This document shows, piece after piece, positions 1-64,000 of a stretch of 64,000 bases of DNA. Source of the DNA: Prosthecobacter fusiformis (GTDB taxonomy: Bacteria; Verrucomicrobiota; Verrucomicrobiia; Verrucomicrobiales; Verrucomicrobiaceae); NCBI RefSeq assembly GCF_004364345.1, contig NZ_SOCA01000001.1, forward strand, positions 744,001 through 808,000, in the 5' to 3' direction. The stretch's first letter is position 1. Every line of letters begins with the position of its first letter. Below the pieces are notes generated by a model. The model searched no databases. It was given only the letters and a program-made list of their open reading frames with translations, and was not told where the DNA came from. Made by a program: the position numbers and the translations under genes.

Positions 1-67
1 TGAAAGGCTTGGGGAAATCAGCAGCGAACGCCGAGGTGGCGAGCAGGGACAAAAGCAGACGGTTCAT
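1..67 (-). CDS. 5' end of a secreted protein (cut by window edge)
   Basis: Reading leftward from an ATG at 65-67, the first 22 codons give MNRLLLSLLATSAFAADFPK and continue off the window. This is a clean signal peptide: basic start, leucine-rich core and an A-F-A-A cleavage site. The mature protein is not in the window, so no function can be given. The gene lies 95 bases downstream of the propeller-like gene on the same strand and may share its transcript. Confidence 0.7.
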   Translation of the reverse strand, partial: MNRLLLSLLATSAFAADFPKPF

Positions 68-162
68 AGGCTGGAAAAATCGAAACGGACGAAAGGATAA
101 AAACTCACCTCATCACAACAATCTTCACGGGGTCTCTCACAAAAAGAAAGCTCTTCGCTCAT

Positions 163-2619
163 TTACTGTCCCAGAGCCTGTTTTTGCAGAAACTCGACCC
201 CGTATTCGCCAGCGGGAATCCAGAGATCCAGCGCCGGGGTCACCGCCGCCCGGTCCACCTGTAGCCAAAGAGTCTCCGGCGTGTCGTAGGCCGCGATGGC
301 GCTCAGCTTCCCTGTATCCGCCGCAATGCCTGCCAGTTCCAGATTCCCTGGACTGCTGGCCAGCAGATGTCCGCCGGTGACATGCAGACGTGTAGGGAGC
401 GCATTTGTGTTCCAAGACGATACCTGTCCCAGCCGCGCAGTCACTGGGTCATAACCAATGGCCACCACTCCCGTCGGGCCCATTTCCTTGGTTAAGAACA
501 GGCGCGTGCCCGCCCCAACTGCGGCAGAATTGAATGTCGTGGCCGTGACATACTCCGTGAGCTGATAAACGTTTACGCCATCGTAGGCACTGGCCTGCAC
601 CACCCGAGTCGGTGCCAGATCCCGGCGCAAAGACAGATCACTTTGAGTCAAAAGCACCGCTCCTTGTGCATCCGCCTGCGCCACACTCAGCAACTGTCCC
701 GGCAGGGAAACAGCATCCCGCAGCAGCGGTTCGCCGGTGCGAAAATCCACCACTTGCAACCAGGAACGAAGCTGCTTGGGAGATGTGCGCATCGGCACTT
801 TCACCTGCGCCGTGCTTTCCAAACCCGGCAACGTCACCGCCTCATCCTTGACGTCATGACTGAAGAAGACAAACCCCGTTTCAGCAAAAGCGGCAGAGGC
901 ATGCGCCACCCTTCCCTGCACCCTTAGCACGCGCGGCTCTTTAGCCACCAGCACTCCCTTTGTATAATGAAGAGGCGAAATCGCCATCACGACGGAAGAT
1001 GTAGAAAGCAATCCTGGAGACAACTCCGCTGAAGCCGCCGCTACGGGCCAGTTCCACAAGGGCGGGGAAGCGTGCCGCGCGGGGATGTACCAGAGAAGAG
1101 TCTCGGCATTCACCCATAAGGGTTGCACCCGGGCCAGATCCACAGCCCTGGCGTCAAGCCCATGCATGACCTGCTCCTTCGTGTCCAATACCGTGATGGC
1201 GGCGGGATCCGCCAGACTCAGCGCCCAAGTCCGCATTCGTGACCCTTGGCCACTCATTTCGGTCACCCATTGAGCGACCAGCAAATCATCCCCCTTCAGG
1301 CTCACTCCCACCACTTTTCCAGGCCCCAGGACCAGTTCCTCCACCAGCAGATCAGGATCATTAATGGGGGTAATGCGCAGCCGCGATATCGGTTCATCAG
1401 CGGTCAGTCCAGGCAGCAACATTGCCAGTCCATGGCTCATGCCGTCACCGTCCTCCACTTGTACGAGAAAATCCCCCACTGGCAGCACCCGGTCCGTACG
1501 CCAAGCGAGCGACATTTCCATGATCGGCTCCAGGGGATCAGTCGCGCTTTTCACATGCAATTTTTCCCCTTGGATACTGCCTTCATACCCCAAGAGTTGG
1601 AAGCTCTTAGCAGGCTTGGAGCGCACACTTTTGATATCCGTTCCTGGTTCCACCGCCACCTCATGAAGCCGCTTTTGCGCACCTTCCCGCACCGCCACCA
1701 TCAGTCGGTTGCCCTGCACCTGAAACCCCGGCTTGCTGCCGGCAAAGTGAAGTTTGCCCAGCAACTTCGGCATTGCAGGCTCCGCCAGGTCCACCCGTGT
1801 CAGCAATGTCTTGCGGGTTTTAGTGGCATCCACCACCGTCGTTAGGATGTGCAAATGCCTGCCGATCAGCACTCCATCCGCCATCCGGCCTTCCAGGCGC
1901 ACCTCCCTGATCAGCACCGGCGCACCCGCCTCAATCCGCAGCAGAAAAAGTTGGGCCGCACCCGCACGTCCCTGGCCATTGGCCCGCCCCAGAAGCGCCA
2001 CCTGTGAGCCCGTTTCATCCAGCAGAAACATCTGTGCGCTGGCCAGTGGCAACCGCAAGACACCCGTGCGCAGCGGATTCACCGGATCACTGAGATCCAG
2101 CACCTGCAAACCACGCGATGCACTGAAATACAATAATTGGTTATCCGCCACCTGCCAGACACCAGGCTCTTTCCCTTGCCCTTTGACCAGTGGATCCGGG
2201 GCTTCTGGAGCGCTTGTCTTTAGCCTGTCCAGCCGCCTGGGAGCAGCCACCCTCGGCAGCTCAGTCCTGGCGAAAAGCTTCTTCCCATAAGTAAAGCGCG
2301 AGGGGAATTTCGGTGACCGATACCCCTGCACCCGAACCTCTCCCTCTTTAACTCCCGCAGGCAGCGTAAAGCTGATGTCCCGCATCTGCTCCCGCCCCAG
2401 GCTCCTCGGATATTTCACCGCAAGCGGCTTCCAGCCCGCCACAGACTTCCTCTCCAGCACCAGCTGCTGATAGCTCAACGCGAGAGGCACCGACAGAACC
2501 CCATCAGCAAACTTCGTCCGCAAAGTCACCCCCGTCCCCGCTGGCGTGACGCCATAACCACCCCTCACGAAAAGTATCGTGGTTAATAAAATACAGATCG
2601 CGAAGCAACGGGGGTTCAC
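163..2619 (-). CDS. Large secreted beta-propeller-like protein, function unknown
   Basis: The product is 818 residues with an N-terminal signal peptide (about residues 1-23, ending near GGYG). The body is rich in short strand-turn repeats of the LVIVD/propeller type, for example a stretch reading L-Q-V-L-D-L-S-D-P-V-N-P-L near residue 175 and later V-D-L-A-E-P-A-M-P-K-L-L-G. There are no catalytic motifs I recognise. I infer an exported or periplasmic propeller used for binding or scaffolding. It sits 69 bases downstream of the anti-sigma gene on the same strand, so it may belong to the sigma/anti-sigma operon and be part of the envelope function that operon controls. It could instead be an enzyme of an uncharacterised propeller family. 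Confidence 0.75.
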   Translation of the reverse strand: MNPRCFAICILLTTILFVRGGYGVTPAGTGVTLRTKFADGVLSVPLALSYQQLVLERKSVAGWKPLAVKYPRSLGREQMRDISFTLPAGVKEGEVRVQGYRSPKFPSRFTYGKKLFARTELPRVAAPRRLDRLKTSAPEAPDPLVKGQGKEPGVWQVADNQLLYFSASRGLQVLDLSDPVNPLRTGVLRLPLASAQMFLLDETGSQVALLGRANGQGRAGAAQLFLLRIEAGAPVLIREVRLEGRMADGVLIGRHLHILTTVVDATKTRKTLLTRVDLAEPAMPKLLGKLHFAGSKPGFQVQGNRLMVAVREGAQKRLHEVAVEPGTDIKSVRSKPAKSFQLLGYEGSIQGEKLHVKSATDPLEPIMEMSLAWRTDRVLPVGDFLVQVEDGDGMSHGLAMLLPGLTADEPISRLRITPINDPDLLVEELVLGPGKVVGVSLKGDDLLVAQWVTEMSGQGSRMRTWALSLADPAAITVLDTKEQVMHGLDARAVDLARVQPLWVNAETLLWYIPARHASPPLWNWPVAAASAELSPGLLSTSSVVMAISPLHYTKGVLVAKEPRVLRVQGRVAHASAAFAETGFVFFSHDVKDEAVTLPGLESTAQVKVPMRTSPKQLRSWLQVVDFRTGEPLLRDAVSLPGQLLSVAQADAQGAVLLTQSDLSLRRDLAPTRVVQASAYDGVNVYQLTEYVTATTFNSAAVGAGTRLFLTKEMGPTGVVAIGYDPVTARLGQVSSWNTNALPTRLHVTGGHLLASSPGNLELAGIAADTGKLSAIAAYDTPETLWLQVDRAAVTPALDLWIPAGEYGVEFLQKQALGQ

Positions 2620-2688
2620 ACGATTTTTAGGAGAATCTGTCTTGTAACAAAAAACCCTCCTCCATTACAAGCCTGTTCCGCCTCCTGC

Positions 2689-4104
2689 TCAAGGTGAGGC
2701 AGGGACCGGCACAACAATAATCTGAGTCGATCCCCCTCCAATAACATTGGAAACAGAGCCTGTGATCACGCCATTGTTCTGTGAATGCAGCGTGATCAGC
2801 CCCCCCTGCCCCGGCCCCACCACCAGTGAAGGACTCATGTTTCCCACCACATTCGAGGGCTGGGAAGGAATGGCCGATGTCCCAGCATAGAGGTTGCCGC
2901 TCCCACTGCTGAAACGCAAAACGTCCCCCTCCTGCTGAATCTCCACGATCATGTCATCCTCGGCCTTTTGGCCCCCTAATGGAATGCGGAACTGGCCGGG
3001 CGGGATCTCCATGGCAGCAGGCACATTTTGCGCACGGATTTGCTCCACTTCTTCTTCTGTCAGCAACCGGTCCGTCTGCTCACTGCCTTCCTCGACCATA
3101 TAAATGAGGAATCCGGGAGTCAATGGAGTTAGACGCTGCTCCCGCGCTTCGGTGAGCATTTGCAAAGCCTCCCACTGCCCGCGCGTCACCGGCAGTTCCT
3201 CATCTCCCGAAATGTCGCCGATGATTCCCAACGACCCCGCATCCGCCACTAGGCCAGCCATCCGCCCGGGATCTTCCCAGGCAGCCTTGCCACCGGTCGT
3301 CGTGAGTCCCGCCAGCAGACTGCGCAACTGCCGTCTCTCCGGCTGCTGCGGATAAATTTCCCGGTGCAAAATGAGGGCCAGACCCGCCTCATCCACGGAA
3401 AGATCACATCCCCCCAGCGCCGCCACGGCACGCATGGCCTTCCAAAAAGAGATGGGCCCAGATTCAAAAGTAATCTTCCTCTGTGCTGCATCCACTGGCA
3501 GGGTCACACGCAGCTTTTCCAGGGACTCAGACTTCAGATGATTAAGCTCCAGCATCTGCCCCTGCAGCAGTCCCAGTGCCTCGCGCAGGGTGACCTGACG
3601 CAAGGACACCTGCGGTAAAATAAAAGCATCCAGCCGCTCCGGCAGCGACCTTTCGGGCAGGGCTGCTTGCGCCACCACAGGTGCCTGGACAGCCACACCG
3701 GGCAATTTCACCCGTTGCTTCTTCACTTGAGGCAGCACTTCCTTTTTGGCCATTTGTGGAGAACCTTTTGTGTCTGGCCAGAACGACCAGCACACCATCC
3801 CCAGCATCAGCAAGGCGGCCATCGCCATCACTCGCCGGGACCACGATCTGCTCCATGCTTTTGGTTTGGCACGTTGTGCATTGAATGCCTTGAGTCTCAA
3901 AGACTCCGCCCTCTCACCGGCCCTCGCCTTGACGTTTGCTTCTATCAGCGATTCGAACCGAGCCTGCGCAGCCAGTTCACGGGCACAGTCCGGGGAATCC
4001 CCCACCTCTTTCCAAAGCTGCGCCGCCTCTTCAGGTGACGCTGTACCATCCAGCCAGCGTAGCAGCCGATGGTTAAAGTCAGGTTCTTGAGGATTCGTGG
4101 ACAT
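2689..4104 (-). CDS. Membrane-anchored anti-sigma factor-like protein with STN/secretin-type domain
   Basis: I chose the ATG at 4104, two bases after the sigma-factor stop codon, which implies translational coupling; an in-frame start at 4140 would overlap the sigma gene. The 471-residue product has a soluble N-terminal region with a zinc-less anti-sigma look (residues 1-75, L-L-R-W-L-D-G then P-E-E-A-A-Q-L), one transmembrane helix (about 92-109) and a long outer part. Residues about 160-250 resemble the STN/secretin short domain (L-R-E-A-L-G-L-L-Q-G). The C-terminus is Gly/Ser/Asn-rich. Family knowledge: in Verrucomicrobiota and Planctomycetota such proteins hold ECF-like sigma factors at the membrane. 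The function is inferred from gene order and topology. Confidence 0.7.
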   Translation of the reverse strand: MSTNPQEPDFNHRLLRWLDGTASPEEAAQLWKEVGDSPDCARELAAQARFESLIEANVKARAGERAESLRLKAFNAQRAKPKAWSRSWSRRVMAMAALLMLGMVCWSFWPDTKGSPQMAKKEVLPQVKKQRVKLPGVAVQAPVVAQAALPERSLPERLDAFILPQVSLRQVTLREALGLLQGQMLELNHLKSESLEKLRVTLPVDAAQRKITFESGPISFWKAMRAVAALGGCDLSVDEAGLALILHREIYPQQPERRQLRSLLAGLTTTGGKAAWEDPGRMAGLVADAGSLGIIGDISGDEELPVTRGQWEALQMLTEAREQRLTPLTPGFLIYMVEEGSEQTDRLLTEEEVEQIRAQNVPAAMEIPPGQFRIPLGGQKAEDDMIVEIQQEGDVLRFSSGSGNLYAGTSAIPSQPSNVVGNMSPSLVVGPGQGGLITLHSQNNGVITGSVSNVIGGGSTQIIVVPVPASP

Positions 4105-4106
4105 AT

Positions 4107-4625
4107 TCAATAAGGCAGACCCAGACGACGCTGCACACACTCCCGGAGCTGCTTGCGCAGGCGGCTTAAAACTTGATACAGAGCCTCCGTGGAAATGCGG
4201 GCATTCAGCGCAATCACCTCCACCGGCTGCTCCTGATAATAACGTGCCTCCAGAATGCTGGCGCTACGCTCAGGCAGGATCTCCAGGCAAAAATTCAGGG
4301 CCTTCTCCCGGTCCTGCACGCTGGCCTCAGCCTCCTCCTGTGCAAATCCGCGGGACAGCGCTTCCAAGGTTTCCGGCGTGCACGTTTCCGGCAGCCGCGC
4401 CCGCAGCCGCCGGTCCTCCAGGATCTTCTTGGCTGCAACACCCCGTGCCCAGGCGCCGAAAGAACGCGAGGGATCATAGGATTCAAATTTCTTCCACAAG
4501 ATCATAGCCACCTCCTGAAACACATCCTCCCTCGTCACCGGATCCCTCACCGCCGCTCCGATAAAAGCTCGCAGGTCAGGCTGCGCTGCAAGAAACAAAG
4601 GAAGAAAGGGGTCACGGTTGGACAT
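4107..4625 (-). CDS. ECF-like RNA polymerase sigma factor
   Basis: The start ATG at 4625 (MSNRDPFLPLF) is preferred over the longer frame from 4739, because the extension is not sigma-like and crosses the divergent promoter. The product is 172 residues, the usual length for ECF sigma factors. Region 2 is visible at about residues 28-72 (E-D-V-F-Q-E-V-A then S-F-G-A-W-A-R-G-V-A), and region 4 helix-turn-helix near the C-terminus (A-L-N-A-R-I-S-T-E-A-L-Y-Q-V-L-S-R-L-R). It matches the sigma subgroup common in Planctomycetota/Verrucomicrobiota that is paired with a membrane anti-sigma encoded directly downstream, as here. Tandem palindromes lie 38-71 bases upstream. Target promoters cannot be read from the window. 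Confidence 0.85.
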   Translation of the reverse strand: MSNRDPFLPLFLAAQPDLRAFIGAAVRDPVTREDVFQEVAMILWKKFESYDPSRSFGAWARGVAAKKILEDRRLRARLPETCTPETLEALSRGFAQEEAEASVQDREKALNFCLEILPERSASILEARYYQEQPVEVIALNARISTEALYQVLSRLRKQLRECVQRRLGLPY

Positions 4626-4662
4626 CGGAAAGTTGTCACCTTCTCCTTGACAGAAAGCCCCA

Positions 4663-4696
4663 TTTTCTGACAGAAAAACTTTTTCCGTCAGAAAAA
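4663..4696. promoter_or_regulatory. Two adjacent palindromes between the sigma gene and the 1467-residue protein gene
   Basis: TTTTCTG-A-CAGAAAA (4663-4677) is a perfect 7-base dyad. TTTTTC-CGTCA-GAAAAA (4680-4696) is a second one, centred about 18 bases away. A third TGACAGAAA half-site lies at 4648-4656. The sites sit between divergent genes (sigma at 4625 leftward, secreted protein at 4738 rightward), so they could be an operator or activator site for both. Assignment to a specific regulator is not possible. Confidence 0.5.
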
Positions 4697-4737
4697 CACC
4701 AAGTTTAACAAAGAGTTCGTGAACCAACCACCCAGCC

Positions 4738-7700
4738 ATGTTTCACGCACTCAAGGTAACGCTTTTTTCAATACCCGTCCTCGCGGCCTCCTTTTCTGCC
4801 TTAGGGGCTGAGCAGCCTTCTATCGCCGCCCCTTCTTCCATTCGGCTAGATTCAGGCTGGATTGAGCCACCTTATTACCCCACCCATCGTCTCAGCGAAG
4901 GTCATTTGATGAAATTCGGCACGGTCGTCCTTGGCGAAGAATCTCCTTCCCAGGAAAAATCAGTCTTTAACTCTGGGACCGAGCCCCTTTCCAACATCCA
5001 GGCAACCTTCAGCGGCCCCGAGGCCGGAGCTTTCAGTATTGAGCTGCCACCCTCCACTCCACCCGGCACATCGGCCACTCTCAGGTTTAAATTTCGCCCC
5101 TTCAAAGTCGGGCCTCATGGGGCCAAAGTCACCCTGACCTGGGACGGCCTGACCGGCCCGGCTCACGAATACTTCCTCGGCGGCACAGGCGCTTATGGAA
5201 AGGCCGCCAACCTCCGCTTCCCTCATCGCCAAAATTGGACTGGCACCGCCCTGGCGGAGCTGCCCAATGGCAATGTGCTCATGGCCGGTTATCAGCCGCT
5301 TCACGTCCCCGGAAACATCGTTTCCACCCTCCGTGAGCTGACGCCTGAAGGCACGGAAACCGGCCGCTTTGGCAGCCATTCGAGCTGGGGAAAAATCACC
5401 ACCCTCGCCGTCCAGAGCGACGGCAAACTCATCATCGGCGGGGACATGAACGGCATGCAAACCTGCTTCGCCAGCCCCCTGCCCGGAAATTTCGGCACGG
5501 CACTCCGGCCCGGATACCTCTTCCGCTTCCATCCTGACGGCAGCTTTGATGACACCTTTAAATCCCCCCCCAGCACGGAATACAATCCCCAAACCTTCAT
5601 CACCCATGCCATTGTTGTCTTGCCAGATGGCCGCATCCTCGTTGGTGGTGAGGGGGATTATGCCGGTCATCAAAACTTGGTTAGACTCAATGCGGATGGC
5701 AGCGTGGATGAAACCTTTCTCCTGCCTGCTCCAGACGGCCCCGTCTATGCCCTGGCTTTGCAGGAAGATGGCGGTGTGATTGTCGGCGGTGCCTTCACAT
5801 CTCTGGATCCAGAGGCCCCGGCAAGCATGTATAAGGGACTCGGCCGCCTGAATGCCGATGGCAGCCCGGACCCCGCTTTTCATAACCCAGGCTTTGCCCT
5901 CGTCTCCGCCCTCGCCACCGCCTCAGGCCAGCTTGCCATCGCAGGCATCCGCCCGCCGGAATCCATCTACGGACAGGAGCCCGCGTTGGAATGGGTGACT
6001 CCCTGGGTGACCTTGATCAGTCCCTCGGGTTCCCCCCTTTTGTCTCGCTTTCTACCCGCCCAGGTGGCTTTCCCTAGTAGCAGCCCTACCGCCCTCCGTG
6101 AAAAAGCGCCCCGTGCGCTTTCCATACTCAGCAGCGGGGATGTCTTCGTCATTCATCAGCCTGCCATGGCCCCCTTTCAGCAATCTCTGCCTCAGGTTAT
6201 TCATCTTCAGAACCCCTATTATGGAGGCTCCTACAGCTTGACCCAGCGCCAGCTTTTTGACCAGGATGTGCTGGCCATCCACGCCCAGCGCGATGGCAAA
6301 GTACTCATCGCCGGAAAAATGCGGCACACTCTCGCAGGCAACCCTTACGACTTCATCTTGAATGGCCAGCTTCCGGGCATCATCGGCCTGACAAACATCG
6401 GTTCAGCCACCTTTCACCAGCCTGTATTATACCCACTTCCCTGGATTGCCCCCGCTTCCTCCAGGCCCGTGAATGGCTTCGCCCAACTGGATATTGACGG
6501 CCTCTATCCTCGTCAGCCTATCCCGGATGCCCTTGGCGTTCAAAATTGCAGCGACGGCCTAACCACTCTTCAGATCCATCAAAACCTCGGCCACGTCCTC
6601 TTCGCCGTACATCCGCTGAGTGCGGTCCCCCAAAGTCACCTGCCAGAGGTCCAGTTCACCGGCCCAGATGCAGACAAGTTCACCTGCACTGAAACGATGG
6701 TCGCATGGACCATGCAATGGGATCCGAATGACACCACTCCGCGCCCGCCTACAGTCTGGCTCGTCCAGGCCCGTCACGCCCAGCCCGGCACTTTGCGTGC
6801 AATCGCGCATATCTCTTATCCAGGGGATCAGTCATCACCGTCGAAGGTGTTTGACGTCGCTCTGGAGTCCAGAGCTGAGCCAGGAAACCTCGCCCGTCTC
6901 CAGGTCACTGACCAGATGGCAGACACTCCGTTACCCCCAGGCTCCACGTCCTACTTCGGCCTTTCCATCGATTCGCAAAATCAGCTCCCCACTCCCCAAA
7001 TCCTGGCCTTAAAAACACCCACGCCTGCCCCTCCTGCGGGGATCAATGAGCGCACTTTATTGCTGACAAATACCGGCACAGAACCCCTTTCGGTTGAGTT
7101 CACGCTCGACGGAGATCACGCATCCAGCTTCTCCGTCTCAGAGCCACTCTCCCGTGTCATCCAACCCGGCGGAACCACGACCGTGGGCATTCACTTCCAG
7201 GCGAACCGCCTGGGGCTTCATCAAGCACGGCTTGGGATCAAAGATCCCTCCATCCGCACTTGGACCTATGACATTCATCTCGAAGGATTTCATGAAGCCA
7301 CTTCAGAACGGCTCATCTCACCTCTCGCCCATATTGCCCAGAGTGGAGAAACAGTCACTTTGGAGGCGATGACTTCAAGTGAGGCGGGTTTCTCTTATCA
7401 ATGGTTTTATCAGAATCGCCGACTCCCTTCGGAAACCAGCCGCACATTGACGCTGGCCGCCATTCGCACCGCCCAGGCTGGCAGCTATTATGTGAAGATC
7501 ACTTCCGCATCCGGCACACGGATTAGTGGCACAGCCCGTGTGGCTGTGATCGGCCATGAATCATCCTCGCTCACCTACGTACCAGGAAAGTTCCTTCGGC
7601 TAAACCAACCCGTCGCGGGGCCAACGGTAACCTATGAATGGCTTCGCGATGGCCATCCTCTTCCCTCATCCAGCAAGGGGAAAAAGAGCCAGGCGCTTAC

Positions 7701-9141
7701 CCTTTATCCCAAAGCTGCCGATGCAGGCACCTACACCTGCCGCGTGACGCTGGGCAATGCGCAGCGCACAGGTGTGTCCTATGGGCTGACCCCAAAACTG
7801 CCTCCTGTACCTGCTGCCGCCCCCACCCTCTATTCATGGAAAGTCGGCCAGCAGGTATCGGAGCAGCTGGTCTTCACTGGCGAAGTCACCCAATACCTCG
7901 CCTCAGGCCTCCCTCCCGGGATCCGGCTCAATCCTCTCACCGGCCAACTCACCGGCACACCTTTTCGTGACGGCACTTATTCCATCACCGCCCATGCTAA
8001 AAATGCCGCTGGGACTTCCAGTATCCAGCAGATTCCAGCCAGTGTCCTCCCGCTGGGCATTTATGAAAGGGGGCGTTTCGTCGGCCTCATTGACCGGGAT
8101 ACGCCAGGCACCTTCGGCCGGGGAGGACCATTGCTGCTCATCGTCAGTTCCTCAGGCAGCTACACTGGCACCTTGAGCCTCTATACCAGCCCGGTCAAAC
8201 GGCTGAATCATCGCTTCACGGGCACACTCCAATGGAGCGATGAGGACAAAGCCGTCATAGCAACCACCTTGACCGGCCCGGACGGCCCCTGCGCTGTCAA
8301 AATCACCCTAACTGATTATCTCGGAAAAATCACCCTGGATGACAAGCCTGCTGGCGTCTGCCGTCTCATCATTACCGGTCACCACCACCCAACCTTTTTT
8401 CACAGCCATTTCCTTCCAGTGGAGACAGATCCCTCCATGATGGCCACCGGTTACGCCCGCAGCAGTATTTCCACCTCGGGAAATGTAGCCATCGCTGGCC
8501 GTCTGGCTACCCGGGAGGGTGTCATCCCCTTCGTCTCCAGTTTCCCTCTCTGTGATGACGTCAGCATACCCTTTGCCCCAGTTCATGCCTGGCTACCGAA
8601 ATATGAAACCTTCTCCGGCTGGATGACCATTCCGCTGGGTTCAGTCATTCAGACTCAGGGGGAACTGGGCTGGAATGCCGACTCGCATCAGGCAGGCGAG
8701 ATTCGTTTCAGCCACCGCTCTGCCATTCACCGCACACCTGCCACGGGCGAAAGTTTGTTAGGCATTGACGGACAGGACAACCTCCTGGAAATGACCTTTT
8801 CCACGGGCGAAAGCCAGCAGTTTATGCTCAACTCTCGCAACCAGATCCTGCCTGGTGAAACCGGCACCAGAAACTGGCCTTCACCTTCTCTGGGCGGACT
8901 ACTCCAAACCGCCAGCCTCCATCCGATAACAGGACAGTTGACCGCCTGGACATGGAACACCAAAACCTTCAATGCCGTAACTCCATACGCTAACTCTCCT
9001 CTTCCCTATGGCCGCATAGATGGCCTCACGCTCACCCCGGATGAGCCCCTGCGCGGCATCTTCACCAGCCAAGACAAATCACGCCCCCTGACCGTCCCAA
9101 TCGAAATCAATGTCCTTGGCACCGAAGCAAGCGCTGAGTAA
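4738..9141 (+). CDS. Giant secreted delta-60 / Ig-like repeat protein
   Basis: The product is 1467 residues with a signal peptide (about 1-23, A-L-G-A cleavage). Domains in order: a choice-of-anchor D / ASPM-SPD-2-Hydin-like beta domain (about 55-150, F-G-T-V-V-L-G-E then N-S-G-T-E-P-L-S-N); several delta-60 repeats (about 150-430), each with the pattern R-L-N-A-D-G-S-x-D-x-x-F followed by V-x-A-L-A-x-Q-x-D-G; a second anchor-D-like domain (about 770-850); two Ig-like domains (about 861-938 and 947-1008, with W and Y-x-C/Y-x-V positions); and a He_PIG-type Ig domain (about 1033-1096, G-L-P-P-G-I-R-L-N-P-L-T-G). The last 350 residues are beta-rich and unassigned. Such proteins act outside the cell as adhesins or surface-layer parts. 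It is divergent from the sigma/anti-sigma genes and is a plausible target. Confidence 0.85.
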   Translation: MFHALKVTLFSIPVLAASFSALGAEQPSIAAPSSIRLDSGWIEPPYYPTHRLSEGHLMKFGTVVLGEESPSQEKSVFNSGTEPLSNIQATFSGPEAGAFSIELPPSTPPGTSATLRFKFRPFKVGPHGAKVTLTWDGLTGPAHEYFLGGTGAYGKAANLRFPHRQNWTGTALAELPNGNVLMAGYQPLHVPGNIVSTLRELTPEGTETGRFGSHSSWGKITTLAVQSDGKLIIGGDMNGMQTCFASPLPGNFGTALRPGYLFRFHPDGSFDDTFKSPPSTEYNPQTFITHAIVVLPDGRILVGGEGDYAGHQNLVRLNADGSVDETFLLPAPDGPVYALALQEDGGVIVGGAFTSLDPEAPASMYKGLGRLNADGSPDPAFHNPGFALVSALATASGQLAIAGIRPPESIYGQEPALEWVTPWVTLISPSGSPLLSRFLPAQVAFPSSSPTALREKAPRALSILSSGDVFVIHQPAMAPFQQSLPQVIHLQNPYYGGSYSLTQRQLFDQDVLAIHAQRDGKVLIAGKMRHTLAGNPYDFILNGQLPGIIGLTNIGSATFHQPVLYPLPWIAPASSRPVNGFAQLDIDGLYPRQPIPDALGVQNCSDGLTTLQIHQNLGHVLFAVHPLSAVPQSHLPEVQFTGPDADKFTCTETMVAWTMQWDPNDTTPRPPTVWLVQARHAQPGTLRAIAHISYPGDQSSPSKVFDVALESRAEPGNLARLQVTDQMADTPLPPGSTSYFGLSIDSQNQLPTPQILALKTPTPAPPAGINERTLLLTNTGTEPLSVEFTLDGDHASSFSVSEPLSRVIQPGGTTTVGIHFQANRLGLHQARLGIKDPSIRTWTYDIHLEGFHEATSERLISPLAHIAQSGETVTLEAMTSSEAGFSYQWFYQNRRLPSETSRTLTLAAIRTAQAGSYYVKITSASGTRISGTARVAVIGHESSSLTYVPGKFLRLNQPVAGPTVTYEWLRDGHPLPSSSKGKKSQALTLYPKAADAGTYTCRVTLGNAQRTGVSYGLTPKLPPVPAAAPTLYSWKVGQQVSEQLVFTGEVTQYLASGLPPGIRLNPLTGQLTGTPFRDGTYSITAHAKNAAGTSSIQQIPASVLPLGIYERGRFVGLIDRDTPGTFGRGGPLLLIVSSSGSYTGTLSLYTSPVKRLNHRFTGTLQWSDEDKAVIATTLTGPDGPCAVKITLTDYLGKITLDDKPAGVCRLIITGHHHPTFFHSHFLPVETDPSMMATGYARSSISTSGNVAIAGRLATREGVIPFVSSFPLCDDVSIPFAPVHAWLPKYETFSGWMTIPLGSVIQTQGELGWNADSHQAGEIRFSHRSAIHRTPATGESLLGIDGQDNLLEMTFSTGESQQFMLNSRNQILPGETGTRNWPSPSLGGLLQTASLHPITGQLTAWTWNTKTFNAVTPYANSPLPYGRIDGLTLTPDEPLRGIFTSQDKSRPLTVPIEINVLGTEASAE

Positions 9142-9164
9142 ACGGCCTCCCCGCAGCCCAAGGA

Positions 9165-9202
9165 GTGGGGGCGTCCCGCCCCCACAGCGCCCTCAGGCGC
9201 TG
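9165..9202. terminator. Two back-to-back GC-rich hairpins after the giant secreted protein
   Basis: GTGGGGGCG (9165-9173) pairs with CGCCCCCAC (9177-9185). CAGCGCC (9185-9191) pairs with GGCGCTG (9196-9202) across CTCA. There is no U-run, so this is not a classical intrinsic terminator. It lies between convergent genes and may still end or stabilise transcripts, or it may be a palindromic intergenic repeat. Confidence 0.4.
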
Positions 9203-9307
9203 TGCAGTAAACGAATCACGCACATCGGAGCCAGAGTCAGCTTGTCATCACCAGTTCCAGCTTCAGTGCTCTAATTCGTCGTTCGCTTAACCTCCAAAAA
9301 AGCCACA

Positions 9308-10936
9308 TCATTTCTTCTTCTTTTTGCCCTTACCTTTCGCAGGCAGCTTCGGTTGCTGGTCCAGAGTCTTATTGACCAGGGTGGAAAAGTCATCCGTCTG
9401 CTGCTGCCAAGCGGACTCCAGTTCCTTCACCTTCTCAGGCATTTGAGCCGCTAGATTATGCGCTTCTGCGCGATCTGACTTCAGATCATACAGCTCCCAT
9501 GGATCGCCTTTCGCAGCCACCAGTTTCCAGTCCCCCACGCGCACCGCACGGTTGCCCTCATGCAGCCACCAGATGGATTCCCGGCTCACGGTTTCATCTT
9601 TCGTAAAGGCCGCCATCAGGCTTTTCCCGGGCGCTTCAGGGATGGTCTCTCCTTGCCATTCCTTCGGCTTTTCCACTCCCGTGATGGCCAGGATCGTTGG
9701 CACAATGTCCACCATGTGCGCCGGCGTCTGCCGCAGTTCCCCATGCGCCGTGATCCCCTTCGGCCAATGGGCGATCAAAGGGGTGCTGATTCCCCCCTCA
9801 TGCACCCAGGTCTTGTGCCTGCGGAAAGGCGTGTTGCAGGCGCTGGAAAAACCCGGCCCCAGGCAAAGATACGTCGCCGCGCTTCCAGGCTCAGCCTTCG
9901 GATCATGTCCCCCATTCCGCACCATGATCTCCGCGCTCGCCCCATTGTCGGAGGCAAAGAAGACCAGTGTATTTTCATACGCGCCCATGTCCTTGAGCTG
10001 CTGAAGAATGCGCCCGATCTCCTGATCCATCCGGTCCACCATGGCCGCATGGATGGCCATCTTCGTCGCCTGAAAACGCCGCTGTTCATCCGTCAGGGAT
10101 TCCCATGGCAGCGGGCGGTTGATTTCTCCTGGTCCCAGGATTTCCAAGTCCTCCGGGAAATCATATGGTGGTCCCACCTTTTTCTCCAGGGCAGACAGCT
10201 CCGTATTCACGATCCCCATTTGCTTTTGCCGTTGATAGCGCGCCTCCCGCATCACCTCCCAGCCTTGCAGATACTTGTCACGATACTTCGCGATATCCTC
10301 CGGCAGCGCATGCAGCGGAAAGTGCGGGGCAATGAAAGGGATGTAGTGAAAGAAGGGACGGTCAGCATACTTCGCCGCATGCTCCTTCAGGCAGTCGATG
10401 GCATGATCCGCCGTGACGATGGTGGTGTAATAGCCCGTTTCATTTTCAGGCACCTTTACCAGCACATCATCAATCGCATTCCCCTTGGCACTGAAAAAGT
10501 TCCCTTGGTTCCGGGTATCCAGCGAGCGGTCAAAGCCCGCCTCCAGCACTGGCCCATCAATGTGCCACTTCCCACTGTGATAGTTCCGATAACCCGCCGA
10601 CTTTAAAAAGTCCGGCAGCAGCCTCGCCCACGGCTGGCGCACCCCCCGCCCGCCACCACCCAGCCCAGGCAACTCATCCCGATGAATTTGCTGCGCATAA
10701 TATCCGCTCATCAGTGCCCCTCGCGTAGGCCAGCAGCGGGCTGTGTTATAAAACTGGGTAAACCGCAGCCCATTCTTAGCCAGACCATCCAGATTCGGTG
10801 TCGCGATCTCGCCGCCATAACACCCCAGGTCCGAATACCCCAGATCATCCGCCAGAATAAAAACAACGTTAGGCCTGTCCGCCGCCGTCGCCGTGACTAG
10901 CCCCAAAAAAACGAAAAAAGAAAGAAATCCACGCAT
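9308..10936 (-). CDS. Secreted sulfatase (arylsulfatase family S1)
   Basis: The product is 542 residues. A signal peptide (1-19) precedes the alkaline-phosphatase-fold start R-P-N-V-V-F-I-L-A-D-D-L-G-Y, whose two aspartates bind calcium. The catalytic signature C-W-P-T-R lies at residues 68-72; Cys68 is the residue that would be converted to formylglycine. H-S-G-K-W-H near 122-127 and A-S-D-N-G-A near 332 are the usual active-site blocks. It should hydrolyse sulfate esters on an extracellular or periplasmic glycan; the substrate cannot be told. The C-terminus is a run of lysines after K-L-P-A-K-G-K-G, an oddity shared with the sulfatase at 32705. The gene stands alone, convergent with the giant secreted protein. 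Confidence 0.92.
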   Translation of the reverse strand: MRGFLSFFVFLGLVTATAADRPNVVFILADDLGYSDLGCYGGEIATPNLDGLAKNGLRFTQFYNTARCWPTRGALMSGYYAQQIHRDELPGLGGGGRGVRQPWARLLPDFLKSAGYRNYHSGKWHIDGPVLEAGFDRSLDTRNQGNFFSAKGNAIDDVLVKVPENETGYYTTIVTADHAIDCLKEHAAKYADRPFFHYIPFIAPHFPLHALPEDIAKYRDKYLQGWEVMREARYQRQKQMGIVNTELSALEKKVGPPYDFPEDLEILGPGEINRPLPWESLTDEQRRFQATKMAIHAAMVDRMDQEIGRILQQLKDMGAYENTLVFFASDNGASAEIMVRNGGHDPKAEPGSAATYLCLGPGFSSACNTPFRRHKTWVHEGGISTPLIAHWPKGITAHGELRQTPAHMVDIVPTILAITGVEKPKEWQGETIPEAPGKSLMAAFTKDETVSRESIWWLHEGNRAVRVGDWKLVAAKGDPWELYDLKSDRAEAHNLAAQMPEKVKELESAWQQQTDDFSTLVNKTLDQQPKLPAKGKGKKKKK

Positions 10937-11234
10937 TCCCCATCACAACGTCCTCACCACCCCACTCTTGCGCCCCTTTCAGCATCCTCCTCCGCCACGC
11001 CACTCGTCACCTGTCCCTTCAGTCCCAAATCTTGTTAATCCTGTAAAAAAACCTCCCATACCCAACCACTGCCCTTCCAAAAGGCCTTCCAACTCTGCCC
11101 TCTCCGCCCCTCTGCCCCTCTGCGACCAACCGATGACAATATAAAGTCCAGCTCTTGCCGCAAAAGAATCCACACCTCCATCACTCCCCCGCCCGCCCTC
11201 TTGCACCCCCGGTCATCTTCCGCTACCAAACCCC
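10937..11234. other. Gene-free spacer between divergent genes
   Basis: This 298-base spacer separates the sulfatase (leftward) from tatD (rightward). I see no convincing gene. The sequence is C- and T-rich. At 11028-11047 it holds AATCTTGTTAATCCTGTAAA, the reverse complement of the repeat element at 28042-28075. Confidence 0.5.
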
Positions 11235-12026
11235 ATGTTTTTCGATACCCACACCCACCTGGGCAGCCATAAATTTGACGACGACCTCCCTGCCATCCTG
11301 GACCGTGCCCGCGCAGCCGGAGTTACCCGTATGATGGCACCCGCCACGGACTTGCCCAATGCACGCAAGCTCCTGGCGATTGCTGAAAAGGAGCCGGATG
11401 TCAGGGTAGCCGTGGGTATCCATCCCTGTGATGTGGACACCGTCTCTGGCGAGGACTGGATCGTCGAACTCCGCCATCTGGCCCAGCATCCGAAAGTGGC
11501 CGCCATTGGCGAGATCGGCCTGGATTACTTCCATGCTCCTCCAGAGGGATTTGACCTCGCAGGCTGGAAACTGCATCAGGCCCGCTGCCTTCACCTGCAA
11601 CTGGACTTGGCCGCAGAGCTTGGCCTCAACGTCGTCCTACACAACCGTGAAAGTTGGGATGACCTCACCGCCATCGTCCTTCCCTACAGTGGACGTCTGC
11701 GCGGTGTCTTCCATTGCTACACGGGCAGCCTGGAGCAGGCACAGCCACTACTTGATGCAGGGCATCTCATTTCCTTTACCGGAATCGTCACCTTTAAAAA
11801 CCCCGGCCCTGCGGGTGAAGCCGTGCGCCAAGTGCCAGCAGGGCAGTACATGCTGGAGACAGATGCCCCTTACCTGTCCCCCGTACCCCATCGGGGCCAA
11901 CGTTGCGAACCCGCCTATGTAGCGGATACCGCACGGGCTGTGGCCGCCCTCCGTGGACAGCCCGTGGAAAAAATTGCCCGCGATACTTCCACCACCGCCG
12001 AAGAGTTCTTCAAAGGGTTTGTCTGA
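11235..12026 (+). CDS. tatD: TatD family metal-dependent hydrolase (DNase)
   Basis: The product is 263 residues, the usual TatD length. Metal ligands of the amidohydrolase fold are visible: H6 and H8 in F-D-T-H-T-H, E93 in G-E-I-G-L-D-Y, a histidine in L-H-N-R-E-S, another in F-H-C-Y-T-G, and the aspartate in E-T-D-A-P-Y-L. Family members are cytoplasmic 3'-5' exonucleases or related hydrolases acting in DNA repair and quality control. It starts at an ATG with no strong ribosome-binding site. The L,D-transpeptidase gene follows in the same direction after 75 bases. Confidence 0.9.
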   Translation: MFFDTHTHLGSHKFDDDLPAILDRARAAGVTRMMAPATDLPNARKLLAIAEKEPDVRVAVGIHPCDVDTVSGEDWIVELRHLAQHPKVAAIGEIGLDYFHAPPEGFDLAGWKLHQARCLHLQLDLAAELGLNVVLHNRESWDDLTAIVLPYSGRLRGVFHCYTGSLEQAQPLLDAGHLISFTGIVTFKNPGPAGEAVRQVPAGQYMLETDAPYLSPVPHRGQRCEPAYVADTARAVAALRGQPVEKIARDTSTTAEEFFKGFV

Positions 12027-12101
12027 AATATTGGAGTCTTATGATGGCATCAGGCCTCAAATGTGCTCCATAGACAGCAACCATCCCGACAGACCTCCTG
12101 C

Positions 12102-12764
12102 ATGATTTCTTTACAGCGCCTGCTTCTTATCGCCTTCACCCCGGCGGTTATCCTTTATGGCGCGAGCTGTAGCTCCCAGAAAAAAACGTATGTTACCCGT
12201 GAAATCCGCCGTCCTGCCCCAGGCGGGGGATACACCACGGAGCAAATCCGTATTGAGGTGCAACAAACAGCTGGCGACAAAAAAAAGAAAGGTGAAGAGC
12301 CTGTTGATGACGGCTCCTTCTGGAATGGCGATGGCGTACCCGGGGAACCCAGCATGTGCATCAGCCTGCAAGAGCAGAAGGTCTTCTTTATGAAGGATGG
12401 CCAGATCGTCGGCATGTCCCCCATCTCGTCTGGCCGCGAAAGCCACTCCACACGTCCAGGGAAATTCCGCATCACGGAGAAAGACATCGACCACAAATCC
12501 AATCTCTACGGAGATTATGTGGACGCCGATGGAGCCATCCTGAAAAAAGAAGTGGCTGTGCGCAAGGATCGCAAACCTCCCGGTGCCATTTTTGATGGAG
12601 CCAACATGCGTTATTTCATGCGCATCAACGGTCCCATAGGCATGCATGAAGGTTATCTCCCTGGTTATCCCGCCTCCCATGGTTGCATCCGCCTCCCCAC
12701 CAAAATGGCCGAAATCTTTTTCAATGAATGCTCCGCCGGCACCCCGGTGGAGATCGTCCCCTGA
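12102..12764 (+). CDS. L,D-transpeptidase (YkuD) lipoprotein
   Basis: I chose the ATG at 12102 (MISLQRLLLIAF) over one at 12063, because it starts a lipoprotein signal with Y-G-A-S-C (Cys23 lipidated). Residues 24-65 form a charged linker. The YkuD catalytic domain (about 80-220) ends in the active-site motif S-H-G-C-I-R-L with Cys195, preceded by H-E-G-Y-L-P-G-Y-P-A. The enzyme forms 3-3 peptidoglycan crosslinks or attaches proteins to the wall, and should be anchored to the periplasmic face. The product is 220 residues. The next gene follows after 91 bases in the same direction. Confidence 0.9.
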   Translation: MISLQRLLLIAFTPAVILYGASCSSQKKTYVTREIRRPAPGGGYTTEQIRIEVQQTAGDKKKKGEEPVDDGSFWNGDGVPGEPSMCISLQEQKVFFMKDGQIVGMSPISSGRESHSTRPGKFRITEKDIDHKSNLYGDYVDADGAILKKEVAVRKDRKPPGAIFDGANMRYFMRINGPIGMHEGYLPGYPASHGCIRLPTKMAEIFFNECSAGTPVEIVP

Positions 12765-12855
12765 CGCACTGGAGATTGACGATAGGCCACAGCCATCCGC
12801 AGCGTCTCAACCAGATGCGCTTGATGCAGCCCGCTAACAGACCCTCATTACTTGC

Positions 12856-13287
12856 ATGCACCTTTCCCGCCGCATTCTCCTTTCCCTTCTGTTATTGCCT
12901 CTGGGCACCTGCATCCTCCAGGCTGCTTCGCCCTATACTCCCAAGCCCGGTGATCCAGAACGTAAGGCCATTGTGGATGCCCTGCGCATTCCCGTTCAGG
13001 CCGAGCTGAAAAGGGAGGCCATTTTCAAAATAGACCGCCTCAAGGTTCTTCAAGGCTGGGCCTTCCTCGGAGGCGTTCCTCTCAAGCCAGATGGCAGTGA
13101 AATGGACTATCGCGGCACCATCCACGAAGAAGCCATCCGTGAAGGTGCCTTCGACGGCGGCATCTTTGCACTCCTTCAAAAGCAAAACGGCAAGTGGATC
13201 ACCGTCCGTTACATCATCGGTGCCACCGACGTCCCCTATGTGGATTGGCCTCAGGAATTCGGAGCACCGGCGGTGCTCTTCGAATAG
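12856..13287 (+). CDS. Small secreted protein of unknown function
   Basis: The product is 143 residues with a signal peptide (1-24, Q-A-A cleavage) followed by Y-T-P-K-P-G-D-P-E-R-K-A-I-V-D-A-L-R. That opening is typical of a widespread family of small exported bacterial proteins with no assigned role. The mature part is a compact alpha/beta domain containing G-W-A-F-L-G-G and ending D-W-P-Q-E-F-G-A-P-A-V-L-F. No catalytic residues are obvious. It is co-directional with the L,D-transpeptidase, and its stop lies 8 bases from the convergent M20 gene. Confidence 0.75.
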   Translation: MHLSRRILLSLLLLPLGTCILQAASPYTPKPGDPERKAIVDALRIPVQAELKREAIFKIDRLKVLQGWAFLGGVPLKPDGSEMDYRGTIHEEAIREGAFDGGIFALLQKQNGKWITVRYIIGATDVPYVDWPQEFGAPAVLFE

Positions 13288-13295
13288 TATCTCCT

Positions 13296-14432
13296 TCAGC
13301 CAAGCTGAAGCTTCTCCAGGATAAACTGCTCACAAATGCGGTAGTATAGTTCCATGGAAGCCAGATCCATCCATTCATCAGCCCGATGAAGGTTCCCCAC
13401 GATCGGACTGGAGAGAACCACCGGAATCCCATACTGGGAGATGTATAAGGCATCACTGCCACCCGAGGCGCGCACCAGCTTCGCAGGCTGCCCTGTGAGG
13501 CGCTCTGTGATCTCGAGATAAAGCGGGTCCGGGGCCAGACGTGTGGCAGGCGCGGTGGCCACCGGCTCCACAATTGCTCCAGGCCCTGCTATCTCCGTGA
13601 CGATAGCCAGCAGGCTCTCAACCGTGTATGGCGGTGGGAAACGCAGGTCGATAGTCGCCTCAGCCTCCCCCGGTATGCAGTTGATGGTGCGATTGGGGGA
13701 GCTGCATAAAGTAGGCACACAAGTCGGATACCAATGGTCTAGCGAGTCATCCTGGAGAGCATCAAAATGCTCGCCCAGTCGGACCAGACATTTGGCCAGC
13801 GCAGCTAGAGAATTTGGACCCAGCCACGGAGCCGCCGCGTGCCCTTCCTTTCCAATGAAACGAATGCGGACCTGCAGGATTCCCTTTTCCTCCACCGTCA
13901 CCCGATGAATAGCCCCGCCATCCGGTACCATGGCCAGACCGCAGCGAAGCCCCACGTCTTCAAACAGATACCTCACACCATCTTCCCCCCCACGTTCTTC
14001 ATCCGAAGTGAAGGCAATACCGAGCGACAAACCCGGAAAGCGACGTTGCAAATTGCAGAAAAGTTCCAGCATTATTGCACACTGTCCCTTCATATCGCCC
14101 GATCCGGGTCCCCATAAACGCCCATCGCGGATGGACGATTGATAAACTTCTATCTCTGGATGCTCGATAACATCCAGATGCCCGACTAACAAAATATCTG
14201 GAATTTCCACGCCTGCTGCGGTTGCGACCATGGAGCCAAAACCCTGGCTTTCGTATTCGCGGATCACCACCCCGTCCAAAGGCTCCAGACGGCCTCGGCA
14301 AAGGGCAAAGCAGCGTTCACGCTCCGCTGGATAACTCTCCGTACTGGGAATGTGCATGAGATCGCAAGTGAGGGAGACAAGCCTTTCAAGAAGAGGGGAT
14401 GACATCGCAGTGGAGAGGGTGATGGGTTGCAT
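13296..14432 (-). CDS. M20 family metallopeptidase (ArgE/DapE/carboxypeptidase type)
   Basis: The product is up to 378 residues from the ATG at 14432; an ATG at 14405 (MSSPLLERL) is also possible. M20 hallmarks are visible: G-H-L-D-V (zinc ligand His and Asp), G-S-G-D-M-K-G-Q (bridging Asp) and D-E-E-R-G-G-E-D-G (catalytic Glu and ligand). A dimerisation domain follows in the middle third. Members remove acyl groups or cleave dipeptides; which substrate is used here (acetylornithine, succinyl-diaminopimelate or a peptide) cannot be decided. The gene is cytoplasmic, with no signal peptide, and is divergent from the transglutaminase pair. Confidence 0.88.
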   Translation of the reverse strand: MQPITLSTAMSSPLLERLVSLTCDLMHIPSTESYPAERERCFALCRGRLEPLDGVVIREYESQGFGSMVATAAGVEIPDILLVGHLDVIEHPEIEVYQSSIRDGRLWGPGSGDMKGQCAIMLELFCNLQRRFPGLSLGIAFTSDEERGGEDGVRYLFEDVGLRCGLAMVPDGGAIHRVTVEEKGILQVRIRFIGKEGHAAAPWLGPNSLAALAKCLVRLGEHFDALQDDSLDHWYPTCVPTLCSSPNRTINCIPGEAEATIDLRFPPPYTVESLLAIVTEIAGPGAIVEPVATAPATRLAPDPLYLEITERLTGQPAKLVRASGGSDALYISQYGIPVVLSSPIVGNLHRADEWMDLASMELYYRICEQFILEKLQLG

Positions 14433-14550
14433 GTTGCCTGAATGGCGAGTAGAATGTCGCGGTATTCGCTGCCGCTGCTGGCACGACTTTCGCGTTAGAG
14501 AAGATAGCGTGTGTCCTCAGGAGATAGTCTTCGGGGTTCAGCTATACATC

Positions 14551-15447
14551 ATGTACTCAGATTATCTTGATCTCACTGTCCGCGTGGGGTGCAACCTCGT
14601 TTACGAAACTTCTCTCTTTACTCCCATCTCCTTTCTGCTCCGGCCTCGTCGGGATATGAATTGCCTGGTACTCCAGGAAAGATGCCAGTTTGGTCCCTAT
14701 CTCTCGCCCCATGAATTTCTAGATTCACACGGCAACATGACCTGCCGCACCATGCTGGTGCCTGGCCGCAATGTGATCGATATGGATGCCTTCGTGGCTG
14801 TATCCTCGCTGCCCGAACTGCGCGATGCATACGTCAATGCCCTTCCGGTCAATGAACTGCCTCAGGAACTGCTGCGATATACCCTGCCCAGCCGTTATTG
14901 CGATTCCGATAAGCTCTCGAACTTTGCCTGGCAGCAGTTTGGCCACCTCAATCCCGGAATGGAACGCGTGCACGCTGTCAGTGACTGGGTGCATTATAAC
15001 ATTGAGTATCGTTTTGGCTCTGGCAGCCCCGATCTTACCGCCTGGGATGTCGTACAGCGTGGGTATGGCGTCTGCCGTGACTTTGCTCACGTGGTCGTCG
15101 CCCTCTGCCGTGCCTTAAACATGCCCGCACGTTATGTGACCGGACATCTGCCGGACATCGCTTACCTGGACAGCGGTAGCCCTATGGATTTCCACGCCTA
15201 TGGCGAGGTCTATCTGGGTCAGTGGTATACCATCGATGCCCGTTTTAATGTACCGCGCATCGGCCGTATCAAACTGGGCCATGGCATGGATGCTGTGGAC
15301 GGCGCCTTCTCCACCATCTATGGTCCGGCTACCCTAGTTCACTTCATGGTCTGGGCCTATCAAGTCAATCCACAAGGAATGATGCTAGGAGACCCCATTG
15401 ACCTTTCAAAGCGCCTCGACGGCACCACGCAATTGCGTTTCCCTTAG
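14551..15447 (+). CDS. Transglutaminase-like cysteine peptidase family protein
   Basis: The ATG at 14551 (MYSDYLDL) is the likely start; upstream in-frame sequence runs into the promoter region of the divergent M20 gene. The product is 298 residues. The N-terminal third is the bacterial transglutaminase-like beta domain. The core triad is Cys175 (Y-G-V-C-R-D-F-A-H), His215 (M-D-F-H-A-Y-G-E-V-Y) and Asp229 (Y-T-I-D-A-R). Such proteins are usually peptidases or amidases rather than cross-linkers. The next transglutaminase gene begins 13 bases after this stop, so the two form an operon. Confidence 0.88.
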   Translation: MYSDYLDLTVRVGCNLVYETSLFTPISFLLRPRRDMNCLVLQERCQFGPYLSPHEFLDSHGNMTCRTMLVPGRNVIDMDAFVAVSSLPELRDAYVNALPVNELPQELLRYTLPSRYCDSDKLSNFAWQQFGHLNPGMERVHAVSDWVHYNIEYRFGSGSPDLTAWDVVQRGYGVCRDFAHVVVALCRALNMPARYVTGHLPDIAYLDSGSPMDFHAYGEVYLGQWYTIDARFNVPRIGRIKLGHGMDAVDGAFSTIYGPATLVHFMVWAYQVNPQGMMLGDPIDLSKRLDGTTQLRFP

Positions 15448-15460
15448 GATTCCCTCATTC

Positions 15461-16330
15461 TTGAAAATACACATTCAGCACCGGACGGCATATCTCTACT
15501 CCACACAGGTCTCTTTTGGTTCCCACCAACTGATGATGCGCCCCCGGGAGAGCCACAGCCTCCGCCTGGAAAAGTGCGCTTTCACCATTTCCATCCCCCA
15601 CCGTCTGCGATGGATACGAGAACTGCACGAAAACAACATCGGGCACATTGATTTCACTGAGCACGCATCTGAACTCGTCATTGAGGCAGAATTCATCCTC
15701 GATGTTATCGAATCCAATCCCTTCAACTTTGTCATCGATCCCGAAGCTGCTGAATACCCTTTCTCGTATGAGGCTGAGCTTTATACGGAACTGCATGCAC
15801 TAAGCCGAAACATCTATGAGAGGGATGTGGACCTTATACGCGATTGGCTCCACCCCGTCTGGCACCCAGGCAAACGGTTGGGAACGCTCGAACTCCTTCA
15901 GCAGCTCAATACCCACATCTACAGTACCCTTAAGTATCAACGACGGCTAGAAAAGGGAGTCCAGTCCCCGGCGGAAACGCTGGAAAAGAAGAGTGGCTCC
16001 TGCCGGGACTTCGCCACCCTCTTCATGGAGGCCTGCCGTTATCTGGGTATCGCCTCGCGCTTTGTCAGTGGATACATGTATTCCCCGGACATCAACGGCC
16101 GCATGTCCATGCACGGCTGGGCGGAGGTATATCTTCCTGGGGCAGGCTGGATCGGCTTTGATCCGAGCTGGGGCATACTGGCTTCCTCGCATTACTTCCC
16201 GGTGGCCGTTTCCAGATACTCTGAAAACGTCCCCCCCATTTCAGGAACCTATACAGGCACTCGCCGGGATTTCCTGAGAACCGATGTGGACCTCTATGTC
16301 ACCAGGCTGAGTGCCTATCTCCTCACGTAA
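15461..16330 (+). CDS. Second transglutaminase-like protein
   Basis: The best start is a TTG at 15461 giving MKIHIQHRTAYLYS, the usual opening of the family. An upstream in-frame start at 15398 would overlap the previous gene by 50 bases and add non-family residues. The product is 289 residues: N-terminal beta domain (1-120), then a core with Cys181 (S-G-S-C-R-D-F-A-T), His218 (S-M-H-G-W-A-E-V-Y) and Asp234 (G-F-D-P-S-W-G). It is paired with the gene at 14551 and is closer to the N-terminal half of the 1142-residue protein at 36103. Its stop lies 14 bases from that of convergent purQ. Confidence 0.87.
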   Translation: MKIHIQHRTAYLYSTQVSFGSHQLMMRPRESHSLRLEKCAFTISIPHRLRWIRELHENNIGHIDFTEHASELVIEAEFILDVIESNPFNFVIDPEAAEYPFSYEAELYTELHALSRNIYERDVDLIRDWLHPVWHPGKRLGTLELLQQLNTHIYSTLKYQRRLEKGVQSPAETLEKKSGSCRDFATLFMEACRYLGIASRFVSGYMYSPDINGRMSMHGWAEVYLPGAGWIGFDPSWGILASSHYFPVAVSRYSENVPPISGTYTGTRRDFLRTDVDLYVTRLSAYLLT

Positions 16331-16344
16331 AGGGAACCCTTCCT

Positions 16345-17052
16345 TCAGGCCGCCATGGCTTCAGCCACACCCTTGAAGAGGTAATAGCCCCAGCCCTGCT
16401 CTGCACCGTTCCAATCGGGATCGTAGTGGGTGTTTTTGGCAATGAAACGCTCAGGATGTGGCATGAGGCCGAAGACACGCCCGGTATCATCTTGAAGACC
16501 GGCGATCTGGGCGCTGGAACCGTTGACATCCTTGCCATAAAGCAGGGCGGCATGGCCATCCTTGACATACTTTTCAGCGTCGCCTGCTTCACCAACGAAA
16601 CGGCCTTCCGCATGGGCGACGGGCAGTTCAAAGTTGTCAGGCAAAGCTTTGAGGAAGGGGCTGGTGTTGCCATTCTTCTTCAGAGGAGCCCAACGGCAGA
16701 TGAAACGACCTGTGTCGTTGTGAATCAGGCTGCCACGTGGCAGGAGGTCCAACTGAGTAAGAATCTGGAAGCCATTGCAGATGCCGAGTACATAACCGCC
16801 ATCGGCCACGAACTTTTTCAGGCGCTCACCCAGCTTGTGCTTGGTAATGAGCTGGGCGATGCGGCCGCTCATGACATAATCGCCATAGCTAAAGCCGCCG
16901 GAGAACACGATCAGTTGAGCCCGGTCCAGAGACTCCGGCTCCAGGTGGGCGATGGGCAGGACTTCAGCGGTGAAACCAGCGGCTTCGAGAGCACGGGAGG
17001 TTTCCAGATCGCAGTTGGTGCCAGGGAATTTGATGAGAAGGGCGTGGGGCAT
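16345..17052 (-). CDS. purQ: Phosphoribosylformylglycinamidine synthase glutaminase subunit
   Basis: PurQ supplies ammonia from glutamine for conversion of FGAR to FGAM in purine synthesis. The product is 235 residues, the normal length, and cytoplasmic. The class I glutamine amidotransferase triad is visible: Cys92 in L-G-I-C-N-G-F-Q, and His/Glu in G-L-M-P-H-P-E-R-F near residue 200. The N-terminal signature F-P-G-T-N-C-D is also typical of PurQ. It is the last gene of a leftward operon after purL and a toxin-antitoxin pair, starting 17 bases after the toxin stop. Confidence 0.96.
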   Translation of the reverse strand: MPHALLIKFPGTNCDLETSRALEAAGFTAEVLPIAHLEPESLDRAQLIVFSGGFSYGDYVMSGRIAQLITKHKLGERLKKFVADGGYVLGICNGFQILTQLDLLPRGSLIHNDTGRFICRWAPLKKNGNTSPFLKALPDNFELPVAHAEGRFVGEAGDAEKYVKDGHAALLYGKDVNGSSAQIAGLQDDTGRVFGLMPHPERFIAKNTHYDPDWNGAEQGWGYYLFKGVAEAMAA

Positions 17053-17069
17053 GAACGGTATGGGTTACT

Positions 17070-17567
17070 TTATGACATCTCGCCGACGGAGTGCAACAAA
17101 GCTTCCTCCAGTTTAGGGGCGATGAAAAAGTGCGCCTCGGCACGCAGCCGGGTGATTTCGGATTTTAATGAAGGGATCAGGCCTTCCAGCTTGGCGCGTC
17201 GGAGAATGCCCAAAACGCCTGTGATTGGGATTCCCAGCCTCTGAGCAACTGCCCGTCCGTCATGCTCATCCATCAATAGAAGATCACCAGTCTTCTCATA
17301 TGCCAGAACAATGGCTTCAGACTCGCCAAGGTGAAGGCCTTCACCCAGCAGCCGAATGAGGGACTGATCCAGTACTGGGATGACATAGATAAGCCCGGAA
17401 GCCCGGGCATCTTCCAGACACTCGCGCGCATTTTCATGATCCAATTCTTGCAGCTCAGCCCATACGGCATAAGGGATGGTGATCTGCGTGTAAAATCGCC
17501 AGAGCAAAGGGAGCTGGCCAATGATGGCCAGATTGCACAGCGGCGATGTGTTGCTAAACACCTGCAT
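17070..17567 (-). CDS. DUF3368 PIN-domain-like toxin
   Basis: The product is 165 residues. It opens F-S-N-T-S-P-L-C-N-L and has G-E-S-E-A-I-V-L-A near 82 and L-L-M-D-E-H-D-G-R-A near 97; these acidic positions are the ones conserved in DUF3368, a PIN-fold ribonuclease family. Note Asn6 where PIN nucleases often have Asp (S-D-T/S-S), so the first metal ligand may be changed. Family knowledge pairs DUF3368 toxins with UPF0175 antitoxins, exactly as here. The genes overlap by 14 bases. The pair lies between purL and purQ in the same direction. Confidence 0.85.
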   Translation of the reverse strand: MQVFSNTSPLCNLAIIGQLPLLWRFYTQITIPYAVWAELQELDHENARECLEDARASGLIYVIPVLDQSLIRLLGEGLHLGESEAIVLAYEKTGDLLLMDEHDGRAVAQRLGIPITGVLGILRRAKLEGLIPSLKSEITRLRAEAHFFIAPKLEEALLHSVGEMS

Positions 17568-17799
17568 GGGCCAAATCGAGAGCTAGGTCTTTTTCAGTGT
17601 AGTGACGGGCGATGCCTCGTCGTGCCAGCTCCGCCCCGAACGCAAGCCGGGGCTTGCCAGCGAGCTGTGCGGCCTTGCCACCAGAAAGCAGGCCGGAGGC
17701 ATAAAGGCTGCACGCCAGTTCCAAGGTCACGCGTTCCTGCTGCTCCGCCTCAGGAAGGCGCAACGCAGAAACAATATCGTCTGGAATTTGAACCGTCAT
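17554..17799 (-). CDS. UPF0175 family antitoxin
   Basis: I chose the ATG at 17799 (MTVQIPDDIVSAL), giving 81 residues, the usual UPF0175 length; a longer frame from 17856 would overlap the purL stop. The family pattern is clear: E-L-A-C-S-L-Y-A-S-G-L-L-S-G-G-K-A-A-Q-L-A-G, then F-G-A-E-L-A-R-R-G-I and the C-terminal H-Y-T-E-K-D-L-A-L-D-L-A. These proteins bind DNA through the N-terminal region and neutralise the DUF3368 partner encoded just downstream with a 14-base overlap. The start lies 53 bases after the purL stop. Confidence 0.85.
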   Translation of the reverse strand: MTVQIPDDIVSALRLPEAEQQERVTLELACSLYASGLLSGGKAAQLAGKPRLAFGAELARRGIARHYTEKDLALDLAHAGV

Positions 17800-17852
17800 T
17801 TCGGGTTCAAAGCTACACTCTGAAAGGCGCCTGGGCAAGCACTGCAAACCCA

Positions 17853-20270
17853 TCAATAATACTGCACGAGGCCGTTCTGCCAGATGGGCTTGAGTTCGGC
17901 GATGGCGGCGTCAATGAGGGTGGTGCCGCGGTGGGTGACGTGCATCCAGCGTTCGCCGGTGCTTTCGCCGATGATGACGGCTCCAGCGGAGCGGACGGCT
18001 TCTACATGCTCGGCGGCGACTTCGATGAGGAAACGGCCGGGCGTTTCACCAAAGAGGATCTCGGCCATGGTGCAGTCTTTGGAGGCGGGGAAGTTTTCCA
18101 GCTCGACCTTGATGCCGGCTTTGCCGCTGAAAGCGAACTCAGCCAGGGCGATGGCGAGACCGCCTTCGGAGAGGTCGTGAGTGGCAAGGATGGCACCTTT
18201 TTTGACAAGCTCGTGATACTTGTTGTAGTTAGACCACGTCTCAGTTTCGCTCCAGGTGGGGGCACCATTGAGGCCGGCTCCCTGGGTATATTTGGCGAAG
18301 ACGCTGCCGCGCAGGCCGGGGGTGGTTTTGCCCAGGATTGCGAGCTTACTGCCGGGACGGCGCAGGGAGGAGCCAACGACATGGGAGGCATCCTCGATCA
18401 CTCCGAAACCGCTAACCAAAAGTGTGACCGGGATGGACACAGGGCCTTCATCGGTGATGAAGTAGTTGTAAAAACTGTCCTTTCCGGAGACGAATGGGGC
18501 GCCGTAAGCGAGGGCGGATTCGGCCATGCCTTTGGTGCATTCGACGAGGGCTCCCAGCTCTTTTTCGCTATCGGGATTGCCCATGCAGAAATTGTCCAGG
18601 ATGGCGATGCGCTCTGGATTGGCTCCCATAGCGACGAGCTGGCGGACGCATTCGTCCACGCAAGCGCGGCCCATAGCGTGAGGGTCAGTCTTGCCCCATT
18701 CAGGGAGCAGGGCACAGGCAAGGGCCACGAGCTGGTTGCTGCCGTCCACCTTGATGACGGAGCCATCCTGGGGAGCATCACCACTGGCACCGGCGAGAGG
18801 TTTGAGGACGGTATTGCCCTGCACTTCGTGATCGTATTCGCGGATGATCGGCTCGCGGGAGACGATGGAAAAATCACCGAGCACCGTCTTGAGCACCTGG
18901 GTCCAGGACTCTGGACGGACGACGATCTTCGGCGAAGCGGCGACCGGTTGACGCCAGTGGGCTTTCATCTCACGGCGGGGTGCGCCGTGGAGTTTTTCCA
19001 CATGCAGGTCGCAGACGGACTGGCCATGGTGCCAGACTTTCAGGCGCTTGCTGCCATCAGCTTTTGCTAAAACGAAAATTTCGCTCTGCCAGGTATCGGC
19101 GATCTTTTGGAGAGCAGGCAAGTTGTGCTCCTCGATGGCCATGACCATGCGCTCCTGGGATTCGGAAATGAAGACCTGCCAGCTTTCGAGGCCAGGCTCT
19201 TTGAGAGGGCAGTTTTCCAGCCACACTTCACCGCCCACTTCGCTGAGCATTTCCCCAGCAGCGCTGGAGAAACCACCAGCACCGCAGTCGGTGATGAATT
19301 CGATGAGTCCTGCATCCCGTGCAGCGAGGACAAAATCGGCCACTTTTTTCTCCTCGATGGGATTGCCGATCTGAACGGCGGTCTGGTCTTCTTCGTGGGA
19401 ATCGGTAGTCAGCTCCGCAGAGGAGAAGGTGGCACCTTTGAGGCCGTCCTTACCGGTGCGACCACCTGCGGCGATGAGGAGGTGGCCGGGCTTCACTTCC
19501 TTAGCGATGTCCTTGATCGGGATGACGCCAGCGGTGCCACAGAAAACGAGCGGGTTATAAATGAAGGTGTCGTCAAACTGGATGGCACCGTTGACCGTTG
19601 GGATGCCCATGCGGTTACCGTAATCGCGCACGCCACGGACGACGCCACGCATGACGCCAAGGGGATGGATGACGTCCTTGGCCTTCAAGTCTTCCTGCTT
19701 GGTATCTGGAGGGCCGAAGCAGAAAACATCAATGGAGGCGACGGGCTTGGAGCCTTTGCCTGCGCCGAGGATGTCACGGATAACTCCACCGAGACCGGTA
19801 TTGGCACCGGCGTAGGGTTCGATGGCGCTCGGGTGGTTGTGAGTTTCCACCTTGAGGCATACAGCCTGGTTATCATCCAGCTTCACAAAACCGGCGTTGT
19901 CCACAAAGGCGCTGAGCACGAAGTCTGGCTTCTGCTCCATGATCTTCTCGGTGACGCTGCGGATGTAGGTCTTGAAAAGGCTGTCCACCACCTCGTCCTT
20001 ACCGTCCAGGGTGTGGGAGATTTTGGCGTTGAAAATGCGGTGTTTGCAATGCTCTGACCACGTCTGGGCGATGACCTCAAGTTCCACATCGGTGGGGTCG
20101 CGGCCTTCATCGTTGAAGATCTGCTGCACGACCTGCATGTCCGCCTTGGACAGGGAGAGCTTCATCTTCTTGGACAGGTCCAGAAGCTGGTCGGCGGAGA
20201 GATCGCGAACGGAGATCGTGCGGAAAACAGCGCGTTCGGTGCGAGGTGCGGAGGAGGGGTTGGCTTGCAA
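17853..20270 (-). CDS. purL: Phosphoribosylformylglycinamidine synthase subunit
   Basis: PurL converts FGAR to FGAM with ATP and PurQ-derived ammonia. The product is 805 residues. After a 45-residue linker with F-R-T-I-S-V-R-D-L-S comes the catalytic part beginning E-V-I-A-Q-T-W-S-E-H-C-K-H, which contains the substrate-binding histidine; K-V-E-T-H-N-H-P-S-A and two repeated AIR-synthase-like halves follow. The start appears to be a TTG at 20270; an in-frame stop lies 24 bases upstream, so no longer form exists. The small-type enzyme needs a separate PurS, which is not adjacent. The length exceeds typical small PurL (about 740) but falls short of PurS-fused forms. Confidence 0.95.
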   Translation of the reverse strand: MQANPSSAPRTERAVFRTISVRDLSADQLLDLSKKMKLSLSKADMQVVQQIFNDEGRDPTDVELEVIAQTWSEHCKHRIFNAKISHTLDGKDEVVDSLFKTYIRSVTEKIMEQKPDFVLSAFVDNAGFVKLDDNQAVCLKVETHNHPSAIEPYAGANTGLGGVIRDILGAGKGSKPVASIDVFCFGPPDTKQEDLKAKDVIHPLGVMRGVVRGVRDYGNRMGIPTVNGAIQFDDTFIYNPLVFCGTAGVIPIKDIAKEVKPGHLLIAAGGRTGKDGLKGATFSSAELTTDSHEEDQTAVQIGNPIEEKKVADFVLAARDAGLIEFITDCGAGGFSSAAGEMLSEVGGEVWLENCPLKEPGLESWQVFISESQERMVMAIEEHNLPALQKIADTWQSEIFVLAKADGSKRLKVWHHGQSVCDLHVEKLHGAPRREMKAHWRQPVAASPKIVVRPESWTQVLKTVLGDFSIVSREPIIREYDHEVQGNTVLKPLAGASGDAPQDGSVIKVDGSNQLVALACALLPEWGKTDPHAMGRACVDECVRQLVAMGANPERIAILDNFCMGNPDSEKELGALVECTKGMAESALAYGAPFVSGKDSFYNYFITDEGPVSIPVTLLVSGFGVIEDASHVVGSSLRRPGSKLAILGKTTPGLRGSVFAKYTQGAGLNGAPTWSETETWSNYNKYHELVKKGAILATHDLSEGGLAIALAEFAFSGKAGIKVELENFPASKDCTMAEILFGETPGRFLIEVAAEHVEAVRSAGAVIIGESTGERWMHVTHRGTTLIDAAIAELKPIWQNGLVQYY

Positions 20271-20401
20271 GGTCAGAGGACGGTTTGGTTACCCTTTGGA
20301 TTTGGCGAGGAAACGCGGCGGGTCAATGGGAGAGGCGACGGCGGGAATTTATGATCCATGGCTAACGACCTGCGATTCTCTAAAGACTGAGCTGATCCGA
20401 T

Positions 20402-20540
20402 GGGGAATGGGGATGAGTTTCAAATTTTCCCCATTTGGGTATTTTTGGACTTAAACACCTGACTTTCAAGGAGTTGGAATGGGGATGAAGAATCCCCATC
20501 GCTTCCCCTTTTTCCCCATGCTCCCCATTGGGGGAGAAAA
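20402..20540 (+). repeat. Intergenic hairpin repeat, copy C
   Basis: This is the most diverged of three copies of an intergenic repeat (others at 60111 and 60400). Shared order: TTTCCCCATTTGGG, a spacer of about 35 bases with CTTTCA, then ATGGGGAT (20479-20486), loop GAAGA and ATCCCCAT (20492-20499), then several CCCCAT units. It lies between divergent purL and ahpC. The start of the same 577-base spacer (20271-20401) holds nothing I recognise. Confidence 0.65.
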
Positions 20541-20586
20541 CGGAGACTTGGGAAAGGTCACGGATCATGATCATGTCAGGCGGTTA

Positions 20587-20760
20587 GGATTGGCCAAATA
20601 TTCTGATTACAATCCTGGTCCATCGGACCTCCTGCAAGCGGGTTGGATACGGACTTAGGCCAAGTGGCGAAAACTCTTTTCCATGCCCAAAAAAGGGTGC
20701 TGTAAAGCCGTTGAACTTGGCCAGAAAGCAGCTAGGGAAAGCGCCCGGCTGGCTTTTTAA
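20587..20760 (+). ncRNA. Candidate structured RNA or attenuator leader ahead of ahpC
   Basis: A chain of exact dyads reads rightward. GGATTG (20587-20592) pairs with CAATCC (20610-20615). GGTCC (20617-20621) pairs with GGACC (20625-20629). GGCCAAGT (20658-20665) pairs with ACTTGGCC (20715-20722) and encloses GGC/GCC and a CCC-AAAAAA-GGG hairpin (20686-20697). A terminator-like stem, CAGC..GGG/CCC..GCTG (20729-20751), is followed by GGCTTTTTAA. GGCCAG (20719-20724) can also pair with the CTGGC just before the U-run, so it competes with the large stem, as in attenuators. ahpC starts 88 bases downstream. It may be a leader of ahpC or a free small RNA. I do not recognise a known family. Confidence 0.45.
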
Positions 20761-20847
20761 TGACCTCTCATTCAGGGTAATCTGAGTGACTCGACATCAG
20801 GAAACCAGCCCTTTTTACCACCCCCCATTCAGACATTAACCCTCCCC

Positions 20848-21375
20848 ATGCTTACCATCGGTCATCCGTTCCCAGAGTTTCGTTCCAAAGCCTGCAATGG
20901 CGTCACCAATGACGACATCATCGAAATCACCCACGAGTCCTATCCTGGAAAGTGGAAGTTTTTCCTGTTCTACCCAAAGGATTTCACATTCGTCTGCCCG
21001 ACGGAGCTGGTGGAATTCGGCAAGCGGGTGCGGGATTTTGCAGATCGTGACACGCAGCTCATCGGTGGCTCTACGGACAATGAATTTTCCCATCTGGCCT
21101 GGAAGCAGTCCCGTGAGGATCTGACGGCGCTGAAGTATCCCCTCATCGCCGCGCAGAAGCTGGCGGGTGACCTGGGTATCCTGGACCCTGTGGAGCATGT
21201 GTGCCTGCGCGCCAGCTTCCTGGTGGACCCGAACGGCATCATCCAGTGGGTGAACGTGAACAACCTTTCCGTGGGCCGCAGCGTGGAAGAAGCCCTGCGC
21301 GTGCTGGATGCCGTGCAGTCCGACGAGCTGTGCCCCTGCAACTGGAAGAAGGGCGAGAAGACCCTCAAGGTCTAA
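20848..21375 (+). CDS. ahpC: Peroxiredoxin, AhpC-like
   Basis: The product is 175 residues and reduces hydrogen peroxide, organic hydroperoxides or peroxynitrite in the cytoplasm. The peroxidatic Cys50 lies in F-T-F-V-C-P-T-E, with the catalytic threonine two residues further on; C-terminal Cys162 and Cys164 (E-L-C-P-C-N-W) can act in resolution. The family block S-T-D-N-E-F-S-H-L-A-W also fits typical AhpC. The gene for AhpD follows after 86 bases, so the reductant is likely AhpD rather than AhpF. The start ATG at 20848 is preceded by C-rich sequence without a good ribosome-binding site. A possible structured leader precedes it. Confidence 0.92.
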   Translation: MLTIGHPFPEFRSKACNGVTNDDIIEITHESYPGKWKFFLFYPKDFTFVCPTELVEFGKRVRDFADRDTQLIGGSTDNEFSHLAWKQSREDLTALKYPLIAAQKLAGDLGILDPVEHVCLRASFLVDPNGIIQWVNVNNLSVGRSVEEALRVLDAVQSDELCPCNWKKGEKTLKV

Positions 21376-21461
21376 TCTGACTCCCCTTCCCTTCATCCCA
21401 GAAAACTTCATCTGCGGGGCTGGTTCATCCGGCCCCGCACCTTCCCCCCTTTCTATTTTCA

Positions 21462-21989
21462 ATGTCCCAAATTGATGCGCTTCGTGATCTGCTGCCTGAA
21501 GCAGCCAAGGACCTGCGGCTGAATCTGCAGGCGGTGCTGCGGCCGGAAAATCTGACGTCTGACCAGGTCTGGGGCATCGCCCTGACCTCGGCCTATTTCA
21601 TGAACCATGTGGCCCTGCGCGATGCGGTGCTGGCCGATGCCCAAGCCGCCGGAGTCGGTGAGGCAGTCATTGATGATGCCAAGGCCGCGGCCTCCATCAT
21701 GGGCATGAATACTGTGTATTATCGCTTCCGCCACTTGGTGGAAAAGGAGTCCTATGCGACGATGCCCGCCCGTCTGCGCATGCTGCGGATGGGCCAGCCG
21801 AAGACGGACAAGGCGACCTTTGAACTCATGTCCATGGCCTGCGCGGCCCTGGCCGGATGCGGCATGTGCATCCAGGCGCATGAGGCGACCCTGGTGCAGC
21901 ACGGGGTGAGCGAGGCGGCGATTCATGATTCCGTGAGGATCGCAGCGGTGATGCAGGGGACAGCGGTGGGGTTGGGGATTGGGGTGTAG
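21462..21989 (+). CDS. ahpD: AhpD-type alkylhydroperoxidase / AhpC reductant
   Basis: The product is 175 residues, AhpD-sized, of the carboxymuconolactone decarboxylase fold. The active pair Cys133 and Cys136 (C-G-M-C) with His140 forms the conserved E/C-x-x-C-x-x-x-H redox centre, preceded by a helix and followed by V-S-E-A-A-I-H-D-S-V-R-I-A-A-V. Family knowledge: AhpD passes electrons to AhpC, usually from a lipoamide-bearing protein. It lies 86 bases downstream of ahpC in the same direction, an arrangement seen in many bacteria lacking ahpF. Confidence 0.9.
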   Translation: MSQIDALRDLLPEAAKDLRLNLQAVLRPENLTSDQVWGIALTSAYFMNHVALRDAVLADAQAAGVGEAVIDDAKAAASIMGMNTVYYRFRHLVEKESYATMPARLRMLRMGQPKTDKATFELMSMACAALAGCGMCIQAHEATLVQHGVSEAAIHDSVRIAAVMQGTAVGLGIGV

Positions 21990-22046
21990 GTTTGGAGGGC
22001 GTTTTTCGAAAAGCGGGCGTGAAGGAAATTGGTAGTGCAGTGTCCC

Positions 22047-22134
22047 GCCCTTACAGGGCTCTGGGAAAGAGAGATGGCGGCGTGACATTACCCAGGGCGA
22101 TGCCCTGGGCTTTGTTGTTGCGCCCCTTTGGGGC
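22047..22134. repeat. Cluster of palindromic intergenic repeats
   Basis: Three hairpins lie close together: GCCC-TTACA-GGGC (22047-22059), CCCAGGGC-GAT-GCCCTGGG (22091-22109) and GCCCC-TTT-GGGGC (22122-22134). I recall the CCCAGGGC..GCCCTGGG plus GCCCC..GGGGC pairing as a frequent intergenic motif in Planctomycetota and related soil or water bacteria. The rest of the 436-base spacer 21990-22425 shows no gene or other structure that I can see. Confidence 0.6.
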
Positions 22135-22425
22135 TGGGGGCAAGGGGCGTGTGTGAACGCAGTTGAAGGCCGTTTTGGCGATTGATTGCGGGCAGGAGTG
22201 CCTGCTTCATTTGATGTGGCGGCTGAGCTCTTCCCGAAGTCATGAATCGAATTGAGCGCTATGCGGGGCGGTAAGCGGCGGGGGTTATTGCGCCGTGGCT
22301 TGGATCGCTCCGAGGATGGGTTTTAAGATCTAGGAGGGAGGGGGATGGCCGCTGGCATGCTTCCGGCATGTGACTGAGAGGGACTTGAGGCAAGGGGTGG
22401 GTCGTTGAAGCTCCCTCACCCCTGG

Positions 22426-22854
22426 CTACTGACGGCGATCACTCTGGGATTGGGGGGAAGGATTGTCTAGCGAAAGGCAGTATAGCCTGTTCAGGTCGAG
22501 CAGATGGTGGCCGTGAATCAATGAATGGAGACGATCCACGATGATGACGAGGAAAACGTTGGGGGTTCGCGTGCAAACGTGAATCAAATCGAAACGATCC
22601 TCGCGTGGGCGATAAATGCACTCCACGTAATCATCCCATATCTGATGGCCGAGCAATTGGACCTTCGGAACAGCCAATACGTACGGCCAGATATCAAGCA
22701 AAGGGACCGTTTTCTCTGTCACATTATCCATCGGATCAGTGAGCAAAGCCTGGTAGGCTGCTTCGTCCAGTTGGTAAGTGGGTAGCGGGATAGAACTCAT
22801 ATCAAGAGGGCACGGAGAATTCTTTTTCACATTGGGAGATGGATCCGTTGCCAA
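22426..22854 (-). CDS. Unknown small protein next to a DUF2071 gene
   Basis: The frame from a TTG at 22854 gives 142 residues and follows the stop of the DUF2071 gene by 7 bases, with GAGAGG just ahead; an ATG at 22800 (MSSIPLPTYQLDE) would give 124 residues. The protein is soluble, with no signal peptide, and contains a repeatedly hydrophobic C-terminal half (V-F-L-V-I-I-V-D-R-L-H-S-L-I-H-G-H-H-L-L-D). I do not recognise the family. Tight linkage suggests it works with the DUF2071 protein. It could be spurious beyond the internal ATG. Confidence 0.55.
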   Translation of the reverse strand: MATDPSPNVKKNSPCPLDMSSIPLPTYQLDEAAYQALLTDPMDNVTEKTVPLLDIWPYVLAVPKVQLLGHQIWDDYVECIYRPREDRFDLIHVCTRTPNVFLVIIVDRLHSLIHGHHLLDLNRLYCLSLDNPSPQSQSDRRQ

Positions 22855-22861
22855 CGGCCTC

Positions 22862-23620
22862 TCACGAAGATTGAATCGTCAGAGACGCACCTGAAGGGGA
22901 AAGGTAAAGGTCCGGGCGGCTGCGCCATTCATGCTGGATGCCCCTCATCAACAATGCACAATCAAGCTCAACAGAACCTGCAGGAAAGCGGTGGCGGTCA
23001 TCAAAGAAAACAGACTGCGCTGATTCGATTGAGAGAGGACAGACTGTCCAGTCCACAGCATGCAAATCCATGCCGTGGTAATGGCCGGCGTCCTTGGTGG
23101 CAGAGTAGCCAGTGGCACCGAGTGAGAAAAATCCCACGGCAGCTTCAAGGGAGGGGAAGATACTGCCAGGCGTCAGATCGGTGGCAGTGCACCCCTTGAA
23201 GGATATCTCCGTCTCACCGTCAGCACGTACGATTCGAAGAGACAAGGAAGAATCCGACTCCTGAACGTCAAAACGACTCCGCTGAAAGATGCCGGGGAAA
23301 ACTCGGCCGCCCATCAGCTTGTTGAATCCTGAGTTCGTATCCCGCCGGGGAATGAAGACTCCCTCACGAGGCTCGCCATCCTGGTCCCATTCCACAGCAA
23401 TGCGATGGGCTGCGTTTTCAGATCCCAAGCCTGACCATGAAGGCAGGAGCCGGGGCCGCAGGTGTTTGAAACGAATCATGCAGACTCCTCCCACCCCATA
23501 TCCGTCATACAACTTTGGTTTGAACGGTAGTGGAAGCACGCGCTGAAGCACTGCGGGATCAACGCGGTAGTTGAGAAGCACCCGCCTGTCTATAATGCCG
23601 TGGATGGTATCGAGGAACAT
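22862..23620 (-). CDS. DUF2071 / acetoacetate decarboxylase-fold protein
   Basis: I chose the ATG at 23620 (MFLDTIHGIIDRR); a TTG at 23656 adds 12 residues that look non-conserved. The product is 252 residues. It has the DUF2071 (YqjF-like) layout: N-terminal R-R-V-L-L-N-Y-R-V-D-P, then V-L-P-L-P-F-K-P-K-L-Y-D-G-Y-G-V-G-G-V, and later F-F-S-L-G-A-T-G-Y-S. Family members are cytoplasmic and of unknown or weakly known function; an acetoacetate-decarboxylase-like fold is the structural link. It is the first gene of a two-gene leftward unit with the unknown at 22426. Confidence 0.7.
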   Translation of the reverse strand: MFLDTIHGIIDRRVLLNYRVDPAVLQRVLPLPFKPKLYDGYGVGGVCMIRFKHLRPRLLPSWSGLGSENAAHRIAVEWDQDGEPREGVFIPRRDTNSGFNKLMGGRVFPGIFQRSRFDVQESDSSLSLRIVRADGETEISFKGCTATDLTPGSIFPSLEAAVGFFSLGATGYSATKDAGHYHGMDLHAVDWTVCPLSIESAQSVFFDDRHRFPAGSVELDCALLMRGIQHEWRSRPDLYLSPSGASLTIQSS

Positions 23621-23757
23621 GAGCGTGACCTGAGTTCCATGACCGGAACGGCCCAAATTAGATCAGCACGAAGCTTTAACAAGTGGGAGTCGCGCCGGCA
23701 GATGCTCATCGTTTGGAGCCTCCCCACAGAGATCCCGAGTTCCGGTTCGCAGCAAGG

Positions 23758-24153
23758 TTATTTGCTCTTAGCCCGCAGTTCCGCCTCGATCTTCATCACG
23801 GGATCAAAACCATATTTGGCCTTAAGATGCTGAATAACCGTCTGACGATAGGCGCGGTCGTAGGCCACATTGGGGCCGATGATGCAGCCGGAAAAAGCGA
23901 CGGTGATGTTGTATCGTTTAGCTGCCAGGCTTCGCAGTTCAGTGTCCGTTTCAGAGGGGATGCCACCGATGTCGTAACGGACCTTGCCTTGCCCAATGTC
24001 CTTGTTCGCTGCCGCCGCGCCGGCTCTGGCCTCTCGCCGGTCTGACCATTTTTTAAAGGGGCTTTCTCCATGAGCCATTCCAGTGGCGGACAGGCCCCCG
24101 AGAAGGCACAGGGCCATGGCCATCAGGTTCATTGTCATTGTGCGGGTTTTCAT
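23758..24153 (-). CDS. Small secreted protein, unknown
   Basis: The product is 131 residues with a signal peptide (about 1-29, ending A-H-G-E). The mature part is basic and alanine-rich at first (K-K-W-S-D-R-R-E-A-R-A-G-A-A-A-A) and then forms a compact domain with G-G-I-P-S-E-T-D-T-E-L-R-S-L-A-A-K-R-Y and a single cysteine. I do not recognise it. It is on the same strand as rarA upstream (51-base gap), which may be chance. Confidence 0.65.
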   Translation of the reverse strand: MKTRTMTMNLMAMALCLLGGLSATGMAHGESPFKKWSDRREARAGAAAANKDIGQGKVRYDIGGIPSETDTELRSLAAKRYNITVAFSGCIIGPNVAYDRAYRQTVIQHLKAKYGFDPVMKIEAELRAKSK

Positions 24154-24204
24154 GATGGTCAGAGGTTGTGTCCTGTTTATGTTACGCCATTAACACAAAG
24201 TTGG

Positions 24205-25557
24205 TTACGCCCCACCCGCCTGCTTTTCCCACTCGCGGCGATAGTGGTCGAGCCGTTCTTTGATGCGGGCTTCGAGGCCGTTGGTGGTGGGGTCGTAGTA
24301 TTGCTTGCCGCCTTCGAGGCAGCGCTGGGGGACGAAGCCGCCTTCGTAGTCGTGGGGATAAAGGTAACCTTCACCGTGGCCGAATTGCTTGGCACCTTTG
24401 TAGTGGGCATCACGGAGGTGCTTGGGGACGGGGAGGGTGCGGCCGTTTTTGACATCGTCCATGGCGGCATTGATGGCCATGTAAGCACGGTTGCTCTTGG
24501 GGGCGGTGGCGATGTAGATGACGGCGTGGCCGAGGATGATGCGGGCCTCCGGCATGCCGATGGCCTCGACGGCCTGCTGGGCGGCGACCGCGACGCGGAG
24601 GGCGTTGCTGTCTGCCATGCCGACGTCTTCACTAGCGGCGATGACGATGCGGCGGGCGACGAAACGAATGTCCTCACCTGCATAGAGCATCTTGGCCAGC
24701 CAGTAGATGGCGGCATCGGGATCCGAGGCGCGCATGGATTTGATGAAGGCGCTGGCGGTATCGTAATGGGCATCGCCATCGCCATCATAGACGACGGTTT
24801 TTTGCTGCATGGATTCCTCGGCCTCGTGCAGGTCGATGATGACGTGTCCGTCTGCATCCGGAGTGGAAGAGAGGACAGCGAGTTCAAGGGCATTGAGGCA
24901 TTTGCGGGCATCGCCATCGGCCACGGTGGCGAGGTGGAGGCTGGCCTCGGGGGTGAGGGTGGCGTTCCATTTTCCCAAACCGCGCTCCGTATCGGTCAGG
25001 GCGCGCTGCATGAGGTGCTGGAGGTCCTCGATGCCGAGAGGCTCCAGCGTGAAGACCTGTGAGCGGCTGACGAGGGGGCTATTGACGTAGAAGAAGGGAT
25101 TGTGCGTGGTGGCACCGATGAAGCGCAGGGTGCCGCGCTCCAGGTGGGGGAGGAGGACGTCCTGCTGGGCTTTGTTGAATCGGTGGATCTCATCCACAAA
25201 GAGGACGGTGCCCTGGCCGGTGAGTTTTTTCAGCTTGAGGGCGGCATCAGCTTCCTTGCGGATATCAGCAACGCTGCTTTCCACACCGCTGAGGGTGACG
25301 AAGCGTGCCTTGGTCTCCTGGCTGATGATGTGAGCGAGGGTGGTCTTGCCGACGCCGGGCGGGCCATAGAGGATGAGGGAGGAAAAGCGGTCTGCCTGCA
25401 CGGCACGACGGAGGAGTTTGCCCTCCCCCAAAATGTGGCCCTGGCCCGTGTATTCCGCCAGGATGCGGGGGCGCATGCGCGAGGCGAGGGGGGCATCTGG
25501 CTGCGCATCCACCACCGTACCGGGGGATTCGGCGGGTTGGAAAAGGTCTTCGCTCAT
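24205..25557 (-). CDS. rarA: Replication-associated recombination protein RarA (MgsA)
   Basis: The product is 450 residues, the standard length. This AAA+ ATPase acts at stalled replication forks and interacts with single-strand-binding protein and the clamp-loader pathway. Walker A is G-P-P-G-V-G-K-T (65-72), Walker B is V-L-F-V-D-E-I-H-R-F with the family-specific H-R-F, and sensor 1 is G-A-T-T-H-N-P-F-F. The C-terminal R-D-A-H-Y-K-G-A and G-Y-x-Y-P-H-D are also typical of RarA. Starts at the ATG at 25557. It is divergent from the ABC ATPase gene, with 83 bases between. Confidence 0.95.
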   Translation of the reverse strand: MSEDLFQPAESPGTVVDAQPDAPLASRMRPRILAEYTGQGHILGEGKLLRRAVQADRFSSLILYGPPGVGKTTLAHIISQETKARFVTLSGVESSVADIRKEADAALKLKKLTGQGTVLFVDEIHRFNKAQQDVLLPHLERGTLRFIGATTHNPFFYVNSPLVSRSQVFTLEPLGIEDLQHLMQRALTDTERGLGKWNATLTPEASLHLATVADGDARKCLNALELAVLSSTPDADGHVIIDLHEAEESMQQKTVVYDGDGDAHYDTASAFIKSMRASDPDAAIYWLAKMLYAGEDIRFVARRIVIAASEDVGMADSNALRVAVAAQQAVEAIGMPEARIILGHAVIYIATAPKSNRAYMAINAAMDDVKNGRTLPVPKHLRDAHYKGAKQFGHGEGYLYPHDYEGGFVPQRCLEGGKQYYDPTTNGLEARIKERLDHYRREWEKQAGGA

Positions 25558-25640
25558 GAGGGCAGTTGGCGGCAGATTGCGATTGTTTGCAGTGGTGCGG
25601 AGTGGTTCTTTAATTCATCGTCTGCCATCCCTCCACTCCG

Positions 25641-26717
25641 TTGAACGATTTTCTCTCCATCGAAAAGGTATCCAAACACTTCGGCCCGCTGAAGGCGGTG
25701 GACGAGGTGACATTGCAGATCAGCCAGGGGGAGATTTTTTCTCTACTGGGGCCGAGTGGTTGCGGCAAGACGACGCTGCTGAAGATGCTGGCGGGTTTCG
25801 AGAAGCCGGATGAGGGGCGGCTCATACTGAACGGTGAGGAAATGACGGCGCTGCCGCCGGAGCGGAGGCCGGTGAATACGGTGTTTCAAAACTATGCTCT
25901 GTTTCCGCATTTGAGCGTGTGGGAGAACATCGCCTTTGGCCTGCGCATCGCAGGGAAGGCGAAGGGGGAAATCAAGGAAGCGGTGGAACGGATGCTGGGG
26001 CTGATTCAACTGGGTGATCATGCGCGTAAACGCCCTGCACAACTGAGCGGCGGACAGCGGCAGCGGGTGGCGATCGCCCGGGCGCTGGTGAATGAGCCGA
26101 AGGTGCTGCTGCTGGATGAGCCTCTGGCGGCACTGGATCTGAAGCTGCGGCAGCATATGCTGGCGGAGCTGCAGTCCATCCATGCGCAGGTGGGGACTAC
26201 CTTTATCTATGTGACTCATGACCAGGGGGAGGCGCTGAGCCTGAGCCATCGCATCGCGGTGATGGAGGCGGGACGAGTCTCGCAAGTGGACAGTCCGCGC
26301 GGACTTTATGAGGCACCGACGACGAGCTTTGTGGCCGGGTTCATCGGCGATGCAAACTTTTTGGAAGCGACGGTGGAGGAGCCTCAATCCGGCGGGTTTG
26401 TACGGGTGAAGATGGAGGGGATGGACAGTCCGCTGGTGGTGGGTCAGGCGGGCCTCCGCGTGGGCGACCGCGTGCGGGTGATGATACGGCCGGAAAAGCT
26501 GCACCTGACTCTGGAGCGGCCTTTGAGCCATCAACGCGTGAACATTGCGAAGACGCGGATCGAGGAGGTCACTTACTTTGGCCCGCATATGAAGCTGCAG
26601 ACGCGCAGCGGCGGGCAGAGACTGCACATCCAGCAATCCACCCGCGAGGCTCTGCTGACGGTGGGAACGGAGGCGTGGATGAGCTTTGCGCCGGAGGCGG
26701 GGAGGGTGGTGGATTGA
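25641..26717 (+). CDS. PotA-like ABC transporter ATP-binding protein
   Basis: The product is 358 residues. It energises uptake of polyamines or a related solute; the closest family is spermidine/putrescine PotA. Walker A G-P-S-G-C-G-K-T lies at 37-44, the Q-loop in V-F-Q-N-Y-A-L-F-P-H, signature L-S-G-G-Q-R-Q near 135, Walker B L-L-L-D-E-P-L and the H-loop T-H-D. A C-terminal TOBE domain follows (about 280-358). The only reachable start is a TTG at 25641, without a clear ribosome-binding site. The matching permease is 478 bases downstream, separated by repeats and a tiny gene. No second permease or binding protein is nearby. Confidence 0.9.
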   Translation: MNDFLSIEKVSKHFGPLKAVDEVTLQISQGEIFSLLGPSGCGKTTLLKMLAGFEKPDEGRLILNGEEMTALPPERRPVNTVFQNYALFPHLSVWENIAFGLRIAGKAKGEIKEAVERMLGLIQLGDHARKRPAQLSGGQRQRVAIARALVNEPKVLLLDEPLAALDLKLRQHMLAELQSIHAQVGTTFIYVTHDQGEALSLSHRIAVMEAGRVSQVDSPRGLYEAPTTSFVAGFIGDANFLEATVEEPQSGGFVRVKMEGMDSPLVVGQAGLRVGDRVRVMIRPEKLHLTLERPLSHQRVNIAKTRIEEVTYFGPHMKLQTRSGGQRLHIQQSTREALLTVGTEAWMSFAPEAGRVVD

Positions 26718-26736
26718 GGGGGAGCGAGGGGTTCGT

Positions 26737-26828
26737 GTGTCGCGCTGCGACACCGTTTGAATTTCGAGGTGCTGCGGGATCTTTCCGGCCTTGAAAGGCC
26801 GGGCTAATGGACGGCTGCCGCGCTGCGG
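26737..26828. repeat. Palindromic repeat cluster between the ABC ATPase and permease genes
   Basis: Three dyads lie within 92 bases: GTGTCGC-GCT-GCGACAC (26737-26753), CCGGCCTT-GA-AAGGCCGG (26785-26802) and CCGC-GCT-GCGG (26818-26828). The loop GCT is shared by the first and third. They resemble short palindromic intergenic elements rather than a single terminator, since no U-run follows. Confidence 0.55.
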
Positions 26829-26946
26829 AAAAGAGGTTTGTCGTCCAGTCTTCAGCAGATGATGATTCGATTTTTTGCTCACCAGGAAGTTCCAGTATGC
26901 ATTGTCTAGTGCTTGCATGCTTGGGCTTGAGAATTAAGGTGCCTCA

Positions 26947-27087
26947 ATGAATCCACCTCCAGAAGCTGAGTCTCCTGAAGATATTCTCGCCGAAGTTATC
27001 CGGCGCGATGAGGAGATGGAGAATGCGCTCGTGAAGCCGCTCACCTTGGATGAATTTTGGGCAACAGTGGCGAAGGGCGGAGATTGA
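26947..27087 (+). CDS. 46-residue antitoxin-like small protein
   Basis: This gene is too short for ordinary gene finders. ATG at 26947 is preceded by AAGGTG five bases upstream, one of the better ribosome-binding sites in the window. The product is acidic and helical: an N-terminal N-P-P-P-E-A-E-S-P-E-D-I-L, then A-E-V-I-R-R-D-E-E-M-E-N, and a C-terminal K-P-L-T-L-D-E-F-W-A. That layout resembles the small addiction-module antitoxins that end in a short x-x-T-x-E-E-x segment, but the match is by eye and weak. No toxin gene follows; an inverted repeat begins seven bases after the stop. Confidence 0.5.
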   Translation: MNPPPEAESPEDILAEVIRRDEEMENALVKPLTLDEFWATVAKGGD

Positions 27088-27093
27088 AATTGG

Positions 27094-27161
27094 CACGCAA
27101 AGCTACTAAGACGCAAAGAAAAGAATGACTCCTGCTGGTTTGCGTCTTGCGGATTTGCGTG
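27094..27161. repeat. Imperfect inverted repeat of GCAAA units
   Basis: The left arm 27094-27117 reads CACGCAAA, six bases, AAGACGCAAA. The right arm 27139-27161 reads TTTGCGTCTT, six bases, TTTGCGTG, so the two arms pair across a 21-base loop. Similar GCAAAG-rich elements are common near small mobile or addiction-type genes in many environmental bacteria (recalled, not searched). It could serve as a terminator for the tiny gene upstream. Confidence 0.6.
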
Positions 27162-27194
27162 ATGTTTTCCGATCTATAAACTAAACCCCTTTCA

Positions 27195-28019
27195 ATGAAA
27201 TCCCGCCGTGAACTTTTGCTGACGCTGCCTTCACTGGGCTGGCTGGGGGTGTTTTTTGCGCTGCCTTGTGTGCTCATCGTAGCACTGGCGTTTCGGGAGA
27301 GTGATCTGCGTGGCGGGGTGGGTGAGGGATGGACTTTGGCAACGGTGCGGCTGCTGGTGGAGGGGGACTATCTGGCGGTGGTGTGGAGCACGCTGTGGAT
27401 GAGCATGGTGACGACGGTGCTCTGCATGGCGCTGGCGCTGCCGGTGTGCTGGGCACTGGCAAGGATGAGCGCGGGGTGGCGGCAGGGGGTGCTGCTGCTG
27501 GTGGTGGTGCCTTTCCTAACCAACTTTATCATTCGCATCTTTGCCTGGAGGTCGCTGTTGCACCCGGAAGGGGTCATCAAACAGGGGCTCGTATGGCTGG
27601 GGCTGGCCACGGATGATACGATGCTGCTGAACAATGCGGGGGCGGTGCTGCTGGTGATGGTGTATACCCAGCTGCCCTTTGCCATCCTGCCGCTCTACGC
27701 GGCGGCGGAGAAATTCGACTTCAGCCTGGTGGATGCGGCGAGGGATCTGGGAGCAACGAAGTGGCAGGCTTTTCGGAAGGTTTTTATACCGGGGATCTGG
27801 CGGGGCTTGATCTCGGCGGTCGTGATCGTTTTTGTCTGCTCGCTGGGGCAGTATGTGATTCCGAAATTCGTCGGTGGCACGGGCAATGAGATGATCGGCA
27901 ACAAGATCGAGCAACGGGCTTTCAGCGACCGTAATCTGCCGCTGGCGAGTGCGCTGTCTGGAGCGCTGCTGCTGGTGGTGCTGGTGCCGACTTTGCTGCT
28001 GGGGCGCAGGCGTGAGTGA
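27195..28019 (+). CDS. PotB-like ABC transporter permease
   Basis: The product is 274 residues with about six transmembrane helices (for example near 10-33, 63-88, 97-118, 146-167, 203-224 and 250-268). The permease signature for ATPase contact is visible as A-A-R-D-L-G-A-T-K-W-Q-A-F-R-K-V-F-I-P, matching the E-A-A-x-x-x-G loop with an alanine-to-asparagine-free variant. It is of the PotB/spermidine type. It should pair with the ATPase at 25641. A PotC-type partner and a periplasmic PotD protein are missing from the window, so the importer is incomplete here. Confidence 0.88.
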   Translation: MKSRRELLLTLPSLGWLGVFFALPCVLIVALAFRESDLRGGVGEGWTLATVRLLVEGDYLAVVWSTLWMSMVTTVLCMALALPVCWALARMSAGWRQGVLLLVVVPFLTNFIIRIFAWRSLLHPEGVIKQGLVWLGLATDDTMLLNNAGAVLLVMVYTQLPFAILPLYAAAEKFDFSLVDAARDLGATKWQAFRKVFIPGIWRGLISAVVIVFVCSLGQYVIPKFVGGTGNEMIGNKIEQRAFSDRNLPLASALSGALLLVVLVPTLLLGRRRE

Positions 28020-28041
28020 GGAAGTGGGAGCGGACTTTTAG

Positions 28042-28075
28042 ACAGGATTGACAAGATTTTCAGGATTTACAGGAT
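28042..28075 (+). repeat. Short degenerate ACAGGATT tandem repeat
   Basis: Four units at 9-10-base spacing: ACAGGATTG, ACAAGATTTT, CAGGATTT, ACAGGATGG. A related sequence in opposite orientation lies at 11028-11047 (TTTACAGGATTAACAAGATT on the minus strand). The element sits between the permease and esterase genes. Confidence 0.55.
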
Positions 28076-28118
28076 GGGGATTGGCTGGGAGTGTGGAGGG
28101 CATCCAACCCACCTGCCC

Positions 28119-28961
28119 ATGCGCCTGCGTATTTCCTTTTTTCTATCCCTTCTTTTGACCACCTGCAGCCTAGCGGCTGAGATACCGGAGGCGCTGCCGC
28201 TTTGGGAAAAAGGCGCGCCGGGATCCGAGGCGCGAAAGGATGAGGCGGAGCAAACGGAGGGCAAGAATGTGGTGAATGTGCACAATCCTTCGATCACGCC
28301 TTTCATCCCGACGAAGGATGCGACGGGGGTAGCGGTGATCATTGCACCGGGCGGGGGACATTCGAAGCTGTGCCTGGGGCATGAGGGGTATGCGCTGGCG
28401 GAGTGGTTTCAGCAGCGCGGTATCGCAGCCTTCGTTTTGAAATACCGGTTAGCCCGTGAGAAGGACAGCACCTATACGATCCAGGATCATGCCATGGCGG
28501 ATATGCGCCGGGCTATCCGAACCGTTCGGGCAGGGGCAAAGGAATGGGGCATCAACCCGGAGCGCATTGGCGTGATGGGATTTTCCGCTGGTGGGGAGCT
28601 GGCAGCGTTTGCGGCGATGAAGAATGATGCGGGACAGGCGGATGCGGCAGATGTGATCGAGAGGGCGAGCAGCCGGCCGGACTTTCAGGCGCTGATTTAT
28701 CCGGGTACCTCCGGCCTTTTTTCGGCAGAAAAGGGCATGCCGCCGCTGTTCATTGCCTGCGGCTATGGCGACCGGCCGGACATCGCGGAAGGTATGGCCA
28801 CGCTTTATTTGAAGTATAAGGCCGCCGGGGTGAAGGCGGAACTGCACATCTATAGCAATGCAGGCCATGGCTTTGGGTATAAGCCGGACACGAACACGGC
28901 TGCGGGGCGCTGGCCGGAGAGGTTCACCGAGTGGCTGACGAATAGCGGGCTGATGAAGTAG
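28119..28961 (+). CDS. Secreted alpha/beta-hydrolase (acetylxylan esterase-like)
   Basis: I chose the ATG at 28119 (MRLRISFFLS), which begins a signal peptide ending S-L-A-A near residue 20; an in-frame start at 28074 would add 15 residues ahead of it. The product is 280 residues. The fold marks are the oxyanion block A-P-G-G-G-H-S, nucleophile elbow G-F-S-A-G-G-E, and catalytic histidine in N-A-G-H-G-F-G-Y. Family knowledge: such esterases remove acetyl groups from plant or algal polysaccharides. It lies upstream of, and co-directional with, the DUF1501 operon. Confidence 0.85.
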   Translation: MRLRISFFLSLLLTTCSLAAEIPEALPLWEKGAPGSEARKDEAEQTEGKNVVNVHNPSITPFIPTKDATGVAVIIAPGGGHSKLCLGHEGYALAEWFQQRGIAAFVLKYRLAREKDSTYTIQDHAMADMRRAIRTVRAGAKEWGINPERIGVMGFSAGGELAAFAAMKNDAGQADAADVIERASSRPDFQALIYPGTSGLFSAEKGMPPLFIACGYGDRPDIAEGMATLYLKYKAAGVKAELHIYSNAGHGFGYKPDTNTAAGRWPERFTEWLTNSGLMK

Positions 28962-29026
28962 CTTGACCGATTATTGGCAAATTGGTTAGAACGCTCCTGC
29001 TGCGGTCGTCTATGTCCGCAGCAAAG

Positions 29027-30421
29027 ATGAACACTGATTTCCAAATTCCTTTATCGAGACGCCGATTCATTGGCGGGACGGGTGTGGGGTTGTCAAGTGT
29101 GGCGTTTTCGCAGCTGCTGGGATCGGAAAGCCTGGAGGTACAGCGCTCGCACTTTCCGGCGAAGGCCAAGCGGGTCATCTGGCTCTTCATGCATGGGGGG
29201 CCGAGCCATGTGGATCTGCTGGACCCGAAACCGGAGCTGATCCGCCATGCAGGCAAGCCGTTACCGGAAAGCTTTGGCCCGGTGGAGACTCGGAGAAAGG
29301 TGGCGCAGAATCCTCTACTGGGGCCAGTGAAGCCATTTCGTGCGCACGGGCAGAGCGGCATCGAGATCAGCGATTTCCTTCCTCATATGGCGGAGCTGGC
29401 GGATGAGATGTGCGTGATCCGAAGCTGCCATGGAGACAGCGTGAACCATCCGCAATCTGTCTACCAGATGAACACAGGATCCATCCTGATGGGCAAGCCG
29501 AGCCTGGGGAGCTGGGTGGCGTATGGGCTAGGATCGGACAATCAAAACATGCCCTCTTTTGTGGTGTTGCCGGATCCCGGCGGCGGACTGAAGGGCGGCC
29601 CCCCGGCGTGGGGCAATGGATTCCTGCCGGCCACGTATCAGGGCACGACCATGAGGCCGGGTGAAAACCCGATCCTGCACCTGAATCCGGCCCATGACCG
29701 CAGTCCGGAGCGGCAGCGGGCGACGCTGGATCTGGTGAACCGGTTCAATGCGCTGCATCAGGCGGAGCGCGGGGCTGATACGCATCTGGATGCCCGTATC
29801 CGCGCTTATGAGCTGGCTTTTAGAATGCAGACAGCCGCACCGGATGCGGTGGATCTGTCAGAGGAATCGGAAGCGACGAAAAACCTCTACGGACTGGACG
29901 ATCCGGTCACGAAGGAGTTCGGCACGCGCTGCCTGCTGGCGCGGCGCATGATCGAACGCGGGGTGCGTTTTGTACAGCTTTACTCCGGTGATACGAATGG
30001 CTGGGATGCACATGAGGATGTGCTGAAAAACCACACCGAATACTGTGCCCGAACAGACAAACCGGTGGCGGGTCTGATCCGCGATCTTAAACAACGCGGG
30101 CTGCTGGAAGATACATTGGTCATCTGGGGCGGTGAGTTTGGACGCATGCCGATGAGCGAGAAAGGCGTGGGTCGCGATCACAATCCCTGGGGTTACTCCA
30201 CGGTCTTTTTTGGTGCCGGAGTAAAGACCGGGCATGTGCATGGGGCCACGGACGACATCGGCCTGCGAGCGGTGGAGGACAAGGTGCATGTGCATGATCT
30301 GCATGCGACTATTCTGCATCTTCTGGGGATGGATCATGAGAGCCTGACCTTTCGCCACAACGGTCGCGACGAGCGGTTAACGGATGTAGCCGGCCATGTG
30401 GTGAAAGGAATTCTCGCCTGA
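29027..30421 (+). CDS. DUF1501 family Tat-exported protein
   Basis: The likely start is the ATG at 29027 (MNTDFQIPL); an ATG at 29012 is equally near. The product is 464 residues. A twin-arginine signal L-S-R-R-R-F-I-G-G opens it, so it is exported folded. DUF1501 has an alkaline-phosphatase/sulfatase-related fold; visible marks are F-M-H-G-G-P-S-H-V-D, S-C-H-G-D-S-V-N-H, N-G-W-D-A-H-E-D and W-G-G-E-F-G-R-M-P. The role is unknown. In Planctomycetota and Verrucomicrobiota it is almost always next to a DUF1549/DUF1553 gene, as here (5 bases apart), suggesting a joint extracytoplasmic function. Confidence 0.9.
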   Translation: MNTDFQIPLSRRRFIGGTGVGLSSVAFSQLLGSESLEVQRSHFPAKAKRVIWLFMHGGPSHVDLLDPKPELIRHAGKPLPESFGPVETRRKVAQNPLLGPVKPFRAHGQSGIEISDFLPHMAELADEMCVIRSCHGDSVNHPQSVYQMNTGSILMGKPSLGSWVAYGLGSDNQNMPSFVVLPDPGGGLKGGPPAWGNGFLPATYQGTTMRPGENPILHLNPAHDRSPERQRATLDLVNRFNALHQAERGADTHLDARIRAYELAFRMQTAAPDAVDLSEESEATKNLYGLDDPVTKEFGTRCLLARRMIERGVRFVQLYSGDTNGWDAHEDVLKNHTEYCARTDKPVAGLIRDLKQRGLLEDTLVIWGGEFGRMPMSEKGVGRDHNPWGYSTVFFGAGVKTGHVHGATDDIGLRAVEDKVHVHDLHATILHLLGMDHESLTFRHNGRDERLTDVAGHVVKGILA

Positions 30422-30426
30422 CCGTG

Positions 30427-32241
30427 ATGAAGACTCTGTGGTTACTACTGCTGCTGGTTCTGGCGATGTCGCCAGCCCATGGGCGTGCCATTCGCGCTTC
30501 CGCTGATCCGGTGAAAGATGAACCCCCCATCACGGCCAAGGAAAGAGAACACTGGGCCTTCCAGCCGCTGCCTGCCGAGTGCGGTGAATCGTCCTCTGGC
30601 AAACTGGATGCGCTGATCCAGCTGCGGCTGGCCGCGGTAGGGATGAAACAATCCCCACAAGCGGATGCGGCCACTTTGATTCGGCGGATTACCTTTGATC
30701 TGATCGGCCTGCCACCTTCACCGGAGGAAAGCGTCGCGTTTGAAAAGGCATTCAAAGAAAGGCCAAGCGCAGCGGTGGAATCTATGGTGGACAGGCTGCT
30801 GGCAAGCCCGCTGTATGGTGAGCACTGGGCGCAGTGGTGGCTGGACATCGCCCGCTTCGCCGAGACGGACGGTTTTGAGCATGACCGGGAACGCAACCGC
30901 GCCTGGCAATACCGGGATTGGGTGATCACAGCCCTGAACAAGGACCAGCCGTTCGATGACTTCGTACAGCAGCAGATCGCCGGAGACCTGTTGCCAGAGG
31001 GAGAGGAGGTGGCCACAGGCTTTCTGTTTTCCGGCCCGGATATGCCGGACCTAAACAACCAGGATGAACGGCGTCATGTGGTGCTGAACGAGATCACCAG
31101 CACGGTGGGATCCGCCCTCCTTGGCCTAACCATTGGTTGTGCACAGTGTCATGACCATGCTTACGATCCGATAAGCCAGGCGGACTTTTACCGGCTGCGT
31201 GCCTTTTTCAATAAAGCGGTCGTGCCTAAGAGTGACCGCCAACTCGGCCCGTCGGTACGTGAATATACGGAAGGGGTTCCGGCCAGCATGGTGTACGTGA
31301 GGGGAGACTTCAGGCGGCCAGGATCTGAAATTCAGCCGGGGTTTCCACGGATCGGAGGCGGTCTGAATGAAAACACAGAAGACCGCACAGGTCTGGCACG
31401 ATGGATCACGCGCGAGGACAATGTTCTTTTCCTGCGGACGACGGTGAACCGGATCTGGCAGCAGCATTTTGGCCGTCCGCTGGCGCCCACTCCAGGGGAC
31501 CTGGGGCTGCAAAGCGAAGACCCCGCGAATCCGGAGCTGCTAAGCTGGCTGGCAGGCCAGCTGCCACGCCAGGGGTGGAGCTTAAAAAGGCTGCACAAAC
31601 TTATCCTGATGTCCGAGACGTATCAGCAGGCCACCCAACCGCCCGCCATGGATGAGGCGGCGGTGAATCTGTATGCGGCGATGCCGCGACGTCGGCTCAG
31701 TGGTGAGATGCTGCGCGATGCAATGCTGAGTGTCACCGGACAGATCAACCTGAAAGCGGGCGGGCCCGGGGTGCATCTACCGCTGCCCAAAGAAGTGAGC
31801 GGCACGCTGCTGAAAAAGCAGTCTTCCAAGACGGACGATCCCGCCGAGCAACGCCGGCGCAGCATTTATGTCTTTGCGCGCCGCAATGCCCGCCAGCCTA
31901 TCTTTGAGCTGTTTGACCGCCCGGACGCGCTGGCGAGCTGCTCGCTCCGGCAGCAGTCCACCACAGCCCCTCAGGCGCTGCTGCTGATGAATTCGGAATT
32001 CAGCCAGGAGATGGCCGACGCCCTGGCACGTCAGGCTCTTGAAAAACATTCATCGGATACTGGAGCGGTCATCTCCTGGGTAATTGAGAGGTGTTTTTCG
32101 CGGCGGCCTTCTTCCCAAGAGGTGCAGTTGGGTCAGGTATTCATCCAAGAACAGACGGTACTGACGGGGAGTTTTGCAGAGGCAGTGGCGGATTATTGTC
32201 TGGCGGTGTTGAATGCGAATGAGTTCGTCTATATAGACTGA
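30427..32241 (+). CDS. DUF1549/DUF1553 (PSD1-type) secreted protein, compact form
   Basis: The ATG at 30427 (MKTLWLLLLL) follows a GTG by three bases. The product is 604 residues with a signal peptide (about 1-19). DUF1549 covers about 45-270 (L-I-R-R-I-T-F-D-L-I-G-L-P-P-S-P; L-Y-G-E-H-W-A-Q-W-W-L-D). It contains C-A-Q-C-H-D-H, a haem-c-like C-x-x-C-H site near residue 240. DUF1553 covers about 315-600 (T-V-N-R-I-W-Q-Q-H-F-G-R). It lacks the N-terminal planctomycete cytochrome domain and most of the usual middle insert, so it is short for the family (often 700-1100). It is paired with DUF1501 upstream; the function is unknown. Confidence 0.9.
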   Translation: MKTLWLLLLLVLAMSPAHGRAIRASADPVKDEPPITAKEREHWAFQPLPAECGESSSGKLDALIQLRLAAVGMKQSPQADAATLIRRITFDLIGLPPSPEESVAFEKAFKERPSAAVESMVDRLLASPLYGEHWAQWWLDIARFAETDGFEHDRERNRAWQYRDWVITALNKDQPFDDFVQQQIAGDLLPEGEEVATGFLFSGPDMPDLNNQDERRHVVLNEITSTVGSALLGLTIGCAQCHDHAYDPISQADFYRLRAFFNKAVVPKSDRQLGPSVREYTEGVPASMVYVRGDFRRPGSEIQPGFPRIGGGLNENTEDRTGLARWITREDNVLFLRTTVNRIWQQHFGRPLAPTPGDLGLQSEDPANPELLSWLAGQLPRQGWSLKRLHKLILMSETYQQATQPPAMDEAAVNLYAAMPRRRLSGEMLRDAMLSVTGQINLKAGGPGVHLPLPKEVSGTLLKKQSSKTDDPAEQRRRSIYVFARRNARQPIFELFDRPDALASCSLRQQSTTAPQALLLMNSEFSQEMADALARQALEKHSSDTGAVISWVIERCFSRRPSSQEVQLGQVFIQEQTVLTGSFAEAVADYCLAVLNANEFVYID

Positions 32242-32244
32242 TCC

Positions 32245-32679
32245 ATGACACAACCCGTATCGCAACGTGGAGCCTTGCTGGCTAAAATCGGAGCCCTCTT
32301 GCAGGTGGCGCAGCTCATCGGGCTTGCGGCCACTTTGGCGACAATGAATGCGGCGGCGGGGAATTTTAATATTCAGCCGACTGCCACCGATGCCACGGTG
32401 GCCGAAGTGGCCAAGGCCAGCACGGTGATGAGCAATGCCACGCATTATCTTTTCTTCGGCACCGGCATCGCGGTCATCGGCATGATCATGGTGATCGTGG
32501 CAGCGACAGTTTACCGGTACCGGGCGAACTGGTTCTTCTGGTTCCTCTGCGTCTATGGAGGTGCCATGACGATCTCCTACATGTTTCCCTTCGGCCTGTT
32601 CTTTCTGATTTATGCGCTGACGAAAAGGAAAGAATTCGATCTGGATCCAGGCCCGCAACCTGGGACGCTGGTGAGGTGA
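32245..32679 (+). CDS. Small integral membrane protein, unknown
   Basis: The product is 144 residues and starts three bases after the DUF1549/1553 stop, so it is translationally linked. Three transmembrane segments are visible (about 14-36, 66-90 and 98-123), the last two close together, with a charged C-terminal tail (T-K-R-K-E-F-D-L-D-P-G-P). The first part has a MotA/TolQ-like small-residue look (A-K-I-G-A-L-L-Q-V-A-Q-L-I-G-L), but no family can be assigned. It may be a membrane partner of the exported DUF1501/1549 proteins. Confidence 0.7.
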   Translation: MTQPVSQRGALLAKIGALLQVAQLIGLAATLATMNAAAGNFNIQPTATDATVAEVAKASTVMSNATHYLFFGTGIAVIGMIMVIVAATVYRYRANWFFWFLCVYGGAMTISYMFPFGLFFLIYALTKRKEFDLDPGPQPGTLVR

Positions 32680-32704
32680 GGTGCCACGAGGCGGAACCAG
32701 GGCA

Positions 32705-34165
32705 TTACTTCTTCTTTTTCTTCTTTTTTGGTGAGCCCTTGCCTCCAGCCCCTTTGATCTGCGGCTTGGCCTCGGGATGGGTGGCGAGGATGGCGGCGAG
32801 TTCTTTCACCACTTCGGGACGTTCTGAGGCGAGGTTTTTGGTTTCGAGAGGGTCTTCCTGGTAGTCGTAGAGTTCGGTGGCATCGGGTGCCTCAGAACTG
32901 CCTGCTTTTTTCCATTCGACGAATCGGTAGCGGTCGGTGCGGATAGCACGGCCTAACAAATCATTGCGCGGATAGACGTGGATGACGCTATCGCGGGCTT
33001 TTTGAGTGGGGTCTTTGACGACGGAGGCGAAGCTTTTTCCTTCCAGTGCCTGCGGGGCTGAAAGGCCCGCCAGATCACTCAGGGTGGGGTAGATATCAAC
33101 GGTCTCGATGAGGGCGGAGGTCTTTACCGCTGTGGGTGCGCCGGGGGCGCATACGATGACAGGGATGCGGGCGGCCTGCTCATAATTTGTATGTTTGCAC
33201 CACATGCCGTGGTCGCCCAAGTGCCAGCCGTGGTCCCCCCAAAAGACGATGATGGTATTTTCGGTTAGACCATTGGCATCCAGGGCATCCAGGACCAGGC
33301 CTAACTGTGCATCCATGTAGCTGGTGGCGGCATAATAACCGTGGATGAGGCGGCGGGTCATCGTGCCATCAATAGGCCCCTGGGTAGGCATATCGCTGTA
33401 TTGGCGAAGCTCTCCGCCCTGTTGACCGGCGTATGCTGGTGCTCCCGCCGGTGCTTCCGTGACCTGAGGCATGGGCAGCTTGGCCGGGTCATAGAGGTCC
33501 CAGTATTTTTTGGGAGAGACAAAAGGGAGGTGCGGGCGAATGAAACCAACGGCGAGAAAGAAGGGTTGCTCGGGTTTTTGAGCGGCAGCCTGGAGACGCT
33601 TCACGGCCTCAAGGGCGACCTGTCCGTCACCGTAGGTGTCATCAGATGTCTCAGCGGATTCAGTGGCCCAGCCACGATCACTGCCCGTGCGGGAGGGACG
33701 GGTGACTTCGGTGCTTTCGTTGTTCACATAGGTCTTGGCCTTGGGTTTCCAAGGGGGCACGGACCAGGAGGCGGCATCCTCCGTATTGCCGTGACCGACA
33801 TGCAGGATCTTGCCCAGACCTTCGGTTTTATAACCCTGGGCCATGAAATGTTGGGTCATCGTGATGGCATCTGGGGCAGCTTTGCGGAAGTTGGTGGACA
33901 GTTCATAAATGCCCAGGGTCTGTGGACGCAGGCTGGTCATCAATGCATTGCGTGAGGGCGAACAGACGGCCTGATTGCAGAAGGCTTTTTCAAAAAGCAC
34001 TCCTCGTTTGGCCAAGCGGTCAATGTTAGGCGTCTTTGCCACAGGATCGCCAAAACAGCCGATGGTGGGTTTGAGATCATCCACACAGATCATGAGGACA
34101 TTGGGCTTGGCGGCATGGGCAGTGGCAGCCGCCAGGATGAGTAGAAAGGTCAGTCGAAGATGCAT
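32705..34165 (-). CDS. Secreted sulfatase, iduronate-2-sulfatase-like
   Basis: The product is 486 residues with a signal peptide (1-19, A-H-A-A). The metal-binding start is K-P-N-V-L-M-I-C-V-D-D-L-K-P, and the catalytic signature C-S-P-S-R lies at 68-72 with Cys68 as the formylglycine precursor. The I-C-V-D-D-L-K-P opening and the G-L-G-K-I-L-H block point to the iduronate-2-sulfatase subgroup. Downstream, F-W-G-D-H-G-W-H-L-G is also typical of that group. The C-terminus is K-G-S-P followed by seven lysines. It is convergent with the DUF1501 operon (25-base gap), supporting a shared role in sulfated-polysaccharide use. Confidence 0.92.
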   Translation of the reverse strand: MHLRLTFLLILAAATAHAAKPNVLMICVDDLKPTIGCFGDPVAKTPNIDRLAKRGVLFEKAFCNQAVCSPSRNALMTSLRPQTLGIYELSTNFRKAAPDAITMTQHFMAQGYKTEGLGKILHVGHGNTEDAASWSVPPWKPKAKTYVNNESTEVTRPSRTGSDRGWATESAETSDDTYGDGQVALEAVKRLQAAAQKPEQPFFLAVGFIRPHLPFVSPKKYWDLYDPAKLPMPQVTEAPAGAPAYAGQQGGELRQYSDMPTQGPIDGTMTRRLIHGYYAATSYMDAQLGLVLDALDANGLTENTIIVFWGDHGWHLGDHGMWCKHTNYEQAARIPVIVCAPGAPTAVKTSALIETVDIYPTLSDLAGLSAPQALEGKSFASVVKDPTQKARDSVIHVYPRNDLLGRAIRTDRYRFVEWKKAGSSEAPDATELYDYQEDPLETKNLASERPEVVKELAAILATHPEAKPQIKGAGGKGSPKKKKKKK

Positions 34166-34267
34166 GTGGCCGATGGGAACGACCGCATTGCTTTCTGTCT
34201 TGCAGCCGCATCCCTTTTGCCGCTATGCTGAGTCCCAGCAGCCGCAAGGCTGATTCCTCCCTGCATT

Positions 34268-36073
34268 ATGAACGCACACCCTGCGGATGCCGCCCCGCTG
34301 CCGCCCGAGCCCACGCGCTGGTCTGGATGGGTGTTTCGATTCAAGGCGAGCTGTTTTCAAATGCGTCGCCTCATTCAGGATACGACTCATCCGGTCACCA
34401 AACACCCTCAGGGTAACCAATTGTGGGAAACCCCAGTCACCGCCGACTGGTCTTCCGACCTCTGGCGCGGCGGGGAGTCTCCACGCGAACGGAAGCTACA
34501 ACTCGGCAAGGTTCAAAATCTGCGCATCGCCGCCCAGGCGCTCAATGGAGTGGAAATCCCGGCAGGAGCCACGTGGAGCTTTTGGAAACATCTGGGCCGC
34601 ACGACGAAGGCCAAAGGCTATAGCACCGGACGTGAACTGAGAGAAGGATGCCTGATCCCGCAAATCGGCGGCGGGCTATGCCAGCTTTCAGGTGCCATCT
34701 ACAATGCGGCACTGGAAGCGGGTCTGGAAATCGTGGAGCGCCATGCGCATTCCAACTCCTCCGTGGGATCGCTGGCCCGCATTGGACGGGATGCGACGAT
34801 TTTTTGGAACTATGTGGACCTGCGCCTGCGGCATGAAGCGGCCTGGAGACTGGAGGTGCATGTGAGCCAGGATAAGCTCCACGTATGCATTCGCTCCAAT
34901 CATCATATCGAAAGGCCCGTCCAGGTGATGGAGACACCAGGAGACTCCAGGCCACCCAATGCCTGTGCCACTTGTGGCCTGGCCTCATGCCATCGCAGTT
35001 CGCCCCTTGAAAATGCCCAGCAGGAGGTGGACCGGACCGCCGTGCTGGTGGATGCGTGGTGGCCGGAGTGGGATGCATTTCTAAAAAGCGAAAAGGGCTC
35101 GAATCGCGATTTGTTTTTACCGCTGGATGGCAAACGCTGGAAAAAGGCCAGTTACCAATGGGACACTGCATTGCATGCCAAAGCCTTCAGCTTCCCCTCG
35201 CTGACGCTTATGCGATCCTGGGCCACACGGCGTCTGCGCAATGAAGGAGCAAGACGCCAGCGGGCCTTGCTACACTGGGATGAACGGCTGGCCGCAGCCT
35301 ATGGACAGGCTTTGAAGGCGCATCATTCTCACCTCATCGTCTCACAGACTCTGCTTCCCTATCTTTGGAAGAAGGGTTGGTTAGGCGGACGAACTTTTGA
35401 CGTGATGATGTGTCGCCTTCCCATGCTAACACTTCATGAGCGGCTGGATGAGGCTGCTAGATTGCATCCCGAATCTGGAACCTGTGCGGATTTTCGTGCT
35501 GAACAGGAGTTGGTTCAAAATGAGACGGCAGCTCTGGCAGCGGCCACGCGCTGGATCACGCCTCACACTGAGATTGCCAAACTGGCGGGTTGCAAAGCTC
35601 ATTTGATTCCGTGGTCACTGCCTGAGAGTTCAAAGGCTCACACAGCATCGGGCCTGAACAAAAACGTGGTCTTTCCTGCATCCACACTCTGCCGAAAAGG
35701 TGCCTATGAACTTCGTAAAGCCCTGCACGGACTGCCGGTGAAACTGGAACTTCGCGGAGGGGTCTTGGAAGGAGCAGACTTTTGGGACGGCATCCATCTG
35801 ACCACATCGGGAGATGGATGGCTGGAGCAGGCAGACATCATTGTGCTGCCTGCGTTTGTGGAGAACTGCCCACGCGTTTTATTGAAGGCCGTCGCCGCAG
35901 GCAAACCGGTGATCGCCACGGAAGCATGCGGGATCGAAGGCTTACCTGGAGTGACCATCATCCAGGCAGGAGATGCGCAGGGCCTGAGACTGGCCCTGAT
36001 CAAACAGTTGAGCGCCAGTGGGAATTCTGCAAGATGGAAGGAATCCGGTCAGCCATCACTTCGTGACGGATAA
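34268..36073 (+). CDS. VanW domain fused to a glycosyltransferase-like domain
   Basis: The product is 601 residues with no signal peptide. Residues about 60-215 match VanW-like proteins (A-G-A-T-W-S-F-W-K-H-L-G-R-T-T; G-G-G-L-C-Q-L-S-G-A-I-Y-N-A-A; H-A-H-S-N-S-S-V-G). Next comes a cysteine cluster C233-x-x-C236-x4-C241-H242, likely a metal site. Residues about 300-590 look like a GT4-type glycosyltransferase: a Rossmann-like tail reads A-D-I-I-V-L-P-A-F-V-E-N-C-P-R-V-L-L-K-A, then G-K-P-V-I-A-T-E-A-C-G-I-E-G. VanW sits in some vancomycin-resistance clusters but its role is unclear. I infer a cell-envelope glycan function. The fusion is unusual. Confidence 0.75.
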   Translation: MNAHPADAAPLPPEPTRWSGWVFRFKASCFQMRRLIQDTTHPVTKHPQGNQLWETPVTADWSSDLWRGGESPRERKLQLGKVQNLRIAAQALNGVEIPAGATWSFWKHLGRTTKAKGYSTGRELREGCLIPQIGGGLCQLSGAIYNAALEAGLEIVERHAHSNSSVGSLARIGRDATIFWNYVDLRLRHEAAWRLEVHVSQDKLHVCIRSNHHIERPVQVMETPGDSRPPNACATCGLASCHRSSPLENAQQEVDRTAVLVDAWWPEWDAFLKSEKGSNRDLFLPLDGKRWKKASYQWDTALHAKAFSFPSLTLMRSWATRRLRNEGARRQRALLHWDERLAAAYGQALKAHHSHLIVSQTLLPYLWKKGWLGGRTFDVMMCRLPMLTLHERLDEAARLHPESGTCADFRAEQELVQNETAALAAATRWITPHTEIAKLAGCKAHLIPWSLPESSKAHTASGLNKNVVFPASTLCRKGAYELRKALHGLPVKLELRGGVLEGADFWDGIHLTTSGDGWLEQADIIVLPAFVENCPRVLLKAVAAGKPVIATEACGIEGLPGVTIIQAGDAQGLRLALIKQLSASGNSARWKESGQPSLRDG

Positions 36074-36102
36074 CCGGATCACCTGCTTCATGAGAGGCGA
36101 GA

Positions 36103-39100
36103 TCAGCCCAGCCGCAAATCCAAGGTGAAGGGGAACTCCGGCACGGTGGGAATGGTGATGGGTTCAATCTTCCCAGGCGTATGGCCGGTGGCGAAGAAAC
36201 GGGAGCGACGGCGGCTCTCGGCTTCGTACCCGTTCACAGGGAAGGTATCAAAACTGCGGCCACCGGGATGAGTGACGTGATAATTGCCACCGCCCAGGCT
36301 GCGATTGTTCCAGGTATCCACGATGTCGAAAATCAACGGAGCGTGGATGCCAATCGTCGGCTGTAGGGCATTTGGCGGCTGCCAGGCACGGTAACGTACT
36401 CCGGCGACGAATTCACCATTCACACCGGATGGGTGCAGCGGTACATTGCGACCATTGCAGGTGATGGCGTAGCGGTTGTTCACCAGACCGGAGGTCTTGA
36501 GCTGAACGCGCTCCAAGCTGCTATCCACATACCGGGCAGTGCCGCCTGCGGTGGCTTCTTCGCCGAGCACATGCCATGGCTCCAGAGCAGTCCGGATCTC
36601 CAGATTCACACCCCGTTGGGTGATCTCACCAATGCGTGGGAATTTGAACTCGAAGTGCGGTTCAAACCAATCAGGCGTGAGGCCGTAACCGGCGGACTTA
36701 AAGTCATCCATCACGTCCTTGAAATCATCCCACACGAAATGAGGAAGAAGGAAACGATCATGCAGCTCCGTGCCCCAGCGGACGAGTTTTTGCTCATACG
36801 GCTCTTTCCAGAAACGGGCAATGGCGGCACGCATGAGTAGCTGCTGAGCCAAGCTCATCTCAGGATGAGGAGGCATTTCAAAAGAACGCAACTCCACCAG
36901 ACCGAGACGGCCTGTGCTGCTGCCGGGATCAAACATTTTATCAATGCAGAACTCGGTACGGTGGGTGTTTCCAGTGACGTCTGCGAGCAGGTTGCGGAAA
37001 ATGCGATCCACCAGCCAGGGGGTGGTGTGACCATGCATGGCCGTATTGCGGTCAAGCTCCTTGAAGGCCAGCTCCATTTCATAGAGGGCATCATTGCGGG
37101 CCTCATCCACACGGGGGTGCTGGCTGGTCGGCCCGATGAAGAGGCCGCTGAACAGGTAACTGAGAGACGGATGATTATGCCAGTAGCCTAACAATGATTT
37201 CAACAAATCAGGGCGGCGTAGGAAGGGGGAATCCTTCGGCGTCTCGCCACCGAGCACAATGTGGTTTCCACCACCGGTGCCTGTATGGCGGCCGTCCACC
37301 ATGAATTTTTCTGTACCTAGGCGGGTTTGGCGGGCTTCGTCGTAAATGATCTGTGTGTTATCCACCAGTTCATTCCAAGTCTTCACGGGATGAGTGTTCA
37401 CCTCAATGACGCCCGGGTCAGGGGTGACCTTGAGCACTTGCAAACGTGGATCGTAAGGCGGTGGAGTGCCCTCAATAATGAGCGGCATTTTTAACGTGGT
37501 GGCCACGTCTTCCACAGCTGCGACGAGGTCCAGGTAATCTTCCACCTCCTCCACGGGCGGCATGAACACGTGAAGACGGCCTTCGCGTGCCTCCACACAA
37601 AGGGCGGTGCGAATGATCCAGGGAGCGGATTCATTCGGCTGTGGATAGCGTTCCGCAGGATTGTCTTCGATCTGCTCCTGCGTGAGTGGCTCCAGCTTGC
37701 GGCGCTCCGGTTTCCCCTGGCCAGCATAGGCAGCTTCGCCATAACTGGCGGGGACGCTTGTGAGGCCAGCCAGCGCATCACCAAGACCAGCGAGAAATTG
37801 CTGACGGCTCTCTGGACGCGGCGGCAGTTCCGGCCAGTCCTTGGACGGATCCGCAGGATAAATCCATGGAAAATCTCCAGCACTGACCCAAGGGATGGAA
37901 TCCAGCGGCAGACGCAGGCCCATGGGGGAATCCCCCGGGATGAGGAACATGGTGTCATCACGCACATACCACGGCCCGCTCTGCCACTTGAGCTGGTCCC
38001 CGGAAATGCTGCGCTGAAGGGGCAGGGCGTATCCGACCACCTTGTCCATGCCTTCCTCAAAGATACGAGCCAGGCGCTTGCGCTCTAATTCATCCTTAAG
38101 GTTAGACTTCAGCGGATCTACGTTCACGGGCATGCGCTTCTCTTTCCAGAGATAATAAAACGCGTCCTCGTAGCCGGGCTTCAGCCACTTTGGATTCACC
38201 CCAAGAGCCTTGGCCAGGGCGACTCCAAAAAGCTGCGCCACTTTTTCATCATGCCCGTAGCTCTTTGATTCATCGGCAATGAGCGTATCATCTGCCCAGA
38301 CGGGCACTCCGTCCTTACGCCAGTAACAGCCTAACGACCAGCGTGGCAAAGGCTCCCCAGGATACCATTTGCCCATGCCGTAATGCAACAGGCCACCCGG
38401 GCCGAAGCGGTTACGCAGACGCTTGACGAGCTGGCCGGACAGAAGCCGTTTCGTTGGCCCCACGGCGGCGGTATTCCATTCATCGCCTTCCATGTCATCA
38501 ATGCTGACAAAGGTGGGCTCGCCACCCATCGTCAGACGGACATCACCTTCCACCAGTTCATCATCAATCTGATAACCGAGTGCCTCGATGTCCTTCCACT
38601 GTTCAGGCGTGTAAGGTTTGGTGACGCGCGCTGATTCAAAGATGCGCGTCACGGACATTTCGTGATCGAATTCGACCTCGCACTTGTCAATGGCTCCGGT
38701 CACGGGAGCCGCACTGGTGGGGTCAGGCGTGGCAGCGAGAGGGATGTGGCCTTCACCGGCGAACAGACCGGAGGTGGGGTCCAGACCAACCCAGCCTGCG
38801 CCGGGGAGGTAAACTTCACACCAAGCATGGAGATCGGTAAAATCCACCTCGGTACCGCTAGGGCCATCGAGTGATTTCACATCGGCCTTGAGCTGGATGA
38901 GGTAACCGCTGACAAACCGCGCGGCCATGCCCAGATGGCGGAAGATTTGCACCATCAACCAGGCGCTGTCGCGGCAGGAGCCGCAGCCCAGTTCCAGGGT
39001 CTCTTCAGGTGTCTGAACACCCGGCTCCAGACGAATGTTGTAGCTGATGTCCTTCCAGAGCATCTGGTTCAGCATGACCAGGAAGTCATTGGTGCGCATC

Positions 39101-39531
39101 TGCTCCTTGCCGGAGGTCATCTGCTGCCGAACTCCGCGTAAATATCCGCCGATGAGAGGCGTGAGAGGCAGCTTGCGGTGATAAGGCTCCAGTTCATGAG
39201 CCAGGACCGGATCATACCGGAAAGGCACTTTTTCAGCCTCGGGCTCCAAAAAGAAATCGAAGGGGTTATAAACCGCCATGTCCGCCACAAGGTCCACCTC
39301 CACACACAGCTCTGTGGCCTTTTCAGGGAAAACGAGACGGGCCAGGTAGTTGCTCTGCGGATCCTGCTGCCAGTTAATGAAGTGCGTATCAGGCTTGATC
39401 TTTAACGAATACGCCAGGATGGGCGTGCGGCAGTGAGGGGCAGGTCGCAAACGCACGATGTGCGGCGAGAGGTTCACCGGGCGATCAAACTTATACCGCG
39501 TGACGTGACGGAGGGCGACGTGAATGGACAT
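36103..39531 (-). CDS. Transglutaminase-like / DUF2126 two-domain protein
   Basis: The product is 1142 residues. The N-terminal bacterial transglutaminase-like region opens H-V-A-L-R-H-V-T-R-Y-K-F. The core has Cys186 (G-C-G-S-C-R-D-S), His235 (D-L-H-A-W-C-E-V-Y) and Asp251 (G-L-D-P-T-S-G). From about residue 330 comes DUF2126 (V-R-L-T-M-G-G-E-P-T-F-V-S), which fills the rest with blocks such as G-R-H-T-G-T-G-G-G-N-H and E-L-R-S-F-E-M-P-P-H-P-E-M. DUF2126 has no settled biochemical role. It often occurs with circularly permuted ATP-grasp and alpha-E proteins in peptide-ligation-like clusters, but those partners are not here. The product is cytoplasmic. No family-length anomaly is seen. Confidence 0.9.
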   Translation of the reverse strand: MSIHVALRHVTRYKFDRPVNLSPHIVRLRPAPHCRTPILAYSLKIKPDTHFINWQQDPQSNYLARLVFPEKATELCVEVDLVADMAVYNPFDFFLEPEAEKVPFRYDPVLAHELEPYHRKLPLTPLIGGYLRGVRQQMTSGKEQMRTNDFLVMLNQMLWKDISYNIRLEPGVQTPEETLELGCGSCRDSAWLMVQIFRHLGMAARFVSGYLIQLKADVKSLDGPSGTEVDFTDLHAWCEVYLPGAGWVGLDPTSGLFAGEGHIPLAATPDPTSAAPVTGAIDKCEVEFDHEMSVTRIFESARVTKPYTPEQWKDIEALGYQIDDELVEGDVRLTMGGEPTFVSIDDMEGDEWNTAAVGPTKRLLSGQLVKRLRNRFGPGGLLHYGMGKWYPGEPLPRWSLGCYWRKDGVPVWADDTLIADESKSYGHDEKVAQLFGVALAKALGVNPKWLKPGYEDAFYYLWKEKRMPVNVDPLKSNLKDELERKRLARIFEEGMDKVVGYALPLQRSISGDQLKWQSGPWYVRDDTMFLIPGDSPMGLRLPLDSIPWVSAGDFPWIYPADPSKDWPELPPRPESRQQFLAGLGDALAGLTSVPASYGEAAYAGQGKPERRKLEPLTQEQIEDNPAERYPQPNESAPWIIRTALCVEAREGRLHVFMPPVEEVEDYLDLVAAVEDVATTLKMPLIIEGTPPPYDPRLQVLKVTPDPGVIEVNTHPVKTWNELVDNTQIIYDEARQTRLGTEKFMVDGRHTGTGGGNHIVLGGETPKDSPFLRRPDLLKSLLGYWHNHPSLSYLFSGLFIGPTSQHPRVDEARNDALYEMELAFKELDRNTAMHGHTTPWLVDRIFRNLLADVTGNTHRTEFCIDKMFDPGSSTGRLGLVELRSFEMPPHPEMSLAQQLLMRAAIARFWKEPYEQKLVRWGTELHDRFLLPHFVWDDFKDVMDDFKSAGYGLTPDWFEPHFEFKFPRIGEITQRGVNLEIRTALEPWHVLGEEATAGGTARYVDSSLERVQLKTSGLVNNRYAITCNGRNVPLHPSGVNGEFVAGVRYRAWQPPNALQPTIGIHAPLIFDIVDTWNNRSLGGGNYHVTHPGGRSFDTFPVNGYEAESRRRSRFFATGHTPGKIEPITIPTVPEFPFTLDLRLG

Positions 39532-39757
39532 GTTGGGTTGGCTGTCTCTAGCTGCTAAAGCATAGCGCGTGCCAGCGACGAAGTTGAAACCTTTAATCCA
39601 AGTGGCTGTCTTTTTAAATCTAAAAAAATCACTGTTAAAATTGCGGCGTCCCGGACCTCCACAAGCGGGTGAGAGAGGTCAGACGCGGTCTCTTTCACCC
39701 AATCAATGCGTCGCTCCAACATCTAAGATGAAGCCTGATAAAATCTGTGAAAACGGA

Positions 39758-40234
39758 TCAGCAGCAGCCTGATCCTGGAGCGCAACCGAGGAGATTCACT
39801 TTTGGTGCCGGGCCGCAGACACCTGGCAGACAGAGTTCCTTGGCCAGGCAATCCGTATGCTTGAGACCGAGCTGAAATACCAGCACGTCGCCTTTTACCT
39901 GAGCTTCCGTTACCGGAAACTGACTGACGGAAAAGTCTTCGAATTCGATTTCGACAGGCAGATCGTGATGAGGCAGCACGTCCCCGGCTTTGCCGAAAAT
40001 CATGCTGAGTTTTCCTGCGACGAGGCGGTGGTCTGTATCGTCTGCGGTCCAGGTTTGCAGCAGGCAGCTTTCGGTGCTGCGGCGGGTGCCGCCGCAATCG
40101 ATGAAGTTCTTTTTCACATGGCCCACCTCCGTGATGTGAAAATGCGCCGGGATGAAACCGCCATCTGGCAGCACCAAAAGCAGTGTTTTTTCAGAGTGGG
40201 ACTCGAGATGAGAAAGGAATTCGGTGATGTTCAT
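39758..40234 (-). CDS. DUF6428 arsenic-operon protein with cysteine-rich tail
   Basis: The product is 158 residues. The opening T-E-F-L-S-H-L-E-S-H and P-A-H-F-H-I-T-E-V-G-H match the DUF6428 family, which is usually encoded next to arsR and acr3. The last 35 residues carry seven cysteines (D-C-L-A-K-E-L-C-L-P-G-V-C-G, then G-C-A and S-G-C-C at the end), which looks like a metal or arsenite chelating tail. It starts 27 bases after the arsR stop on the same strand, so it is in the arsR transcript and should be induced by arsenite. The biochemical role is unproven. Confidence 0.75.
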   Translation of the reverse strand: MNITEFLSHLESHSEKTLLLVLPDGGFIPAHFHITEVGHVKKNFIDCGGTRRSTESCLLQTWTADDTDHRLVAGKLSMIFGKAGDVLPHHDLPVEIEFEDFSVSQFPVTEAQVKGDVLVFQLGLKHTDCLAKELCLPGVCGPAPKVNLLGCAPGSGCC

Positions 40235-40261
40235 AAAGAGGGCGTTGGGATTCTAAAAAGT

Positions 40262-40594
40262 TCAGTCGCAGCAATCGGTCTCGCAGGTAGTGGCATCAGG
40301 GGCCAGCTCATCCAGGCATCGGAGAAAGGTGCCCAGGCAGGAGCAGGCGAGCCGGTAATAGATGTTCAGGCCGCGCTTTTCACAGGTCAGCACTCCGGCC
40401 TTGCGCATCAGCGTGAGGTGCTTGGAAACAGTGGACATATCCGCCCCCACAAGAGCCTGGAGATCGCAGACACATTTCTCGCCACTCATGAGCGTTTCGG
40501 CGATGAGCATGCGTGAAGGATGCGCCAGGGCTTTGATCACTTCCACACGGCGCGCGGTGGCCTCGGGTGAGACGGGTGGTTGTTTCGCGGTCAT
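40262..40594 (-). CDS. arsR: ArsR family arsenite-responsive repressor
   Basis: The product is 110 residues with a winged helix-turn-helix of the ArsR/SmtB type. The arsenite-sensing pair is Cys41 and Cys43 in E-K-C-V-C-D-L, at the start of the recognition region, as in E. coli-type ArsR. The recognition helix is M-S-T-V-S-K-H-L-T-L-M-R-K-A-G. Extra cysteines near the C-terminus (C-S-C-L and C-E-T-D-C-C) may add metal affinity. The ATG lies inside the operator palindrome at 40592, so the gene is probably autorepressed, possibly from a leaderless or very short transcript, since no Shine-Dalgarno site is seen. Confidence 0.93.
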   Translation of the reverse strand: MTAKQPPVSPEATARRVEVIKALAHPSRMLIAETLMSGEKCVCDLQALVGADMSTVSKHLTLMRKAGVLTCEKRGLNIYYRLACSCLGTFLRCLDELAPDATTCETDCCD

Positions 40595-40621
40595 CTATTT
40601 GGTTATTTTGCCAAATAGATG
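40592..40621. promoter_or_regulatory. Operator palindrome overlapping the arsR start
   Basis: CATCTATTTGG (40592-40602) and CCAAATAGATG (40611-40621) form a perfect 11-base inverted repeat with an 8-base spacer. Its core TTTGG-N8-CCAAA recurs ahead of acr3. It includes the arsR start codon. Confidence 0.75.
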
Positions 40622-40694
40622 AGAATATGCAAGTGCCGTTTTTGCTGCGTCCCCGGACTTGCCAGCACCGCTCCCCCCGCTTTCATGTCCGCGC

Positions 40695-41186
40695 ATGAGA
40701 ACTGTACCTACCTTCCTCGTCGTCGCCTCAGTTGCAGCCATCACCGGCCTGACTAGTTGTGGCACCTCCACTGAAACACCGACAGAGACCGCTGACACAT
40801 CGGCCTCAGCCAGCGCCGCTCCTGCCGATACGGCGGAGGGTGACATCACTGATCCAGCCCAGGCCCGTAAGAGCACCCACCTGACCAAAGCGGCCGCTAA
40901 AATCCAGAACGGAGTGACTACCCGCCGCGACATCATCGGTAAGCTGGGAATGTTCTACACCAAGGGTACCAATGCAGCCGGACAGGCCACAGGTACCTGG
41001 ACCTATAAACCCAGCGAGTCCACGGGCAAAGCCTGGATCCCCGGCTCTGCTTTCATTCCTGGAGCCGTCATCACTTATTACCAGTCTGTGACGGCTGTGT
41101 TTGGTCCCAACGACGTCGTCATCTCCCACAGCTTCCTTGAAAGCACGAAGGAGAAGACCGGGCTGGGCTTCAGCTACGGCTCATAA
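40695..41186 (+). CDS. Small lipoprotein with BamE/SmpA-like domain
   Basis: The ATG at 40695 (MRTVPTFLVV) begins a lipoprotein signal ending G-L-T-S-C near residue 22; an upstream in-frame start would put non-signal residues ahead of it. The product is 163 residues. The mature part has a Thr/Ser/Ala-rich linker and then I-Q-N-G-V-T-T-R-R-D-I-I-G-K-L-G-M, the helix found at the start of BamE/OmlA-type domains, followed by strands ending V-V-I-S-H-S-F. It lies between arsR and acr3 with its own terminator, divergent from arsR. The link to arsenic resistance may be only positional. Confidence 0.72.
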   Translation: MRTVPTFLVVASVAAITGLTSCGTSTETPTETADTSASASAAPADTAEGDITDPAQARKSTHLTKAAAKIQNGVTTRRDIIGKLGMFYTKGTNAAGQATGTWTYKPSESTGKAWIPGSAFIPGAVITYYQSVTAVFGPNDVVISHSFLESTKEKTGLGFSYGS

Positions 41187-41201
41187 ACGACCCGCGATTA
41201 G

Positions 41202-41236
41202 AGCGCGTGCCAGGCCTACGCCTGCACGCGCTTTTT
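41202..41236 (+). terminator. Intrinsic terminator after the lipoprotein gene
   Basis: AGCGCGTGC (41202-41210) pairs with GCACGCGCT (41224-41232), with CAGGC/GCCTG extending the stem, followed by TTTTTG. The rest of the 326-base spacer to acr3 holds a 13-base inverted repeat (CTTTTTGTTGCCT at 41231, mate at 41269) and the operators below. Confidence 0.75.
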
Positions 41237-41423
41237 GTTGCCTCCCTATCCTTCACTAGCCAAAGGGCAGGCAACAAAAAGTTGCTGGAACACTCTCAGC
41301 GGAGGCCTGGAAAGATCTCGCTGAGTCATGCCTTGCCTGTTTAAAAACTCAGTCCGCTTTTAGGCCAGTGCCCCCTTGTGGGAAACTGGCCATACACGAC
41401 AAAACGGACGTGCCAGAGCAGCC

Positions 41424-41469
41424 ATTTGGCCAATTTGCCAAATAGCCCTTTACTTGGCATTTTAGCCAA
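41424..41469. promoter_or_regulatory. Tandem ArsR-type operators upstream of acr3
   Basis: ATTTGGC (41424-41430), CAATTT, GCCAAAT (41437-41443) is a perfect dyad with the same core as the arsR operator. TTGGC (41454-41458), ATTTTA, GCCAA (41465-41469) is a second, shorter one about 29 bases on. Together with 40592 they give the consensus TTTGGY-N6-GCCAAA. acr3 starts 44 bases after the second site. Confidence 0.7.
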
Positions 41470-41512
41470 TTAGTGTTGATTGCTCCTTAGCAACCAACAC
41501 GTTCCCCCTTCA

Positions 41513-42568
41513 ATGTCCGACGCTGTCGCTAAAAACATGTCTTTTCTCGACCGCTATCTGACGGTCTGGATTTTCGCGGCCATGCTGATTGGCGTCTTGC
41601 TGGGGCAGTTCGTGATGACCGATCCGGAGGCTTTCTTTGCACCGCTGACCATCGGCACCACGAATCTCCCCATCGCTATCGGGCTGATTCTCATGATGTA
41701 TCCGCCGTTGGCTAAGGTGAAGTATTCACAGCTTCCCAAAGTCTTTGCCAATATGCGCATCCTCAGCTTGTCCCTGGTTCAAAACTGGATTGTGGGGCCG
41801 GTCCTGATGTTCCTCCTGGCGGTGTTCTTTCTGCCAGATCATCCCGATTACATGGTGGGGCTAATCCTGGTTGGCATCGCCCGCTGCATCGCCATGGTGC
41901 TGGTGTGGAATGAGCTGGCCCAAGGCAGCCGGGAGTATGCGGCAGGCTTGGTCGCACTGAACAGCATCGCACAAATCCTCTTTTACAGCGTCTTCGCCTG
42001 GCTGTTCATCACGGTGCTGCCGCCCTACTTTGGACTTGAGGGACGGGTGGTGGAGATCGCCATGCAGGACATCTTTTGGAGTGTGATGATCTACCTGGGG
42101 ATACCTTTTGCCGCAGGTGTACTCAGCCGGGTGATCCTGGTGCCCATGAAGGGAGAAGCGTGGTATGAGCAGAAGTTCATCCCGCTTATTTCTCCGGTCA
42201 CGCTCTCGGCACTGCTATTCACGATTGTGGTGATGTTTACCTTCAAGGGCGAGGCCATCGTGGATCTCCCCATGGATGTACTCCGCATCGCCATTCCCCT
42301 GACACTTTATTTTGTGATCATGTTTTTTGTTAGCTTCTACATGGCCAAAAAACTCGGGGCAGACTATCCCCGCACCACATCGCTGGCATTCACCTCCTCA
42401 GGAAACAATTTCGAACTGGCGATCGCTGTAGCCATTGCGGTCTTTGGTATCCATTCACCCGTGGCCTTTGCCACGGTCGTCGGGCCACTCATCGAGGTAC
42501 CTGTGCTCATCGGTCTGGTGCATGTGGCTTTGCGGCTCCGCCCGACCTTTGCCCCCGCGAAAGTGTGA
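41513..42568 (+). CDS. acr3: Arsenite efflux permease, ACR3 family
   Basis: The ATG at 41513 ([19 protein letters not shown]) is the likely start; an in-frame TTG-type start lies 33 bases upstream. The product is 351 residues with ten predicted transmembrane helices. ACR3 hallmarks include [12 protein letters not shown], the conserved cysteine in [13 protein letters not shown], and [13 protein letters not shown]. It exports arsenite (and possibly antimonite) across the inner membrane by proton antiport. arsC follows 38 bases downstream. It is probably repressed by ArsR through the operators just upstream. Confidence 0.95.
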
Positions 42569-42605
42569 TACCGATGGCCAGCATTTGAACTGCATCTAAA
42601 AGCTC

Positions 42606-43046
42606 ATGAGCAAACCCACCATTCTCATCCTTTGCACTGGCAATTCCTGCCGATCCCATCTCGCAGAAGGCATTCTTCGTTCCGCAATCGCGGATGAATG
42701 CATCATAGCCAGCGCCGGATCAAAACCCGCAGGCTATGTTCATCCCCTGGCCATCAAAGTGATGGCCGAGATCGGCATTGATATCAGCGCCCATCGCTCC
42801 AAGCACATGGATGACTTTCTGGATCAGTCCGTGGAGACGGTGATCACGGTCTGCGGAAATGCAGACCAGGCATGCCCGATTTTTCCGGGACAATTAAACC
42901 GCCATCACTGGGGATTTGATGATCCCGCTCATGCCACAGGTACAGAAGAGGAGCAGCTTGTGGTCTTTCGCCGCGTGCGTGATGAAATCAGCAAAGTCTT
43001 CACCGCCTACGCCTGCGGTCGGCTGGACCAAGCTAAAGCGAACTGA
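42606..43046 (+). CDS. arsC: Arsenate reductase, thioredoxin-coupled (LMW phosphatase type)
   Basis: The product is 146 residues. The phosphatase P-loop is C10-T-G-N-S-C15-R-S, and the two redox cysteines are Cys83 and Cys90 in [10 protein letters not shown], matching the Cys10/82/89 relay of the thioredoxin-dependent Staphylococcus aureus enzyme. It reduces arsenate to arsenite in the cytoplasm, which the upstream Acr3 exports. It is co-directional with acr3 after a 37-base gap, so it is in the same operon. Confidence 0.95.
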
Positions 43047-43129
43047 TCAGGCTCCGCGACCGCTGCGGATTGATCCCCCAGCTAGACTCCGGAGGCCAGG
43101 ATAGTCCCAGCCCCCGAAATTAAGCGGAC

Positions 43130-43420
43130 TCAATCATCCACTTTGAGAATGCGGCCATCGGCTAGAATCTCGACTTCAAGCGTCTTGCCCTGAGTCTTGA
43201 TTTCCACCTCATACTTCACCTTGCCATCATCAGTCTCCGCTTCGGCTTTAACAAAAAGTGCGTCAGGAAACCGGTCCAGGATCGCCAGGGGAATAGCAGG
43301 CGGCAAGTTCTCCATTTTTACGTCATCCCCCGCATGAGCTGGGGATAGGCACAGGACACAGGCAGCGATAGCCAGCGCAAGCAGGCCGGCTCTGATTTCA
43401 CGGATAAATGCAGTATTCAT
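43130..43420 (-). CDS. Small secreted PepSY-like protein
   Basis: The ATG at 43420 (MNTAFIREIRAG) starts a signal peptide (about 1-30, A-H-A-G); a longer frame from 43495 is less likely. The product is 96 residues. The mature part is P-P-A-I-P-L-A-I-L-D-R-F-P-D-A followed by Y-E-V-E-I-K-T-Q-G-K-T-L-E-V-E-I-L-A-D-G-R-I-L-K-V, the strand-rich form of small PepSY-like periplasmic proteins. Function is unknown; a periplasmic inhibitor or metal-binding role is possible. It is convergent with arsC and divergent from the phosphatase gene. Confidence 0.7.
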   Translation of the reverse strand: MNTAFIREIRAGLLALAIAACVLCLSPAHAGDDVKMENLPPAIPLAILDRFPDALFVKAEAETDDGKVKYEVEIKTQGKTLEVEILADGRILKVDD

Positions 43421-43605
43421 GATCTGAAGAAGTTGAATTTTTTGATGCCGGATCAACAAAAACGGCACTGATAATTTCGTCTCCTTCCCCACCAATGGCT
43501 GTAAAATTGTACATTCTGGGATACGGGGCAGATTTCAGTGTGGCAGATGACAAAAAGATGCAATCGCCCCGGTCTAAAGACGTTTACTCCCCCTCCAAAT
43601 CACTG

Positions 43606-45258
43606 ATGAAGATCAAGACATACTTTCTGTTCGCCCTCGTCGCCACCGGACTTGCCCACTTGCAGGCGGCACCGCCCAAGGCACCCAAACTTGTCGTGGC
43701 GATTGTCGTGGACCAGCTTCGTTATGATTACCTGGACCGCTTTCATCATCAGTTCGGCGAAGGTGGGCTAAAATTGCTGACCGATGAAGGAGCCTTCATG
43801 ACCTTTGCACAGTATGATTACTCTCCGACGATCACCGCCCCGGGGCATGCCAGCTTCTTCAGTGGCAGTTCACCGATGATGCACGGGATCATCGGCAATG
43901 AGTGGTTCGATAAACGCACGGGACAACCCATGTACTGCGTGAGCGATGACGCCGTAAACGGTGTAGGCACCGACCCTCAGGGCAAGGCCGGCAAAATGTC
44001 CCCACGCAATTTCATCGGCAGCACGGTGGCAGACCAAATGCGCCTGCACTGGGACTCCAAAGTGGTGGCCATCTCCATCAAGGACCGCGGAGCCATCCTG
44101 CCAGGGGGCAAGAAGCCCGCAGGTGCCTTCTGGTTTGAATCCGCCACCGGCAATTTCATCACCAGCAGTTATTACATGCAGGAGCTGCCCGCATGGGTCA
44201 AAGCCTTCAATGACAGCAAGCGGCCAGATGCCTTCATCGGCCAGACCTGGGAGCGTCTGCTGGATGAAAAAGAATACCTCAATCCCGATGATGCGGCAGG
44301 CGAATCCAGCCTGGCTGGAGAAACCACCCGCACCTTTCCTCATCAAGTGATCAAAGAAGAAAAGGACGGTTATGAACCCATCCTCTCCACCCCCTTTGGC
44401 AATCAGTTGCTCGCCGAATTTGCCAAGGCAGCCATTGAGGGGGAAAACCTGGGCCAGGGCAGCAAGCCAGATCTTCTTTGTGTCTCCTTTTCATCCAATG
44501 ATTATTGCGGCCACAGGTTCGGCCCCTATTCACAGGAGGTCCAGGACATCACCCTGCGCATGGACCGGCAGTTTCAGGAATTCTTTGCCTACCTGGACAA
44601 AAAGATTGGCCTAACCAATGTGACCATCGTCCTCACGGCGGACCACGGCGTCTGCCCCACCCCAGAAAATGCTCAGGAGCAGGGTCTGGACGCTGGCCGC
44701 CCGCCCCTTTCAGACATGATGAATGAATTGCAGGAAAAACTGGCCGAGCGCTTCGGGCCTGGACGCTATTTCCTGGGTGCCAAAATCGGATTCAAGCCAC
44801 GCCTCAGCGATGGGAACCTGTATTTCAACTATCCCGTGCTCATCGAAAAGCAGCTTTCACCGGAAACCGTCACCTCCTTCGCACGCGAATGGGCTTTATC
44901 CACCGGCGTGTTTCATGCCGTTTACGGGCGTGAACAATTGCTGGACGGACGTGCACCAGGAGTCATCGGCCAGCGTGTGATGAAAGGCTTCAACGGCGAG
45001 CGCAGCGGGGACATTGTTTTCATTCCGAAACCCTTCCTCATCTCAGGTAGCGGCAAGCCAGGCGCGGGCACCACTCACGGCTCCCCTTTTTCTTATGATA
45101 CCCATATCCCGGTGCTGTTTTATGGAGCCAGCTTCAAGGCAGGCCGTTATGCCGATGAATTTTACATTACGGACATCGCGCCCACCCTTTCCGCCGCACT
45201 CGGCATCCAGGAGCCACCCGCCTGCATGGGCAAGCCGATGGTTAAAATCTTGAAGTAA
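43606..45258 (+). CDS. Secreted PafA-like alkaline phosphatase / phosphodiesterase
   Basis: The ATG at 43606 (MKIKTYFLFALVATG) begins a signal peptide (about 1-21); earlier in-frame starts are unlikely. The product is 550 residues of the alkaline-phosphatase superfamily. The first metal ligand is Asp36 in V-A-I-V-V-D-Q-L-R, and the nucleophile threonine lies in P-T-I-T-A-P-G-H-A (Thr75 or Thr77). L-T-A-D-H-G-V-C-P-T and T-H-G-S-P-F-S-Y-D-T-H supply the remaining ligands. It resembles the single-domain phosphomonoesterase PafA of Bacteroidota, which scavenges phosphate in the periplasm. No Pho-type box was recognised upstream. Confidence 0.88.
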   Translation: MKIKTYFLFALVATGLAHLQAAPPKAPKLVVAIVVDQLRYDYLDRFHHQFGEGGLKLLTDEGAFMTFAQYDYSPTITAPGHASFFSGSSPMMHGIIGNEWFDKRTGQPMYCVSDDAVNGVGTDPQGKAGKMSPRNFIGSTVADQMRLHWDSKVVAISIKDRGAILPGGKKPAGAFWFESATGNFITSSYYMQELPAWVKAFNDSKRPDAFIGQTWERLLDEKEYLNPDDAAGESSLAGETTRTFPHQVIKEEKDGYEPILSTPFGNQLLAEFAKAAIEGENLGQGSKPDLLCVSFSSNDYCGHRFGPYSQEVQDITLRMDRQFQEFFAYLDKKIGLTNVTIVLTADHGVCPTPENAQEQGLDAGRPPLSDMMNELQEKLAERFGPGRYFLGAKIGFKPRLSDGNLYFNYPVLIEKQLSPETVTSFAREWALSTGVFHAVYGREQLLDGRAPGVIGQRVMKGFNGERSGDIVFIPKPFLISGSGKPGAGTTHGSPFSYDTHIPVLFYGASFKAGRYADEFYITDIAPTLSAALGIQEPPACMGKPMVKILK

Positions 45259-45442
45259 TCACCGGAACTCGGGCTAAACCCGGCGCAGGTATTCGCAACC
45301 AAGGCCAGCCGAAAGTGCATCCGAGGTCCCCCCTTAGAGGTATAGTGAGATGAAGATTTCAATCAAGATCATCAATCCTGCACACCCAGGGCTTTCCCTG
45401 GTATGGTAAATGCACCTGCCAAGCGGGATCCCCAATTCCCAT

Positions 45443-45925
45443 ATGAAAACCAAAACACTCATCGATATCGGCATTAGTGAAGCTGACCGCACCGAGATCG
45501 CCGCCGGACTTTCACGACTGCTTGCCGATAGCTACACTCTCTATTTGCAGACTCATAACTTCCACTGGAACGTCACCGGACCGATGTTCCAGACGCTGCA
45601 TGTGATGTTTGAAACGCATTACACCGAGCTGGCCCTGGCCGTGGATACCATTGCCGAGCGCATCCGCTCCCTGGGCATGCATGCACCTGGAACGTATGCG
45701 GAATTTGTGCGCCTGAGTTCGATTGAAGAAGTCCCCGGAGTGCCCAAGGCCAAGGAGATGATCGCGCTTCTGGTCACCGGCCATGAGGCTGTCGTCCGCA
45801 CTGCACGCTCCATTTTTCCAGTCGTCGAAAAAGCTGCCGATGAAGCCAGCGCGGACCTCCTTACCCAGCGCATCCAGCTCCACGAAAAAACCGCCTGGAT
45901 GCTCCGCAGCCTTCTCGAAGACTAA
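45443..45925 (+). CDS. dps: Dps, DNA-protecting ferritin-like protein
   Basis: The ATG at 45443 ([10 protein letters not shown]) is preferred over an in-frame start 33 bases upstream. The product is 160 residues, normal for Dps. The ferroxidase-site block is H-N-F-H-W-N-V-T-G near 38-46, followed by [20 protein letters not shown], giving the conserved Asp68 and Glu72. It forms 12-subunit shells that oxidise and store iron with peroxide and protect DNA. It precedes the cbpA/cbpM genes in the same direction (57-base gap). Confidence 0.95.
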
Positions 45926-45982
45926 TCCCGCGCACGAAATCTCCCTGAGATCTTCCGCAGCTAATCCGATACACTCTCTGGC

Positions 45983-46957
45983 ATGTCCGTCGAATTTAAA
46001 GACTACTACACCATCCTTGGCGTAAACCGCGAGGCCGGTGAAGACGACATCAAAAAAGCCTTCCGCAAGCTCGCCCGGAAATACCATCCCGATGTGGCCA
46101 CGGACAAGGCAACCGCAGAGGCTAAGTTCAAGGAGATCAACGAAGCCTATGAAGTCTTGGGAGATCCAGACAAGCGTAAAAAATACGATACGATGGGCGC
46201 TCGCTGGGCCGATGACGAAGGCGGATTCCAGCCGCCGCCTCAGAGTGGGACAGGTACTCCCGAGCAAGAATTCCATTTTGGCGGCACGGGCTTCAGTGAT
46301 TTCTTCGAGCAATATTTCAGCGGAGGCACTCGCTACGGCTTCCCAAATGAGAGTCCCGGCTTCGGCCAAACGCATGCCCAGTCCGGCAATGCACGGCCAC
46401 GCCGAGGCAGCGATATCGAAGGGGATATCCTCGTCACCCTGATGGAGGCCATGCAGGGAACGGTACGTCCCGTTTCCATGCAGACAGTCAACCGTTCCAC
46501 GGGCCAGGTGGAGACGCGTGAATTTCAAGTGCGCATCCCCCCAGGTGCCACGGATGGTCGCCGCATCCGCGTGCCGGGGCATGGTGAGCCAGGCCAGGGC
46601 GGAGCCGCTGCCGGCGACCTGTTTCTGCGCGTCCGCCATGCTACCCACCCGGACTTTAGCAGCCGTGAAGCAGACATTTATCACGACCTCGACATCGCAC
46701 CTTGGGAAGCCGTCCTTGGAGCAGAAGTCGTGGTACCAACTTTGGACGGCTCCATTAAATTACGCATACCCGCAGGAGCCGAAAACGGCCAAAAACTCCG
46801 CGCACGAAATCGCGGGCTGCCGAAAGGAAAGAACGGCGAAAGAGGCGATTTTTATGTCGTCCTCAATATCCAGCTTCCTGTCACCCTCAGTCCAGAAGAA
46901 CGCACCCTCTGGGAAAAGCTGCGTGACACCTCCACCTTCCGTGCGCGCCCGGTTTAA
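45983..46957 (+). CDS. cbpA: DnaJ-like co-chaperone CbpA
   Basis: The product is 324 residues. An N-terminal J domain (5-70) has the H-P-D motif at 35-37, which stimulates the DnaK ATPase. A Gly-rich linker (about 78-150) follows, then two C-terminal substrate-binding domains (about 150-310) with no zinc-finger cysteines, the layout that separates CbpA from DnaJ. CbpA acts as a nucleoid-bound, stress-related partner of DnaK. The gene for its probable modulator CbpM lies 20 bases downstream. Confidence 0.93.
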   Translation: MSVEFKDYYTILGVNREAGEDDIKKAFRKLARKYHPDVATDKATAEAKFKEINEAYEVLGDPDKRKKYDTMGARWADDEGGFQPPPQSGTGTPEQEFHFGGTGFSDFFEQYFSGGTRYGFPNESPGFGQTHAQSGNARPRRGSDIEGDILVTLMEAMQGTVRPVSMQTVNRSTGQVETREFQVRIPPGATDGRRIRVPGHGEPGQGGAAAGDLFLRVRHATHPDFSSREADIYHDLDIAPWEAVLGAEVVVPTLDGSIKLRIPAGAENGQKLRARNRGLPKGKNGERGDFYVVLNIQLPVTLSPEERTLWEKLRDTSTFRARPV

Positions 46958-46977
46958 ACCCACATTGTCACCGAGCC

Positions 46978-47301
46978 ATGACTTCAGATCATTCTTCCAC
47001 CGAGGCCGGGCCTCTTTATGAGGCAGAAACGGATACTGCCTACTCCATCGAAGTCATTACGGAACTGACTGGCATGGATGCCCAGACCATTATCCGCTAC
47101 CAGGAGCAAGGGTTTATCCGACCCGCATCAGGGCAAGCCGCAGACAGCGCTTTGTTTGATGCCGAATCACTGCGTCAGCTTCGTCGTATCGAGCACCTCC
47201 GCTCCACCTGTGCTGTCAATGACACGGGTCTGAAACTCATCCTGGATCTACTTCATGAGATCGAGTGCCTCCGCCAGGAAAGGCGACAGAGCGTACGATA
47301 A
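46978..47301 (+). CDS. cbpM: CbpM-like chaperone modulator (MerR-type)
   Basis: The product is 107 residues and begins 20 bases after the cbpA stop. It has a MerR-like helix-turn-helix core: Y-S-I-E-V-I-T-E-L-T-G-M, then Q-T-I-I-R-Y-Q-E-Q-G-F-I-R-P, and R-R-I-E-H-L-R. The C-terminal helix is long and charged. Family knowledge: CbpM binds the J domain of CbpA and inhibits it. Pairing with cbpA is the main support for this call rather than a DNA-binding regulator. Confidence 0.82.
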   Translation: MTSDHSSTEAGPLYEAETDTAYSIEVITELTGMDAQTIIRYQEQGFIRPASGQAADSALFDAESLRQLRRIEHLRSTCAVNDTGLKLILDLLHEIECLRQERRQSVR

Positions 47302-47306
47302 ATCCA

Positions 47307-47981
47307 TCAGTGAGCCTCTTGTCTGCGTAAGCGCCGCACCATTTTCATCACCTCCAGCGCATTGCGGGTAATGGTCTGCCAGTCCTCCTTTTGAATAACC
47401 TCACGGGGTGCCAGCCAGGAACCACCCAGTGCATGCACCGAGGGCTCCATCAAATAAGCCTCCGCATTGCCTGCCGCCACACCGCCTAACGGGATGTATT
47501 TCACACCCAAATGGGCAAAGGGTGCCGCGATGGCGCGTAGATACGCCAGGCCTCCGCAGGGTTCAGAGGGAAAGAACTTCAGCAAACGGCAGCCTTGCTC
47601 CACAGCCAGCTCAATGTCTGTGGGCGTACAGACCCCGGGAGCGAACGGCAAGCCGATGCGCTGAGCCGCTGCCACCACGCGCGGATTCATTCCTGGTGCC
47701 ACGCCAAAAGCTGCACCAGCCTCCTTCACCTCGCGCACTTGCTGGGGATTGAGAATGGTTCCCATGCCCACCATCATCCCAGGGACTTCTTCACGAATGC
47801 AGCGCAGTGCCTGCATAGCCACCGGAGTGCGCAGTGTCAGCTCGATGCAGTCTACACCGCCTTCCATGAGGGCTTTTGCGACTGGCACCGCAGACTCCGC
47901 ATGATCCAGCATCAGTACGGCGATGACCCCGGTCTGGTAGAGGTGAAGTTCCAGGGGTTCAGGAAAACAAGAAGAAGACAT
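47307..47981 (-). CDS. eda: 2-dehydro-3-deoxy-phosphogluconate / 4-hydroxy-2-oxoglutarate aldolase
   Basis: The ATG at 47981 (MSSSCFPEP) is preferred over one at 48020 because a palindromic element lies between them. The product is 224 residues. The class I aldolase active residues are Glu47 in C-I-E-L-T-L-R-T and the Schiff-base Lys135 in L-L-K-F-F-P-S-E, as in KDPG aldolase. It cleaves KDPG to pyruvate and glyceraldehyde 3-phosphate in the Entner-Doudoroff pathway or in uronate breakdown. No edd or uronate genes are adjacent. Its stop lies 5 bases from that of convergent cbpM. Confidence 0.9.
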   Translation of the reverse strand: MSSSCFPEPLELHLYQTGVIAVLMLDHAESAVPVAKALMEGGVDCIELTLRTPVAMQALRCIREEVPGMMVGMGTILNPQQVREVKEAGAAFGVAPGMNPRVVAAAQRIGLPFAPGVCTPTDIELAVEQGCRLLKFFPSEPCGGLAYLRAIAAPFAHLGVKYIPLGGVAAGNAEAYLMEPSVHALGGSWLAPREVIQKEDWQTITRNALEVMKMVRRLRRQEAH

Positions 47982-47992
47982 TCGGAGAGCAA

Positions 47993-48034
47993 GCGGGATG
48001 AATCCCGGTATCTCCATCATGGGGATAATCCCGC
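47993..48034. promoter_or_regulatory. Long dyad upstream of eda
   Basis: GCGGGATGAATCCC (47993-48006) and GGGGATAATCCCGC (48021-48034) face each other as two related half-palindromes 14 bases apart. They sit 12-53 bases ahead of the chosen eda start and could be an operator. No regulator is encoded nearby. Confidence 0.45.
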
Positions 48035-48234
48035 ATGATGCAGGGAGAAAATAAAAAAGTTAATCTGGGCACATCCACCTCGCTCCACGCCCACGAACCA
48101 ACACCGGACAGCTCCTTTGTCACTCCCAGTGTCACATCTGTTCAAAGACACTACAAAATTTATCTCACACCCATTTCTACCCTTTGCGTCTGATCTCTTC
48201 AGGCACAAAACCCAACCCAAAACGACACAACACC

Positions 48235-48885
48235 ATGAATACAAAATCACTCGCCACACTTAGCTGCATGCTGCTCTCCTCGGCAGCCTTTGCAGGCACC
48301 ACCCCCATTGCTCCTCAGGTCCAGCCTGAAATATACGAGCCTGTCCTGATCTCGTATTCCAACGTCTCCGTCGGCTATCAATACACCTCGGCTGATTTCC
48401 TGGGTGCAGATATCGATGGTCATGGTGCTGGCATCGGCCTTGAAATTTCACCAGTCGATCACTTGTACTTTGCGATCAATGGCTCCTGGTCAGACGTGGA
48501 CGCCTTTGATGTGGACTTTGATTACTGGACAGGCAAAGCCGGTATCGGTGGTTACATTCCACTGACCGAAAACATTCACTTCGTCACCGAAGTGGGAGCT
48601 AGTTATGCCAATCTTTCCCTCGCTGATTTTGATGTCGGCACGGATGACTGGGGCATCTATGTGACGCCTCACTTCCGCATGAAGTTCGGCCAGTTCGAAA
48701 CGCATATCGGTGTCACCTATGACAGCAATGACCTTGCAGTGACCGAATACTCCGCTTTTGCACGCCTTCTTTATGCCGTCTCTCCAGAGATGGACATCTA
48801 TGTCGGTGCCAATCGTGGCTTGGATGACAACGATGCTTTTGAAGACGTCTTCGGTCTCCAGGCCGGCCTTCGCTTCAAATTCTAA
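48235..48885 (+). CDS. Outer-membrane beta-barrel protein
   Basis: The ATG at 48235 (MNTKSLATLSCML) begins a signal peptide (about 1-20, A-F-A-G). The product is 216 residues. The mature part is a series of alternating strands (S-V-G-Y-Q-Y, H-L-Y-F-A-I-N-G-S-W, F-V-T-E-V-G-A-S-Y) ending in G-L-R-F-K-F, the C-terminal aromatic residue typical of barrels. About eight strands are plausible, OmpW/OmpA-barrel sized. It is acidic in its loops. A leader of about 50 bases rich in A and C with no Shine-Dalgarno site precedes the start. An intrinsic terminator follows. Confidence 0.82.
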   Translation: MNTKSLATLSCMLLSSAAFAGTTPIAPQVQPEIYEPVLISYSNVSVGYQYTSADFLGADIDGHGAGIGLEISPVDHLYFAINGSWSDVDAFDVDFDYWTGKAGIGGYIPLTENIHFVTEVGASYANLSLADFDVGTDDWGIYVTPHFRMKFGQFETHIGVTYDSNDLAVTEYSAFARLLYAVSPEMDIYVGANRGLDDNDAFEDVFGLQAGLRFKF

Positions 48886-48910
48886 CCGGTCAGAGTTTCA
48901 TCTCTCAAGC

Positions 48911-48946
48911 AACGTGCACCTTCATCTGAGGGTGCACGTTTTTTTT
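48911..48946 (+). terminator. Intrinsic terminator after the barrel gene
   Basis: AACGTGCACC (48911-48920) pairs with GGTGCACGTT (48931-48940) across a 10-base loop and is followed by a run of T. It separates the barrel gene from ku, which starts 45 bases later. Confidence 0.85.
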
Positions 48947-48990
48947 GCACACGCAGGGTATCCGCTTCTTGCGATCTTCACAGTACCCTT

Positions 48991-49908
48991 ATGAGAGCTA
49001 TCTGGAAAGGCACCATCAGTTTTGGACTCGTTTCCATTCCTGTATCGTTGTATCCCGCCATCCGCCGAGAAGATCTTCATTTCCGGCTTTTGCGTGGTGC
49101 TGACCACAGCGTGGTTAACTATAAGCGTGTGGCTGAGAACGACGGCAAAGAAGTCCCCTGGGACAAGATCGTCAAAGGTTACGAATACGAAAAGGGCAAG
49201 TTCGTCATCATTAAGGATGAGGACTTCCGACGTGTGGATGTGGAAGCCACGCAAACGGTGGACATCATTAATTTTGTGGCTCTGGAAGAAGTAAATCCCC
49301 TGCTCTTCTACAAACCCTATCATCTTGAAGTCGCCAAAGGCGGCGGTAAAGCATACATTTTGTTACGCGATGCGTTGGAGAAAAGCGGGAAGATCGCCAT
49401 TGCCCGCGTCGTGATCAAGACACGCCAGCATCTCGCTGCCATCAAGCCGCAGGGTAAAAATTTGGTTCTCGAGCTGATGCATTTTCCCGATGAACTGCGG
49501 GACATGTCCGAGCTCAAAGCCCCGGAAGGAAGTGCTCCGGCCAAGGCCGAAATTAACATGGCTCAAAAGCTCATCGAAAGCATGACCACGCCCTGGAATC
49601 CAGAGGAATACAAAGATGAATATCGTGAAGCACTGGAAGAGATGATTGAGGACAAGGTGGCCAATGGTGACTCCAAGCCTGTCAAAGCCGCCAAGACCAA
49701 GCGTCCCACCAACGTCATCGATCTGGTTGCCGTGCTCCAGGAAAGCCTGAAAAAATCGGGTTCACGTCCAGCCTCGACATCGAGCACCAAGACGGAAAAG
49801 AAGCCCGCCGCGAAATCCACACGTACAACCAAGTCTTCATCCACAGCCAAAGCCGCTAAAAAATCTGCGCCAGCCAAGAAAAGCAAAAGCCGACGAAAGG
49901 CGGCATAA
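48991..49908 (+). CDS. ku: Non-homologous end-joining protein Ku
   Basis: The product is 305 residues. Ku binds DNA ends as a ring-shaped dimer and recruits LigD. The family opening M-R-A-I-W-K-G-T-I-S-F-G-L-V-S-I-P-V is exact, with later R-V-D-V-E-A-T-Q-T-V-D-I-I-N-F-V and E-N/D-L-V-L-E-L-M-H-F-P-D-E-L-R. The last 60 residues are a low-complexity Lys/Ala/Ser/Thr tail ending S-R-R-K-A-A, which in other bacteria helps DNA binding. It is followed after 9 bases by the ligase gene, so it is the first gene of the NHEJ operon. Confidence 0.97.
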   Translation: MRAIWKGTISFGLVSIPVSLYPAIRREDLHFRLLRGADHSVVNYKRVAENDGKEVPWDKIVKGYEYEKGKFVIIKDEDFRRVDVEATQTVDIINFVALEEVNPLLFYKPYHLEVAKGGGKAYILLRDALEKSGKIAIARVVIKTRQHLAAIKPQGKNLVLELMHFPDELRDMSELKAPEGSAPAKAEINMAQKLIESMTTPWNPEEYKDEYREALEEMIEDKVANGDSKPVKAAKTKRPTNVIDLVAVLQESLKKSGSRPASTSSTKTEKKPAAKSTRTTKSSSTAKAAKKSAPAKKSKSRRKAA

Positions 49909-49917
49909 GGCCCTCTC

Positions 49918-51546
49918 ATGTCCCTTACAGAATACAAAAAGAAACGGGACTTCAAAAAGACTGCCGAGCCGAAGGGCAAGAAGGAAACCGCTAAGGCCAG
50001 AGGCATCCGCCGTTTTGTGGTGCAGAAGCATGCGGCCTCCCGATTGCACTATGACTTCCGGCTGGAGCTGGATGGTACACTCAAGTCCTGGGCCGTCCCC
50101 AAAGGAATCCCATTCGCTAAAGGGGAAAAGCGCCTTGCTGTGGAGGTAGAGGATCACCCCATCTCATACATTGATTTTGAAGGCCCCATCCCCAAAGGAG
50201 AATACGGAGGCGGCACAGTCATGGTCTGGGATACCGGGACTTATGAACCGCTATCCAAAGCTCCTTTGAAGGAACTCGCAGGTGGAAAACTTCACTTCAC
50301 ACTCAGCGGCAGCAAGTTAAACGGCGAATGGTATTTAGTCAGGTTGCGGGATGAAAAACAGTGGCTTCTCATCCGCGCAGAGGATGACATGAAACCCGTC
50401 ACCAAGCGCATGGATGATACCTCCGCCATCTCTGGCCGGAACATGAAACAGCTCGCGGATGCAGATCCATGGATCAGTAACCGTCAGACAGACAAATCCA
50501 CCGGCAAGGTCAAAATCAAGCGCGTAACTAAAAGTGCGGCTAAAGCTACGGCAGCCCTGGAAAAACCCGTCAAAATGCCAGCGTTCGTGGAGCCCATGAA
50601 GGCCCGCCTAGTCGCCACGCCCCCCACTGATGACGGCTGGATCTATGAGGTCAAATTTGACGGCTTCCGTGCCCTCGCCTTCAAGCAAGGTAAAGAGGTG
50701 AGCCTCATTTCGCGCACGGAACATGACATGACGCACAAGTTTCCTGAAGTCACCGAAGCGCTCCAGGCACTGGATCTACCCAACTGCATTCTTGATGGTG
50801 AAGTTGTGGCCCTGGATGACAAAGGCCGCTCCTCCTTTCAAATGCTTCAGGCCTATGAGTTAGGGCAGGAGCAGCCGCCGCTTTGTTATTACGCCTTCGA
50901 CCTTTTAAGCCTCAAAGGCCGTGATCAAAAGAGCCGTTCCCTCCTGGATCGCAAAGATCGCCTGCGGGAAATCCTGCCTGATTCCGATGTCGTTCGTTAT
51001 TCAGCGTCTCTGGAAGGCGATGCCTCGGCTCTTCTCAAACAGGCGAGCAAGTTGGGTCTTGAAGGGCTCATTGGCAAGAAGTCCGATTCAACCTATGAAG
51101 CTGGCAAGCGCAGCGGCCACTGGATCAAACTGAAGCTCAATGCCGAGCAGGAAGTGGTGATTGGTGGTTACACACCACCCGCTGGCAGCCGCACTCAATT
51201 TGGAGCCCTCATTGTGGGCGTGCATGTGGATGGCAAACTCCAGTGCGTGGGCAAAGTGGGCACTGGCTTCAATGCAAAACTACTCCGCGAACTGCATGCG
51301 CAATTCCAGCCCTTGATCCAGGAAAAATGCCCTTTTAGCAATCTGCCAGTAGAAAGCAGCGGTCGCTGGGGACAGGGCATTACCAAAAGGGAAATGAAAA
51401 AATGCACCTGGCTCAAATCCAAACTCGTGTGTCAGGTCAAATTTGCTGAATGGACGCGCGACTCGCGACTGCGCCAGCCTGTTTTTGTGGGGATGCGTGA
51501 AGACAAACGAGCTAGCGAAGTCATCCGCGAAAAACCCGCCTCATGA
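49918..51546 (+). CDS. ligD: LigD phosphoesterase plus ATP-dependent DNA ligase
   Basis: The product is 542 residues. The N-terminal 3'-phosphoesterase domain (about 30-175) shows F-V-V-Q-K-H-A-A-S-R-L-H-Y-D-F-R-L-E and the W-A-V-P-K-G block that organise its metal site. The ligase domain (about 220-540) has the adenylated Lys246 in Y-E-V-K-F-D-G-F-R, followed by nucleotidyltransferase and OB-fold parts. The polymerase domain present in three-domain LigD is missing here and is encoded by the next gene, which overlaps this stop by four bases (ATGA). It seals breaks brought together by Ku. Confidence 0.95.
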   Translation: MSLTEYKKKRDFKKTAEPKGKKETAKARGIRRFVVQKHAASRLHYDFRLELDGTLKSWAVPKGIPFAKGEKRLAVEVEDHPISYIDFEGPIPKGEYGGGTVMVWDTGTYEPLSKAPLKELAGGKLHFTLSGSKLNGEWYLVRLRDEKQWLLIRAEDDMKPVTKRMDDTSAISGRNMKQLADADPWISNRQTDKSTGKVKIKRVTKSAAKATAALEKPVKMPAFVEPMKARLVATPPTDDGWIYEVKFDGFRALAFKQGKEVSLISRTEHDMTHKFPEVTEALQALDLPNCILDGEVVALDDKGRSSFQMLQAYELGQEQPPLCYYAFDLLSLKGRDQKSRSLLDRKDRLREILPDSDVVRYSASLEGDASALLKQASKLGLEGLIGKKSDSTYEAGKRSGHWIKLKLNAEQEVVIGGYTPPAGSRTQFGALIVGVHVDGKLQCVGKVGTGFNAKLLRELHAQFQPLIQEKCPFSNLPVESSGRWGQGITKREMKKCTWLKSKLVCQVKFAEWTRDSRLRQPVFVGMREDKRASEVIREKPAS

Positions 51547-52451
51547 GCAAAAAATCCCAGCTTGAAGTCGAAGGTGTACAGGTGCCGGTGAGCAATCTGG
51601 AAAAGGTCATGTATCCCAAAACTGGCTTCACCAAGGGAGATGTTATCAACTATTATATCCGTGTCGCGGAATACATGCTTCCACATCTCGCCTCACGGGC
51701 CATCACACTGAAGCGATACCCGGATGGAGTGGATGGCTTTTTCTTCTATGAGAAACAATGCCCTGACCATGCACCCGAATGGATCAAGACTACCAAGGTG
51801 GCTAAAACAGATGGCAGCATTGATTACTGCGTGATTGGTGATCTCCCCTCACTCGTATGGGTGGCGAATCTGGCCAACTTGGAATTCCATACTTTTTTAC
51901 ACCGCAAAACTGCGGTCAAACGTCCTGCCGTGCTTGCCTTCGACCTCGATCCTGGACCACCTGCGGATATTTTGACCTGCTGTAAAGTAGGCCTCCTGCT
52001 GAAAGACCTGTTTGACTCCCTCGGGCTACAAAGCTTCCCCAAAACATCCGGCTCGAAAGGTCTCCAGGTTTACGTGCCGCTGAACACCCCTGTGACCTAT
52101 GATCGAACCAAAGCCTTTGCCCAGGCCATTGCACAGGCGCTGGAACAGCAATGCCCTGACCTTGTCGTTTCCAAGATGCTGAAAAAGCTCCGCGATGGAA
52201 AAGTCCTGCTGGACTGGAGTCAAAACGATGACCACAAAACCACCGTGAATGTCTATTCACTGAGGGCCAAAGAACGTCCCACGATCTCCACCCCTGTAAC
52301 CTGGGAGGAAGTGGAAAATGCATTGAAACGCAAGAAGCCCCTCGTCTTTGAAACGAAGGACATCTTTAAACGCCTGAAGAAACATGGCGACCTTTTTGCC
52401 CCCGTGCTGACTCTGAAGCAAAAGCTTCCAGCCATTCGCTCATTGGAGTAA
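51543..52451 (+). CDS. LigD polymerase domain as a separate protein
   Basis: The product is 302 residues of the archaeo-eukaryotic primase (PolDom) family. Its opening V-S-N-L-E-K-V-M-Y-P-K-T-G-F-T-K-G-D and the catalytic aspartates in A-F-D-L-D-P-G-P fit LigD polymerase domains, as does S-G-S-K-G-L-Q-V-Y-V-P-L and the third acid in V-L-L-D-W-S-Q-N. It adds nucleotides at gapped ends before ligation. It starts inside the end of the ligase gene (ATGA overlap), so it is translated with it. Confidence 0.93.
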   Translation: MSKKSQLEVEGVQVPVSNLEKVMYPKTGFTKGDVINYYIRVAEYMLPHLASRAITLKRYPDGVDGFFFYEKQCPDHAPEWIKTTKVAKTDGSIDYCVIGDLPSLVWVANLANLEFHTFLHRKTAVKRPAVLAFDLDPGPPADILTCCKVGLLLKDLFDSLGLQSFPKTSGSKGLQVYVPLNTPVTYDRTKAFAQAIAQALEQQCPDLVVSKMLKKLRDGKVLLDWSQNDDHKTTVNVYSLRAKERPTISTPVTWEEVENALKRKKPLVFETKDIFKRLKKHGDLFAPVLTLKQKLPAIRSLE

Positions 52452-52471
52452 CAGATCGCGGAGGGTTCGAC

Positions 52472-52651
52472 TTAGGGAGCCGCGTTTACTGGAGCGGGGC
52501 TGCTCATATCAGCATCACCCGGCGCAGCTCTGCCCCAGAGGAAAAACCACATGGCCAGGCCGATCAACGCCAAGATGGCGAAAAAGAGCACCGTACAACC
52601 CAACCCGCCACGACCCGATCTAATTTCAGGTTCAGTAAATTTATCATTCAT
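52472..52651 (-). CDS. 59-residue single-pass membrane protein
   Basis: This is too short for many gene finders. The ATG at 52651 gives N-D-K-F-T-E-P-E-I-R-S-G-R-G-G-L-G, then one transmembrane helix (about residues 17-40, V-L-F-F-A-I-L-A-L-I-G-L-A-M-W-F-F-L-W) and a short acidic Ala/Pro tail. No Shine-Dalgarno site is seen; a TATAAT hexamer ends five bases before the ATG on the minus strand, which would fit a leaderless or very short-leader transcript or may be chance. It is convergent with the NHEJ operon (20-base gap). Confidence 0.55.
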   Translation of the reverse strand: MNDKFTEPEIRSGRGGLGCTVLFFAILALIGLAMWFFLWGRAAPGDADMSSPAPVNAAP

Positions 52652-52685
52652 AAGATTATATAGTTTTAGTTAGACCTGAATTCGG

Positions 52686-53927
52686 TCATGCATGTTTGAT
52701 CGCCACAGGAGCACCCGATTCGATGGATTTGTACAAGGCTTCCAGGATGCGCATATCAGCCAGCCCCATCTCCCCCGGTGTGTGGCACTTTTCATCGTTC
52801 AGGATCGACTTTGAAAAATGATCCATCTCCTTGCTGAAATGGTTCTCTGCTTGCAGCAGCACTTCCTTTGCTTCTGCATCACCGCTCTTGGCATCGCCTT
52901 CTTTGACATGCAGCCGCAACCCCCGATAACTGAAGGCAGGGTCCATGTTCAGATAACCTTCTGTGCCATGCACCCGATAAAATCGGCTTTCCGCCATACC
53001 GAAAGAACAATCACAATGAGCCAACGCTCCAGAAGGATACTTCAGAGTGTAGGCAACACTTTCCGGCACTTCGCGAAAACGAGGATCATCCTCAGGTTTC
53101 CTCGCATAAGCAAAAACCTCCACAGGCTCCTCACCGAGGGTATACCTCGCCGCATTGATGCTGTAAACGCCCACGTCCCCTAGCGGTCCACCACCCAATT
53201 TGCCACTCAATCGTATGTTAGGCGCTTTGACATCCTGAGCGTTTGTGGAAACAAAGGTCTTGATCTTGCCTAGCGCTCCGCTTTTGCAGATCTCCATCGC
53301 CTTCATGTTAAAAGGCTCGTAGTGCAGCCGGTAGGCGATCATCAATTTCTTCTTCGCCTCCTGGGATGCCGCGATCATTTCTTCAGCCTCCTGCACTGTG
53401 TTGGACATGGGTTTTTCGCACAGGACATGCTTGCCCGCCTTCAATCCACGGATCGTAAATTCCGCATGCATGCTGTTAGGCAGGACGATGTAAATGACAT
53501 CCACCCTTTTGTCATCCGCTAGGCGATCATACGTTTCATAGTCGTATATAGCATCTTCGTTGATGCCATAAAACTTGGCCACTTTACGCGCTTTATCCGG
53601 ATGGCCGCTGACCAGTGCGACTGGCTTCGAGTATTCACATTCCGCAAACGCTGGCATGATCTCTTCCAAAGCGAGCTGACCGAGACCGACAATTGCCCAC
53701 CCGACCTGCTTTTCGTTCTTAACTGGCAGCTTCAAGTTAGCTGGTTGTTTGTCAGGAGGGGCCAATGGAATGGCTGCGCTTTTAGATCCGATACTCTCTC
53801 CTGGAGCCTGATTGCCTGAAGCTCCGACCGAAGGTGCAGCCAGCAGACTTGGGCTGATGCCGACCATTCCAGACAGACCAGCGGAAGAGAACAGGAAACG
53901 GCGGCGGCTGGTGTTTAAAGTATTCAT
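52686..53927 (-). CDS. Gfo/Idh/MocA family oxidoreductase, Tat-exported
   Basis: The product is 413 residues. A twin-arginine signal S-R-R-R-F-L-F-S-S-A-G opens it, so it is exported folded with its cofactor, as in glucose-fructose oxidoreductase. The NAD(P) fold begins A-I-V-G-L-G-Q-L-A-L (about 79), and the family motif is H-V-L-C-E-K-P-M-S near 165-173. The C-terminal part carries G-G-G-P-L-G-D-V-G-V-Y, close to the usual D-x-G-x-Y substrate site. The substrate is probably a sugar or sugar acid. It lies alone on the minus strand downstream of small secreted-protein genes. Confidence 0.9.
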   Translation of the reverse strand: MNTLNTSRRRFLFSSAGLSGMVGISPSLLAAPSVGASGNQAPGESIGSKSAAIPLAPPDKQPANLKLPVKNEKQVGWAIVGLGQLALEEIMPAFAECEYSKPVALVSGHPDKARKVAKFYGINEDAIYDYETYDRLADDKRVDVIYIVLPNSMHAEFTIRGLKAGKHVLCEKPMSNTVQEAEEMIAASQEAKKKLMIAYRLHYEPFNMKAMEICKSGALGKIKTFVSTNAQDVKAPNIRLSGKLGGGPLGDVGVYSINAARYTLGEEPVEVFAYARKPEDDPRFREVPESVAYTLKYPSGALAHCDCSFGMAESRFYRVHGTEGYLNMDPAFSYRGLRLHVKEGDAKSGDAEAKEVLLQAENHFSKEMDHFSKSILNDEKCHTPGEMGLADMRILEALYKSIESGAPVAIKHA

Positions 53928-53992
53928 GTCTGACTAAGATCGGCCCGAGATTCCCCTCTGGATGTTTCATGTGCACGTCTGCTTAACAAAAC

Positions 53993-54020
53993 AAACGGCC
54001 TGGCATAAGCCAGGCCGTTT
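53993..54020. terminator. Bidirectional hairpin terminator
   Basis: AAACGGCCTGGC (53993-54004), ATAA, GCCAGGCCGTTT (54009-54020) is a perfect 12-base stem. On the minus strand it is followed by a T-rich run, so it should end the transcript of the lipoprotein gene at 54048. Confidence 0.85.
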
Positions 54021-54047
54021 TAGATTTAAACTGTGTTCAGAGGGACC

Positions 54048-54230
54048 TTAATAGGTTTGCACCGTCTGTGTCTGCACCGTTCCATAAGGAGTAGTGCGCG
54101 TGGTTGTTTCCTCCATGGTTGTCACGGTAGTGGGAGGCACCTGGACCGGTACGACTTCCACTTCAGTTTCGCAACTGGTGACAAAACCAAGACCAAGGAC
54201 AGCCAACGATAGGATAAGAAATGATTTCAT
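54048..54230 (-). CDS. 60-residue lipoprotein
   Basis: The ATG at 54230 starts a lipoprotein signal M-K-S-F-L-I-L-S-L-A-V-L-G-L-G-F-V-T-S-C (Cys20). The mature 40 residues are Thr/Val-rich (P-V-Q-V-P-P-T-T-V-T-T-M-E-E-T-T-T-R-T-T), with a Y-G-T-V-Q-T-Q-T-V-Q-T-Y end, resembling a small surface lipoprotein or a stalk. Its Thr-Val composition resembles that of the neighbouring 54251 protein. The gap between them is 20 bases on the same strand, suggesting an operon. Function is unknown. Confidence 0.75.
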   Translation of the reverse strand: MKSFLILSLAVLGLGFVTSCETEVEVVPVQVPPTTVTTMEETTTRTTPYGTVQTQTVQTY

Positions 54231-54250
54231 AGTGTGCGGGATTGCATTGT

Positions 54251-54913
54251 TTATTCGGTTACGGTCGTCCGAATGGTTGTTCTTTTTTCTTCAATCACAG
54301 GAACTGGAGCGACGACGGCTGTTTTGACGATGACCTTGGAAGCGACCAGATTTTCTCCAACCTGCGTATACTGAATGGTGACAGGCTGGCCTGCGCGCAC
54401 TGTCTCAATGGCCACAGGGTTACCCGCTTCATCCACGTAAGTGGTGGTCTGCGCAGAACTATACCGGACAGGTGTTGGAGACGAATCACTGCGGATGATC
54501 AGCCTTTCTGGGCCGAACTCGCTGATGACGCCTGAAGATGTCGTCACGGTTTCTGTCATTGCAGGGCTTTGGGCACGTGTCCTTACCACCACTTTGTCAG
54601 CCACGAGTGCATCTCCCACCCGGGTATAATGAACAGTGGCGGGCAGACCGGAACGAATCACCGTTGCAGATACTGGCGTGCCTGTTTCATCGACATAAGT
54701 GGTTCGTTCACTGAAGGTATACCGCATCGGTTGGGCTCCCGATTGGGTTCGGATGATGACAGCCTGAGGGCCGAATTCACTGATGGTGCCATCGGCAGTC
54801 GTGGCTGTGGTCACGGTTTCCACCGTCTGAGTTTGTGCGAGCGTAATACCGGTCACACACAATGCCCCGGTGGTAAGGGCAGTTTTGAGGATTCGAGCAA
54901 AGATGGTTTTCAT
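54251..54913 (-). CDS. Secreted protein with two tandem 75-residue repeats
   Basis: The ATG at 54913 (MKTIFARILKTAL) begins a signal peptide (about 1-26, T-L-A-Q); an in-frame start at 54961 is less likely. The product is 220 residues. Two repeats are plain: I-S-E-F-G-P-Q-A-V-I-I-R-T then T-T-Y-V-D-E-T-G-T-P-V, and I-S-E-F-G-P-E-R-L-I-I-R-S then T-T-Y-V-D-E-A-G-N-P-V, each closing with V-G-x-x-L-V-A-x-K-V-x-V. The fold looks like a beta-strand module. It is followed by a small lipoprotein gene. No family is recognised. Confidence 0.8.
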   Translation of the reverse strand: MKTIFARILKTALTTGALCVTGITLAQTQTVETVTTATTADGTISEFGPQAVIIRTQSGAQPMRYTFSERTTYVDETGTPVSATVIRSGLPATVHYTRVGDALVADKVVVRTRAQSPAMTETVTTSSGVISEFGPERLIIRSDSSPTPVRYSSAQTTTYVDEAGNPVAIETVRAGQPVTIQYTQVGENLVASKVIVKTAVVAPVPVIEEKRTTIRTTVTE

Positions 54914-55090
54914 ATCAGGAGGGTTAATGGATCGACGAAGTGCTTTTGCTGCACTCTTCACATCTCCATCGCGCGCGGCACCGAAACCGTGTGCATCATA
55001 GTTTGTTAACCGAAAATTTAAACAGTCTTATCCGCTTCAATAATTGTCCTCAGAGCACGCAAAGTCAGCACACCATTCGAAACACAATGC

Positions 55091-56275
55091 ATGAAAACGA
55101 TTTCCTTCCTGTGCTTCCTGGCAGCCCTTTCCACACTCCGCTCCATCGCAGCTCCGCCTGAAACGTCTCCCACTTTAAATCTCAATCTGGAAGAAGCGGC
55201 GGTTTTCCAAAACCAGCAAATCACAGGAGTCACCGTTTCCAAAACTGGTCGCCTGTTTGTCAATTTCCCCTTTTGGTCCGATGATCATACCGATTCCGTT
55301 TTGGAAATCCTTCCAGACGGATCTACCCGGCCTTATCCAGACTCCAAATGGAACAATAAAAAGGGTGCTGCTAAATCTCGATTCATCTGTGTCCAAAGCG
55401 TTTATGTGGATGATGAAGACACCTTGTGGATTCTTGATCCCGCGTCCCCAAAAATGGAAGCTGTTGTGCCTGATGGCCCCAAGCTTCTTCAAGTCAATTT
55501 GAAGACTGACAAAGTCACCCAAGTCTTTCGCTTTGATCCATCCGTGACACCTGAGAAGTCTTATCTCAATGACATCCGTGTGGACATTGTTAGCGGTCAT
55601 GCATTCATCACAGACAGTGGCACGGGTGCACTCATCGTGCTCGATATCAAAACCGGGAAAGCCCGTAGACTGCTGCATGAGCATCCTTCAACCAAAGCCG
55701 AAGAAGGAGTCGAGCTCCTGGTGGACGGCATCAAGGTCATTGATCCTAAAACAGGCAAGGCACCGCAGATTCATTCGGATGGCATCGCCTTAGACAAAGA
55801 AGGCGGCTGGCTCTACTACCACGCCCTGACCGGACGCACCCTCTACCGCATCGCCACCGCGGATCTCATCAATCCCAAGCTCACGACGGAGGAACTCGGC
55901 AAAAAAGTGGTCAATGTGGCCACCACATCCGCGCCCGATGGCATGCTGGAAGCCGACAACGGATCCCTTTACCTCACCGCTATTGAAAGCGGAGCAATCG
56001 TTCACTTTGATCCACGCTCCAAAGAAACGGCGACCCTTATTGAAGATAGCCGTATCCAATGGCCGGATACCCTCAGCCTCGCCCCGGATGGCACGATGTA
56101 TATTACGGCTTCCCAGATCCATCGTATGCCCCAGTATAATGGCGGCAAGAGCCAGCAAAAGGGTCCTTATACGCTTTACCGTTTTAAGATGAATCCGCCT
56201 TCTCCGAAGTCGCCCGAGGAACAAGCGGCACAAAATCCCGATTCGCCATTGCCGAACAGCAGCACCGGACGCTGA
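55091..56275 (+). CDS. Secreted major royal jelly / yellow-like propeller protein
   Basis: The product is 394 residues with a signal peptide (about 1-21, S-I-A-A). It belongs to the royal-jelly/yellow propeller family: blocks include T-G-V-T-V-S-K-T-G-R-L-F-V-N-F-P-F-W, L-W-I-L-D-P-A-S-P and Y-L-N-D-I-R-V-D, then D-G-I-A-L-D and Y-Y-H-A-L-T-G-R-T-L-Y. Bacterial members bind small molecules or act as lactonases related to the SMP-30 fold; the substrate here is unknown. It is divergent from the tandem-repeat gene and ends 28 bases before the tRNA. Confidence 0.85.
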   Translation: MKTISFLCFLAALSTLRSIAAPPETSPTLNLNLEEAAVFQNQQITGVTVSKTGRLFVNFPFWSDDHTDSVLEILPDGSTRPYPDSKWNNKKGAAKSRFICVQSVYVDDEDTLWILDPASPKMEAVVPDGPKLLQVNLKTDKVTQVFRFDPSVTPEKSYLNDIRVDIVSGHAFITDSGTGALIVLDIKTGKARRLLHEHPSTKAEEGVELLVDGIKVIDPKTGKAPQIHSDGIALDKEGGWLYYHALTGRTLYRIATADLINPKLTTEELGKKVVNVATTSAPDGMLEADNGSLYLTAIESGAIVHFDPRSKETATLIEDSRIQWPDTLSLAPDGTMYITASQIHRMPQYNGGKSQQKGPYTLYRFKMNPPSPKSPEEQAAQNPDSPLPNSSTGR

Positions 56276-56303
56276 TCCCTTTTCATCATTTAGACGGGAA
56301 ATG

Positions 56304-56377
56304 TGGAGCGGATGGTGGGAATCGAACCCACGTATCAAGCTTGGGAAGCTCGTATTCTACCATTGAACTACACCCGC
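56304..56377 (-). tRNA. tRNA-Gly (anticodon CCC)
   Basis: Read on the minus strand, the acceptor is GCGGGTG (5', ending at 56377) pairing with CATCCGC, followed by T and an encoded CCA (56304-56306). The D-arm contains AGTTCAATGGTAGA, the anticodon loop is CTTCCCAAG giving CCC, and the T-arm has GTGGGTTCGATTCCCAC. The anticodon stem has one G-T pair. The length is 74 including CCA. It lies antisense to the 5' leader of thrC. Confidence 0.93.
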
Positions 56378-56497
56378 AGTGGTGTGGAGGACAAGATATG
56401 GGCGATGGGGTGGCTGATGTCAAATAACATGGTGAGGTGTTTCGCATGCTCTGGGCTTGAGTTACCCGCCAGACCGGGCATTCTCAGGGGGACAACC

Positions 56498-57856
56498 ATG
56501 TTTTACATCTCCACCCGCGGGCAAACGCGCCCCCACTCCTTCACGGAAGCTGTCGAAGTCGGCCTGGCCACTGATGGCGGCTTGTTCCTGCCTGAGAAGC
56601 TCCCTGACATTTCTGGGAAACTGGCCAGTTGGGCGGGGCTGACTTACCCCGAGTTGGCGGCGGAGTTTTTCACCCTTTTCGGACCGGACATCCCCGCTGA
56701 AGAATGGCGATCCCTCACGGCAGAGGCTTATTCCCGGTTTGATTCCCCGGATGTCGCTCCGCTGAAAAAGATCTCCGAACAGACCTATGTGCTGGAGCTG
56801 TGGCACGGCCCCACCCTGGCCTTCAAGGACTTCGCCCTGCAACTCCTCGGCCTTTTGTATAAACGCCAGGTCAAGCTGAAGGGCAAGAAACTGGCTGTGC
56901 TGGGTGCCACCTCTGGGGATACCGGGAGTGCGGCCATTCATGGATGCATGGGGCAGGAGGGCATCGAAATCTTCATCCTTTATCCCAATGGCCGTGTGGC
57001 TCCGCTGCAAGAGCGCCAGATGGCCTGCACAGGTGCAGCCAACGTCTATGCCATCCCGGTCCCTGGCACCTTTGATGACGCGCAGCGTGTGGTGAAGGAA
57101 TGCTTTGGAGATCCCTCCTTTGTCTCTGCCGTCAATCTCTCGGCTGTGAACAGCATCAACATCGCCCGTGTGCTGGCCCAATGCGTGTATTACATCTGGG
57201 CCTGGATGAAGCTTCCTGAAGAAGCACGGGCCACCGTGGAATTCGTCGTTCCAACGGGCAACTTTGGCAATGTCATGGCCGGATGGATGGCCCAGCAGAT
57301 GGGCCTTCCTTGTGGAGGATTCCGTGTGGCTACCAATCAGAATGACATCCTCTACCGCTTCTTTGAAACTGGGGAGTATAAACAGGGCGATGTTTCCCCA
57401 AGCTATGCACCCAGCATGGACATCCAGGCTGCGTCTAACTTTGAGCGTTATCTCTATTTCATGCTCGGCAAGGACCAGAACCGCGTCCGCGAAATCATGC
57501 TGCGTATGAAAAGGGGCGACCGAGTCACCCTGCCGAAAACGGCTTCCAGCTTCCGTGCCAGCCGCATGGATGATGCCACCATCGCCGAAGTCATCGCCCA
57601 AGTGTGGAAGGACCACGGATACGTGGTGGACCCTCACACCGCCTGCGCCTTTACCGACATGGCCAAGGACCGCGTCAGTGTCGTGCTGAGCACGGCCAGC
57701 CCGGCCAAGTTCCCGGAGGTGGTCCAGGAGGCCACCGGTGCAGAGCCTCTGCACCCCAGCCTCGAAGTGTTGAAAGCCCTGCCGCTGAAGACGGATCCAC
57801 TGCCAGCCACGGCTGAGGCTGTTAAAGCGTTCATCCGCGAAAAAGTCGGCGCTTAG
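56498..57856 (+). CDS. thrC: Threonine synthase
   Basis: The ATG at 56498 (MFYISTRGQ) is preceded by AGGGGG and is the family start. An in-frame reading from 56303 runs through the tRNA in antisense and is not real. The product is 452 residues. It converts O-phosphohomoserine to threonine with pyridoxal phosphate; Lys110 in T-L-A-F-K-D-F-A-L-Q carries the cofactor, and T-S-G-D-T-G-S-A-A and P-T-G-N-F-G-N bind phosphate. It is the long form typical of bacteria and yeast. It stands alone, convergent with a sulfatase. Confidence 0.95.
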   Translation: MFYISTRGQTRPHSFTEAVEVGLATDGGLFLPEKLPDISGKLASWAGLTYPELAAEFFTLFGPDIPAEEWRSLTAEAYSRFDSPDVAPLKKISEQTYVLELWHGPTLAFKDFALQLLGLLYKRQVKLKGKKLAVLGATSGDTGSAAIHGCMGQEGIEIFILYPNGRVAPLQERQMACTGAANVYAIPVPGTFDDAQRVVKECFGDPSFVSAVNLSAVNSINIARVLAQCVYYIWAWMKLPEEARATVEFVVPTGNFGNVMAGWMAQQMGLPCGGFRVATNQNDILYRFFETGEYKQGDVSPSYAPSMDIQAASNFERYLYFMLGKDQNRVREIMLRMKRGDRVTLPKTASSFRASRMDDATIAEVIAQVWKDHGYVVDPHTACAFTDMAKDRVSVVLSTASPAKFPEVVQEATGAEPLHPSLEVLKALPLKTDPLPATAEAVKAFIREKVGA

Positions 57857-57896
57857 CGGCGCCTCGCTTCTTCTAGATCCATCGTCATATGTGCGG

Positions 57897-57918
57897 CCTT
57901 CGGCGTCTCCGCCGAAGG
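57897..57918. terminator. Hairpin between convergent thrC and sulfatase genes
   Basis: CCTTCGGC (57897-57904) pairs with GCCGAAGG (57911-57918) across GTCTCC. A second, shorter hairpin (GGCGC..GCGCC) lies just after the thrC stop. There is no U-run, so termination is inferred from position only. Confidence 0.45.
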
Positions 57919-57953
57919 ACGTTCCTGGATGTTCTTCTCTCAATTCGTTCCAT

Positions 57954-60029
57954 TCATTTCACCAGCCGGACGTTCTTAAATCCTGCCTTGTCACCAAAGA
58001 CCAGGAAGTTCAGGACCTTCTTCTCCATGCCAAGCAATTCGTGTGTTCCGCTGAGGATCGTCTCATTCACCTGAACCGTTGTCTGGTTGCCTTTGAAGGT
58101 GATCCGCACCGGATACCAGACGCCTGTCTCCAGTTCCACGGCCTTGCGTGCCAGCGGCAGGATCTGATCACGGGGTTCTCCCGGAGCAGGATTCTTTGTT
58201 AGGCCCACCTGTGTGGCGCTGATTTCGACACGGAAAGATTGTTTGCCTTCACCGGCCTCAATCCTCAATGAATGACGCCCGCCCTGAAACTGGATTTGGT
58301 ACTCGAGCACCCCATCTGTCACGCCGACTGGCACGCGCAGGTTTGCTCCGGTACCCTTGGCCCCCTTTTGCACGCCCCAGACGGCCCCGTCTTCCGCCTT
58401 CCATGCCCCCTTGCTAGCGGTCCAGGGTTTCTCAGGCAGGCTAACCAATGATTCTTCAAGGATTACACTGCCTTCCGCCTTGGTCAGTTCAGCCACCTTG
58501 GGCATCATTTTTTCAATGAAGGGCGGCATCTCACGGCTGTAGCCGCCGTTGCGATAACGAACGAGCAGGGTGCTGAGTTCCTTCACCACTTCAGGATTCT
58601 CCGCGCTGACATCCTTTGTCTCCGCTGGATCATCTTTGAGGTTAATTAACCTCGGCGCAAACTCGTCCGATTTCTTCCTCTTAATCCCCTCAGCAGGCAC
58701 GCCCTCGATCCATTTCCACGATCCTTTGCGGACAGCGTAAACACCGTCTGAGCTGTGGATGATCATGTCGCTACGGGCAGCCGGAGCCTCTTTACCCAGC
58801 AATGCGGGCAAGATGTTGTAGCTGTCTTCGGCCGCTTCACCTGCCGCAGGCAATTTCTCACCCACGATGGCCGCTGTGGTCGCCAGAATATCCGCCAGGC
58901 TCACCATCTCATCACATACCGTTCCGGCCGGGATCTTCCCAGGCCAGCGGGCGATGAAGGGCACCTTGAATCCACCTTCCCACACGGTGTGTTTGCCACC
59001 GCGCAGATCGCCATTCACCTTCAGTCCGGCCTTGTAGGCCACCGTCTGCGGCATCTCACGCTCTGGATGGAAAACACCGCCATTGTCGGCGGTAAAAATG
59101 ATCAGGGTATTGTCTGCTATGCCCTTTTCATCCAAGGCCGCCAGGATACCTCCGACACTGCGGTCCAGCTCATGAATCCAGTCTCCGTATGGCCCTGCTT
59201 TGCTCGTTCCAGCGATGTCTTTATCTGGTGTCACTGGGTTGTGAACGGCCACCGGCGTATAGTATAAAAAGAATGGTGTGTCCTTTTTCTGAGCCTTGAT
59301 CCACTCCGCCGATTTCTCTGTCAAATACGGCATCACACGCTCATTCACCCGGTGGGGTGCATCCAGATCCAGAGGCTCATTCTTGTGGCTCTCCGTATCC
59401 TCGATGGTGTAGGTGGCTTTGAAATTTGGGTTGTCACGATCAGGGCCGCTGATCTTCATGTGCGCCGGGATTTTGCCATTGCGCAGACCATAGACAAAAC
59501 GGTTCTCCACATACACGCCGGTCAGGTCTCCATGGTTGGCGGGCACGCCGAAATGGTAGTCAAATCCGATGTCCAGCGGCCCCGGGGAAAGCTCTGCCGC
59601 ATAGTCCGTCCTCCAGGCCGGGGACTCATCCGCCTTGCCATAGCCCAAGTGCCATTTGCCGATCGCCGCCGTGCTATAACCCTGCTTTTTGAGCAGTGAT
59701 GCCATGTTCAGCCGTGTCGTTTCAATGTGCAGGGGCGAGAACATGCCCAGCACCCCGTGCTTCTCCGATGTCCGCCAGCAATACCGTCCCGTGATCACCG
59801 AATACCGCGTGGGCGAGCAAACCGAGGAGGTGGTATTCGCATCCGTAAACCTCCGCCCTTCCTTAGCCAACCGGTCCAAGTTCGGCGTCTGGATCAGCTT
59901 CCCATCCGCTCCGTAACAGCCCACACTGCCATAACCATAATCATCTGAGAGAATGACAATGATGTTAGGCCGGTCCGCTGCAAACGCAGTGAGACCAGCA
60001 AGACATAGAATGGCGAGCAAGGTTTTCAT
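57954..60029 (-). CDS. Secreted sulfatase with C-terminal DUF1080-like domain
   Basis: I chose the ATG at 60029 (MKTLLAILCL), which starts a signal peptide ending T-A-F-A-A near residue 18; an in-frame start 81 bases upstream is not needed. The product is 691 residues. The sulfatase domain (about 19-500) has P-N-I-I-V-I-L-S-D-D-Y-G-Y and the catalytic C-S-P-T-R at 71-75; G-K-W-H-L-G-Y and T-A-D-N-G-G are later active-site blocks. About 150 further residues form a beta-sandwich of the 3-keto-disaccharide hydrolase/DUF1080 type (W-K-A-E-D-G-A-V-W-G-V, then F-G-D-K-A-G-F-K-N-V-R). It lacks the lysine tail of the other two sulfatases. The substrate is unknown. Confidence 0.9.
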   Translation of the reverse strand: MKTLLAILCLAGLTAFAADRPNIIVILSDDYGYGSVGCYGADGKLIQTPNLDRLAKEGRRFTDANTTSSVCSPTRYSVITGRYCWRTSEKHGVLGMFSPLHIETTRLNMASLLKKQGYSTAAIGKWHLGYGKADESPAWRTDYAAELSPGPLDIGFDYHFGVPANHGDLTGVYVENRFVYGLRNGKIPAHMKISGPDRDNPNFKATYTIEDTESHKNEPLDLDAPHRVNERVMPYLTEKSAEWIKAQKKDTPFFLYYTPVAVHNPVTPDKDIAGTSKAGPYGDWIHELDRSVGGILAALDEKGIADNTLIIFTADNGGVFHPEREMPQTVAYKAGLKVNGDLRGGKHTVWEGGFKVPFIARWPGKIPAGTVCDEMVSLADILATTAAIVGEKLPAAGEAAEDSYNILPALLGKEAPAARSDMIIHSSDGVYAVRKGSWKWIEGVPAEGIKRKKSDEFAPRLINLKDDPAETKDVSAENPEVVKELSTLLVRYRNGGYSREMPPFIEKMMPKVAELTKAEGSVILEESLVSLPEKPWTASKGAWKAEDGAVWGVQKGAKGTGANLRVPVGVTDGVLEYQIQFQGGRHSLRIEAGEGKQSFRVEISATQVGLTKNPAPGEPRDQILPLARKAVELETGVWYPVRITFKGNQTTVQVNETILSGTHELLGMEKKVLNFLVFGDKAGFKNVRLVK

Positions 60030-60110
60030 GAGCCCCTGGAAACGCCAAGTGTCGGATTTCATAGCGCGAAATTTTCGTCCGTCGTGACTGTCATCCCGCC
60101 GCCGGGTCAT

Positions 60111-60222
60111 GGGGAGAAATCAAAAAACATCCCCATGTGGGATCTGGAGAGGCAAGACCTTCATTTTCAATGGTTTAGAATGGGGATGAAAATCCCCATG
60201 TCCTCCCCATCGATCCCCATCC
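60111..60222 (+). repeat. Intergenic hairpin repeat, copy A
   Basis: It begins GGGGAGAAATCAAAAAACAT and has CCCCATGTGGGA as an imperfect first hairpin, then a spacer with TTCATTTTCAA. A perfect 8-base hairpin follows: ATGGGGAT (60180-60187), GAAA, ATCCCCAT (60192-60199). CCCCAT units come after. The loop is of GNRA form. It is about 290 bases from copy B in the same orientation. Confidence 0.75.
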
Positions 60223-60399
60223 CGTCCCCCTGGGCACATCGAGAGAGTATACCAGGGGATACGAATGGAGTTGGAGGCGATGGACATTGGAAGACCACCG
60301 CGCGGCCCCAGGAGGGCGAATCGGCAGGAAATCAGGTGAGCCATGACGTGGCATTCTTTAAGGAACCAGGAGCTCGCGGACCGTGCCTGAAGGCCCCCT

Positions 60400-60508
60400 G
60401 GGGAGAAATGAAAAACATCCCCATTTGGGGATTTGAATCGCAAGGCTTTCATTTTCAATTGGTTAGGATGGGGATGTAAATCCCCACGATTTCCCCATCA
60501 TCCCCATC
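60400..60508 (+). repeat. Intergenic hairpin repeat, copy B
   Basis: It begins GGGGAGAAATGAAAAACATC. The first hairpin, ATCCCC-ATTT-GGGGAT (60417-60432), is perfect. The second is TGGGGAT (60469-60475), GTAA, ATCCCCA (60480-60486), again with a GNRA-type loop. CCCCATCAT units follow. Of the 716-base spacer 60030-60745, copies A and B fill about a third; the rest shows no gene I can support. Confidence 0.75.
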
Positions 60509-60745
60509 ATCCTCATGGGGATGCGCGGGGGAAGGTGGCAAACGTGGCAGGGAGAAGAAGGAATGGCTGGCGGCGAGGTTTAGAAATAACATCACTGTAC
60601 ATTATTTACGGATGACGTGCAAGCGGACTCCGTCCCGGACCCGATGAGATACCTCCTCTCACGTCATGCCGCCATCGCCCAAACCCATCTCTTCGCACCA
60701 GAGGAAAACAAACTTCATGGCAACTTTGTAATCCTTATACTGTCG

Positions 60746-63700
60746 TTACCATGCTTCCAGCAGATCATTTGCCTCTCTTGCAAGGGTAACATAGCCTTTG
60801 GAAATCGCCTCCCGTTTTACTAGGTTAACGATCTCTTTCGCCTTCTCTGCCTCCCCCTTCGCCGCGAGCACCTTGGCCGAAATCATTTTCGCTTCCCACT
60901 CTCCCTCTGAATCCGCAAGGTCTGCATACATTTTTAGACAGTCATTAGTCTGTTCCTGGCATTCCGTCATATTGCCTTTGGCAAGATGCCATTTGGCCAA
61001 ACCTTGAAGAGCGTTGGCTTCACCAAGAACTTCCTTGATTTCACGATAAATCGATAGCGCGGCGTCGAAGGTGGATCTCGCCTCATCTAACTTCTTTGTT
61101 TGCAACAGCAGGTCCCCCAGCGACTTTAGCGTATTGGCTTCGCCAAGAACTTCCTTGATGTCGCGATAGATCACCATCGCCTTATCGTAGGAAGCGCGTG
61201 CCTCCTTGAACTTACCTGTGCGCAGTAGCAACTCTCCCAGCGACTTGAGAGTGTTGGCTTCGCCCAGCCGGTCCTTGATCTCTCGAAATATGCCTAGCGC
61301 GTCATCGTAGCTATAACGGGCCTCTTCCAGCTTCCCGGTGATTACTTGCAGGTCACCCAGCGATATTAGCGTGTTCGCTTCTCCAAGGCGTTCCTTGACT
61401 TCACGGAAAATCGCCAATGACTCTTCGTAACAATTCAGTGCTTCTTCCAGTTTCTCGGTACGAACAAGCAGTTCACCTAGTGACTGGAGTGAGTAAGCTT
61501 CTCCAACTCGTGCCTTGACTTCACGATATATCCCCATCGCCCTATCGTATCTGGACTGTGCCTCTTCCAGCTTACCCGTCCGCACCAGCAGGTCACCCAG
61601 CGACTTGAGAGTGTTGGCTTCTCCAAGGCGTTCCTTGACCTCACGAAAAATCGCAAGCGCCTCGTTGTAGCTAGACTGTGCTTGCTCCAGTTTGCCGGTC
61701 CGCACAAGAAGGTCTCCCAGTGACCGGAGCGTGCTGGCTTCGCCGTGGCGTTGCTTGACCGCACGAAAAATCGCCAATGCTTCATCGTAGCTAGACCGTG
61801 CTTCCTCCAGTCTCCCGGTGCGAACCAGAAGTTCACCCAGTGACCGGAGCGTATTACCTTCTCCATTGCGTGACTTGACCTTACGGTAGATCTCAAGCGC
61901 CTCATCATAGTTAGTGCGCGCCTCCTCCAACTTATCGGCGAGAACCAGCAACTCACCATGGAAAAATAGGGTGTTTGCAAGACTGGTGGTGGGAGATCCC
62001 TCTCGAGCCGACGCCTCAGCACATCTCAATATCTCCTCTCCTTCCAGGGGCCTACCTAACAATTTCAAAATTTGGGCTTTCTTTACCCAGGCATCCACCA
62101 AGCCTAATTTGTCATGAGATTGCTCAAAGTTTAGCCAGCTATCAACCACAATAAGCGCCTCTTGATACGCATCGGCCATGGTAAGAATCTGGGTCGTGGC
62201 GTTGTAATATTCTGGACGATCTGAAAACCTTTTTACTCCAGCCATCAATAGATCGACAGAGTCTTGACGTAATCCTTGAAGTCTCAACTCCTCTGCCAGA
62301 TTCGTCCAATATGAGGCCCAACCCGTGACTGATGCCGTAATGTTAACCAGCGCCTTCCAATCCAATCCGCGTTGGTGCCTGTTAGGTGCGAGAGCCTGAA
62401 TCCATAACGCGCGCGCCGCTCCCAATACTCCGGCAAGTCCAGGCCAATCGGATTTTTGAACTGAGAAAAGATGTTGTCGTTCCTTCCGAAAAGTTTCCAG
62501 CAGCGCGCTTCGCTCGGATTTCGTCATTCTTGGTAAGCTCAATAGTACACCCCTGAGAATGGTTCCTTCCGAGTTGAAAGCCGGTGTATTCGCCAAATAA
62601 TTCAGAGCGTGACGCAACCATCCAGGGTAGGGTTTGTCTGGCTCAGTTTGAGAAGTGAGCGAGGACAAAATGGCTTTAGCAACCTTCGGCTCCAGCCCTG
62701 CATCCCAGGATAGAGCTTTGGTAAGTGGATGCTCCAACGGAAGCCCGTCCTCCTTCTGTTTACCTGCCTCATCCTGACCGGATAGCTTGAAGCGGAGCGG
62801 CTCGATTTTGCCCCCCAAACGGTCTGCAAGATGGCGGTATTTTTTTGCAGGCTCCGAGTCCTCATGCCTGAGGAGTATGGGATCCTCAAGGAGCGCAAGC
62901 TGTGCATTATACGGAATCTGTATCGGCGTTGGAACCAGGCCAATCTCGCCGAACATTTCTCGCTCCTCAACATCCACATGCCTGCCCAAGGTATCGGCAA
63001 TGGCCCGTGAACGCTTCTCCGTCAATTCAAGTTCTCCCAGAGGCACAGGGCTGACAACAATGGTGATACGCCTCAACCAATCCGCAGTTTCCACTGAACG
63101 CTGAATCTCCAGCAGAGTGGATTCCAATCCCCAGAGATTTTGTTGATTGAGTCCTGTAACCAGGACAATGCGGTCAGAGGACTGGGTGAGAAGCAAATCT
63201 GCAATCCCGGTAATCCCAGTGCGGGCGTCAATAAAAATGGCATCTGGCCGTTCTGCTTCAGGCAAGGTGACAAACTGGGAACGAATCTGCTCGATCACCG
63301 GGTTTTTTCCCCCGTCCTTATGGGTGCGGCGAATCACCTCTGTAAGAGGAGCATCCATCGCATGTACGCGATCAGAATAATGGGTTGTCCCCGAGCAGTC
63401 GTCCTTGAGCAGAGCCGCAGGAACGAGCTTCAAAAAACCTGCCCCCTCCTTAAGCTTGGAGGCAATCACAGGAGAATAAGCGCACGCGGCCAAATTGATG
63501 GGTGGCGGAGGCGGCTCTCCCCGACGAACGGCTTCGTCCAGCAAGACGAGCCATTCGAAGAAATCCAGAACCCCAGGACGAGCAGGGTTAGTCTCATCCT
63601 CTTCTGCCTTCATGCATTCCATGAGGCTGAGGCCTGGGGCGTGAAGATCAAAGTCAATGAGCAGCACATTTTTTCCCCGCTGGGCAAACTCACAGGCGGT

Positions 63701-63763
63701 ATTGAGAAGCGCCTGGGTACGGCCCACCCCGCCCTTGAAGCTGAAAAATGTGATGATCTCCAT
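60746..63763 (-). CDS. KGGVGR-motif P-loop NTPase fused to a TPR array
   Basis: The product is 1005 residues. Residues 1-300 are a ParA/MinD-like NTPase: S-F-K-G-G-V-G-R-T-Q at 8-17, in which the usual P-loop lysine is replaced by Arg15 while the signature Lys10 is kept; then V-L-L-I-D-F-D-L-H-A-P-G-L and A-I-F-I-D-A-R-T-G-I-T. Residues about 300-590 are a helical linker. Residues about 594-953 are nine TPR units of 40 residues (G-E-A-N-T-L-x-S-L-G-D/E-L-L). The C-terminus is helical. NTPases with this motif are known from bacterial NTP-dependent conflict and signalling systems. It begins 19 bases after the stop of another gene on the same strand, so they form an operon. Confidence 0.88.
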   Translation of the reverse strand: MEIITFFSFKGGVGRTQALLNTACEFAQRGKNVLLIDFDLHAPGLSLMECMKAEEDETNPARPGVLDFFEWLVLLDEAVRRGEPPPPPINLAACAYSPVIASKLKEGAGFLKLVPAALLKDDCSGTTHYSDRVHAMDAPLTEVIRRTHKDGGKNPVIEQIRSQFVTLPEAERPDAIFIDARTGITGIADLLLTQSSDRIVLVTGLNQQNLWGLESTLLEIQRSVETADWLRRITIVVSPVPLGELELTEKRSRAIADTLGRHVDVEEREMFGEIGLVPTPIQIPYNAQLALLEDPILLRHEDSEPAKKYRHLADRLGGKIEPLRFKLSGQDEAGKQKEDGLPLEHPLTKALSWDAGLEPKVAKAILSSLTSQTEPDKPYPGWLRHALNYLANTPAFNSEGTILRGVLLSLPRMTKSERSALLETFRKERQHLFSVQKSDWPGLAGVLGAARALWIQALAPNRHQRGLDWKALVNITASVTGWASYWTNLAEELRLQGLRQDSVDLLMAGVKRFSDRPEYYNATTQILTMADAYQEALIVVDSWLNFEQSHDKLGLVDAWVKKAQILKLLGRPLEGEEILRCAEASAREGSPTTSLANTLFFHGELLVLADKLEEARTNYDEALEIYRKVKSRNGEGNTLRSLGELLVRTGRLEEARSSYDEALAIFRAVKQRHGEASTLRSLGDLLVRTGKLEQAQSSYNEALAIFREVKERLGEANTLKSLGDLLVRTGKLEEAQSRYDRAMGIYREVKARVGEAYSLQSLGELLVRTEKLEEALNCYEESLAIFREVKERLGEANTLISLGDLQVITGKLEEARYSYDDALGIFREIKDRLGEANTLKSLGELLLRTGKFKEARASYDKAMVIYRDIKEVLGEANTLKSLGDLLLQTKKLDEARSTFDAALSIYREIKEVLGEANALQGLAKWHLAKGNMTECQEQTNDCLKMYADLADSEGEWEAKMISAKVLAAKGEAEKAKEIVNLVKREAISKGYVTLAREANDLLEAW
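60905..61864 (-). repeat. Eight 120-base tandem repeats inside the TPR region
   Basis: Units begin at 61864, 61744, 61624, 61504, 61384, 61264, 61144 and 61024 and run leftward. Each encodes 40 residues starting G-E-A/G-x-x-L. Adjacent units share long identical stretches, so the array looks recently expanded; the first and last units are the most diverged. Confidence 0.85.
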
Positions 63764-63782
63764 GGGGCAGAATTTATTCCTA

Positions 63783-64000
63783 CTACGCTGCTGCCTTTAG
63801 GCAGTCGAGCAAGTCGGTCGTAACGGATCCGGTTGGGGATTTGTACTTTAAAGGGATCTCTTCATGGGCTTTTTTTGCGGTTTGTGGGAGCCTCTCAGGA
63901 GATTTACAACCAAGAATTGCTTTTCGCTTGGCTTCATTCCTGAACAAGGCGCTCATGCATTCGACAAAATGGTCCCAGGGCAGGCCGCGCTCTTCATGTC
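63783..64000 (-). CDS. 3' end of the gene upstream of the KGGVGR NTPase (cut by window edge)
   Basis: The last 72 codons of a leftward gene are present; the rest lies beyond the window. Its end reads R-G-L-P-W-D-H-F-V-E-C-M-S-A-L-F, then E-R-L-P-Q-T-A-K-K-A-H-E-E-I-P, and finally T-T-D-L-L-D-C-L-K-A-A-A before a TAG at 63783-63785. The other two frames on this strand stop at once near the edge. The NTPase gene starts 19 bases later, so the two are co-transcribed. I cannot assign the family. It could be an effector or sensor partner of the NTPase. Confidence 0.6.
   Translation of the reverse strand, partial: HEERGLPWDHFVECMSALFRNEAKRKAILGCKSPERLPQTAKKAHEEIPLKYKSPTGSVTTDLLDCLKAAA

Follow-up and report, generated by a model that had tools for sequence, protein, structure and literature searches.

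A KGGVGR ATPase with a TPR array and two unrecognised partner families in Prosthecobacter fusiformis: a candidate conflict system

Gene C and its domains

The window, a stretch of 64,000 nucleotides from Prosthecobacter fusiformis (G000:C1:744001-808000), ends within an operon of three genes, one of which lies completely inside it, with the others running on into the neighbouring stretch of the contig (L002). This complete gene, here called C, is listed as an open reading frame on the minus strand (60746..63763) and encodes 1005 residues starting MEIITFFSFKGGVGRT. Its first 217 residues (63113..63763) form an ATPase domain which matches NF047398, the family of KGGVGR-motif variant AAA ATPases, with 112.3 bits at a curated cut-off of 90, and by this profile score C belongs to the family. 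This agrees with an earlier sequence-only reading, in which the 1005-residue product was described as ParA-like with the motif K-G-G-V-G-R-T and a search against the KGGVGR profile was proposed as a check. The Pfam matches at the N-terminus are of the ParA/MinD type (AAA_31 and CbiA), and ParA, Soj and MinD proteins are among the solved chains closest to C in sequence (E 4e-4 to 8e-3). While C lies above the KGGVGR cut-off in NCBIfam, it scores far under the cut-offs for partition ParA proteins.

Downstream of the ATPase domain, a moderately conserved region (residues 331-595, 61979..62773) leads into an array of eight regular 40-residue TPR units (residues 596-915, 61019..61978), followed by a C-terminal end (residues 916-1005, 60749..61018) that is common to the related proteins P0025 and P0027. 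The array appears at the DNA level as a 120-base tandem repeat and matches TPR_12 of Pfam in seven stretches with 237.8 bits; a weaker ninth unit accompanies the eight regular ones, so the count of about nine given earlier was sound. The strongest NCBIfam matches of C are to the TPR parts of regulators such as AfsR and HaaT, but these cover the TPR region alone and score far under the cut-offs of those families. Neither NACHT or NB-ARC nor MoxR, vWA or VMAP occurs among the best 25 of the 28 Pfam families matched by C.

The nucleotide site

The variant P-loop of C (residues 10-16, 63716..63736) carries arginine at position 15, the place of the P-loop lysine, and retains K10, the signature lysine of ParA-type ATPases. 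The claim that the catalytic lysine is replaced by arginine consequently holds for the P-loop lysine and not for the signature lysine. The arginine is found in all of 44 aligned relatives and K10 in 43 of them. This alignment consists of 31 database proteins, selected with the arginine position left free, and 13 locus proteins, selected by a pattern that allowed R or K and missed three further loci (L066-L068); one of the database proteins, P0027, is itself the protein of locus L033. Further residues are invariant in all 44 relatives, namely D37, D39 and A42-P43-G44 in a switch I-like motif D-x-D-x-x-A-P-G (residues 37-44, 63632..63655), D179, R181 and G183 in a Walker B/switch II-like motif D-A-R-T-G (residues 179-183, 63215..63229), and Q208. 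As the active-site residues are kept throughout, the nucleotide site looks maintained rather than dead, which suggests a working site with changed chemistry and not a relic. Kaur et al. 2020 (PMC7159879) predict the MinD/ParA-like domains of their conflict systems to be inactive. Both views would be compatible provided that C matters by binding a nucleotide and not by turning it over.

The TPR array and its orthologues

The orthologues of C share 71-83% identity with its ATPase, and 31-51% over residues 331-497 in the region that connects ATPase and array. P0025 is 78% identical to C over residues 1-250 and has both flanks of the array in common with it, but carries two units where C has eight, and the two proteins differ in length by exactly 240 residues, which equals six units. 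P0027, the protein of L033, has two TPR units as well. P0026 is closer to C in its ATPase than either of these (83% over residues 1-250), whereas identity drops to 5-21% in two stretches, residues 498-595 and 676-915 (other aligned pieces are too short to judge); in the diverged part P0026 carries a different regular 40-residue array. This variation in the number and type of units on a constant ATPase fits a recognition module, a role that the TPR array of C may be expected to play.

Genes A and B

The gene upstream of C, which had been noticed as an unidentified gene 19 bases away and cut by the window edge, was completed by extending the contig. It is gene B, encodes 325 residues, and is cut by nothing other than the window edge: its part in the window (63783..64000, minus strand) runs on to position 64760 by extrapolation (L002 7783-8760). 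Its stop lies 19 bases ahead of the start of C, as had been stated, the gap being 63764..63782. Beyond it a further gene was found on the same strand, gene A (extrapolated 64757-65743, L002 8757-9743), whose stop overlaps the start of B by 4 bases (ATGA). The first possible start of A is a GTG that would give 350 residues, while an ATG used by most full-length homologues gives 328 residues. The operon order is thus A-B-C, and from the spacing the three genes are likely to be co-transcribed. The next large gene past C, some 0.6 kb away, is sulfatase-like and was named by eye.

A and B represent two protein families outside all libraries searched, with no family match in Pfam, NCBIfam, PADLOC or PHROGs. 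Neither of them has a Pfam match at E 1, and thus no MoxR, vWA or VMAP domain, nor a PADLOC match at E 0.1, where PDC-M28A and PDC-M28C are both absent. HEPN was found neither in A and B at E 1 nor in the 15 + 9 members of the A and B families at E 10. Both proteins are large, and neither shows a match to a toxin, ParB or centromere-binding family or a recognisable effector domain. A is conserved and has no recognised fold, whereas B is likely to form a helical solenoid of the HEAT/armadillo type according to modelling.

Distribution and chromosomal site

A pattern scan of genome contigs, with one genome per species, revealed one further locus of A. This locus, L033, comes from a Verrucomicrobia MAG and has A and B with a 4-base overlap and C 13 bases further on, in the same order as the window operon. 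Upstream of it, at a distance of about 7 kb or more and with other genes in between, are a type I methyltransferase gene (PADLOC) and a specificity gene (named by eye). In genome G207 a remnant was found in which A is reduced to its last 30 residues, B breaks off at about 163 residues and C is not seen; the contig ends soon after it. The remnant is situated about 2 kb from the BREX genes BrxC/PglY, PglZ and BrxD, with small ORFs between them. C therefore follows A-B in both of the intact readable loci, and defence genes occur within about 7 kb at two of the three A-B loci (L033 and G207), though not at the window locus. By eye, the neighbours there resemble metabolic genes (sulfatase, threonine synthase, Gfo/Idh oxidoreductase), with no evident defence island by the gene names.

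The families are rare. Of 48 genomes in the genus one has B, as do 2 of 387 drawn from the phylum, these being the own genome and the G207 remnant, and G207 is the sole carrier of B among 273 genomes of its order; A occurs in 2 of 384 genomes drawn from the class, again the own genome and the remnant. Metagenomic contigs lie behind 14 further cluster members of A, 8 of B and 3 of C, with A and C of L033 among these. No operon members were found in viral contigs and neither A nor B on plasmids. The chromosomal site is variable. In the sister genome G018 about 0.5 kb separates the sulfatase gene from the Gfo/Idh gene, the two flanks of the operon site, in three others (G244, G034 and G019) the interval is filled differently, by eye with sulfatases or a ketosynthase-like cluster, and in G005 the alignment covers the Gfo/Idh side alone. 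GC3 is 0.55-0.59 for A, B and C against 0.61-0.79 for four flanking genes, thrC being left out. Given the sporadic occurrence and the variable site, the operon is most simply read as a sporadic gain at a variable place, and it is from this distribution and this site alone that we infer mobility.

Partners of related KGGVGR ATPases

In a search of 56 relatives, 7 genomes yielded 8 matches above the cut-off, and in one of 387 phylum genomes, 8 genomes yielded 8; the own gene is in both sets, and the surroundings of all 15 distinct above-cut-off KGGVGR loci, own included, were read with a simple ORF caller. A tight partner on the same strand, overlapping or within about 20 bases, is present at 12 of these loci and absent at three (L038, L040, L041). 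The partners are diverse: a pair of unrecognised families, X and Y, adjoins the ATPase at three loci (L042-L044), a PDC-M28-like layout occurs at three more (PADLOC confirms L067, while L066 and L068 are assigned from position and length alone), an MqsA-family protein at two (L069, L070), a TIR protein at one (L039), an AAA_35-WD40 protein at L072, two unrecognised genes at L071, and B at the window locus. Recognised effector, toxin-antitoxin or candidate-defence partners among the 15 amount to one TIR, two MqsA and the one PADLOC-confirmed PDC-M28 set; most partner sets, A-B included, are without recognised function. These neighbour counts cover KGGVGR loci alone.

On plasmids, 17 records match the N-terminal part of C and the neighbours were read in nine, again counting KGGVGR loci alone. 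Two have MqsA-family partners by annotation (L048, L051), one of them under the Pfam cut-off, and two have HEPN partners just above the Pfam cut-off. Annotated BREX-2 pglX, hsdR, type III res or HipA genes lie within 4 kb in four of the nine. The proposal that KGGVGR ATPases often neighbour effector genes is supported for TIR, for MqsA (L039 and L069, L070, L048, L051, respectively) and for the HEPN-like protein with ATPase of PDC-M28, whereas the caspase-like and trypsin-like peptidases also named there gave no match in the adjoining genes scanned with Pfam.

A tree was calculated from 32 KGGVGR domains, taken from 13 loci, from nine genes on plasmids and from 10 of the 31 database proteins, with L066-L068 left out; its root is arbitrary and several deeper forks are weak. 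C, L033, P0025 and P0026 fall into a single clade (100/100). The group enclosing this clade (100/98) includes L044 with its X-Y partners, while the other two X-Y loci stand on a separate branch. X of L042, L043 and L044 is homologous with 29-32% identity and Y with 26-34%. Because the X-Y loci are split across the tree, partner sets may have moved between KGGVGR lineages.

Comparison with known systems

Among the closest counterparts is PDC-M28, a PADLOC candidate set of a HEPN-like protein A, a KGGVGR protein B and an ATPase C, whose name marks a phage defence candidate. As in the window operon, a KGGVGR ATPase is encoded in a tight three-gene operon, and C matches the PDC-M28B profile at residues 4-243 with E 6.4e-26, covering profile positions 131-342 of 438 alone. 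By contrast, the KGGVGR gene stands in the middle in the two full PDC-M28 sets found by PADLOC (L067 and L055) and last in A-B-C, the window genes A and B match neither M28A nor M28C, and C has a long TPR array beyond the 438-position profile. As to VMAP ternary conflict systems, A, B and C (the latter among its best 25 of 28 families) have no Pfam match to MoxR, vWA or VMAP.

For the array, a comparison can be drawn with NLR receptors that have repeat arrays of high internal conservation, the subject of a survey of fungal NLRs (PMC4986451). Such receptors resemble C in their way of working, as they combine a constant NTPase with an array that varies in unit number and type. Their NTPase is of the NACHT/NB-ARC type, whereas that of C is SIMIBI/ParA-like.

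Two further parallels come from the literature. In excerpts of PMC3710099, from 2013, a HEPN gene (MAE_18760 family) and a ParA/Soj-like ATPase gene are proposed as a toxin-antitoxin pair, so that a ParA-like ATPase gene accompanies a partner gene as here; A-B-C differs by its two non-HEPN partners and its KGGVGR-TPR architecture, and those excerpts do not state whether the 2013 ATPases have the KGGVGR motif. The NTP-dependent conflict systems of 2020 combine a MinD/ParA-like domain with TPRs (PMC7159879), as C does; in A-B-C, by contrast, this domain is the core component. The role of KGGVGR ATPases is nowhere explained in the literature searched, in which no paper contained the words KGGVGR or PDC-M28. 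A word search found neither KGG nor MinD in PMC8195603, PMC12839542 and PMC13092281, and the 'para' passages listed for PMC12839542 include none on a ParA protein. The description of the operon as an undescribed system can accordingly be kept for A and B within the libraries searched, and not for KGGVGR-centred systems as such, which are catalogued (PDC-M28); the HEPN and ParA/Soj pair, too, was proposed as early as 2013.

Alternative explanations

Among the rival explanations, a toxin-antitoxin-like module comes first, in which A, or A and B together, would be a toxin silenced by the ATPase C, serving the stability of the locus and not the sensing of invaders. The order of partner gene first and ATPase after is common to HEPN-KGGVGR and MqsA-KGGVGR loci and matches that of the window operon, in line with the proposal of 2013. 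It is nevertheless an unlikely explanation, since two large proteins outside all toxin families do not suit it and a swappable array of 320 residues would be more at home in a sensor than in a plain antitoxin.

A role in signalling or cell biology instead of conflict, for instance in localisation, transport or peptide-regulated development like that of the TPR proteins of RiPP loci, would agree with the metabolic look of the neighbours and with the AfsR and HaaT matches. We rate it as improbable, as those matches are restricted to sub-threshold hits in the TPR region, no radical-SAM or precursor gene is evident by eye among the ORFs surrounding the operon, and presence in a single genome of the genus at a variable site argues against a core role. 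A ParA for the partition of chromosomes or plasmids that carries unusual extensions, to which the ParA/MinD-type fold and the nearest solved chains could point, is highly improbable in view of the arginine in every aligned relative, the lack of ParB or centromere-binding matches in A and B, the scores relative to the two kinds of cut-off and the location of the gene on a 1.5-Mb contig.

The outcome that would have spoken for housekeeping, an ordinary metabolic partner or homologues consistently at partition loci, was not what was found: the partner is not recognised as a metabolic gene, and the linkage recurs, with a single further intact locus. The partnership suspected for the gene at the edge is supported in its linkage, as A-B-C recurs in L033, and not in its assignment as sensor or effector, for want of a recognisable effector domain in A and B. 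The sequence-only reading was right on the protein and plausibly right on the class.

Proposed mechanism and significance

With slightly more confidence than doubt, we regard A-B-C as a rare intracellular conflict system in which C would respond to an invader or a signal of infection and keep control of an effector that its partner genes encode. The operon is best read as a variant of KGGVGR-centred conflict systems that includes two new partner families. In the manner of ParA-type ATPases, C would bind ATP and form dimers, and the change from lysine to arginine could slow or abolish hydrolysis and thereby lead to a long-lived state. A protein or peptide would be recognised by the TPR array, the solenoid B could serve as an adaptor between C and A, and A would be the putative effector, kept inactive as long as the array has not bound its ligand. 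Since no effector domain can be recognised in A or B, this division of labour is a guess.

A bolder and only tentative version would see in A-B-C a new immune receptor system, a ParA-fold counterpart of the NLRs. Here the ATPase with its lysine-to-arginine change would act as a long-lived ATP-bound switch, the expandable and swappable TPR array would set recognition, and A would be an effector of novel fold delivered via solenoid B. At the level of the family, the occurrence of one type of ATPase with many partner sets (A-B, X-Y, TIR, MqsA, and the HEPN-like protein with ATPase) points to the KGGVGR ATPase as a common switch that may control interchangeable effectors.

If the conflict reading is true, A-B-C would bring two unrecognised parts to bacterial defence. 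The orthologues, with closely similar ATPases and either two units, eight units or a different array, constitute a natural experiment that would allow the identity of the array to be tested against ligand specificity.

Partner genes of other KGGVGR ATPases

Two further families without a name, X and Y, accompany the KGGVGR ATPase in three-gene operons of the order X-Y-KGGVGR at three other loci, L042 (8343-11715), L043 (3650-7170) and L044 (8035-11637), with the X-Y pairs attached to two different branches of the ATPase. X contains two motifs, ATPFDSG and HE-x-P-x-x-E, that are invariant across all three loci. Neither X nor Y has any Pfam family above the cut-off, and neither has a PHROGs family in the L043 copy, which was the one scanned. 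Another arrangement is found at L069 (5802-8473) and L070 (3311-5927), where genes for a 123-aa protein, an MqsA-family antitoxin and a KGGVGR ATPase stand in tandem, so that these loci look like a toxin-antitoxin pair plus an extra ATPase; the 123-aa protein has no Pfam match (L069 copy scanned). MqsA and KGGVGR genes are neighbours on plasmids too. At L071 (3928-7858), two genes that overlap each other and encode 286-287 aa lie ahead of the KGGVGR ATPase gene; neither has a Pfam match, and they are possibly another partner set.

A decayed A-B pair is found in a stretch of genome G207 (L036, 9921-10603), comprising the end of A and the first half of B; no C was seen at this remnant, and the BREX genes BrxC/PglY, PglZ and BrxD lie about 2 kb from it.

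Surroundings of the A-B-C operon

Upstream of A and outside the window, the stretch of the same contig that carries B and A (L002) holds two copies of a 76-base repeat (10446-10521 and 10616-10691), 95% alike and spaced by 170 bases. This element is an interspersed repeat with 24 matches genome-wide, and since copies about 180 bases apart also occur on contig C11, as a pair, and on contig C13, as a triple, a paired REP-like element is suggested. Two 89-base repeats, 80% alike, lie between C and the sulfatase-like gene (window 60123-60211 and 60411-60499).

The sister genome G244 carries a different gene set at the same site (L073 12005-14991 versus window 60110-66878), namely a cluster of ketosynthase-like and acyl-carrier-like genes, named by eye. 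The interval flanked by the sulfatase and Gfo/Idh genes therefore looks like a gene-exchange site.
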